DNA from: Brevinematales bacterium
GTDB lineage: Bacteria; Spirochaetota; Brevinematia; Brevinematales; GWF1-51-8
Direction: 5' to 3'
Length of the DNA: 35,738 bases
Assembly (NCBI GenBank): GCA_013177895.1
Contig: JABLXV010000037.1
Coordinates: 1-35,738 of the forward strand
Below the pieces are notes generated by a model, which was not told the DNA's origin, ran no database searches, and worked only from the letters and a program-made list of their open reading frames with translations. Positions within the stretch are counted from its first letter, which is position 1. Every line of letters starts with the position of its first letter. The position numbers were made by a program, and so were the translations under genes. Shown here piece by piece: positions 1-35,738 of this stretch.

Positions 1-934
<934 letters not shown>

Positions 935-995
935 TCATCGGCGGATAGGAGGGCGAAGCATACCTATTCCACACGGATACATTCGGAAGGGAAAG

Positions 996-1024
996 CCACA
1001 GAGACACGGAGAGCACGGAGGGGG
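996..1024 (+). repeat. Short CACAGAGACACGGAG-type dispersed sequence
   Basis: A purine-rich tract with CCACAGAGACACGGAG followed by AGCACGGAGGGGG. Similar CACAGAGACACAGAGG strings recur in intergenic DNA of many unrelated bacteria, as I recall. Only one copy is seen here, so its repeat status is inferred. The rest of the 848-1142 gap holds the two promoters and nothing else I recognise. Confidence 0.3.
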
Positions 1025-1083
1025 AATTGACTTTCATATAGTTATTCTCACTTAATAGGTGGTGTAGATCAATATAATTTAAG

Positions 1084-1112
1084 TTGACATAAATATGATA
1101 TATGTTTACTAT
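1084..1112 (+). promoter_or_regulatory. Promoter of the HTH-ATPase-STAS gene
   Basis: TTGACA (1084-1089), a 17-bp spacer and TACTAT (1107-1112). The transcript would begin near 1119 and give a leader of about 24 nt ending in the SD GAGGG (1135-1139) before the ATG at 1143. Confidence 0.65.
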
Positions 1113-1121
1113 ATACCATAT
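1093..1121. promoter_or_regulatory. Dyad operator overlapping the promoter
   Basis: ATATGATATAT (1093-1103) and ATATACCATAT (1111-1121) are inverted copies, 10 of 11 bases pairing, around a 7-bp centre. The dyad covers the spacer and -10 element, so a bound protein would block RNA polymerase. The adjacent gene encodes an N-terminal HTH, which makes autoregulation the simplest reading; this is inference. Confidence 0.55.
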
Positions 1122-1142
1122 TTATATTGACAAAGAGGGAAT

Positions 1143-2234
1143 ATGTCGTTACCGAAAGAAACACGGGAAGAGATTAAGGAATTTTTATTACACTCGATAT
1201 TTGAGAAGAAGACAGGATTTATCCGTGAGACTACGGAGAAATTCGGTATATCCCGTCAGGCGGTAAACCGCTATCTACAATCTTTGATGGAACAAGACAT
1301 CGTAGAAAAAAAGGGTTCAGGACGGAATACTGAATATTTTTTAAAGAAGACAAGGTTTTCAATTCTTTTAAATGTAGATGAAAATTTAGAAGAAGATTTA
1401 GTATGGCGAAAAGAAGTCCTACCGAAACTTCCCGAACTAAAACAGAATGTGCTCGATATCTGCCAATATGGTTTTACCGAAATGCTGAATAACGTTATCG
1501 ATCACTCAGAATCTAATACTGTATTAATAGATATATCTTTTGACAGTATTTTTATTATATTTTGGATATCCGATTTAGGTGTGGGTATTTTTAATAAAAT
1601 TCAAAACGACTTAGGTTTAGCATCCCCGCGAGAATCAATTATCGAATTGGAAAAGGGGAAGTTCACTTCTGATCCAAAACATCATTCGGGTGAGGGAATA
1701 TTTTTTACCTCACGTGCGTTTGATAAATTTGGGATTTTATCTGAAGATTTGCAATTTTATAGTAAGTATTCTAACGATATGTTTATTCTAACCCCCAATC
1801 CTCTAAATTCTTTTTCCGAAGGTACAATAGTGAAAATGGGAATATATAGAGATTCTAAAACTCAAATAGCTAATGTATTTTCAAAATACACGGATAATGA
1901 AACTGACTATGGATTCTCAAAAACTGAAGTCTATGTTGACCTAATGTTATCAAAAGGAGAGAATCTTATTTCTCGTTCACAAGCAAAACGATTACTAAAT
2001 GGATTTGAGAAATTTAAAACTATTATTCTTGTTTTCGATAATATTGAATCGATAGGTCAGGGATTCGCAGATGAGATTTTCAGAGTCTTTAAAAACAACC
2101 ATCCCGATATAGAAATCATCCCCACTCACGCCGGCGAAGATGTCATGCGGATGATCATGCACGTCTTACGGTCCGACAAGTCTCCCGCTACCGCGGAAGA
2201 CAAGCTCACCGGCCGAAGCAAAGGGAAAGATTAA
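1143..2234 (+). CDS. HTH - HATPase - STAS-like (DUF4325) regulatory protein
   Basis: 363 aa with three parts. Residues ~1-68 form a winged helix (ISRQAVNRYLQSLMEQDIV resembles a recognition helix). Residues ~95-235 are a GHKL/histidine-kinase-like ATPase without a phospho-His module: N-box EMLNNVIDHS (113-122), G1 box DLGVGI (144-149) and G2 GEGIFF (183-188). Residues ~270-345 match the STAS-like DUF4325 fold (SRSQAKRLL, FDNIESIGQGFADEIFRVF). GHKL ATPases and STAS domains are the two partners in SpoIIAB/SpoIIAA-type anti-sigma switches; here they are fused to DNA binding. The gene body is AT-rich but the last ~40 codons are GC-rich, which suggests a mosaic or recent transfer. No partner gene is adjacent. 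The molecular role (stress switch or defence sensor) is unknown. Confidence 0.85.
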   Translation: MSLPKETREEIKEFLLHSIFEKKTGFIRETTEKFGISRQAVNRYLQSLMEQDIVEKKGSGRNTEYFLKKTRFSILLNVDENLEEDLVWRKEVLPKLPELKQNVLDICQYGFTEMLNNVIDHSESNTVLIDISFDSIFIIFWISDLGVGIFNKIQNDLGLASPRESIIELEKGKFTSDPKHHSGEGIFFTSRAFDKFGILSEDLQFYSKYSNDMFILTPNPLNSFSEGTIVKMGIYRDSKTQIANVFSKYTDNETDYGFSKTEVYVDLMLSKGENLISRSQAKRLLNGFEKFKTIILVFDNIESIGQGFADEIFRVFKNNHPDIEIIPTHAGEDVMRMIMHVLRSDKSPATAEDKLTGRSKGKD

Positions 2235-2352
2235 CAATAAACAAACTATGCTATATTCGAATTGTTAAAATATTTTATCCCCGATTCCATACCGTCATTT
2301 CCCATTTTTACCCAAATCTGCTATAATAACGTACTAAAAATAAGGATTGTCT

Positions 2353-2745
2353 ATGAACAACGAGATTAAAAGAATCGAATCACCCGGCGCCCCGAAAGCG
2401 GTCGGGCCGTACTCCCAGGCTATCGAGGCGGGAGATTTCCTGTTCCTGTCCGGGCAGTTACCGATGACCCCGTCGGGCGAGATGGTCCCGGGCGACGTAG
2501 CCGCGCAGACCGAGCAGGTGCTGAAGAATGTCGGCGCGATACTCCAGATACGCGGGCTTACTTTAGCCGATGTCGTCAAGTCCGAGGTATTCCTGAAGGA
2601 TTTGGAGGATTTCGCTAAGATGAACGAGGTCTATATGCGCTACTTCCGCGAATCGGTAAAACCCGCGCGTTCGACCCTGCAGGTCGCGCGTATCCCGAAA
2701 GACGCGCTGGTAGAGATCGCCTGCGTCGCGTATATCAAAAAATAA
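2353..2745 (+). CDS. ridA: RidA family reactive enamine/imine deaminase
   Basis: 130 aa, the usual RidA/YjgF length. RidA hydrolyses reactive 2-aminoacrylate and related enamines released by PLP enzymes, protecting them in the cytoplasm. Visible signatures are [13 protein letters not shown] near the N-terminus, FLSGQLPM, and the C-terminal block with [10 protein letters not shown], where the arginine binds the substrate carboxylate, then LVEIACVAY. The ATG at 2353 is chosen over an in-frame TTG at 2347 because the SD TAAGGA (2341-2346) lies 6 nt before it. The gene stands alone between the HTH-ATPase gene and valS. The family also includes non-deaminating paralogues, but the arginine is present. 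Confidence 0.9.
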
Positions 2746-2757
2746 CCGGACGGCGTC

Positions 2758-2793
2758 CCGGCATGGCGGAACGCAGCCCGTTTCCCATGCCGG
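2758..2793 (+). terminator. Possible hairpin terminator after ridA
   Basis: CCGGCATG (2758-2765) pairs with CATGCCGG (2786-2793) across a 20-nt loop, 12 nt after the ridA stop. There is no following U-run, so intrinsic termination is doubtful. Confidence 0.3.
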
Positions 2794-2958
2794 ACTCGGT
2801 TCGATAAAATACCTTCCCGCCTATTCTGGGCGCCTGAACTCACGAATGACCGCTGAATCGGAAAACCGATAAAAGCGGTATCTATTCTGCCTACAGTCAA
2901 CTTACCAATACCGATCTGTAAAATCAGGGTTTATTATATTATCCTAATAAACGGATTA

Positions 2959-2987
2959 TTGACAGACGGGCGTTTTCAAAGTAAAAT
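2959..2987 (+). promoter_or_regulatory. valS promoter
   Basis: TTGACA (2959-2964), exactly 17 bp, then TAAAAT (2982-2987). The predicted +1 falls at about 2994, which makes the upstream in-frame ATG at 2994 unlikely to be used with an SD and favours the ATG at 3024. Confidence 0.7.
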
Positions 2988-3023
2988 CTATATATGACAA
3001 TAAGTTACCCCAAGGAGCCCGTG

Positions 3024-5663
3024 ATGAGCGAGGGTTTGCCCCAGAGTTATAATCCCAAGGAATTCGAAGAAGCCCTGTACCGTTTCTGGACGGACGAGGG
3101 ATATTTTCATAGCGAGGTGAATCCGGCTAAGAAACCGTACACTATCGTGATACCGCCCCCGAATGTCACCGGGATGCTCCACATGGGGCATATCCTGAAC
3201 AACACGATTCAGGATATCCTCATCCGTTACCACCGGATGAACGGGTACGAGGCGTGCTGGATACCCGGCACCGACCATGCCTCTATCGCGACCGAGTCGA
3301 AGGTCGTGAAATGGCTCGCCGAGAGCGGCATCTCCAAGGAGAAGATCGGGCGCGAGAAGTTCCTCGAATACGCCCGCGACTGGAAGGACAAGTACGGCGG
3401 CATTATTATCAGCCAGCTCAAACGGATGGGGGCGTCCTGCGACTGGGAACGCGAACGTTTCACTATGGACGACGGGTATTATAAGGCCGTTATCCACGCG
3501 TTCGTCGACCTCTATAAAAAGGGTTACATCTATAAGGGATACCGCCTCGTGAACTGGTGCCCGGTCTCCAAATCGGCTATCTCCGAGGAGGAGGTCTATT
3601 ACCAGGAGGTCAAGGGCAGCCTGTGGTATATCCATTACCCCGTCAAGGACTCGGATGAGATCATCACGATCGCGACGACGCGCCCCGAGACCCTTCTCGG
3701 CGATACGGCGGTCGCGGTGAATCCCAAGGATAAACGCTACCAGCGCCTGATCGGCAAGACCGCCATCCTGCCGATTGTCGGGCGGGAAATCCCCATCATC
3801 GGGGACGAGTATGTCGATATGGACTTCGGCACGGGCGCGCTGAAGGTGACCCCCGCGCACGACCCCAACGACTACGAGCTCGCCAAGAAGCACGATCTCG
3901 AGATCATCAATATTATGAATATCGACGCTACCCTCAACGAACGCGTTCCCGACGAGTTCCGCGGCCTCGACCGTTACGAGGCACGCGAGGCGGTGGTGCA
4001 GAAGCTCAAGGAACTCAAGCTCCTCGTCAAGACCGAGGACTATACCAATAACGTCGGCTACAGCGAACGCGGGCATGTGCCTATCGAACCGCTTCTGTCC
4101 GAGCAGTGGTTTATGCGGATGGAGGAACTGGTCAAGCCCGCGATTGAAAAGGTCAGGGACGGCTCGATCAAACTGTATCCCGAACGATGGGTAAAGACCT
4201 ATTTCCACTGGCTCGAAAATGTCCGCGACTGGTGCATCTCCCGCCAGCTCTGGTGGGGGCATCGTATCCCGGTATACTACTGCGCCGATTGCGGGTTTTA
4301 CGATGCGTACGAGACCGCGCCGAAGAAGTGCGAAAAGTGCGGATCGGCGAAGATACGGCAGGACGAAGACGTGCTCGATACATGGGCGTCCTCGTGGCTG
4401 TGGCCGTTCGCGGTGCATAGCTGGCCGGAAAAGGACGCCGACCTTGATTATTACTACCCCACCAATACGCTCGTGACCGCGCCGGATATTATTTTCTTCT
4501 GGGTCGCGCGCATGATTATCGCGGGGCAGGAGTTCCTCGGGAAAATCCCGTTCGATAAGGTCTATTTTACCGGGCTGGTGCGCGACGAGCAGGGGCGCAA
4601 GATGAGCAAGTCGCTCGGCAACTCGCCCGACCCGCTCGACGTGATCGCCGAATACGGCGCCGACGCGCTCCGTTATACGGTCATCCGTCTCGCGCCTATC
4701 GGCAACGATATCCTCTACAGCAACGAAAAATGCGAGCTCGGACGTAACTTCGCGAATAAGATCTGGAACGCGTCGAAATTTATCCTGCTGAACGCGGAAA
4801 ATATCAAGACCCAGGAACTGTCTAAGATCGAGTTCGACGATATCGATAAATGGATACTCACCCGTTATAATAAAACAATCTCGAAGGTGCGCGACGAGAT
4901 CGAGGGATTCCGTTTTAACGACGCGACTATATCGCTCTACGAGTTCATCTGGAACGATTTCTGCGACTGGTATATCGAAGCGTCTAAGATAAAAATCTAC
5001 AACGGCGCCGACGCGGAGAAAGCCGGCAAGGTCGCCGTGCTCCTCTTTGTCCTCGACGGCGCTCTCAAACTTCTCCATCCGGTCATGCCGTTTGTCACCG
5101 AGAAAATCTGCCGGGCATTGCCCGGCGCGGGAAAAACGATTATGACCGCCGAATATCCCGCATATAACGAAAAATTTGTGTTCGAGCGCGAGGAGTCGGA
5201 TATCGAGTGGGTCAAGCAGGTCATCTACACGATCCGTAATATCCGCGGCGAGAAAGGGATACCCCCGCACGTGCAGGTCGCGGTTAAAATTCAGCCCGAC
5301 GAGGAGTCGTCCGCGCCGCGTATCGACAAGAACCGCGAACTGATACTCCGCCTGTCCAAGGCGTCGTCCGCCGACACGGTTTCCGGCTACGCAAAGGCCG
5401 ATAACGAGGTCGCGGGTATCGGGCCGGGATTCCGGCTTTTCATCTCGCTCGAGGGGGTGATCGATGTCCCGAAAGAGCGCGAAAAGCTGAAAAAGGAGAT
5501 CGAGCGTACCGAGGGCTCCATCAAGGGCACGAAGGCCAAGCTGTCGAACGCGAAGTTTGTCGGGCAGGCTCCGGCGGATATAGTGGAGAAGGAGCGGGGG
5601 AAGCTCGCCTATCTCGAAACGGAGCTGGAGAAGCTGAAAAGCAACCTCGCCGCGCTGAAGTGA
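3024..5663 (+). CDS. valS: Valyl-tRNA synthetase
   Basis: 879 aa class I aminoacyl-tRNA synthetase that charges tRNA-Val and edits mischarged threonine. The order is classical: Rossmann core with HMGH (53-56), the CP1 editing insert with ATTRPETLLGDTAVAV, a zinc-ribbon-like CADC...CEKC stretch beginning at about residue 420, KMSKS (526-530), the anticodon-binding helical domain, and the C-terminal coiled-coil arm (a Lys/Glu-rich end). Length is typical for ValRS. The ATG at 3024 has an SD AAGGAG 6 nt upstream; the in-frame ATG at 2994 has none and sits on the predicted +1. The opposite strand is open over almost the whole gene, an effect of base composition. Confidence 0.97.
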   Translation: MSEGLPQSYNPKEFEEALYRFWTDEGYFHSEVNPAKKPYTIVIPPPNVTGMLHMGHILNNTIQDILIRYHRMNGYEACWIPGTDHASIATESKVVKWLAESGISKEKIGREKFLEYARDWKDKYGGIIISQLKRMGASCDWERERFTMDDGYYKAVIHAFVDLYKKGYIYKGYRLVNWCPVSKSAISEEEVYYQEVKGSLWYIHYPVKDSDEIITIATTRPETLLGDTAVAVNPKDKRYQRLIGKTAILPIVGREIPIIGDEYVDMDFGTGALKVTPAHDPNDYELAKKHDLEIINIMNIDATLNERVPDEFRGLDRYEAREAVVQKLKELKLLVKTEDYTNNVGYSERGHVPIEPLLSEQWFMRMEELVKPAIEKVRDGSIKLYPERWVKTYFHWLENVRDWCISRQLWWGHRIPVYYCADCGFYDAYETAPKKCEKCGSAKIRQDEDVLDTWASSWLWPFAVHSWPEKDADLDYYYPTNTLVTAPDIIFFWVARMIIAGQEFLGKIPFDKVYFTGLVRDEQGRKMSKSLGNSPDPLDVIAEYGADALRYTVIRLAPIGNDILYSNEKCELGRNFANKIWNASKFILLNAENIKTQELSKIEFDDIDKWILTRYNKTISKVRDEIEGFRFNDATISLYEFIWNDFCDWYIEASKIKIYNGADAEKAGKVAVLLFVLDGALKLLHPVMPFVTEKICRALPGAGKTIMTAEYPAYNEKFVFEREESDIEWVKQVIYTIRNIRGEKGIPPHVQVAVKIQPDEESSAPRIDKNRELILRLSKASSADTVSGYAKADNEVAGIGPGFRLFISLEGVIDVPKEREKLKKEIERTEGSIKGTKAKLSNAKFVGQAPADIVEKERGKLAYLETELEKLKSNLAALK

Positions 5664-5793
5664 CAGCCCCTCGACGGGCACGGGGTGACAGGATATCATT
5701 GCGATGCCGCGCTACAATTATTTATGAAGCGCGGTAGAAGCAATCTGTTTTGTTCGCGGCGACAGCCCCTCCGGCGGGCTCGGGATGACAGGA
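5662..5793. repeat. Pair of imperfect direct repeats between valS and dcd
   Basis: GACAGCCCCTCGACGGGC (from 5662) and GACAGCCCCTCCGGCGGGCT (from 5761) start two ~32-bp copies that both end in TGACAGGA. Between them lies a CCGCGC/GCGCGG hairpin and GAAGCAATCTGTTTTG, which resembles 15410-15430. The first copy begins within the valS stop codon. They look like remnants of a dispersed intergenic repeat. Confidence 0.5.
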
Positions 5794-5819
5794 GATAAGA
5801 AAAAGATAAGGGGAAACTT

Positions 5820-6335
5820 ATGATACTCACTGGCGGCGAGATACTGAAAGAGATGCAGGCGGGAAATATATCGATCGAACCGTACGACCGCGCGCGCCTC
5901 AACCCCAACTCGTACAACCTATGCCTCCATCCGACGCTGCATATGCTGTCGGACGATGTGCTGGATATGAAAAAGAAGTGCGCTACGAAGGAAATTGTGA
6001 TCCCGGAAAGCGGATTCCGCCTCGATCCCGGACGGCTCTATCTCGGACGGACGGTGGAGTTTACTAAGTCGCTCAAGCACGTGCCCCTTCTCGAGGGGCG
6101 TTCCAGTATCGGCCGCCTCGGCATATCGATCCATGCCACCGCGGGGTTCGGCGACGTGGGCTTCCGCGGATTCTGGACCCTCGAGATATCGGTCGTCCAG
6201 CCGGTCATTATCTACCCCCTGATCGAAATCTGCCAGATTTATTATACCGAGGTCAAGGGCGAACTGATGGAATATAAAGGAAAGTACCAGAATAATCAGG
6301 GAATACAAGTCAGCCAGATTTTTAACGAATTATAA
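5820..6335 (+). CDS. dcd: dCTP deaminase
   Basis: 171 aa trimeric dUTPase-fold enzyme converting dCTP to dUTP (or straight to dUMP in bifunctional members) for thymidylate synthesis. Evidence: RLNPNSYNLCLHP near residue 30, the nucleotide-binding core EGRSSIGRLGISIHATAGF and the catalytic-glutamate segment FRGFWTLEI, followed by PLIEICQIYY and the C-terminal KYQNNQGI that closes over the triphosphate. It resembles the short Clostridium/Thermotoga-type Dcd more than the 193-aa enterobacterial enzyme. The SD AAGGGGA sits just upstream of the ATG. Mono- versus bifunctional activity cannot be decided by eye. Confidence 0.92.
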   Translation: MILTGGEILKEMQAGNISIEPYDRARLNPNSYNLCLHPTLHMLSDDVLDMKKKCATKEIVIPESGFRLDPGRLYLGRTVEFTKSLKHVPLLEGRSSIGRLGISIHATAGFGDVGFRGFWTLEISVVQPVIIYPLIEICQIYYTEVKGELMEYKGKYQNNQGIQVSQIFNEL

Positions 6336-6374
6336 CCGCAATTTCACTTTTGTATGTTTTCATGCGATAATAGT

Positions 6375-6440
6375 ATGGTCACTTCTAAAAACCCTCTTTT
6401 CTACCAAATTTAAAGGAAAAGAGGACAAGGAATTGACCAT
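6375..6440. repeat. Interrupted hairpin between dcd and the HD-GYP gene
   Basis: Outer arms ATGGTCA (6375-6381) and TGACCAT (6434-6440) and inner arms CCTCTTTTC (6393-6401) and GAAAAGAGG (6416-6424) pair perfectly and are nested. There is no coding potential. It could be a structured RNA leader, a terminator for dcd, or a repeat. Confidence 0.5.
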
Positions 6441-6498
6441 TGGGTGTATCTTAAAGATATATCATAAGTAATGTTAAATGTGTTAATAGTTTTTAGAA
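6383..6498. repeat. 10-bp inverted repeats TTCTAAAAAC / GTTTTTAGAA
   Basis: Perfect 10-bp arms at 6383-6392 and 6489-6498, about 96 bp apart, enclosing much of the nested hairpin. The minus-strand string GGTTCTAAAAACT at the right arm recurs close to 22327, next to another repeat. Confidence 0.45.
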
Positions 6499-6507
6499 CC
6501 GCCCATA

Positions 6508-6516
6508 TGTTATAAC
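6508..6516 (+). promoter_or_regulatory. Possible extended -10 promoter for the HD-GYP gene
   Basis: TGTTATAAC is an extended -10 (TGn-TATAAC) located 25 nt before the ATG at 6542. No good -35 is seen. Confidence 0.35.
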
Positions 6517-6541
6517 TCTGCTGTGCGGAGAACGAATTAAA

Positions 6542-7681
6542 ATGTTTGAAAAAGACAAGCTCAAAGAAGTCGACGTCAATTTCCTGAAACCCGGCTCGAT
6601 ACTCTCCGGCATCCTTTTCGATGAAAAGGGGACGATGCTCTGGCCCGCGCGTAAACCGTTAACCGACGTCTTTATATCCAAACTGAAAGTGAAGGGTATA
6701 GAGAGGGTTTATTATGTCCCGCCGAAATGGAAGAGCGAAGGCGAACAGACCCCGTTGTTCAGTACCGAATCGCTCACGTTCGCGCAGGAAGCCCTCGACG
6801 AAATGGTCACCCAGATCAAATTCGGCAAAATCCCCGAGCTGAAAAACGCCCGTCTGACTATCGAGAAGCTCTTCCACGATATGGAGCTGAATACCAACGG
6901 ATTTCTCAACCTGATGGTGCTCAAGGACTACGATACCTACACTTATACCCATTCCATCAACGTCGGGCTCCTGTCGATGTTCCTCACGAAACAGCTCGGT
7001 TTTAACACCTACTTCGTCCAGGAGATCGCCCTGGGGGGATTTCTCCACGATATCGGGAAGATCAAGATACCGACGAAGATCGTGAACAAGCACGGCAACC
7101 TTACCGACGAGGAGTTTAAGATCATGAAGAACCACCCCGTCTACGGGTTCAAGCTGGTGAAGGACGACCCGTCCCTCAGCAACTATGTCAAGAAGGTCGT
7201 ATTGTTCCATCACGAAAAATGGGCGGGCGGGGGATACCCCCTCGGGCTGAAGGCCGACGCTATCGGGAACTTCGCGCAGATTGTCGCGGTATCCGACGTG
7301 TACGACGCGCTCACCACCGAGCGTTCCTATAAAAAGCCCTATTCCATCAACGACGCGTTACTCTATGTGATGCGGAATACGAACACGCACTTCTGTTCCT
7401 ACATCTCCCAGCGTTTCATCTACGAGATGTCCCTGCGTTACGAACTCGGCTCGTTCTATCCGGTCGGCGCGTTCGTCCAGCTCACCACCGGGGAGATCGG
7501 GTATATCACAGGGAAGGATAAAGAGTACACGATGAGACCGGAAGTGGCTATCCTGAAGAACCAGAAGGGCGTACCGTTGCGGGTGCCGATCCAGATCGAC
7601 CTCAAACGGGATACCTCCCGCCAGATCAGCAAGACGATCGACGAGCCGGAGGAGATCGAGAAGCTGTCATATTTATTGTAG
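6542..7681 (+). CDS. HD-GYP domain cyclic-di-GMP phosphodiesterase
   Basis: 379 aa cytoplasmic protein, no membrane segment. Residues 1-~75 look like the N-terminal domain often found before HD-GYP (DUF3391-like; low certainty). The HD-GYP domain spans ~125-300: YTHSINVGLLS, the metal-binding HDIGK (169-173), KIPTKIVNK, HHEKWAGGGYP (from 223), and VYDALTTERSYKKP. The glycine-tyrosine-proline signature is intact, so hydrolysis of c-di-GMP to pGpG/GMP is expected. About 75 residues of beta-rich tail follow, with a G-E-I-GYITG turn. SD is a GGAG 11 nt upstream. It is separated from dcd by 206 bp of structured DNA, so it is probably a single-gene unit. Confidence 0.9.
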   Translation: MFEKDKLKEVDVNFLKPGSILSGILFDEKGTMLWPARKPLTDVFISKLKVKGIERVYYVPPKWKSEGEQTPLFSTESLTFAQEALDEMVTQIKFGKIPELKNARLTIEKLFHDMELNTNGFLNLMVLKDYDTYTYTHSINVGLLSMFLTKQLGFNTYFVQEIALGGFLHDIGKIKIPTKIVNKHGNLTDEEFKIMKNHPVYGFKLVKDDPSLSNYVKKVVLFHHEKWAGGGYPLGLKADAIGNFAQIVAVSDVYDALTTERSYKKPYSINDALLYVMRNTNTHFCSYISQRFIYEMSLRYELGSFYPVGAFVQLTTGEIGYITGKDKEYTMRPEVAILKNQKGVPLRVPIQIDLKRDTSRQISKTIDEPEEIEKLSYLL

Positions 7682-7766
7682 AGATATTTCCATCCGAAAC
7701 ACCCCTATTTAGAATAAATCATTAAAATCCCTCTTAATCATCGACCGGTAAACTCATGCGTTTTAT

Positions 7767-8029
7767 TTTCTTTCTTTCCCACAGGGGAAAGAAAGAAACA
7801 AAGTAAGGCTGCCGCGCAGGATAAAGCTTAAAAGCGAAGCAGGGTACTCCGATTCGGGCACAACTCCTTCCTCGCGTAGCTCGGTCGTCAAACAAGTGCC
7901 CTTATTCGGATTACCCTGTAGAAGGAAGCGCTTTATAAAGCGCGGAGAAAGGCAAAAGCAACAGCCGAAAAATTAATGATTTCGGAGGCCGAGTATCCCG
8001 AAGGGATGTATCGAGGCCATAGAGGCGGT
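7767..8029 (+). repeat. Dispersed composite repeat, copy A
   Basis: The 7682-8122 gap has no credible gene. It holds a perfect 14-bp hairpin (TTTCTTTCTTTCCC at 7767-7780, loop acag, complement at 7785-7798), then GCCGCGCAGGATAAAGCT (shared with copy B). A long imperfect inverted repeat follows, CAGGGTACTCCGATTCGGGC... (7840-7861) with GTGCCC...ACCCTG (7896-7918). After it come GCGCTTTATAAAGCGC, an AAAGGCAAAA...ACAGCC block, CCGAGTATCCCG...TATCGAGG (7989-8015) and CATAGAGGCGGT (8018-8029). The last three blocks recur in copy C. Confidence 0.7.
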
Positions 8030-8122
8030 TCTGTATTTTCTCCCGCCGCTGTGCCGTGTTTCTGGGTTCGCAGCCTGTCCCCTAAGGATTTGCCGGAGGG
8101 GGAAGGAAAAGGAATACTTTAT

Positions 8123-9355
8123 CTATTGCGTCATATCCATCTTCTTATACTTCAGCATATACCCGTTATCACCCTTGACCGACCAGACGACATGCGCGAT
8201 ATTCTTGCTGTCGACCGCGATCGCGGTATACCCGTCGGACTTGCTCTCGTCGAGCGTCACGACTTTCCATGCGATCCCGCCCGCCAGACGGTAGGCGTAA
8301 TCGAACTCGGCGCCGTTTTTAGAGTAGTACGCCAGATGGAGCGCGGAGGTTTTATCGGCGGCGAACGACGTATTGACCGCCCAATCCTTGATCCCCTGCA
8401 GGCCGGAAACAACCCATTTCGCGTCCTTCCGCTTGACCGCCATCTTGATCAGCTTCTCCTGACGCTCGGTGAATACGATAATCACGGTCTCGTCCGGGAG
8501 AACCGCGATCCCCGTGTATTCCTTATCGCGGTTGAAGAGCTTATTATCGTCCGATGCGATCTGCTGGTTCATCCAACCGGTCACCCCGATCTGGGTGGAG
8601 CCGTAATGCAGGTCGGACGTACCGCCGTATGCGATATTGATATTACTGCCGATTATCTGTATCGACGGGTCGCATCCGCGTTGGGGAAGATCCGCCATCT
8701 GGGTGTTGGCTTTCTCGAACTGCCACTCCCCGCCGAGGGGCTTATAGAAATAGATCGGGACATATTCCCCGCGGAAAATACCGCCCCCTATAATATGCAC
8801 GCCGCCCCAATCGTCGGCCTTCATATCGATGGAATGATAGACCGTATCGATCGCGCGGTAGACATAAACCGCTTCCTCGGAAACCTCGAAATTGGTGAGA
8901 TTCCACTTATCGGTGCCGGCCGCGAGAAAGCCGTAAACGACCTTCTTATTGATATTCGGGTAGAATAGATAAATATTATCCTTATTATCGACAGCGGCCG
9001 CGATCAGCCCGGTGGTCATAAAATTCGACCCGCCGGAACCGATGGTATAGATATCCCAATACCCCTGACCGGGTTTCATCCGCGCGAATTTGACCGCGCC
9101 CTTATCCTCGTTGAGATAGAACGCGTATAACGTATCGTCCGTACCGCAGAGCAGCTTGACGAACTTACCCTGCCCTAACGGCCCGCCCTTTCCGCTGATC
9201 GTACCCTCGTCGATAGAACGTTCTGTCGCGGGGATAATCTTGTCCCCGCCAGCATCCTTCTTCTCGCCGGAGCCGCAGGAAGTTATCCCTGCCGCGATCA
9301 GTATTACCGTAAAAAATATATATATCGGTTTTCCAAAATTCTCCCAAAAACGCAT
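8123..9355 (-). CDS. Lipoprotein with beta-propeller-like repeats
   Basis: 410 aa. The signal ends in the lipobox AAGITSCGSG (Cys27), then a polar linker. The mature part has repeated short beta-strand units with conserved small/aromatic residues (DDTLYAFYLNED, KDNIYLFYPN, VHIIGGG, TSALHLAYYSKN, KNIAHVVWSV), as in sialidase/exo-alpha propellers that lack catalytic motifs. No Asp-box is clear. It is expected to be anchored in a membrane facing the periplasm or outside. The start has an AGGAG site and its own promoter (9397-9425). The gene is divergent from the SpoIIE phosphatase. Specific function is not recognised. Confidence 0.75.
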   Translation of the reverse strand: MRFWENFGKPIYIFFTVILIAAGITSCGSGEKKDAGGDKIIPATERSIDEGTISGKGGPLGQGKFVKLLCGTDDTLYAFYLNEDKGAVKFARMKPGQGYWDIYTIGSGGSNFMTTGLIAAAVDNKDNIYLFYPNINKKVVYGFLAAGTDKWNLTNFEVSEEAVYVYRAIDTVYHSIDMKADDWGGVHIIGGGIFRGEYVPIYFYKPLGGEWQFEKANTQMADLPQRGCDPSIQIIGSNINIAYGGTSDLHYGSTQIGVTGWMNQQIASDDNKLFNRDKEYTGIAVLPDETVIIVFTERQEKLIKMAVKRKDAKWVVSGLQGIKDWAVNTSFAADKTSALHLAYYSKNGAEFDYAYRLAGGIAWKVVTLDESKSDGYTAIAVDSKNIAHVVWSVKGDNGYMLKYKKMDMTQ

Positions 9356-9396
9356 CTGTCTCTCCTTTTCTATCCATGACTAAACATTGAAATATT

Positions 9397-9425
9397 ATGA
9401 TACACTTACTGAGAGGTTCTGTCAA
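9397..9425 (-). promoter_or_regulatory. Promoter of the 8123-9355 lipoprotein gene
   Basis: On the minus strand TTGACA (9420-9425), 17 bp, TATCAT (9397-9402). Confidence 0.65.
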
Positions 9426-9489
9426 GAAATAAAAAAGAAAACAGCACAAAGCATAATGCACGACAGTGTTGTGTAATTCAATTTCATTC

Positions 9490-9518
9490 TTGACATTTCG
9501 CTTTTAAAACATTATCAT
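9490..9518 (+). promoter_or_regulatory. Promoter of the SpoIIE phosphatase gene
   Basis: TTGACA (9490-9495), 17 bp, TATCAT (9513-9518). The expected +1 at about 9524-9526 coincides with the annotated ATG, so the mRNA may be leaderless. Confidence 0.65.
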
Positions 9519-9523
9519 AATCC

Positions 9524-11458
9524 ATGAAACGCGGTATACGAATATTGACTATTCTGGGGTTGTTTTTACCGGGAATCCTGTTTGCCTCGCCCGATTTAAC
9601 GGAAAGTACCAATCCCGGTCTGTTCCCGCTGAAAAACGGATGGGAATACCGATGGGGCGATTCGCCGTTCACCCCGCAGGGCGTGCCCGAGTGGACGATA
9701 ACGCGGGATGACGCCAATCAATGGACTCCCTTCTCGCTCACGAGCGACCCTGAGAATACCGGAAACCACCTGTATATGTGGGAACGCGTCATACTGCCGG
9801 AGATTCACTGGAAAGACGCATGCCTTTTTATCTATTCCGTCGACCAGATCTATGAGGTATATCTCGGGAATATACTGATCTCCCGTTTCGGCGACCTGAA
9901 CGCCAAACCCCCGCATGCCTTTATCGGCTACGGCGAGCATACGATCCACCTGCCGGAGGGATACGAGGGAAAGACCCTGTACTTCCGGGTGTATTCGGAA
10001 ATCCACCGTATCGGGATACTGCGGGAGATATACATGGGCTCCGAGGGCGATTATTTCCGTTACCTGATCGCCAACCGGATCGACTCGTTTTTCCTGGGGT
10101 TTATTTCCATCCTCGTGGGAGTGTTCGCGCTCGTCATTTTTTTCATCGGTATCAAGCTCCGCGACCGGAGCAACTACCTGATATTCAGCGGCACGGAACT
10201 GGTGCTGGGGATATTTCTCGTATGCCAGTCGTACTTTAAGGTCGTCCTGTACCCGGACTATATATTCTGGCAATACCTCGACCTGAGCGCGACAATGGCG
10301 CTCCCCGCGATGGCGAGCCTGTACCTTCGGCAGATACTCGAACTCCGTTTCCGCAAATTCATCGACATCGTGATATGGGCGCACGCGGCGTTCTTCGCGG
10401 TAACATGGATACTCGAGCTGACGGGGCTGGTTCACCTGCTCACGGCGCTGAAGTTTTATGAAATCCTCGCGCTCGTATCGATAGTGATTATCGTCACCGT
10501 CTCGGTCATCTCCGCCCTTCGCGGGAACGTCCAGACGCGGATATTCTGCTTCGGATTCATCGCGCTCGCGGTGATGGCCGGATTCGACCTGATGGTCGAA
10601 CTTCAGATTTTTCCGCGGACAATCACCCTATTCTCATGGGGCGCGTTCCTGTTCTCCGTGTCGCTCGCGGTCATCCTCTTCCGTAATTATTCGTCGATGA
10701 AGCACCAGCTTGTCATGTCGGAAAAAGAGCTTGAGATCGCCCGTTCGGTACAGGAAGCGATTCTCACCAGCCCGCTCCTCTATAAAAAGATCGATAAACT
10801 GGATATCGAAGTCCGTTATCTCCCGATGAACAAGGCGGTCGGCGGAGACTACTATAATATCGCGCGTCTGCGTGACGGTATCGCGTCGATCATAGTCGCC
10901 GACGCTTCCGGGCACGGCACCCAGGCGGCGTTATCCACTATGCAGATCGACGTGCTGAACAAGGAGAGCCTCGATATCCTGCATCCCAACGAGCGGCTGG
11001 AATATATGAACGAGTCCCTTTCGGAACGGATCGGCGGGCGTAACTTTTTCACCGCGTTCCTGATAAACATCAACCCCAAAGAAATCCTTTTCTCCAGCGC
11101 GGGGCATCCGATACAGTACATTGTCAAGAAAGGGAAGAAAATAGTCGAGCTCCACGCGCGCGGCAAACCGCTCGGATTCCTGACCGGGCATAACTTCGAG
11201 CTCGGTAAACAGACTTTTTCCGCGGGGGATATCATAGTTATGGGAACCGACGGCCTGTTCGAGGAATTCAACACCGTGCACGAAATGCTCGGAGAGGAAG
11301 GATTCAAGGAAATAATCGGGAGCCTGATCGAACAGAAGGTGTTTCTGTTATCGCCCGATAAGATTGCGGCGAGAATTCTCGACGAGATCGAGCGTTTTAA
11401 CGACGGCGCGCCGTTGGCCGACGATATTACGCTGATAGTGGTCAAGTACCTCGGGTAG
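9524..11458 (+). CDS. 7TM-sensor SpoIIE-type serine phosphatase
   Basis: 644 aa membrane signalling protein. Order: signal peptide (1-~21), a periplasmic beta-sandwich sensor (~30-180, DISM-like jelly roll), seven predicted membrane helices (~190-390, of the 7TMR-DISM kind), a short linker helix with EKELEIARSVQEAIL, and a cytoplasmic PP2C/SpoIIE domain (~420-644). Metal-binding motifs are intact: GGDYY (from 440), DASGHG (460-465), GTDGLFE (574-580) and a terminal DDITLIVVKY. Such proteins dephosphorylate anti-sigma-factor antagonists (STAS proteins) in partner-switching pathways. No STAS or anti-sigma gene is adjacent. There is no SD before the ATG, and the signal peptide argues against a later start. 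Confidence 0.88.
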   Translation: MKRGIRILTILGLFLPGILFASPDLTESTNPGLFPLKNGWEYRWGDSPFTPQGVPEWTITRDDANQWTPFSLTSDPENTGNHLYMWERVILPEIHWKDACLFIYSVDQIYEVYLGNILISRFGDLNAKPPHAFIGYGEHTIHLPEGYEGKTLYFRVYSEIHRIGILREIYMGSEGDYFRYLIANRIDSFFLGFISILVGVFALVIFFIGIKLRDRSNYLIFSGTELVLGIFLVCQSYFKVVLYPDYIFWQYLDLSATMALPAMASLYLRQILELRFRKFIDIVIWAHAAFFAVTWILELTGLVHLLTALKFYEILALVSIVIIVTVSVISALRGNVQTRIFCFGFIALAVMAGFDLMVELQIFPRTITLFSWGAFLFSVSLAVILFRNYSSMKHQLVMSEKELEIARSVQEAILTSPLLYKKIDKLDIEVRYLPMNKAVGGDYYNIARLRDGIASIIVADASGHGTQAALSTMQIDVLNKESLDILHPNERLEYMNESLSERIGGRNFFTAFLININPKEILFSSAGHPIQYIVKKGKKIVELHARGKPLGFLTGHNFELGKQTFSAGDIIVMGTDGLFEEFNTVHEMLGEEGFKEIIGSLIEQKVFLLSPDKIAARILDEIERFNDGAPLADDITLIVVKYLG

Positions 11459-11465
11459 TCATCTA

Positions 11466-11573
11466 TTATATCTTTACGCCGCCGAACAGGGCGAATATCC
11501 CGTGCTTCAGGCAGCATTCGACATCGCGGTAACCGATTTGTTCGCTATTTTCATCGAGCCAGTTATTTTTCAT
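11466..11573 (-). CDS. 35-aa small protein (hypothetical)
   Basis: A short ORF translating to MKNNWLDENSEQIGYRDVEC and ending CLKHGIFALFGGVKI, followed by TAA. An SD GGAG lies 9 nt before the ATG and a TGG-TATAAT extended -10 lies 35 nt further upstream, both on the minus strand. Together these are better than chance for an intergenic segment. It has adjacent Cys20-Cys21, a His and a hydrophobic glycine-rich end. I do not recognise a family. It ends 8 bp from the convergent SpoIIE gene. Confidence 0.5.
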   Translation of the reverse strand: MKNNWLDENSEQIGYRDVECCLKHGIFALFGGVKI

Positions 11574-11607
11574 AAGGCGCGACTCCTTTTTGTAAAATCA
11601 AGGATAT

Positions 11608-11616
11608 ATTATACCA
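11608..11616 (-). promoter_or_regulatory. Extended -10 promoter for the 35-aa ORF
   Basis: Minus-strand TGG-TATAAT (TATAAT at 11608-11613). The -35 region is poor, which is usual for extended -10 promoters. Confidence 0.45.
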
Positions 11617-11718
11617 TAAACCCAGATAATTTCCATAATACGGATTGTTGCTGCGATTGCTTGCGATAACCTTTTTGTTTCGTTATGCTAAATCGAGAAA
11701 AGAATGTTTCGAGGTTGT

Positions 11719-11937
11719 ATGATTTCTTCGGCTGATTCAGGTTTTCGGTTAATGATCGATGGAACGGAATATTTCGTCAGTTTCGACGAATTTCCTGCGT
11801 TTAAATCCGCATCCATCGGGCAAATCCTGAACGTGAAACGTCCCGATCCCGTCCAGTTCCGCTGGCCTGACCTGGATATCGATATCGATATCGAATCGCT
11901 GAAATCGCCGGAGAATTACCCGCTGGAGTATAAATAG
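11719..11937 (+). CDS. DUF2442 domain protein
   Basis: 72 aa. The pattern of two beta strands (GFRLMIDGTEYFVSF), a loop with the F-PAF, and the closing WPDLDIDIDIESL is that of DUF2442, whose members end in W-x-DLDxDI-x-VE-x-L. DUF2442 genes are commonly paired with DUF4160 genes and suspected to be part of toxin-antitoxin-like units (family knowledge, not proven). Here the partner is instead the HEPN gene, which starts 9 bp downstream. Start at 11719 is chosen for its GAGG (11711-11714); an in-frame ATG at 11704 has no SD. GC content matches the chromosome. Confidence 0.7.
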   Translation: MISSADSGFRLMIDGTEYFVSFDEFPAFKSASIGQILNVKRPDPVQFRWPDLDIDIDIESLKSPENYPLEYK

Positions 11938-11946
11938 GGGGAAATA

Positions 11947-12450
11947 ATGGATTATGATAAATTTTATGAGAACGAGAAAAAAACGATAGACGCTATTAAT
12001 TCATTATCCGTTGGTTTTCCATACGCCTCAACTATGTTAATTTACTTGTTAATTGAGAGATTATTAAAAGTATATATAATACAAAACAGAAGAGATAAAT
12101 CGAAATTTAACCTTGGTACTTATTGTGAGAAATGTGAAATATTTTGCATTGAAAACGATGAAGAATTTTTTAATCGGTTCAAAATGGATAAAAAGTGTTT
12201 AGGTGAAATAGAAAAGTTTTTGCCAAAGGAATGTAAAAAATATGACACTGACAGAATTTCAAAAAAACGCAATTCTATCTTGCATTCAAATTTCTACCTA
12301 AAAAATGATTTCAACCAATCAGATGAGAAAAGAAAAGAAATAAATAGAGAAAACTTCATTGTTGCTTTAGATGATTTAAAATATATTCTTGAGAACTACT
12401 CACCATTAAAAATAAAGCTAGAAGAAACAAGAATTATCCTGATAGTCTGA
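11947..12450 (+). CDS. Putative HEPN-domain ribonuclease/toxin
   Basis: 167 aa, strongly AT-rich and helical. The key feature is RNSILH (R108-x4-H113), the Rx4-6H active-site motif of HEPN RNases, with the polar residue N109 after the Arg as in many active members. The N-terminal ~45 residues form the long helix with ...YLLIERLLKVYII that HEPN four-helix bundles use for dimerisation. A C-C-C cluster (Cys60, 63, 67) sits between the helices and could bind metal. The SD AGGGGG lies between the DUF2442 stop and this ATG, so the two are co-transcribed and probably translationally coupled. It ends 2 bp from the convergent MFS gene. Toxin activity is inferred, not shown. Confidence 0.6.
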   Translation: MDYDKFYENEKKTIDAINSLSVGFPYASTMLIYLLIERLLKVYIIQNRRDKSKFNLGTYCEKCEIFCIENDEEFFNRFKMDKKCLGEIEKFLPKECKKYDTDRISKKRNSILHSNFYLKNDFNQSDEKRKEINRENFIVALDDLKYILENYSPLKIKLEETRIILIV

Positions 12451-12452
12451 TT

Positions 12453-13685
12453 TTACCTTTTCTCCCGCACGAATACCGCGAGTATGATTACGCTGACCGC
12501 CGACGTTACTCCGCCGAACCAGAACGGCAGTCCCGGCATCAGCGAGAACAGGAACCCCGCGATAATACTCGCCGGCAGGAGGCCGATTCCCACTATCGTA
12601 TGGTAGAACCCCAGCGCGGTCGCCTTCGATCCGGCCGGCGCGAGGTCGCTCACCATCGCCTTCTCCACCCCCTCGGTCATCGCGTAGTAAATCCCGTACA
12701 CCACCCAGAATCCCCAGATCAGGAAATTGTACTCCGGGGCGATAAACCCGAACGCCGCGTAGACCGCGCCGTAGATACCGTATCCCAGCACAAGGATTTT
12801 TTTGCGCCCGATCTTGTCCGACAACGAGCCGAATACGGGCGACAGCAGGGTCGCCGCGAGATTGAAGCCCAGGTACATGAGGATGACGGTCGACAGGAGA
12901 TGCCCGAGCTCCATACTCCGCAGGAGCAGGAACTGGTTGGACGAGTTTCCGAGGGTGAACACGAACTGCGCGAGGAAGAACGCCTTCAGGTTGCGGTCGT
13001 ACTGCCCTATCCGCAGGTTCGGTAACGGGCGTTCCTTTTTCTCTGACGGGGCGTCGACTGCGGTACCGGCTTTTTTCTCACGGAGGAAAAACAGCGCGGC
13101 TACGCCGAGGAACGCCGGGATAATCGAAATGAGGAATATATTAAAGAAGGAGTCGACGTTAATCAGCTGCCCGGCGACCGGGTCGAGGTACGCGCGAGCG
13201 AGGAAGTAGCAGATAAGCGCGCCGAGCGTCGCGCCCGCGAAATCCATCCCGCGCTGGAACCCGAACGCCCGTCCCTGGCTGTCCTTAGGGGTCGATTCGG
13301 ATATCAGCGCGTCACGCGGCGCGGTGCGGATACCCTTACCGACACGGTCGAAAAAGCGGGCGAGCATGACGAAATACCATCCCATCCCCGCGAGCAGGAA
13401 AAGTATTTTCGCGGCGGCGGACGTGCCGTATCCCGCGACAGTCAGCCCCTTCCGTTTGCGCAGCTTGTCCGACCAGTACCCGGCGAACACCTTGAGGAGG
13501 CTCGCGGTCGATTCGGCGACACCCTCGATCACCCCGAGGATAGGGCCGAGAAGCGCTTTGGTCGCGCTCATCACCGTCGCGATAAACGCCTGAAGGATAG
13601 GATAGACCATCTCGGAGGATACGTCGGTAAAAAACGACGTGATACCGGTGATAATAACGTTCCGGTCGAGCTTTTTGGATGCCAT
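12453..13685 (-). CDS. MFS transporter
   Basis: 410 aa, about 12 hydrophobic helices. MFS loop signatures are present in both halves: GYWSDKLRKRKG after the second helix and GSLSDKIGRKKIL in the second half; RFFDRVGKGIRTAPRDALI is shared by a subgroup of uncharacterised efflux permeases. Likely exports a small molecule by proton antiport; substrate unknown. The ATG at 13685 follows an AAGGAG and a promoter with +1 near 13701, which excludes the longer in-frame start at 13736. Confidence 0.88.
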   Translation of the reverse strand: MASKKLDRNVIITGITSFFTDVSSEMVYPILQAFIATVMSATKALLGPILGVIEGVAESTASLLKVFAGYWSDKLRKRKGLTVAGYGTSAAAKILFLLAGMGWYFVMLARFFDRVGKGIRTAPRDALISESTPKDSQGRAFGFQRGMDFAGATLGALICYFLARAYLDPVAGQLINVDSFFNIFLISIIPAFLGVAALFFLREKKAGTAVDAPSEKKERPLPNLRIGQYDRNLKAFFLAQFVFTLGNSSNQFLLLRSMELGHLLSTVILMYLGFNLAATLLSPVFGSLSDKIGRKKILVLGYGIYGAVYAAFGFIAPEYNFLIWGFWVVYGIYYAMTEGVEKAMVSDLAPAGSKATALGFYHTIVGIGLLPASIIAGFLFSLMPGLPFWFGGVTSAVSVIILAVFVREKR

Positions 13686-13707
13686 AGCGGTACTCCTTGG
13701 AGGAAAT

Positions 13708-13736
13708 ATTATATCCAAATAAACGCCGGGTGGCAA
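13708..13736 (-). promoter_or_regulatory. MFS gene promoter
   Basis: Minus-strand TTGCCA (13731-13736), 17 bp, TATAAT (13708-13713). Confidence 0.65.
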
Positions 13737-13754
13737 GGATTATCATAATTCAAA

Positions 13755-13783
13755 TTGACAGATACTGCGATTGAAAGTAGAAT
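13755..13783 (+). promoter_or_regulatory. Promoter of the 13813-14343 gene
   Basis: TTGACA (13755-13760), 17 bp, TAGAAT (13778-13783). +1 near 13790 excludes the ATG at 13786. Confidence 0.65.
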
Positions 13784-13812
13784 AAATGATAATTTGGCTT
13801 GAGGAGGCTCTC

Positions 13813-14343
13813 ATGCGGGCGGTAATAATCACCCTTTCCTTCTTCATCGTCGCGTCATCCTTTTACTGCGAAACGAAGGACGCGAAGACTATCACCATGA
13901 CCGGCGATCATTTCCGTTTCACGCTCCTCGTACCGCAGGGATGGACCGAGGATGAGGCGTTCGCGAACACCATCAAAGCGAAGATGGCGCTCTACACCGG
14001 CAAGGATTCCGCGTTCACCCGTATCATCATGATCGGGATATTCACCCGTCCGGCGGGCGGCCTCGGTTCCGAAATGGATAAAAACTTCAGCGGTTTCGTG
14101 AAAGCGAAAAATATGACGGAAGGAATATTCAGCGCGACCAATGCGAGTTACCCGTGCTGCTCTAAATTTTTCTACAACAAGGATAAAAAGTATATCTATA
14201 TCACATGGACTGACTTCGGTACGAACGCCGGATATTTTGTAACGACCACCCTCCAGATCGACCATGAACCGGCCGAGGGGGAAATGGACGCTTACCGCGC
14301 GGTGATCGCGTCGCTGACCAATACTTACGGCGGTCAGGAATAG
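13813..14343 (+). CDS. Exported protein of unknown function
   Basis: 176 aa with an N-terminal signal peptide (MRAVIITLSFFIVASSFYC). The mature part is an alpha/beta domain containing FRFTLLVPQGWTED, a phrase typical of small periplasmic proteins that begin with a 'lipid/PsbP-like' beta strand and a PxGW turn. Cys at the end of the signal is preceded by Tyr, so it does not fit a lipobox. A Cys-Cys pair occurs in YPCCSKFF. Start chosen for the GAGGAGG 6 nt upstream. It diverges from the MFS gene. No family assigned. Confidence 0.7.
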   Translation: MRAVIITLSFFIVASSFYCETKDAKTITMTGDHFRFTLLVPQGWTEDEAFANTIKAKMALYTGKDSAFTRIIMIGIFTRPAGGLGSEMDKNFSGFVKAKNMTEGIFSATNASYPCCSKFFYNKDKKYIYITWTDFGTNAGYFVTTTLQIDHEPAEGEMDAYRAVIASLTNTYGGQE

Positions 14344-14364
14344 CTTCATACCGGGAAATCGCGC

Positions 14365-14733
14365 CTATCCTGCGTTGTTTTCCTTTACCCTGAAAATCAC
14401 GATTTTCCTTACCAGTTCATAGGGAATCGGTTTATTTAACGGGAACCGCACGGTTCCGGTGGATATTTTAAAGGCCGAGAGTTCGTCCTTGAACATGGCG
14501 ATTCCCGACGAAGCGGGATAAAAACCGATATGGTTTTTATAGGCCGCGAAATGCACCAGATTTTTACCGGCGAGCTTAAACGTGGGTATCCCGTAAGCGA
14601 TAGCCTCTTCGGCGTCGGGCGCGCATTCCCGGATAACCCGCCGCATTTCTTCCATAATCTCCCTGACATTATCGGGATACAATGCGATATATTCGTCTAT
14701 CGTGCCGTATTTCTTTTTCGCGGTATCCATCAT
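14365..14733 (-). CDS. DUF1801 / YdhG-like protein
   Basis: 122 aa. The sequence follows the DUF1801 pattern: TIDEYIALYPDNVREIMEEM, EEAIAYGIPTFKL, NLVHFAAYKNHIGFYP, and a C-terminal GTVRFPLNKPIP followed by RKIVIFRVKE. The family adopts a frataxin-like fold; the Bacillus member YdhG/Fra has been reported as an iron chaperone, which may not apply here. It is the last gene of a three-gene minus-strand string (15203, 15030, 14733), each preceded by its own SD. Confidence 0.82.
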   Translation of the reverse strand: MMDTAKKKYGTIDEYIALYPDNVREIMEEMRRVIRECAPDAEEAIAYGIPTFKLAGKNLVHFAAYKNHIGFYPASSGIAMFKDELSAFKISTGTVRFPLNKPIPYELVRKIVIFRVKENNAG

Positions 14734-14772
14734 TTTACCCTATATTCATAGTTTCTATATCGTTATCAAAAT

Positions 14773-15030
14773 CTACATATTTCGTTCCATCGCCTCAATC
14801 GCGTCCTTCGCTTCCTTCAGCCCCATCCCGGTCTGCTCGCGGTAACGCTTGATCGCCTCGATCTTATTCCCCGCCCGGATCAAATCCTGGAGTTCGTACT
14901 CAAACGAGGCGTGACTCCCGCCATCATACCTTAGGTTAAGGTGATTCATAATCATATCGACTTTTTTCTCCAGTACACGTATCGACTTGGAAATATTTTC
15001 AATCTCACGGCGTTCTTCCGCACCCAGCAT
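14773..15030 (-). CDS. Small protein with a ribosomal L7/L12 C-terminal-like domain
   Basis: 85 aa. Residues 1-~30 form a heptad-like helix (ISKSIRVLEKKVDMIMNHL). Residues ~53-85 read GNKIEAIKRYREQTGMGLKE followed by AKDAIEAMERNM. They match the L7/L12 CTD core in which the K-x-x-AIK-x-R-x-x-TG-x-GLKEAK helix contacts GTPase translation factors. Normal L12 has an N-terminal dimerisation domain and an Ala/Gly hinge, neither of which is present. It is therefore an L12-CTD-like stand-alone protein, as seen in several bacterial lineages. SD AGGGG. It sits 14 bp after the four-Cys small gene. Confidence 0.72.
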   Translation of the reverse strand: MLGAEERREIENISKSIRVLEKKVDMIMNHLNLRYDGGSHASFEYELQDLIRAGNKIEAIKRYREQTGMGLKEAKDAIEAMERNM

Positions 15031-15044
15031 AATTACCCCTTATG

Positions 15045-15203
15045 TTAGTTTTTTCCCGGGCGTTTCCGCTCTCCCTCGGCCTGAGGCAGGTCCATGATCC
15101 GGTAACCGGACTTATGCAGGATACATCCTTTTTCGCCGGGTATGCATTCCTTCTTCCGCAGTTCGCACTTGTCGTTGTTTTTATATAAGCACTCGAAACT
15201 CAT
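15045..15203 (-). CDS. 52-aa four-cysteine small protein
   Basis: Starts MSFECLYKNNDKCELRKKEC, continues IPGEKGCILHKSGYR and has a basic tail ending RKRPGKN. Cys at 5, 13, 20 and 27 with regular 7-8 spacing, plus His30, suggest a metal-binding knuckle or disulfide-stabilised fold. GGAGG lies 4-5 nt before the ATG. It is the first gene of the string that continues with the L12-CTD-like and DUF1801 genes. No family recognised. Confidence 0.62.
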   Translation of the reverse strand: MSFECLYKNNDKCELRKKECIPGEKGCILHKSGYRIMDLPQAEGERKRPGKN

Positions 15204-15261
15204 CAATCCTCCGCATCAACACGGGCTCAATTCCTATCCCGGTACTCTCAGGACATCGGGA

Positions 15262-15326
15262 TTAGTCTGCGCAGCAGCTCGAAACTCATCGTTATGATAC
15301 TCCATCACTGCTGCTGCGCAGTCTAA
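15262..15326. repeat. 16-bp inverted repeat around a 33-bp loop
   Basis: TTAGTCTGCGCAGCAG (15262-15277) and CTGCTGCGCAGTCTAA (15311-15326) pair at 15 of 16 positions. It lies in the otherwise gene-free 15204-15506 interval. Confidence 0.6.
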
Positions 15327-15394
15327 CCATTTTTTCAAATTCCGACCCGTACTCAAACCCTTAAATCAAAAACATAAAATCAGGGGTTTTCTTG

Positions 15395-15502
15395 TCACCG
15401 CGAGCCGCAACGCTGCGAAGCAGTCTGTTTTATTCCTTATTTGGTATAAAAATAGATTGCTTCGGTTATGGTTCGGCAGGCTCACCATGACGCCTCGTAA
15501 TG
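15395..15502. repeat. Dispersed GTCACCGCGAG... / ...CACCATGAC sequence
   Basis: Begins TTGTCACCGCGAGCCGC, contains GCGAAGCAGTCTGTTTT (compare GAAGCAATCTGTTTTG at about 5740) and ends GGCAGGCTCACCATGACGCC (compare GGCAGGCTCAGGATGAC near 28200). It behaves like a member of a short intergenic repeat family bounded by GTCA/TGAC. Confidence 0.4.
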
Positions 15503-15506
15503 ACAG

Positions 15507-16037
15507 TTATTTCTTATCCTGCGCCTTCTTAATCGTGATTACCACATTATCGCCGCGCTGGGAATTGAGTACCGTTCCCTTCAGGAGACTCTTGATCGTC
15601 TCGCTCTCGCCGGGCGCAAGCGAATCGAACACCAGAAGCACCGATACATAGTCCAGATTGTACCCTATCCCTTCGCGGTCGGAAAAATTCGCGATCGTCT
15701 CGTCCTTCGCATAGGTGGACGATTTTTTACCGAGCATCTCGTGCAATCCGGGAGGGATATTCGTATTATCGTCCGACGGGCTTTCCGGGATATAAGCGTC
15801 CCCGCTAAACATTTCGCTGCCGGTTTTCTGCGACAGTACCGGCGAATGGTAACTCCCGTGGGGGAACACGAACACCTGGTATCCCTTATACCCGAGAGCG
15901 TCGAGCACAGTCCGGGTATCCGAATCGATCGCCTCGACCTCCTTCTTCTGGAAGTTCATCACCGGTATTTCCTGAATCCACCCGCAGCCGGACATTCCCG
16001 CTACCGCGATTATTACAACAATTATTCTCGCTAACAT
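15507..16037 (-). CDS. Lipoprotein downstream of the OmpA gene
   Basis: 176 aa. Signal with lipobox AGMSGC (Cys18), then a mature alpha/beta domain: TRTVLDALGYKGYQVFVFPH, a Ser/Asp-rich loop, and two closing strands YVSVLLVFDSLAPGESE and GDNVVITIKKA. No family recognised. It starts 9 bp after the OmpA-domain gene's stop, so the two form an operon and the lipoprotein may act with that envelope protein. No Cys other than the acylated one. Confidence 0.75.
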   Translation of the reverse strand: MLARIIVVIIAVAGMSGCGWIQEIPVMNFQKKEVEAIDSDTRTVLDALGYKGYQVFVFPHGSYHSPVLSQKTGSEMFSGDAYIPESPSDDNTNIPPGLHEMLGKKSSTYAKDETIANFSDREGIGYNLDYVSVLLVFDSLAPGESETIKSLLKGTVLNSQRGDNVVITIKKAQDKK

Positions 16038-16046
16038 ATATCCCCC

Positions 16047-18728
16047 TTAGTCTTTTTTAATCAGGATGAACTCGACACGGCGGTTCTTGCGTTTGCCCTC
16101 GGGCGTGCTGTTGTCCGCGATCGGCTTGGTGTCCGCGAACCCGACTGTCGTCATCCGGTCGGCGGCGATTCCCTTCGTAATCAGGTACTTTTTGACCGCC
16201 TCCGCGCGCGCCAGCGATAACGGCTGGTTCACCTCGTAGGGGCCGGTATTATCGGTATGCCCCTGTATCTGGATGCTGTATCCCGAGTACTTCTTCAGGA
16301 TTTCCGCGACACGGTCGAGGATGACCTTCGCGTTCTTCGTGAGGTTCGCCTTCCCGGTCTCGAACTCGATATTGTTGATGCGTATCTTGAGGCCCTCGGG
16401 AGTGGCTTCGACCAGGATATCCACCGATATCGGCGGCAGTTCCTTCCCGTCCAGCTTGTTCCCGATACTGTCCTCGACAGTGATCTTCACCTTGTAGTCC
16501 TGCGCGCTCTCGACCAGTTCGCCGTTATCGGAACGCCCGTCCCATGAGAACTCCGGCGCGGGCGCGCCTTCGCCGCCGAACGTTTTGAACGGTTTATTAT
16601 CGGGGTCGTAAATGACCATTTTCCACTTCTTGATACCCTGAGGGTCGTCCGCCGTCAGCTTGATCTTCACCGCGTCCTTATCGCCGTCCTGGTCGGGCGA
16701 GAACGGTTGGGGCGGGTCGTACTGTACCGATACCGACGGAGGCGCGGTATCCACAATAATAGGATGGGTCTCGGACTTGGGGGTATTCCCGTTGGCGTAT
16801 TCCGTCTTGAGCTCGAGGTGGTATTTCCCGTCGGGAACAGTCAGCCCCTTGTCGTCCTTACCGTCCCAGATATAGTACGCCGGGGGCTGTGTGGAGGTTA
16901 TCGTCCGCGCGACATTCCCCTTATCGTCGGTCACCGTAAACGTCAGCTTCACGATGCCTGTGGTATCGGAGAAAGTCGGGGTGACCTTGACATTATCGCT
17001 GTTGCCGTCGTTATTCGGCGAGAACCCGTTCCGGTCGAGCGCGATAAAGATAGAGTAGTTCGCCGTGGAAAGATTGATATTTTTTATCGGCATGAGGGTC
17101 TTGTTGCCCGCGAGGTCCTTACCGAACACGAGGTAATCGTAGGAACCGTCGGGACACTGCACGCCCTTGGAATCCTTACCGTCCCAGATAATCTCCTTGG
17201 GGGGATTGACGCCCCATTCCCAGCTCTTGACGAGCAGGCCGTTGACATTACGGAGCTCCGCCTTCCAACTGTCGCCCGCGCTGAGTTCCTGCGTGATCAC
17301 GATCGTGTCCTTATTCCCGTCCGCGTTGGGCGAGAACAGGTTGTCGCTGATACCGAGCGCCGCCGACGGCGGGGTCAGGTCGACGATCATTTTATTGGTA
17401 GTCGAGTACCCGACATTTTTCTCCTCGTCCATCGACTCCAGCACGACGTAATAATTCCCCTCTTCGACAATCGTCCCGTTATCGGTAGTCCCGTCCCATA
17501 CATAGCTATCCGGTACCTTGACGGACTCCTTCTTCTCCCAGAGCTTCTGCCAGAACATGGCGAAGTCGAGCGAAATATCGCGGGCCTCGATACCTTTGAC
17601 CGTCTTCACCGACTGCATGCCGCTATTGAGGATTTTCAGCATCCAGTCGCCGATCAGGCTCATATCGTCTATCTTCATATTGAGCTTGACATTATCCTGC
17701 GCGCCGTCGAAATTCGGCGAGAAGTAAATCACGCTGGCGTTCGTGATATCGAACTCTATCTGATTCTTGGGGGCTTCCGTATCGGGGAGTCCGAATGCGA
17801 CTTCCGCGCCGATAAAATGCGCCGCGCTGCCGGTGTTGGACACATAGCTGTACGGGTCGTAGGAGTAGAAAATCTCCACCGGCGTCCGGTCGAACTGATA
17901 CTGGAACGACGCGCCGAGGGTGAAGCAGAGATTGCCGTTATTGACGTCGCCGATACCGTTATTCCCGAAGTACAGCCCGCCCATCAGGTTGAAGTGGTCG
18001 GCGATGGTGAATTTCAGGCCGAGATTGGCGAATATATTGAGGGGCGCGAAATGGAACGTCGTATCGAACGCGAGCGAGGTCTTGAGCCAGCCCGCGTCGA
18101 GGAACTTCGTGTACGCCCCGAGCTTCAGGCCGAGTCCGGGCATCGGGGTGGACGGGTCGACTGCGGCGGCCTTGCCGATACCGGTCAACGCGAGGCCCAG
18201 CTTCGTATCGCGAAACCCGAATGCCGCCAGCTCGGGCACTTTATCCTTCAGTTGGAATATCATCCCCATATCGAGGCCGATCGCCATATCCCCGCCCGCG
18301 GGAGTGGACTGGTTCAGCAGATGCACGTTGAAGCCGAACGCGAAGTCGTCGATAATCATCTTCGCGAACCCGATATTGATCGACATCACCGACCCCGCCG
18401 ACGGGGGCGTGAAGTAGATGGATTGGAGGGCGGCGGTGAGGATACCGAAGTCGAGCGGGAGGCTGACCCCGACATTACCGAGGAAGTTCGGCGTCGCGAT
18501 ACCGTATTGCCCGAATATCCTCAGTCGCTTATCGAACGCGGGGTTCGCGGGATTGATAAAGATATCGCCCGCGTAGCCGGAGCCGCCCGCCCCGGTGAAC
18601 GCCTTACCGGAGCTCGACGGCGAGAACCCGGTGTAAATCCATTGACTGCCGTTATCGACGGCAAATCCCTGAACGAATAAAAACATTAGCGGCAGCAGTA
18701 TCGCCGCCCATTTCATAGATTTTTTCAT
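16047..18728 (-). CDS. Outer-membrane beta-barrel / FSPNxDG-repeat / OmpA fusion
   Basis: 893 aa. Signal peptide (1-23), then a PorV/UPF0164-like barrel of ~300 residues (GKAFTGAGGSGYAGDIFINP at its start, like the alternating strands of FadL/PorV proteins). Four Ig/FlgD-like modules follow, each opening with FSPN-x-DG-x-x-D (about residues 334, 463, 567, 674) and closing near W-DG-(K/R/T)-x-D-x-G. The last ~110 residues are an OmpA peptidoglycan-binding domain (FETGKANLTKNA, GHTDNTG, LSLARAEAVKKYL, GKRKNRRVEF). The protein would link the outer membrane to peptidoglycan with a rod between. First gene of an operon with the 15507 lipoprotein. SD GGGAGG. The long open frame on the opposite strand is a composition effect. 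Confidence 0.88.
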   Translation of the reverse strand: MKKSMKWAAILLPLMFLFVQGFAVDNGSQWIYTGFSPSSSGKAFTGAGGSGYAGDIFINPANPAFDKRLRIFGQYGIATPNFLGNVGVSLPLDFGILTAALQSIYFTPPSAGSVMSINIGFAKMIIDDFAFGFNVHLLNQSTPAGGDMAIGLDMGMIFQLKDKVPELAAFGFRDTKLGLALTGIGKAAAVDPSTPMPGLGLKLGAYTKFLDAGWLKTSLAFDTTFHFAPLNIFANLGLKFTIADHFNLMGGLYFGNNGIGDVNNGNLCFTLGASFQYQFDRTPVEIFYSYDPYSYVSNTGSAAHFIGAEVAFGLPDTEAPKNQIEFDITNASVIYFSPNFDGAQDNVKLNMKIDDMSLIGDWMLKILNSGMQSVKTVKGIEARDISLDFAMFWQKLWEKKESVKVPDSYVWDGTTDNGTIVEEGNYYVVLESMDEEKNVGYSTTNKMIVDLTPPSAALGISDNLFSPNADGNKDTIVITQELSAGDSWKAELRNVNGLLVKSWEWGVNPPKEIIWDGKDSKGVQCPDGSYDYLVFGKDLAGNKTLMPIKNINLSTANYSIFIALDRNGFSPNNDGNSDNVKVTPTFSDTTGIVKLTFTVTDDKGNVARTITSTQPPAYYIWDGKDDKGLTVPDGKYHLELKTEYANGNTPKSETHPIIVDTAPPSVSVQYDPPQPFSPDQDGDKDAVKIKLTADDPQGIKKWKMVIYDPDNKPFKTFGGEGAPAPEFSWDGRSDNGELVESAQDYKVKITVEDSIGNKLDGKELPPISVDILVEATPEGLKIRINNIEFETGKANLTKNAKVILDRVAEILKKYSGYSIQIQGHTDNTGPYEVNQPLSLARAEAVKKYLITKGIAADRMTTVGFADTKPIADNSTPEGKRKNRRVEFILIKKD

Positions 18729-18745
18729 TCATCCCTCCCGTTATT

Positions 18746-18776
18746 CAGTGAAAAGTGGAAAGTATCAAGTAAAAGG
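18746..18776. repeat. GTGAAAAGTGGAAAGT low-complexity tract
   Basis: AGTGAAAAGTGGAAAGTATC followed by AAGTAAAAGG. Related tracts lie at 19606-19651, 19874-19884 and 20609-20648, all at borders of the accessory genes between 18.8 and 20.6 kb. Confidence 0.45.
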
Positions 18777-18822
18777 CAAAAAACAACGTATGCTTTTTAC
18801 TAAAATTATGTATCCGTATTGC

Positions 18823-19545
18823 TTATTTCAATTGAATTTCAGAATCAACAACATATTTGTCAAGAGAATAATTTTTGTTAAGAGAACAAATTTTTAAAAG
18901 TGATTTAACTACATCTTTTTCCCATGGTTCCATTAATGGGGAAAGAATAATTTTATCTATTAATATACTTAAATTTACCTGTATATCTATTATTGTAGGA
19001 TTAAACACTAACAATCTTATTTCTCTTTCATCTTGATAATGAATATTTTTTATAGTTGCAAGATCAATAAAATTAGTAATTGGGTTGTTTATATAGTTTT
19101 TAAAATCGAAGTATCTCACTTCTTCAATATTTATATCTTCGGTTGTTTCTTTTGCTGATTCCAGAAGCTTTCCTATAGTTGACTGTAAACAAATAGAATA
19201 CTTTCCATTCCCATAATTTTTCCATAAATAATAAGATTCCCATTCATTTCTACACCACGATGATACAGCAATCAGTCCTTCTTTTTTCCTATCTTTAATA
19301 AAACTAATGCTATTTTCAACATCCACTTTTTCTTTCTCTGTTGTCGCCTGCATTTTCCAACTTCTAATAGTTGCTTCTGTTAATAAACCTTCCAAAGGAT
19401 CTTCAAAATCTTTTAAATATGCAAAATGTATTACACTTCGTTCGATTAAATACAAAAATTTATATACATCATAGTACTTCCAGATTTTCTGATTATATAT
19501 TAATTCAAACCTTTTTCGTGGGTCATCATTTTGTTTAATTGGCAT
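18823..19545 (-). CDS. DUF2971 family protein
   Basis: 240 aa, strongly AT-rich. It matches the DUF2971 layout: an N-terminal IWKYYDVYKFLYLIE and a 'FAYLKDFEDPLEG' substrate-like strand (compare L-x-DPxE). Then come SSWCRNEWESYYLWKNYGNG (the C-x-x-x-x-ES-x-x-LW-x-YG block) and YQDEREIRLLVFNP (the DE-x-E-x-R-x-x block). The domain often occurs in mobile and defence-related loci, but its activity is not known to me. It has no SD of note. The composition differs sharply from the neighbouring OmpA gene, which indicates transfer. Confidence 0.75.
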   Translation of the reverse strand: MPIKQNDDPRKRFELIYNQKIWKYYDVYKFLYLIERSVIHFAYLKDFEDPLEGLLTEATIRSWKMQATTEKEKVDVENSISFIKDRKKEGLIAVSSWCRNEWESYYLWKNYGNGKYSICLQSTIGKLLESAKETTEDINIEEVRYFDFKNYINNPITNFIDLATIKNIHYQDEREIRLLVFNPTIIDIQVNLSILIDKIILSPLMEPWEKDVVKSLLKICSLNKNYSLDKYVVDSEIQLK

Positions 19546-19565
19546 ATTACCTCAAAATATTTCCT

Positions 19566-19635
19566 TATTAATACTTTACCTCGTCCAGTATATCGCCCAT
19601 TTCACTTTCAACTATATACTTGTAACTTATCATTT
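19566..19635 (-). pseudogene. C-terminal remnant of a MntA-like nucleotidyltransferase
   Basis: The minus strand reads ...GDILDEVKY-stop, matching the ending HILDEVKYL of the intact MntA at 20267-20560. Upstream the frame runs into the GTGAAAAGTG-like tract, and no nucleotidyltransferase core remains. It is best read as the tail of a deleted second MntA copy. Confidence 0.5.
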
Positions 19636-19651
19636 TTAACTTTTTACTCAT
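19606..19651. repeat. AAGTGA-like low-complexity tract
   Basis: TTTCACTTTCAACTATATAC then TTGTAACTTATCATTTTTAA, the inverse of the 18746 tract, between the MntA remnant and hicB. Confidence 0.4.
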
Positions 19652-19854
19652 ACCGCGATTACGAAGGTATCGAATTTTTCCGACGGAATTGGAAGATTAT
19701 CCTCACTCAGCGCTTCGATATACACTTCAATCGCCTCGCGTATATTTTCTATCGTTTCCTCTTTCGTTTTGCCCTGGCTGATGCATCCCGGTAAACTGGG
19801 ACATTCCGCCACCCAGTATCCATCTTCACCCGGATAAATAACAACCTGCCGCAT
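19648..19854 (-). CDS. hicB: HicB family antitoxin (solitary)
   Basis: 68 aa. The degenerate RNase-H-like fold of HicB is plain: VVIYPGEDGYWVAECPSLPG, CISQGKTKEETIENIREAIE and VYIEALSED. HicB normally neutralises the HicA mRNA interferase. No HicA ORF lies on either side: upstream are 65 bp and then hepT, downstream is the MntA remnant. The short form also lacks a C-terminal DNA-binding domain. The second of two adjacent ATGs is chosen for its 5-nt spacing from GGAGG. It may be an orphan that persists after loss of hicA or that serves elsewhere. Confidence 0.85.
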   Translation of the reverse strand: MRQVVIYPGEDGYWVAECPSLPGCISQGKTKEETIENIREAIEVYIEALSEDNLPIPSEKFDTFVIAV

Positions 19855-19919
19855 CATTTCCTCCCTTTGCTATGTGAAAAGTGATAAACTTTGTCCGTTT
19901 TTAGCACATTTTAATTATA

Positions 19920-20270
19920 CTATTTATTTTTCTTCTCTACTTCAAGGATTTTTTCAATCTTCATACACAATTCCGGTATTTCTTTTTTCACCGATTCCCA
20001 CACTAAAGGGATATTTACTCCAAAGTATTCGTGTATCAACCGGTTTCTCATTGAAACAATATCCCGCCACGGTATTTCCTGATAACGGTCTTTTATTTCT
20101 TTCGGAACCCTGTTTGCAGCCTCGCCGATTATCTCAATCGCGTGAATTACGGCAAACAACGTTTTTTTATCATCCTCAAAATCCGTTTGATTGATTCCTT
20201 CGATAAAGCTATGAATTGCATTGGCAGATTCTGTTATATCAGTAAGGAAATCCAGATATTCACGCTTCAC
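19920..20270 (-). CDS. hepT: HepT-like HEPN ribonuclease toxin (DUF86)
   Basis: 116 aa, the usual HepT length. The HEPN motif is R75-x4-H80-x-Y82 (MRNRLIHEYFGVN); the tyrosine is the residue AMPylated by MntA in characterised pairs, which silences the RNase. Earlier, HAIEIIGEAANRVPKEIKDR is the second conserved DUF86 block. Its start overlaps the mntA stop by 4 bp, so the two are translated as one unit. A complete type VII toxin-antitoxin module is indicated. Confidence 0.92.
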   Translation of the reverse strand: MKREYLDFLTDITESANAIHSFIEGINQTDFEDDKKTLFAVIHAIEIIGEAANRVPKEIKDRYQEIPWRDIVSMRNRLIHEYFGVNIPLVWESVKKEIPELCMKIEKILEVEKKNK

Positions 20271-20560
20271 AGGTACTTTACCTCATCCAAAATATGCGTT
20301 CCGATATAAGGCTTGAGCGTATCCTTCAGCACAAGATCGATTTTAACATCCAACATATCGCCGAGTTCGTTCTGAATATGGCAGAATTCCAGAAGGCCTG
20401 GCATTTCCGAAAATGACACCAGTACATCCAGATCGCTTTCCTGAGTCGGATTACCGTTCACATAAGACCCGAACACACCGATTTCCCGAATATGGTACTC
20501 ACGCTCTAAAAATTGTTTCCTCTCCGAAAGAATACGCATGATCTCTTCGAGGCGTTTCAT
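20267..20560 (-). CDS. mntA: MntA-like minimal nucleotidyltransferase antitoxin
   Basis: 97 aa. Core GVFGSYVNGNPTQESDLDVL carries GS-x10-D-x-D (Gly31-Ser32, Asp43, Asp45), and a third acidic residue is provided by VKIDLVL. Such proteins transfer AMP to the tyrosine of HepT and so neutralise it. It is the first gene of the pair. The C-terminus ILDEVKYL is echoed by the remnant at 19.6 kb, which shows that MntA-type genes have been duplicated or exchanged here. Confidence 0.92.
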   Translation of the reverse strand: MKRLEEIMRILSERKQFLEREYHIREIGVFGSYVNGNPTQESDLDVLVSFSEMPGLLEFCHIQNELGDMLDVKIDLVLKDTLKPYIGTHILDEVKYL

Positions 20561-20608
20561 CCCAACATCCTTATCTCCATGATAAGAGATTATATAATTG
20601 AAACATTA

Positions 20609-20648
20609 CTTTTCACTTTCAACTTGTCACTTGTCACTTGTCACTCAT
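20609..20648. repeat. TTGTCAC tandem (x3) with AAGTGA-like tract
   Basis: ACTTTTCACTTTCAAC then CTTGTCACTTGTCACTTGTC, that is three 7-bp units. It joins the mntA upstream region to the end of apt and supplies the TGA stop codon of apt (20641-20643). Confidence 0.6.
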
Positions 20649-21153
20649 ATTTTATCAGCGAGAATACCGGGACTTCTATCTGCTCGCGCCCCTTGAGGAA
20701 CTCGAGCTCCACCAGAAACGCCGCGCCCGCGACCTCGCCGCCGAGCTTTTCCACCAGCTTCACGATAGCGCCGCAGGTTCCGCCGGTCGCGAGGAGATCG
20801 TCCACAATCAGCACCTTCTCGCCCTTTTCTATCGCGTCCTTGTGTATCTCGATCTCCGCCTCGCCGTACTCCAGCGCATACTTCTCCGATATGACCGGGG
20901 CGGGGAGTTTCCCCTTCTTGCGCACCGGAACAAATCCCACGCCGAGGATATACGCCGCGACCGCGCCGACTATAAACCCGCGGGATTCCGCGCCGACTAC
21001 TTTCTTAATACCCTTGCCTACATACTGGCGTGCAAGCTGTTCGATACTTTCCTTAAACGCGGCGGCGTCCTGCCATAAAGTGGTCAAATCCTTGAAAAGG
21101 ATTCCCGGCTTCGGGTAATCGGGCACATCGCGAATAATCTTCTTGTAATCCAT
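20641..21153 (-). CDS. apt: Adenine phosphoribosyltransferase
   Basis: 170 aa enzyme making AMP from adenine and PRPP (purine salvage). The PRPP loop KVLIVDDLLATGGTCGAIV is at ~113-131; the N-terminal DYPKPGILFKDLTTLW and the GAESRGFIVGAVAAY block are those of Apt rather than Hpt or Xpt. Length is standard. It lies 77 bp downstream of pta on the same strand and may share its transcript. The final codons and stop fall inside the TTGTCAC tandem repeat. Confidence 0.96.
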   Translation of the reverse strand: MDYKKIIRDVPDYPKPGILFKDLTTLWQDAAAFKESIEQLARQYVGKGIKKVVGAESRGFIVGAVAAYILGVGFVPVRKKGKLPAPVISEKYALEYGEAEIEIHKDAIEKGEKVLIVDDLLATGGTCGAIVKLVEKLGGEVAGAAFLVELEFLKGREQIEVPVFSLIKYE

Positions 21154-21230
21154 ACCGTCTCCTTATTTCGGGAAATCCTTTTAATACCGGCCTAATATTT
21201 TCAATCGGAACTTATAATATCCTTTTCTCG

Positions 21231-22229
21231 TTATAATGACTGGGCGATAGTGATTGCCGATACGATAAAAATATCCACCGGTGACGCGCCTCTCGAAAGG
21301 TCGTTGACCGGTTTGGAAAGCCCCTGCAGGAGCGGGCCGTACGCCTCGGCTCCGCATAAACGCTGGGTGATCTTATAGCTGATATTTCCCGCGTTGAGGT
21401 CGGGGAATATCATCGTGTTCGCCTTACCCGCCGCGGGCGATCCGGGCGCCTTACTCTCCGCGATAAACGGCACGACCGCCGCGTCGAACTGCATCTCCCC
21501 GTCGAACAGGAAATCCGGGTTGCGCTGCTTCAGCAATTCCACCGCGTCGCGTACCTTAGTTATCGACGGGGCATCCGCGCTCCCTTTGGTCGAGAACGAC
21601 AGGAACGCCACTACCGGATCGACACCGAGGAGTTTGCGGGCGCTTTCTGCGGACGAGATCGCTATATCGACCAACTGCTCGCTGTTCGGCTCGGGGACAA
21701 CGCCGCAGTCGGCGTAAATAAACGCCCCGTTATAGCCGTACACCGTGTTCGGGACAATCATCGCGAAACAGCTCGATACCGTCTTCACCCCTTCCTTGGG
21801 CTGAACGATGAGTATGGACGCGCGTACCGTCTTCGCGGTAGGTGTGAGACTCCCCGAAACCATCGCGTCGACCTCGCCCTGTTTGAGCATCATCGCGCCG
21901 TAATAAACCTCGTCGGAAAGAGTTTTGTGCGCTTCTTCCTCGGTCATCCCTTTATGTTTACGCTTCTCGTAGAATATGCCCGAATACTTCTCCAGTTTTT
22001 CCGACTTTTTCGGGTCGCGGAGATAGATGCCGCTCAGGGAAATCCCCTCGTCCTTCGCCTGCTTGGTCAATTCGTCGGGGTCGCCGAGGAGATAGAGCTC
22101 CGACACGATTTTTTCCTTGATGCACATTTCCGCCGCGCGTAAAACACGAATATCACGCCCCTCCGGCAGAACCAAACGTCTCGGATTTTCCCGCGCAATA
22201 CCCAATATTTTTCCCTTAAAATCGAGCAT
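21231..22229 (-). CDS. pta: Phosphate acetyltransferase
   Basis: 332 aa, the compact single-domain Pta (Methanosarcina/Bacillus type) that interconverts acetyl-CoA and acetyl phosphate. Signatures: RLVLPEGRDIRVLRAAE, the SGSLTPTAKTVRASILIVQ region that binds CoA, VVAFLSFSTKGSADAP, FDGEMQFDAAVVP, and the family signature PDLNAGNISYKITQR followed by GPLLQGLSKPVNDLSRG. No ackA is adjacent in this window. SD and a strong promoter lie upstream, with a 15-bp palindrome over the -10. Confidence 0.96.
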   Translation of the reverse strand: MLDFKGKILGIARENPRRLVLPEGRDIRVLRAAEMCIKEKIVSELYLLGDPDELTKQAKDEGISLSGIYLRDPKKSEKLEKYSGIFYEKRKHKGMTEEEAHKTLSDEVYYGAMMLKQGEVDAMVSGSLTPTAKTVRASILIVQPKEGVKTVSSCFAMIVPNTVYGYNGAFIYADCGVVPEPNSEQLVDIAISSAESARKLLGVDPVVAFLSFSTKGSADAPSITKVRDAVELLKQRNPDFLFDGEMQFDAAVVPFIAESKAPGSPAAGKANTMIFPDLNAGNISYKITQRLCGAEAYGPLLQGLSKPVNDLSRGASPVDIFIVSAITIAQSL

Positions 22230-22257
22230 TTCCTTCTCCTTAGAAAAACAACCTATG

Positions 22258-22272
22258 CGTTATATTATAACG
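22258..22272. promoter_or_regulatory. Perfect palindrome over the pta -10 element
   Basis: CGTTATA-T-TATAACG (15 bp). It covers the TATAAT on the minus strand, a place where a dimeric repressor could act. Confidence 0.5.
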
Positions 22273-22291
22273 TAAGATACAGGCAAGTCAA
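22264..22291 (-). promoter_or_regulatory. pta promoter
   Basis: Minus-strand TTGACT (22286-22291), 16 bp, TATAAT (22264-22269). Confidence 0.65.
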
Positions 22292-22374
22292 AGAATTGAG
22301 TTTCAACATACATATCAATATAGGGGGGTTCTAAAAACTTAAATAGTTTCTAAAAAGTCTTTTCAAAAGACAAT

Positions 22375-22590
22375 CTTCATTTCTTTCTGGGCGGCCAGAA
22401 AGAAATGAAGCAAAGAAAGAGCCGCCGCGCAGATAAAGCTCAAGAGAAGAGCCGGGAAATCCCGTAAAGGCTTAACTCGCAAGAAAGCTCTTTTTAAAGC
22501 GCAGGATTGCCATGCTCGGACAAGCGCCTTTACGGGATTTCCCGGTAGTAGAAATCGCTTTACAGTGCGCGGGTTAAACAGCCAATTGCC
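22375..22590 (+). repeat. Dispersed composite repeat, copy B
   Basis: Fills the gene-free 22230-22682 interval. A perfect 16-bp hairpin (CTTCATTTCTTTCTGG at 22375-22390, loop gcgg, complement 22395-22410) is followed by GCCGCCGCGCAGATAAAGCT. Then comes a perfect 20-bp inverted repeat (22452-22471 with 22526-22545, around CCGGGAAATCCCGTAAAGGC). After it lies TAGTAGAAATCGCTTTACAG then GCGCGGG...ACAGCC. The conserved blocks align with copy A while both stems differ in sequence but still pair. Upstream is GGTTCTAAAAACT, also seen near 6490. Confidence 0.72.
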
Positions 22591-22682
22591 ATTCTACTAT
22601 GCAATACATATTTTGTCTATTTTGTATCTTTGGGAGAGTTATTAGAACTCCCTATAACATAAAAACAGCGAATATAAACTTT

Positions 22683-23393
22683 TTATGAGCGGCTGGAAAA
22701 GACGATAAGACGGACGAGATGGATGAACGCCATCGGGGTATAGGCAAGGTAGGTCAGCGCGGCGGAATGGAGCACATGGCGGATACCCTCCTTTTCCTCC
22801 GGCTCGAACGAATGTTTCTTTTCCAGCAGTTCGAACGCGATGTTGCTGGCCTGCAGTTCCAGCGGGAGAGTCAGGAGATGGAAGCACACCGCGAAGAAAA
22901 ACAGATAGATACCGGCCTTGCCGACCAGCTCGAAACTGAATATCAGGCCGAGCGCGATGAACGGGATGGACAGGTTGGCGGCGATATTCACCGGGACGAG
23001 CGCGAGATTCCGCAGACGGATACCTCCCGGGTGACGCGCGTACTGGATCGCATGGCCGGCCTCGTGCGCCGCGACCCCGATCGCCATAATCGAGTCGCCG
23101 TAGTACACGTCGGTGGAAAGCCCCAGCGTCTTTTCGTCGTCGTTATAATGGTCGGTCAATAGCCCGGGCATGATCTTGATCTCGATATCCTTGACTCCCT
23201 CGGATTTCAGGAGTTCCTTCACGACCTGCGAACCGATCTTTTCATGCTTGGATTCTATATCGCGCTGGATACGGTAGTTTCGTTTGATAGTGAAGTGCGC
23301 CCATAAACAAAGGATAATGGCGGGAATAAACACTAGACAAGCCGCGTCGATCCAGTAAAAATGGCGGAGGATAGCGTTGATAAAAAGCGGCAC
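22683..23393 (-). CDS. YugP-like zinc metallopeptidase
   Basis: 236 aa membrane protease of the Zn_peptidase_2 family. HEAGH (110-114) is the zinc-binding HExxH, inside YGDSIMAIGVAAHEAGHAIQ. Hydrophobic segments lie at ~12-32, ~140-180 and at the C-terminus, and the typical L-x-S-TDVYYGDS and A-x-x-LELQASN blocks are present. Members are thought to act in membrane protein quality control. Start is GTG 23393, 5 nt after GGAG; the GTG at 23399 is too close to the SD. It has its own promoter. Confidence 0.88.
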   Translation of the reverse strand: MPLFINAILRHFYWIDAACLVFIPAIILCLWAHFTIKRNYRIQRDIESKHEKIGSQVVKELLKSEGVKDIEIKIMPGLLTDHYNDDEKTLGLSTDVYYGDSIMAIGVAAHEAGHAIQYARHPGGIRLRNLALVPVNIAANLSIPFIALGLIFSFELVGKAGIYLFFFAVCFHLLTLPLELQASNIAFELLEKKHSFEPEEKEGIRHVLHSAALTYLAYTPMAFIHLVRLIVFSSRS

Positions 23394-23428
23394 CGGCACT
23401 CCTTTTTCGTCCGATCCCCCTCCACTAT

Positions 23429-23456
23429 ACTATAACCCGCCGTGAAAATTTGTAAA
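23429..23456 (-). promoter_or_regulatory. Promoter of the YugP-like gene
   Basis: Minus-strand TTTACA (23451-23456), 16 bp, TATAGT (23429-23434). The -35 and following bases TTTACAAAT are shared with the 24548-24575 promoter. Confidence 0.6.
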
Positions 23457-23457
23457 G

Positions 23458-24525
23458 CTATTTTTCGGTTTTATTCGTCGAAACTTCGGGGTGCTCCGCT
23501 TTGTCCTTCCATTTCAAGTAGTAGTCCACCAGTTCCTGTCTAACCTTTGGGTCTTTCAGGTACTGGTTCTTATACTCGTAATGCATGATGTAATTCGTAA
23601 ATTCAGTCTCCAGCTCAGAAAGCGGTTTGTGATAGAACTCGCCCATGAGGATATCGAGGTAATTATCCGGTAACGGGAGGGGTATTTCTTTCCGCATCAT
23701 TTGAAGGAAAGCGTCCAGACCGTACCTTTGAATTAGGTAGCCACAAAAGACGTATGAGTATGAAGCGTAATAATTGAGTATCCATTCGTCCAAACGGCTT
23801 ATCTCTGAACTGTACAAAGTATGCCCGTATCGCAGGCTAAAATCTTTAATAATTATATCAATAGGCTCTATGAATTTTCCTTTTATCGAAAGATCAACAA
23901 GTAATTTCATTTCTTCATCGTACCCGAGTGGCGATTGATTTATTTTTTTCAGCATGGACGGGTAATTCGTATGATAATACATATTTTCAATAATCGAATC
24001 GAAACTATTAGTATTCCCGCAAAGGTATTTATCAATGTATATAAAATGAAAATATCGTGCCCTTCCTTCCGATAAAAAACCGATCTGGTTCAATTTCGAT
24101 ACCGGGAGAATATGCGCCATCTCATGCACGATAACCGAGGGGCTTATAAAACCATCCCATAATACTATAGTAATTTTATCACTCCAGAATTTTCCAGCAC
24201 CCTTAAACGCCGTGCTCTCCGAATCGATCAATTCGATCAGCACCACCTCCGGCAGATTCTCGCCCGACTCCTTCTCGACAAACTTCACCGCCTGTTGGGC
24301 TTGCCGTAATACTAAGAGCACGGTCGCGAAATCCGCCTTGGCGGTGTTCAGTACCGCGAGGGTATGGTTGTCCCATTTGAGGCGGTAGATTGTGTCGTCC
24401 CCGTCCTTCACGGCTTCGAACTTTCCCTCGAGGTCGTGGAATCCCCCGCCCGCGCCGCAGGAAGCAAAAAATAACAATACCGATATCAGCGGCAATAGTA
24501 CTGTGATGCGTTTTCTATCAATCAT
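23458..24525 (-). CDS. Lipoprotein with a peptidase-MA-like HExxH protease domain
   Basis: 355 aa. Lipobox LFFASC (Cys23). The catalytic part has HEMAH (134-138) and a third ligand in FLSEGRARY (Glu153), the HExxH...EG-x-A layout of gluzincin peptidase MA-like enzymes. A long helical C-terminal half follows with the acidic, tyrosine-rich YKNQYLKDPKVRQELVDYYL. It is probably a surface or periplasmic zinc protease; the substrate is unknown. The middle of the gene is AT-rich. It has a separate promoter from the neighbouring YugP-like gene, although the two promoters look alike. Confidence 0.78.
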   Translation of the reverse strand: MIDRKRITVLLPLISVLLFFASCGAGGGFHDLEGKFEAVKDGDDTIYRLKWDNHTLAVLNTAKADFATVLLVLRQAQQAVKFVEKESGENLPEVVLIELIDSESTAFKGAGKFWSDKITIVLWDGFISPSVIVHEMAHILPVSKLNQIGFLSEGRARYFHFIYIDKYLCGNTNSFDSIIENMYYHTNYPSMLKKINQSPLGYDEEMKLLVDLSIKGKFIEPIDIIIKDFSLRYGHTLYSSEISRLDEWILNYYASYSYVFCGYLIQRYGLDAFLQMMRKEIPLPLPDNYLDILMGEFYHKPLSELETEFTNYIMHYEYKNQYLKDPKVRQELVDYYLKWKDKAEHPEVSTNKTEK

Positions 24526-24547
24526 GGTATCCCCCTTTATTCCGTAT

Positions 24548-24575
24548 ATTATACCCCCCGGCGCGGATTTGTAAA
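24548..24575 (-). promoter_or_regulatory. Promoter of the 23458-24525 lipoprotein gene
   Basis: Minus-strand TTTACA (24570-24575), 16 bp, TATAAT (24548-24553). Confidence 0.65.
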
Positions 24576-24673
24576 GCGGATTTTTACACCGGAAACAATC
24601 TTTTTATTTCCCGATTATTCTTATATTATTATATAATATATCATATATTTATAAATAATATTTAACACAATAT

Positions 24674-24702
24674 TTGAAAATTGGTAAAAACCGTATTATA
24701 GT
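24674..24702 (+). promoter_or_regulatory. Promoter of the 24732-25679 gene
   Basis: TTGAAA (24674-24679), 17 bp, TATAGT (24697-24702), preceded by ~70 bp of nearly pure A+T that could act as an UP element. GGAGG (24722-24726) precedes the ATG. Confidence 0.6.
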
Positions 24703-24731
24703 AATCTATCGATTATTAACCGGAGGTTACT

Positions 24732-25679
24732 ATGAAGAAGGGGTTTGTTTTAGTAGCGGGGTTATTCATGCTCCTGTCGTGCGCACCGGCGGTAGAGGAA
24801 GTTGTCCACGGCGTACTGATCGCGGGGAGTGTCAAGGTCGGTTCAAGTACGTACAACGCGGTGTACTGGGATAACGGGGTGATGCATGCGCTGGACAGCA
24901 GGGACTCCTTTGTTTATCATTCGTTTCGCGACGGATCGGATTTATATGTTCTGGGATATTATTATGATTCCGTCGGCGAGAGGCATTATGGCTACTGGAA
25001 AAATGGGGCCTTCTTTCCGCTGGGTTTTACGTTTTCATCGGTTAAAAAAATCGCGGTTGCTGACGGAACGGTGTACGTTTCGGGTAAACTGACGAATACT
25101 TCCGCGGGTTATTGGGAAAACGGCGTCTATCACAATCTCTACTCATCGAATCATTATTATATGCAGGCAATCGGAATAGCGGTCTCGGGAACAAATATCG
25201 CGGTTGTCGGAAATACTAATTTTCTCAACTCAAAGGGATATTGGCTGAATTCGGCCTACCATGAAGTAACCAATATTACAGGATGGTATTACCCCTATTT
25301 TACCGGAGATGTTCTGAAAATTCTTTGCAGTACGAACAATAACGAACTCGGTTACCTCGAAAACGGGGTATATACAACTCTCATCGCTACAAACTTCTAC
25401 CCGCAATCGGTCGATGTCTACGGAACGAACGTTTACATCAGCGGATATATCTCGGACGGTTCAATATCAAAGCCTTATTATTTGAAGAACGGCGTACTCA
25501 TCAGCCTGAACTGTTCCTATTCGAACGGTATTGTCGGAAAGGCCATCATGTATAATAACGAAATCTATTTCGCGGGATGTTTTGGCAACAGTACCGTGAA
25601 TGCCTGCTACTGGAAAGCCGGCGGGACAAGCATCGTTCTCGACACACGTGAGTCATTCGCCGAAGTACTCAACAATTAA
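24732..25679 (+). CDS. Repeat lipoprotein (beta-propeller-like)
   Basis: 315 aa. Lipobox LFMLLSC (Cys17). The mature protein is built of ~6 repeats of about 45 residues with the marker (Y/W)W-x-NG-(V/A)-x-x-x-L: AVYWDNGVMHAL, GYWKNGAFFPL, GYWENGVYHNL, GYWLNSAYHEV, GYLENGVYTTL and PYYLKNGVLISL. Each is followed by a variable strand such as VYVSGK, NIAVVGN or VYISGY. The repeats suggest a six-bladed closed propeller; no catalytic residues are seen. It has its own promoter and a terminator just after the stop, so it is expressed alone. Function is not recognised. Confidence 0.75.
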   Translation: MKKGFVLVAGLFMLLSCAPAVEEVVHGVLIAGSVKVGSSTYNAVYWDNGVMHALDSRDSFVYHSFRDGSDLYVLGYYYDSVGERHYGYWKNGAFFPLGFTFSSVKKIAVADGTVYVSGKLTNTSAGYWENGVYHNLYSSNHYYMQAIGIAVSGTNIAVVGNTNFLNSKGYWLNSAYHEVTNITGWYYPYFTGDVLKILCSTNNNELGYLENGVYTTLIATNFYPQSVDVYGTNVYISGYISDGSISKPYYLKNGVLISLNCSYSNGIVGKAIMYNNEIYFAGCFGNSTVNACYWKAGGTSIVLDTRESFAEVLNN

Positions 25680-25689
25680 ACCTTTTCAG

Positions 25690-25717
25690 GGGGCTTATAG
25701 CAATAACTATACGCCCC
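25690..25717 (+). terminator. Terminator of the repeat lipoprotein gene
   Basis: GGGGCTTATAG (25690-25700) pairs with CTATACGCCCC (25707-25717), one mismatch, 6-nt loop, followed by TATTCTTTC. The U-run is imperfect. Confidence 0.6.
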
Positions 25718-25818
25718 TATTCTTTCACTTACCCCCCCACATTCTCCGATAGGTTTACCCGTAAAATTTACTTATTCCTCGAAACGTGTTAATATTACTA
25801 AAACCACGGGAGAAGACT

Positions 25819-26286
25819 ATGCCGCTCGAACCGACGTTAAAACCGGGCGATGTCGCGCCGGATTTCATACTGAAGGATCAGGACGGGAAGGAAACCGCGC
25901 TTTCGTCGATGCGGGGTAAGAAGGCGCTGCTGTCGTTCCACCCGCTCGCGTTCACGGGGGTCTGCGAGATCCAGATGCGGACGCTCGAACTCAAGTTCGC
26001 CGCGCTCGCGGAGCTGAACACCGTAGCGTTCGGCATCAGCGTGGACAGCGTGCCGTGCAAGAAGGCGTGGGCGGATGCGATGGGGATGACGCGCACCCGC
26101 ATGCTCGCGGACTTCTGGCCCCACGGCGAGGTCGCGAAAAAATACGGGGTGTTTGTCGAGAGCGCGGGGTTCTCCGGCCGGGTGAACATCGTGATCGACG
26201 AGAACGGGAATATCGCGATGGTGAAGGTGTACGATAAGCCCGAAATCCCCGATATCGAGGCCGTGCTGAAGTTCCTGAAGGGGTAA
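25819..26286 (+). CDS. Peroxiredoxin (AhpE/Bcp-like)
   Basis: 155 aa thiol peroxidase reducing H2O2 or organic peroxides. KPGDVAPDFILKDQDGKE is the usual redoxin start. The active site is FHPLAFTGVCEIQMR with peroxidatic Cys49 (P-x-x-x-T-x-x-C) and the arginine expected further on in SAGFSGRVNIVID. Cys80 in DSVPCKKAW is the likely resolving cysteine, as in AhpE/PrxQ types. Start ATG 25819 has a GGGAG at 6 nt; the longer frame from 25786 has none. It ends directly against the convergent DUF454 gene. Confidence 0.92.
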   Translation: MPLEPTLKPGDVAPDFILKDQDGKETALSSMRGKKALLSFHPLAFTGVCEIQMRTLELKFAALAELNTVAFGISVDSVPCKKAWADAMGMTRTRMLADFWPHGEVAKKYGVFVESAGFSGRVNIVIDENGNIAMVKVYDKPEIPDIEAVLKFLKG

Positions 26287-26649
26287 CTAGTCCTCTTTAT
26301 AGGTGGGAATCCTGAGAAGGACTATCGTCCCGGTAATACCCGCCGCCGCCACTATCCCGCGTACGATCCAGTTATCGATCAGGAACATGGATATCCCGAT
26401 CATCGTCCACATCATCGAAATCGATATGACTTTATATTTCAGGCGGATTGCCTTCCGTTCGCGGTACTCCCGGATATATTTCCCGAATACCTTATGATTG
26501 ATAAGCCAGTTATGCAGGCGTTCCGAACTCTTCGCGTACAACGATACCGCGAGCAGGAGAAAGGGCGTTGTCGGCAGGCCGGGAATAAATATCCCGACTA
26601 CCCCGGTTGCCAACGACAGGCTTCCCAGCGTAATATAGAGTATTTTTAT
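26287..26649 (-). CDS. DUF454 (YbaN) inner-membrane protein, apparent AUA start
   Basis: 120 aa with three hydrophobic helices. GIFIPGLPTTPFLLLAVSLY is the DUF454 hallmark and the tail RIPTYKED is typical. Homologues begin about ten residues before the first glycine-rich helix. In frame that position is an ATA codon (26647-26649) giving (M)KILYITLGSLSLATG, with a clean SD AAGGGG (26656-26661) six nt upstream. A TTG at 26613 is the first conventional start but would cut the first helix and has no SD. Either AUA initiation or a one-base sequence error is likely. The peroxiredoxin stop and this stop are abutting (TAA|CTA). Confidence 0.78.
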   Translation of the reverse strand: MKILYITLGSLSLATGVVGIFIPGLPTTPFLLLAVSLYAKSSERLHNWLINHKVFGKYIREYRERKAIRLKYKVISISMMWTMIGISMFLIDNWIVRGIVAAAGITGTIVLLRIPTYKED

Positions 26650-26727
26650 GGATTTCCCCTTAAATATTCATATACAAATAATATGATATATTAACAGGAT
26701 TCGCGGGATAAGTCAAACTGTAGAAGA

Positions 26728-27306
26728 TTATTTCCCTTTCGGCCAGAACATCCCGACCTTCCGGGTATACTCCACATACTTCTCGCCGAAGCGGATCGAA
26801 AGGTCGTTCTCCTCGAGCACGTTGAACGCGACGAACACGGGTATCCACACGATCGAGTAGATCAGCAGGGTGAGGCTGTTCAGGATCATCGCGGCGCCGA
26901 ACCACATCAGCATCTCGCCGAGCGACTGGGGATGCCGCATGAATCGATAGATACCGCCGTACATCGCGGAGTCCTTCGACGGGCGCGCGGCCTCGGCCCC
27001 GGCGTGCATGATACCCACCATCATCAGCGCGAATGTCGCCGCGGTGAACACGCTCCCGATAACGATGAGGACTGTCGGCTCGGAGGATAGCCGGATATTC
27101 AGCTTATCGCCGAACGGGAAAAGGATATATCCCGCGACAACGGCCATCTCGAATACCATCGCGAGTATCCGCATCCTCCCGCAGAACTTGTACGCCTCCT
27201 CGCCCATCCGTTTTTCAAGCGATGCGGGCTGGATGCTGATCATATACAACACTGTGAACAGGAACGACCCGAAAATAATCATCATCATACTGATTTCGCC
27301 GGTCAT
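26728..27306 (-). CDS. Isoprenylcysteine carboxyl methyltransferase-like membrane protein
   Basis: 192 aa with about five membrane helices. The C-terminal half has the ICMT/PEMT-type SAM-binding pattern YGGIYRFMRHPQSLGEMLMW (RHP-x-x-x-G) followed by a helix pair and VLEENDLSIRFGEKYVEY (E-E-x-x-L-x-x-x-F-G-x-x-Y-x-x-Y). It would methylate a small lipophilic or lipid-like acceptor at the membrane; bacterial substrates are rarely known. Of two adjacent ATGs, the second (27306) is taken since it is 5 nt from the GGGGG. It is 11 bp downstream of the Nudix gene's stop and is co-transcribed with it. Confidence 0.82.
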   Translation of the reverse strand: MTGEISMMMIIFGSFLFTVLYMISIQPASLEKRMGEEAYKFCGRMRILAMVFEMAVVAGYILFPFGDKLNIRLSSEPTVLIVIGSVFTAATFALMMVGIMHAGAEAARPSKDSAMYGGIYRFMRHPQSLGEMLMWFGAAMILNSLTLLIYSIVWIPVFVAFNVLEENDLSIRFGEKYVEYTRKVGMFWPKGK

Positions 27307-27317
27307 CATTGCCCCCT

Positions 27318-27752
27318 TTATAAATCGTACATTTTCCTGATGCCCGCCCAATCGATATGCGTCAAATCGGTACGCACCATATCGATCACCCTGTGGAGGT
27401 TCAGTTCGGTTTCGTCGATCCATGCGTAACGGGAATGCTCCGCGGACAGGGTTACCGACGGGTCGTCCGTGCGGCAGAGGTAGGTTACCCCGACCGTCTG
27501 TTCGTTCTCACGCGGGAAATAGGTCCACGCGAATAGCACGGTAAGTATCTCGAGGGGGTGCACCCCTGTTTCCTCGCGCACCTCGCGCCTCAGCGCGTCC
27601 TCGGGGGTCTCGCCGAACTCCATCCGTCCGCCGGGCATTTCCATCAGCCCCGCCCTGTCGCGCGCGCCCTCGCCGCGTTCGATCAGCAGAAATTTCCCCC
27701 GGCAGAACAATAACGCCTTTACCGCCGCGTGGAATATCTTCTCGCTATCCAT
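27318..27752 (-). CDS. Nudix hydrolase
   Basis: 144 aa MutT-like pyrophosphohydrolase. Nudix box: GGRMEFGETPEDALRREV and REETGV, G-x5-E-x7-REV-REETGV, complete. It is preceded by KALLFCRGKFLLIERGEG and followed by the outer-substrate strand VTYLCR. It cleaves nucleoside diphosphate derivatives to remove damaged or signalling nucleotides; exact substrate is unknown. Followed directly by the ICMT-like gene. Start ATG 27752. Confidence 0.9.
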   Translation of the reverse strand: MDSEKIFHAAVKALLFCRGKFLLIERGEGARDRAGLMEMPGGRMEFGETPEDALRREVREETGVHPLEILTVLFAWTYFPRENEQTVGVTYLCRTDDPSVTLSAEHSRYAWIDETELNLHRVIDMVRTDLTHIDWAGIRKMYDL

Positions 27753-27848
27753 AATTTATCCTTATATTTGAGGAATTATCACCGATTTGGAGTTGAAATT
27801 CATCCGCCATCCTTATGTGCTCCGCATTTCTTCCGAGCAGGACGGAAA

Positions 27849-28110
27849 CCTCGATACATCCCGCTTTTCACGCGGGACACTCGGTTTCCGGCTGTTGGCT
27901 GTTTGTATTTTGCCTTTTTACACCGCCTCTATGCCGCGTTTCTTCTGAGCAAAATGGTAAAAACACCGTTGTTCGACCGAAGGAAGTTACGGCGTTTTCC
28001 GTTTTGCGACCCTTCTTCCCTGAAGCGGCATCATTGCGGGCGGGCGCTTGTCCCGCGCTCCTCGCGGGATTCTTTGAACACTTTCTTTCCCCTGCCGGAA
28101 AGAAAGTGTT
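27849..28110 (-). repeat. Dispersed composite repeat, copy C
   Basis: Occupies the gene-free 27753-28344 stretch, in the opposite orientation to copies A and B. Hairpin: AACACTTTCTTTCC (28077-28090), loop of 6, GGAAAGAAAGTGTT (28097-28110). Next is a TCCCGCG/CGCGGGA stem (28051-28069) and GACAAGCGCC, as in copy B. Further on are CATAGAGGCGGT (27922-27933), AAAGGCAAAA, ACAGCC and CCGAGTGTCCCGC...GCGGGATGTATCGAGG (27849-27884), as in copy A. So it shares one half with each of the others, with the blocks in a different order. Confidence 0.65.
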
Positions 28111-28189
28111 ATACTCCCCGTCCGAAATCTATAATATATTTTTCTATGGATTATTACATTATGGTGACGTTGGAATATTGCAGGATTGC

Positions 28190-28216
28190 GTCATCCTTCG
28201 GCAGGCTCAGGATGAC
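28190..28216. repeat. GTCATCCT / AGGATGAC hairpin repeat
   Basis: Perfect 8-bp arms at 28190-28197 and 28209-28216 around TCGGCAGGCTC. Downstream, GATGTCACCCTGAGCCAATC repeats the theme. Such GTCATYCTGAGC sequences are common as dispersed intergenic repeats in many bacteria. Confidence 0.45.
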
Positions 28217-28344
28217 AATACCCGGACACTGAGCGTAGCCGATGTCACCCTGAGCCAATCGAAGGGCTACACCCCCTGCATCTCACGGGCATGCACTTGT
28301 CTTCTGCAAATGCAGAGAATACCGAAGGGGTTATCAGATGTGCT

Positions 28345-28992
28345 TTAAAGTAACTCATTTCCAAATTGTTCAAGAATCTTGTCAATAAGAAGATTTGGAT
28401 ATCTATAGAGAATAATATTAGATATCCAATAACTTGAAAGACAAAGTTCTTTCTCAAGTTTAACGCTTATTGCATAAATTAAATTTTCCTTATCAAAAAA
28501 GTACTCTTTCTTATAAAAATCGATGTTCTTTTCAATGTGTTTTAATACATATTCATTAAAAATCCAGTCTGGTAGTAAAAGGAAGCTAGCAACATTACGA
28601 GCTTGTTGTTCCTGTATTTTATATTCCTCATCGTTTTTCCCGTTTTTCACCCTTATAGAATCCTCTAGCGTTTTTGCTTTATCATAGAGGTAGGAATGAA
28701 TTAGGATATGTGCCAATTCTTCAGCAAGTGTAGCCCGATAATAAATTTCATCTTTTTCACCCATCCAATGATCATAATCGATCGCTATATCGAAACCGTC
28801 AATTGTTTTTAATACTACACCTTTTGTTCTGAATCTTTTTCGCAGATCGTGAATCCCGATAATATTATGCCCCGCAATATCAATCATAATTTCAATATCT
28901 AAAGGTAAGTCTGTACAATTATTCATCCCGACCTTTTCTATAAAAGCATATGCGGTGCGTCGGTAATCTTCGTATGACATCTTTCTAATCAA
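28345..28992 (-). CDS. ImmA/IrrE-like protein with altered metal motif
   Basis: 215 aa, AT-rich, paired with the upstream XRE gene. The core ATLAEELAHILIH aligns with the H-E-x-x-H of ImmA/IrrE proteases but begins with Glu (E-E-L-A-H). The downstream EQQARNVASFLLLPDW is the typical 'A-x-x-FA-x-x-LLLP' helix. ImmA-type enzymes cleave the cognate XRE repressor to switch genes on under stress; the missing first His may weaken or remove metal binding. The TTG start is taken because AGGAGG lies 6 nt upstream; the ATG four codons on is farther away. The gap between the genes is 19 bp. Confidence 0.8.
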   Translation of the reverse strand: MIRKMSYEDYRRTAYAFIEKVGMNNCTDLPLDIEIMIDIAGHNIIGIHDLRKRFRTKGVVLKTIDGFDIAIDYDHWMGEKDEIYYRATLAEELAHILIHSYLYDKAKTLEDSIRVKNGKNDEEYKIQEQQARNVASFLLLPDWIFNEYVLKHIEKNIDFYKKEYFFDKENLIYAISVKLEKELCLSSYWISNIILYRYPNLLIDKILEQFGNELL

Positions 28993-29011
28993 AGATACCC
29001 TCCTTAAACCT

Positions 29012-29371
29012 TCAATATTCTCTATTAATAAGTTCTGTTAAATCTTTAATTTCTTGGTCAGTCAATTTTTTATTGTTTATTGTTCTTAACAAAATTGGAA
29101 TAGCTCTATTCTCTTTAAGTTCATTTTTTATATCGTTCGGATATTCCCCGTTTTCAGCTGCAGAAAGATCACGAAATTTCGTCTCTTGCTCGCCTGATAC
29201 TTTTAACGCTTCAATTAATTTGTTTAAAATATCTGCTTTTTGAGGAGCAGGACTTACCGATCTTTCCACCCTTGAAAGATAAGCAGCGTCTATTCCGGTT
29301 GTTTTCGCTAATCGTCTGAGTGTTATTTCATTTTCGAGTCGAATTAATTTTAAATATTCCCCAAATTTCAT
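29012..29371 (-). CDS. XRE-family repressor
   Basis: 119 aa. Helix-turn-helix at ~8-62: GEYLKLIRLENEITLRRLAK and TGIDAAYLSRVERSVSPAPQ, the standard Cro/C1-type pattern. The C-terminal half is helical and charged, suited to dimerisation or recognition by the ImmA-like partner. SD AGGAGG sits before the ATG. A 23-bp dyad at 29395-29417 just upstream is the likely operator. Together with the 28345 gene it forms a regulator/protease unit like those of mobile elements and XRE-COG2856 (RES/ImmA-type) modules, but no phage or conjugative genes adjoin. Confidence 0.88.
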   Translation of the reverse strand: MKFGEYLKLIRLENEITLRRLAKTTGIDAAYLSRVERSVSPAPQKADILNKLIEALKVSGEQETKFRDLSAAENGEYPNDIKNELKENRAIPILLRTINNKKLTDQEIKDLTELINREY

Positions 29372-29394
29372 AATAGCCTCCTTTTAATCTTTAT

Positions 29395-29417
29395 ATGTTG
29401 TAATTGTACTACAACAT
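29395..29417. promoter_or_regulatory. Operator of the XRE/ImmA operon
   Basis: Perfect inverted repeat ATGTTGTA (29395-29402), 7-bp centre ATTGTAC, TACAACAT (29410-29417), 24 bp upstream of the XRE start codon, in the probable promoter. Confidence 0.6.
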
Positions 29418-29484
29418 TCTAAAAAAAGCAAGAGGTTTGATGAATATTTTATCAGATTAACCTTCCCTCTGCGAAGGGTCTCAT

Positions 29485-31179
29485 TCACTTCCCCGCAAGC
29501 ATTTCCCGCGCGTGCGCCATAGACGTGTCGGTCTCGCCGCCGAGCATCCGCGCCACCTCGTTCACACGCTCCGCGTCCTCGAGCCGCCGCACCTGCGTAA
29601 ACGTTTTCCCGTCCCGCACGTCCTTCGCGACATAGTAATGCGCGTTCGACTTCGCCGCGATCTGAGGGAGATGCGTGATGACGATTAACTGCCGGGAGCG
29701 CGCGAGTTCGCGTATCTTCTCCGCGACATGATTGGCGGTCACTCCGCCGATACCGACATCGATCTCGTCGAATATCAGGGTCTCGATGGAATCGTTGCCC
29801 GCGAGGATGGATTTGAGCGCGAGCATGACGCGCGATATTTCGCCGCCCGACGCGATCTTGCGCAGGGGCTTGGGTTCCTCGCCGGGGTTCGGCGATATCA
29901 TAAATTCCACGTAATCGATGCCCGCGAGCCCTACCTTGACCGCGCGGTCGTTGATACGGATCGGGCTGGCTTCGTCCTTGATATAGCTGATCCCCGCGAT
30001 AAACTCCGATTTCTCCATCCCGAGGAAGGCGAGTTCGGTCTTTACCGCGAGCGCGAGCTTTTTCCCCGCGTCCTGACGTTTCCGCGAGAGTTCGAGGCAT
30101 GCGTCGATCAGGCGGCGCTTGACGTCCGCGATCTCCTTGTCGATCTTCCCGATCTCCGCCGCGCGGTTCTCGAAACGCCCGAGCTTCGCCGAGCATTCCG
30201 CGCAGTACGCGTTCAGTTCCGCGATCGACTGCATCCTGTATTTTCGCTTGAGGTCTTTTATCAGTTCGAGACGGTCGGTCAGGCCGTCCATCTTCCCGGT
30301 GTCGTAATCGACTTCGTCCATATACTCGGAGACCAGTTTGACCGCCTCGCCCACCTGCGCGGACGCGTTCTCCAGAATCTCCGCGAGCTCGGCGTACTTC
30401 GGGTCAATCCCGCTGATCGGGTTCAGGTCGCCGAGCGCCTTCGCGAGCCGCCCGCTCACCGACAACTCCTCCTGGTAGAGTTTGCCGTACGCCCCGTTCA
30501 GCGCGGTCTGTATCTGCTCGGCGTGCTCCATCCGCTTGAGCTGTTCGGCGAGTTCTTCCTCTTCCCCGTCGGCGAGCTTCGCTAATGTAATATCCTTCAC
30601 CGCGGTATCCCAGTACACCTTCTCTTCTGCGAGCTTTTTCTCGTCGATCTCGAGCTCCGCCTTCGCCGCGAGTTTCGCGTTCAGTTCGGCGTAGATCACG
30701 CCGGTCTTCCGGCGGTCGTCCCATAGTCCGCCGTAGGAGTCGAGGATATCGATATGCACCTTCTGCTGGAGAAGGAGCTGGTGGTCGTGCTGGCCGTGGA
30801 TATCGAGGAGCCATTGCCCGATCTCGGATATCCGCGTCAAGGTCTCCTGCATCCCGTTGACAAACGCGCGGCTCTTGCCGCCGTCGGCGGCTACCTCCCG
30901 GCGGATAATCAGCCCCTCCGACGCGTCGATATTCATCTCGGCGAGCCGTTCGCGGGTATAGGCGTCGTTCACGGTAAACGATGCTTCGATCACGGCGCGG
31001 TCGCTCCCGGTACGGATGACCGCCGAGTCGCCCTTTTCGCCTAAAAGCAGGCCGAGCGCCCCCACGATAATGGATTTCCCCGCGCCGGTCTCCCCGGTAA
31101 ACGCGTGAAATCCCGTACCGAAGTCCAGTTCCAACGTATCGATAATGGCATAGTTTTTAATAAAAATCCTGTCGATCAT
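29485..31179 (-). CDS. recN: DNA repair protein RecN
   Basis: 564 aa SMC-like ATPase acting early in double-strand break repair. Walker A GETGAGKS (29-36) in FHAFTGETGAGKSIIVG, a long central coiled coil, then ASGGEISRVMLALKSIL and Walker B LIFDEIDVGIGG, ending with QLIVITHLPQIAAKS. All conserved. The ATG at 31179 overlaps the nadK stop by 4 bp (ATGA) and is 2 nt after GGAAGG; an in-frame ATG at 31188 has no SD. It is the last gene of the string. nadK-recN linkage is common in bacteria. Confidence 0.96.
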   Translation of the reverse strand: MIDRIFIKNYAIIDTLELDFGTGFHAFTGETGAGKSIIVGALGLLLGEKGDSAVIRTGSDRAVIEASFTVNDAYTRERLAEMNIDASEGLIIRREVAADGGKSRAFVNGMQETLTRISEIGQWLLDIHGQHDHQLLLQQKVHIDILDSYGGLWDDRRKTGVIYAELNAKLAAKAELEIDEKKLAEEKVYWDTAVKDITLAKLADGEEEELAEQLKRMEHAEQIQTALNGAYGKLYQEELSVSGRLAKALGDLNPISGIDPKYAELAEILENASAQVGEAVKLVSEYMDEVDYDTGKMDGLTDRLELIKDLKRKYRMQSIAELNAYCAECSAKLGRFENRAAEIGKIDKEIADVKRRLIDACLELSRKRQDAGKKLALAVKTELAFLGMEKSEFIAGISYIKDEASPIRINDRAVKVGLAGIDYVEFMISPNPGEEPKPLRKIASGGEISRVMLALKSILAGNDSIETLIFDEIDVGIGGVTANHVAEKIRELARSRQLIVITHLPQIAAKSNAHYYVAKDVRDGKTFTQVRRLEDAERVNEVARMLGGETDTSMAHAREMLAGK

Positions 31180-32012
31180 ACCTTCCATCCCAATTTTTCA
31201 CGAAGCGTCTCGAAGAATTTGCTGTCGCCGAAATAATACATCTGGACCGGATGCGGGAACTTGCGCACGATTATCACGTCGTCGGTCATCAGTTCCTTAT
31301 GCTCCTGCCCGTCTATCGAAAGGATCACGCCGAGATCGGCGGTGCAGTTCCGCAGTTCTATCTCCTTATCGCCGCTCATCACAATCGGGCGTACCCCGAG
31401 AGTGTGCGCGCAGATCGGCGTAATAACGAATCCTTCCAGCCCGGGAAGGAGCACCGGCCCTCCGGCGGAGAGGTTGTACGCGGTCGACCCGGTGGAGGTG
31501 CAGACGATAACGCCGTCCGCGCGGTACCGCGATAACGGTTCTTCCGACACGCGCAGGTCGATATCGACCATACGCGAGACCGCCGCGCCCCTGCTGATGA
31601 CCGCCTCGTTCAGCGCCTCGAAGTGCGCGATAATCTGATCCCCGCGCCGTACTTCGACATCCAGCATCATACGCCGTATATATTTTGCCTTGCCGCCTAG
31701 TATCTTGTCAATAATTGTCTCTATATTTTCAGGGTTAATTTCCATCAGGAAGCCCAGCCGTCCGGCGTTGATACCCACTATCGGGATATTCAGCCCGTGA
31801 AGGGTGCGGGCGGTAAAAAGGTAAGTGCCGTCGCCGCCGATAGCGAATATCACCTCCATCGGGGGATATTTCGCGAGCGCTTCCGGGGAGTATTCTTCCG
31901 GGGAGAACACCGCGCATTCCACCCCGCGTTCCCGGAGCAGACGTTCCATATTTTCGCAGATCGCCGCCGTATTGGGCTTTCTCCGGTTGACTATCATTAA
32001 CGCGTTTTTCAT
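31176..32012 (-). CDS. nadK: NAD kinase
   Basis: 278 aa, makes NADP from NAD and ATP. GGDGT (59-63) is the phosphate-binding hallmark, followed by the NE-x-x-(I/V)-x-R-like ALNEAVISRG, the TSTGSTAYNLSAGGP NAD-binding loop, the ITPICAHTL block and LSIDGQE. The ATG at 32012 overlaps the preceding gene's stop; a longer in-frame extension upstream reads through the preceding gene and is rejected. recN starts at its stop. Confidence 0.95.
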   Translation of the reverse strand: MKNALMIVNRRKPNTAAICENMERLLRERGVECAVFSPEEYSPEALAKYPPMEVIFAIGGDGTYLFTARTLHGLNIPIVGINAGRLGFLMEINPENIETIIDKILGGKAKYIRRMMLDVEVRRGDQIIAHFEALNEAVISRGAAVSRMVDIDLRVSEEPLSRYRADGVIVCTSTGSTAYNLSAGGPVLLPGLEGFVITPICAHTLGVRPIVMSGDKEIELRNCTADLGVILSIDGQEHKELMTDDVIIVRKFPHPVQMYYFGDSKFFETLREKLGWKV

Positions 32013-32935
32013 TTCCGTTTTCTCCCTGTCAGAAAATCGACTATCCGTTCCTTCACCCGCTGGAAAAATATCCTGATGGAATGCGTGCCGAACCTGTCCG
32101 AAAAATCCTTGACTGCATGCTCGATCGCGGTATCCCCGTACTTTTCCTTGAGGTAATGCCAATGATCCATGATCCATATATAAAGGTCGCCCTTCGTACG
32201 CCCGGGGAACCGCCGGAGTATCTTCGTGCGGGTGACCACGTTTATCACGATCAGGTATGCGTCGTAATACCACCGCCGCACCGCTTCTTCCCATGTCGGG
32301 TCGCGGTGTTCCTTCTCGCCGAGCAGGTACTTATAAGTGACTATATGCTCCAGTAAACGGTAATATCCCCACGGCGCGGTCAGATCGAGATGCACGCCGG
32401 GGACTATTTCATCCAGGTGAGTCCGTTCGAGAAAGAAGTTATAGCTTTCCGCGATCAGGAGCCCCTTCTCGGTCAGGTGCTTCTCCGTTATCGGGACGCG
32501 TGTAAAAAGCTCCACGACCTCCGCGTCGATAAACGCCTGACCCTTTTCGAGCGCGACCGACACCCTGTGATTCCCGTCGCGGACAAAGTAGTACTCGCCG
32601 ATCTTATAGACCGATATCGGGGGGAGGTCGCGGTTATCGAGGCGCGCGATATCGATGCCTTCCCAACGGTCGCGGGTATGCTGCTGCTGGGGCATGAAGT
32701 TGATATCGAAGTCCTGGTAACGCCCCTCGCTCCCGACAATTCTGTCGAGCGGAATGGAGCTCATCCCGCGAAATACCATCCCGTGCGGCGAAAGCAGGTA
32801 CTTTACCTCGTCGAACTGGAATAATTGATTGTTCACACTGAATATTGTGGAAAAAAGACGGTTAAAAAACGCTTTATTACGCGCGCGCTCAAAATCCATT
32901 TTCGCTATGTTCTGGTTTTCATTAAAAGGATACAT
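32009..32935 (-). CDS. ParB-like-domain protein
   Basis: 308 aa. The middle ~100-140 reads DLPPISVYKIGEYYFVRDGN and HRVSVALEKGQAF, the 'DGNHR' active-site-like pattern of ParB/Srx-fold proteins (compare E-G-x-HR of ParB). The flanking parts are rich in Arg and aromatic residues and helical, with WGYYRLLEHIVTYKYLLG and a C-terminal basic tail. It is not the chromosome-segregation ParB: the HTH domain is absent. Found next to nadK in the same operon, gene starts overlap by 4 bp. Function unknown. Confidence 0.72.
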   Translation of the reverse strand: MYPFNENQNIAKMDFERARNKAFFNRLFSTIFSVNNQLFQFDEVKYLLSPHGMVFRGMSSIPLDRIVGSEGRYQDFDINFMPQQQHTRDRWEGIDIARLDNRDLPPISVYKIGEYYFVRDGNHRVSVALEKGQAFIDAEVVELFTRVPITEKHLTEKGLLIAESYNFFLERTHLDEIVPGVHLDLTAPWGYYRLLEHIVTYKYLLGEKEHRDPTWEEAVRRWYYDAYLIVINVVTRTKILRRFPGRTKGDLYIWIMDHWHYLKEKYGDTAIEHAVKDFSDRFGTHSIRIFFQRVKERIVDFLTGRKRK

Positions 32936-32951
32936 CGCGCTACCCTGTATT

Positions 32952-33626
32952 TTAATTCAGATCGAGAATCTGATAATCATAACAATTAATCACCCGGGTA
33001 CCGAGATACTCCGTTTCACGGGGAATATTCCGGTCGTAAAGATGGATATGCCCGTGAAGGAGGTATTTCGGGCGGAATTTTTCGATAAACCACCTGAACG
33101 CCTCGAATCCCCGATGGGGCAGGTCTTTCCCGTCATGGATATCCAGCGGCGGGGCATGAGTGACCAGTATATCCGCGAAACTTCCCCGCCTGAAACGGTT
33201 CCACCAGAGTTTGGGGACAAGCCGGTATATCTTCCGCTTCATCTCCTGCTCGGTATATTGATGGTCACCGCGGTTGTAACGCATGGAACCTTCCAGCCCG
33301 AAGAACGATAGATTCCCCAGCGACACCGACCGGCGGTCGAGATTAATGCCGCCGAAGTTGCCGTCACGGTTATAATTCAGCGCGGACTGGTAGAAATCGT
33401 TCCCATACGCGGCGTCATAGACGGCATTCTGCGCCTTGATATCGTACTGGTCGTGATTTCCGCACACATAGTAAAGAGGTTTTCCAAGCATCGAGACGAG
33501 ATAATCCAAATAATACTCGGGGAGATCGCCGCAGGATATAATTAAATCCACGTTCCCGGCGATTTTTTTAATCTGGGGGCTATACAGAAACTTATTGACT
33601 TCATCGCTGACAACAAGAACTCTCAA
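32952..33626 (-). CDS. Calcineurin-like metallophosphoesterase
   Basis: 224 aa. Metal-ligand motifs in order: VVSDE (1-10), IISCGDLPEYY (GD), YYVCGNHDQYD (GNHD), VTHAPPLDIHDG and LLHGHIHLYD. The first motif is SDE-x-N instead of the usual D-x-H, so a ligand may be altered. Likely a phosphodiesterase on nucleotides or phospholipids. Start is TTG at 33626; the nearest SD (GAGGTG) is 13 nt away, a poor fit, so coupling to the 50-aa gene 9 bp upstream is likely. Confidence 0.85.
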   Translation of the reverse strand: MRVLVVSDEVNKFLYSPQIKKIAGNVDLIISCGDLPEYYLDYLVSMLGKPLYYVCGNHDQYDIKAQNAVYDAAYGNDFYQSALNYNRDGNFGGINLDRRSVSLGNLSFFGLEGSMRYNRGDHQYTEQEMKRKIYRLVPKLWWNRFRRGSFADILVTHAPPLDIHDGKDLPHRGFEAFRWFIEKFRPKYLLHGHIHLYDRNIPRETEYLGTRVINCYDYQILDLN

Positions 33627-33635
33627 AGCTATTCT

Positions 33636-33788
33636 TTACACCTCTTCAATATGTTTCTCTATAAACGCCTCAAAGTCAGGCCGGCTCATTTTATCCTTAT
33701 AAACTTCCCAGATAGAATCGATCAGTTCAGCTTTGGTAGCGAATTTTACGCCCTTCTGAGCATCTTCGAGAGTTACTTTAAATGCCAT
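33636..33788 (-). CDS. 50-aa small protein
   Basis: Reads MAFKVTLEDAQKGVKFATKA then ELIDSIWEVYKDKMSRPDFE and AFIEKHIEEV, TAA. The GGAGG lies 7 nt before the ATG. It is amphipathic, helical and charged, without Cys. It stands 56 bp after nadA and 9 bp before the phosphoesterase on the same strand, so it is probably part of the operon. No family recognised. Confidence 0.7.
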   Translation of the reverse strand: MAFKVTLEDAQKGVKFATKAELIDSIWEVYKDKMSRPDFEAFIEKHIEEV

Positions 33789-33844
33789 GCGGTAGCCTCC
33801 GTAATCATAATTATCGAAATAACCCTACGCCCCTTCAGTTACCA

Positions 33845-34756
33845 TTACTTAATCTCCAGCATCCTGACAATACTCCGTCTCGCCTTATCCGCAACCTCCG
33901 GGTCAACCTTCACCTCAAACTGATCGTAACGGAGCGAGTCGAGCACCTTCGGCAGCGTAATCTTCTTCATATTCGCGCAGCGCATCGGCTTCATCGGTTC
34001 GATAAACTCCCTGTCGGGAAACCGTTTCGCAAGCGCGTGCAGCATCCCGCACTCGGTCACCACGATGAACTTTTTCGTTTCGGGGTGACGCTCCACCGCG
34101 GCGAACATCTGGCCCGTACTGCAAACCTCGTCGGCGATATCGAGAATATTCCTCGGGCATTCGGGGTGAGCTATTACCAGCGCGCCGGGATTCGCTTCCT
34201 TCGCACCGATAATCGAATCGATATCCGCCTTCTGATGCACCACGCAATACCCTTCCCATAACACCATCGGTTTGCCGGTCTTCCGGCGTATATAATCGCC
34301 GAGGTTCTTATCGGGAAGAAATACAATTTTATCGCTTTCGATACTGTTAATTACTTTCTCCGCGTTACCCGACGTACAGCAGATATCGATCTCCGCCTTC
34401 GTTTCGGCGTGGGTATTCACATACGCCACGAAAACATGATCGGGATACACCTTCCGCCATTCCCGTACCTGCTTGACTGTCGCGAAATCGGCGAGCGGGC
34501 ATCCGGCCTGCATATCCGGAATCAGCACCCGTTTATCCGGGTTCAGGATCGCCGCGGTCTCCGCCATAAAGTACACCCCGCAGAATACAATCAACGGTTC
34601 GCTGATCTGCGCGGCGCGGCGGGCTAATTCGAGGGAATCCCCCGTAAAATCCGCGATATCCTGTATATCCGCCGTCTGGTAATTATGCGCCAGTATTATC
34701 GCGTTCTTCTCTTTCTTCAGCCGCCCGATCTCAGCCTTCATCTCTTCTAATTCCAT
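33845..34756 (-). CDS. nadA: Quinolinate synthase
   Basis: 303 aa [4Fe-4S] enzyme that condenses iminoaspartate and DHAP to quinolinate in NAD synthesis. Three cysteines fit the cluster ligands: Cys86 (QAGCPLAD), Cys200 (AHPECPRN) and Cys260 (KPMRCANM). Other signs: AIILAHNYQTADIQDIADFTGDS..., YVNTHAE, CCTSGNA and LPDKNLG. nadB and nadC are not here. Start 34756 follows GAGAGG; the longer frame (from 34819) begins upstream of the predicted +1 at 34802 and is rejected. Confidence 0.96.
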   Translation of the reverse strand: MELEEMKAEIGRLKKEKNAIILAHNYQTADIQDIADFTGDSLELARRAAQISEPLIVFCGVYFMAETAAILNPDKRVLIPDMQAGCPLADFATVKQVREWRKVYPDHVFVAYVNTHAETKAEIDICCTSGNAEKVINSIESDKIVFLPDKNLGDYIRRKTGKPMVLWEGYCVVHQKADIDSIIGAKEANPGALVIAHPECPRNILDIADEVCSTGQMFAAVERHPETKKFIVVTECGMLHALAKRFPDREFIEPMKPMRCANMKKITLPKVLDSLRYDQFEVKVDPEVADKARRSIVRMLEIK

Positions 34757-34808
34757 CGAAACGCGACCTCTCATCGCAATACGTCGCGGGACGCACTGGC
34801 AGTAATTA

Positions 34809-34836
34809 ATTATAGGCAATTTCCCGGAAATGTCAA
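34809..34836 (-). promoter_or_regulatory. nadA (operon) promoter
   Basis: Minus-strand TTGACA (34831-34836), 16 bp, TATAAT (34809-34814). It gives a ~46-nt leader. Confidence 0.7.
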
Positions 34837-34854
34837 CAGATTTTTCCGTTTTTG

Positions 34855-35502
34855 TTACTTATAGGCGTTTAACAGCCCCTCCGCCTGCTTCCGGTTCTTA
34901 TCCAGACGCATCATCAAGTTATCGATCACTTTGTAATAATCCAGCATCCCCGTCTTCATTTTATACATCTCGTCCTCGAGATCGAAATGATACCCGTAAA
35001 TATCGAAATTGAGGTGGTATCCCTTGACGGCGTCGGCCTGCTGAGCGTAACCGATCGCGAGATTCCAGTACTTCCTGGCCTCGCCGAAGTAAAACTCCGC
35101 TATTTCGTAACCGTCGAGATAGAGCTTGAGGTATTCATGGTTATAGAACTGGATGTGCTCCTGGAAGAAATAGTACCCGTAGTCGATATACGCCTGGGTC
35201 AGAAGCCGGCAGATATGCATCATCAGCAGGTTCTGGTACTTCCGGTACTGGTTCTCGTTGGTTACCGGTACGAGCGCCTTGATGGGGTTGTCGAACGGGA
35301 CGCAGTAGGCGTACTCGAGGAAGGATATATTCCTGCTGATATTGTCCTGATCGCTGTACAGCCATTGATCGAACAATCCGACGAATTGTTCCTTATAACG
35401 GTAATAATCCGGGACCTGCTTGAACTTGAAGTCTTCCTTGTCCGCGAATCCGTTTACCGACGCGAGCAGAATCAACCCGAATAAGAATAAATAATTTCTC
35501 AT
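34855..35502 (-). CDS. Exported helical protein of unknown function
   Basis: 215 aa. Signal peptide MRNYLFLFGLILLASVNGFA (1-20) with an A-x-A-like cleavage. The mature protein is helical and very rich in Tyr, Phe and Asp (YYKVIDNLMMRLDKN, YGYYFFQEHIQFYNHEYL, NFDIYGYHFDLEDEMYKMK), resembling a TPR-like helical hairpin array. A longer in-frame start at 35610 is possible but would bury the signal peptide. The SD is weak (GGGAAAA). No family recognised. Transcribed toward nadA, from a different strand orientation than nothing nearby. Confidence 0.65.
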   Translation of the reverse strand: MRNYLFLFGLILLASVNGFADKEDFKFKQVPDYYRYKEQFVGLFDQWLYSDQDNISRNISFLEYAYCVPFDNPIKALVPVTNENQYRKYQNLLMMHICRLLTQAYIDYGYYFFQEHIQFYNHEYLKLYLDGYEIAEFYFGEARKYWNLAIGYAQQADAVKGYHLNFDIYGYHFDLEDEMYKMKTGMLDYYKVIDNLMMRLDKNRKQAEGLLNAYK

Positions 35503-35598
35503 GCTTTTTTCCCAAAAGTATTCTACATCTAATATCGGTTTGGAAATAAAAAGGATTAATCCTAAACGGCAAGGAAAAACGTTTTGCGGGATAAACTT

Positions 35599-35618
35599 TC
35601 TTTCTGACACCAGAAAGA
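35599..35618 (+). repeat. Partial copy D of the CTTTCTTTC hairpin repeat
   Basis: TCTTTCTG (35599-35606), loop ACAC, CAGAAAGA (35611-35618), inside ACTTTCTTTCTG. The following blocks of copies A-C are not seen before the window ends at 35738; the last ~100 bases hold no recognisable gene. Confidence 0.4.
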
Positions 35619-35738
35619 TGATATGATAAAAGACCGGTGAGAAAATCCTTTTCTAATTCTGAATAATCAAATTGAGATAGAAAAGGAGTAGATAGGTTAT
35701 AGGTTGGCCGCTTTCTTAGGGCAAATGACCCTGACAGA

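Follow-up and report, generated by a model that had tools for sequence, protein, structure and literature searches.

The composite repeats in the 35,738-nucleotide stretch analysed here (the window) belong to a family of short mobile elements that carry no genes and whose interior consists of folded units keeping their shape while their letters change. About 25 loci with such units occur in the window's genome, and its sister species hold many more. The evidence makes it probable that these elements form a MITE family, with an IS5-family transposase as their most likely mover, and that their units are kept by shape, as a DNA hairpin or as RNA of either direction. The preliminary description, drawn from three copies, had missed two points: that these repeats form part of transposable elements, and that its three copies cannot be treated as equivalents. 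If it is shape, not sequence, that is kept, the family would offer a natural series of folds in which stems are replaced around a constant loop, and the use of DNA hairpins or read-through RNA by mobile elements would become testable.

Element ends, target duplications and empty sites

Copy B is a complete MITE-like element of 330 bp (22323–22652, plus strand) bounded by the inverted repeats GGGnnGTTCTAAAAACTC. Its left terminal inverted repeat (TIR), GGGGGGTTCTAAAAACTT, occupies 22323–22340 on the plus strand and the right one 22635–22652 on the minus strand, and the whole is enclosed by target-site duplications of TATA (22319–22322 and 22653–22656). In G001, a sister species of the same genus, the orthologous site is empty, the flanking genes lying approximately 30 bp apart with no element between them; the whole insertion is likewise missing at the G001 locus orthologous to copy A. 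No recognisable TIR was found in the older copies, including copies A and C.

A search of the genome revealed many copies and an 18-bp TIR of the family, GGGnnGTTCTAA[AT]AACTC, present as pairs about 110–680 bp apart, with A/T-rich target duplications of 4 bp in the younger copies. Such duplications flank 11 of 20 composite elements (8 when scored strictly); mismatched pairs of flanks show them in 5.8% of cases (strict, 3.2%). They are present in 14 of 16 cases among the simple elements plus the insertion sequence (IS), compared with 15% for mismatched flanks. Several features of MITEs were found here: TIRs, target-site duplication, small size (111–682 bp) without coding capacity and a TIR common to a resident IS. 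Within the window the copies sit between likely genes, and the open reading frames (ORFs) overlapping them are without support as genes. Between two genes at 6377–6504 lies a simple MITE of 128 bp, whose sequence places it in a different family though its TIRs are the same; no strict target duplication was found there. Elsewhere (locus L106, 1496–1814), a 111-bp MITE with TTAA duplications lies within a second MITE that belongs to the same TIR family.

Two facing units and three unequal copies

Copy A has a hairpin, P1, with a 14-bp stem (7767–7798, plus strand). It is followed by a structured unit (7811–7948, plus strand; cmsearch E=1.3e-26, supported by the fold) composed of an outer stem P2, an inner stem P3 and the apical loop AACTCC..GTCAAACA, and then by a mostly deleted remnant of the right part, a hairpin module with the right-end hairpin, at approximately 7949–8112 on the plus strand. 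In copy B the P1 hairpin has a 16-bp stem (22375–22410, plus strand), and the unit, likewise supported by its fold, spans 22424–22575 on the plus strand (cmsearch E=1.5e-37). The expected succession of GCCGCGCAG(G)ATAAAGCT and a long stem was confirmed in both copies, the arms being located at 7840–7861 and 7896–7918 in copy A and, for the inner stem of copy B, at 22452–22471 and 22526–22545. As RNA, the two copies fold at -71.7 kcal/mol (z=-5.7) and -120.2 kcal/mol (z=-8.0), respectively, each beating every dinucleotide shuffle.

In these folds the conserved flank GCCGCGCAGATAAAGCT finds its partner, GCTTTAT..GCGCGG, about 110 nt downstream, and is one arm of the outer stem P2, within which lie the variable inner stem P3 and the apical loop. 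The conserved flanks of the preliminary description are thus real, but as an arm of a stem, and the true extent of the repeat is larger, as the 330-bp copy B with its TIRs demonstrates. The hairpins at 7767, 22375 and 28077 do pair along 14, 16 and 14 bp, respectively; the claim that each copy starts with one fails for copy C. There the hairpin (28077–28110, plus strand, 14-bp stem, identified by the pair types at hairpin positions) ends the right side, and the unit, with outer and inner stems and the loop AACTTCC..TCGAACA, is an inverted right-hand one (27920–28040, minus strand; cmsearch E=2.6e-6 and the right-unit alignment A3), so that copies A, B and C are not in one register.

When searched by cmsearch with R1, a model built from 35 left units, most full-length elements match twice, the second match being weaker and on the opposite strand. 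The full-length relatives contain a facing pair of paralogous units. Aligned in A3, the right units have different stem sequences but the plan of the left ones: an outer stem, an inner stem about 18 bp long that contains a small bulge, and the loop AACTCGC..GCTCGAACA. Some elements possess one unit only, or extra hairpin modules. At one locus with a unit in both G002 and G001 (L235 and L236), the second unit is missing in one of the two species.

A second element within P1 hairpins

At the end of the window a partial P1-type hairpin, CTTTCTTTCTGACACCAGAAAGA (35588–35618, plus strand, start approximate), is interrupted by the left end of a multicopy element (35619–35738, plus strand), and these last approximately 120 bases are identical at 13 contig ends of the genome, the window's own and 12 others. 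The interior of this element was not found in the contigs read. Three right junctions contain the end of an ORF, available as a 33-aa fragment with no match in Pfam and a sole NCBIfam match, to IS110, at E=0.055, below the cut-off; judged from these sequences, the element that repeatedly sits in the P1 hairpin probably belongs to the IS110 family. All 10 listed upstream sequences end in AGAAAGA, and at least 7 of these 10 sites, the window's among them, lie inside a P1-type hairpin.

It might be supposed from this that other mobile elements use the unit as a target or dock, recognising its shape or its sequence, and that its spread and conservation are due to that role. At 13 contig ends the probable IS110 element does follow AGAAAGA, and among the 10 listed sites at least 7 coincide with the 3' arm of a P1-type hairpin. 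Docking, however, would account for the P1 hairpin only, the insertions disrupt that hairpin, and at least 2 of the 10 listed sites are not hairpins, such that the target may be a short sequence; as an explanation of the unit it is unlikely. Repeated insertion into hairpins would link the unit to IS110-type, RNA-guided elements. The window also contains, at 15465–15491 and 28190–28216, a repeat of the CTTCGGCAGGCTCAGGATGAC type, which we take to be a common kind of bacterial hairpin repeat.

Selection on pairing and the form of the hairpin

Selection on pairing, proposed earlier from paired changes in three copies, is well supported by the wider set. With the genome copies collected and aligned, as had been suggested, covariation is present: 95.0% of the cells of left units are paired, against 89.0±0.4 in shuffles, and two-sided changes occur at 15 of 30 pairs, against 5.9±1.5 in shuffles and at most 8 in slid structures. 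Parsimony on a FastTree tree, built from the very sequences scored, counts 30 same-branch replacements of one Watson–Crick pair by another in left units (shuffled-partner mean 1.3, maximum 8; 0 when slid) and 9 in right units (0.55 when shuffled). The outer positions of the P1 hairpin, too, show several Watson–Crick types.

Whether the selected fold is RNA or DNA was considered from the intermediates of these changes. A structured RNA read from one fixed strand would, as structured RNAs generally do, be expected to favour G·U. Changes from Watson–Crick to G·U number 10 in left and 13 in right units (23 in total), and those to A·C 19 and 18 (37 in total). As G·U does not exceed A·C in either unit, such an RNA, whether regulator or terminator, with the transposon ends incidental, is unlikely, despite the strong folds, the covariation and an apical loop conserved across units. 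The two units of an element, moreover, point opposite ways, and no Rfam match at the gathering score was obtained for the window or for seven distant loci. By crude hexamer-scored gene calls, which replaced a tally by longest stop-free run, the neighbouring genes are codirectional at 14 elements, convergent at 8 and divergent at 3, so that all three arrangements occur, with element orientation mixed. Since units face both ways and insertions occur in both orientations, parity of G·U and A·C is compatible with read-through RNA in either direction. Of the two forms first proposed, structured RNA and cruciform target, the former is thus weakened in its fixed-strand version and a DNA hairpin is possible; we infer that the most likely form is a DNA hairpin, as a single strand or a cruciform, or read-through RNA of either direction.

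Matching stems could also arise without selection, if one arm were copied from the other by template switching, and the many double changes on single branches would fit such a process. Yet close copies differ mostly on one side, and two-sided changes build up with distance: as the loops diverge, their number per comparison climbs from 0.62 to 3.0, and one-sided changes remain roughly flat (1.9 to 2.6), a pattern that favours two-step compensation over copying. The conserved apical loop would in addition require some other cause, which leaves arm-from-arm copying improbable and selection on pairing preferred.

Presumed transposase

The only DDE_Tnp_1 match detected in the genome is an IS5-family protein on contig C32, encoded between the same TIRs and flanked by TTAA duplications. 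It combines DUF772 and DDE_Tnp_1 domains and scores 270.8 bits (E 1.3e-80) against NF033581, for which the curated cut-off is 140 bits, placing it in the IS5 family. Its gene is present in a single copy and its start is uncertain, an in-frame stop lying directly upstream of the ORF used. A homologue 74% identical, with one stop read through, occurs in the sister species G002, one matching TIR adjoining it. At the right end of the IS5-type element of the window's genome (L084, 1496–2929, on C32), 128 bp are duplicated in tandem.

Because its TIRs are common to the composite elements, this IS is the presumed mover. The composite repeat would then be the interior of non-autonomous transposable elements (MITEs), mobilised in trans by a transposase that is encoded once, and pairing would be maintained by selection on the active lineage. 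The unit itself may work by shape, its variable stems presenting the conserved apical loop together with a purine-rich hairpin and linker. Against this explanation stand the single copy and uncertain start of the IS5-type gene, the older copies lacking a recognisable TIR, the tree taken from the same sequences, and the equal fit of the present data to a bidirectional RNA and to a DNA hairpin. That the elements are instead REP- or REPIN-like palindromes moved on single strands by a Y1 (RAYT) transposase is very improbable: the inverted hairpin doublets with compensatory changes do resemble REPINs (PMC3116915), but TIRs and 4-bp duplications indicate a DDE transposase, and no match to Y1_Tnp (PF01797, RAYT) was detected in the window's genome, G000, an assembly 95% complete with incomplete contigs.

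Units of the same layout beyond the genus

Across 393 genomes of the phylum, a unit model derived from alignment A1 matched 4, each belonging to the window's genus, with the best candidates per genome being scored. The layout comprises a hairpin, a CAAAGAA linker, an outer stem, a variable inner stem and the loop AACTCGC..GCTCRRACA, and it is met again, with other stems, in Pasteurellaceae prophages and in further contigs. Within the phylum the loop motif alone gives no clear excess over a reversed control; it is informative only together with a flanking stem. In viral contigs, 12 of 120 matches combine the motif with a flanking stem scoring at least 5; the reversed pattern, whose maximum score is 4, yields none in 120. 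Several of the matches show the whole layout with unrelated stems. Among the deduplicated loop matches, 15 of the 26 that have the inner stem also possess a P1-like hairpin with a CAAA[AG]A linker, as does 1 of the 117 that lack it; this distant set was gathered by its loop, and loop conservation within it is not independent evidence.

Two units were found in the phylum outside the genus, L255 in G158 and, in the same order, L258 in G005. The Haemophilus-type uptake sequence AAGTGCGGT is abundant in several of the unit-bearing contigs, in most of them 45–110 fold over expectation, and in these contigs the unit lies between P2-like prophage genes in a gap of approximately 290 bp; the gap measures 111 bp in Mannheimia phage PHL101. 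In three prophage copies (L587, L588, L589) the inner stem–loop is cleanly deleted and the outer stem kept.

Blastn of the unit against plasmids and phages, a search of viral contigs for a 23-base variant of the core, and searches of plasmids and phages with the distant units all gave no match, and a literature search for the unit sequence itself found no paper in the collection covered. The exact core does occur in 34 stretches of an 84,980-genome collection; as relatives these were set aside, none having an adjacent P1 hairpin within about 60–70 bases on each side, and they are probably unrelated.

The genomes used are drafts, the stems of distant units cannot be aligned, and statements about the family and across phyla rest on motif and layout. 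In these terms, units of the same layout in very distant bacteria suggest that the shape itself is used. It is tempting to regard the unit as an undescribed, widespread, shape-defined element whose vehicles differ, being a MITE in this genus and a P2-like prophage in Pasteurellaceae, a reading that we advance as quite possible but tentative. The presence of one layout in such distant bacteria would introduce a kind of structured repeat that has not been catalogued.

Comparison with known systems

The presumed transposase resembles those of IS5-family insertion sequences in its DUF772 and DDE_Tnp_1 domains and 4-bp duplication, a likeness that does not extend to the interior units. REPINs (PMC3116915) are similar in their inverted doublets, hairpins and compensatory changes, whereas the elements described here are much longer, have DDE-type ends with duplications and are accompanied by no detected Y1 transposase. 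Pneumococcal BOX elements (PMC3049150) are likewise modular, structured, variable in size and MITE-like; compared by plan rather than by sequence, they differ from the present family, in which the units face each other and are paralogous with sequence-different stems. The IS-derived MITEs Nezha, Correia and RUP (PMC10969869) share with it TIRs, target duplications, an intergenic position, the absence of genes, a TIR common to a resident IS and strong folds. In contrast to these, the elements of this family reach about 680 bp, and their interior, which is not AT-rich, is a facing pair of units that are paralogous, have covarying stems and a conserved loop, and recur outside the family as well.
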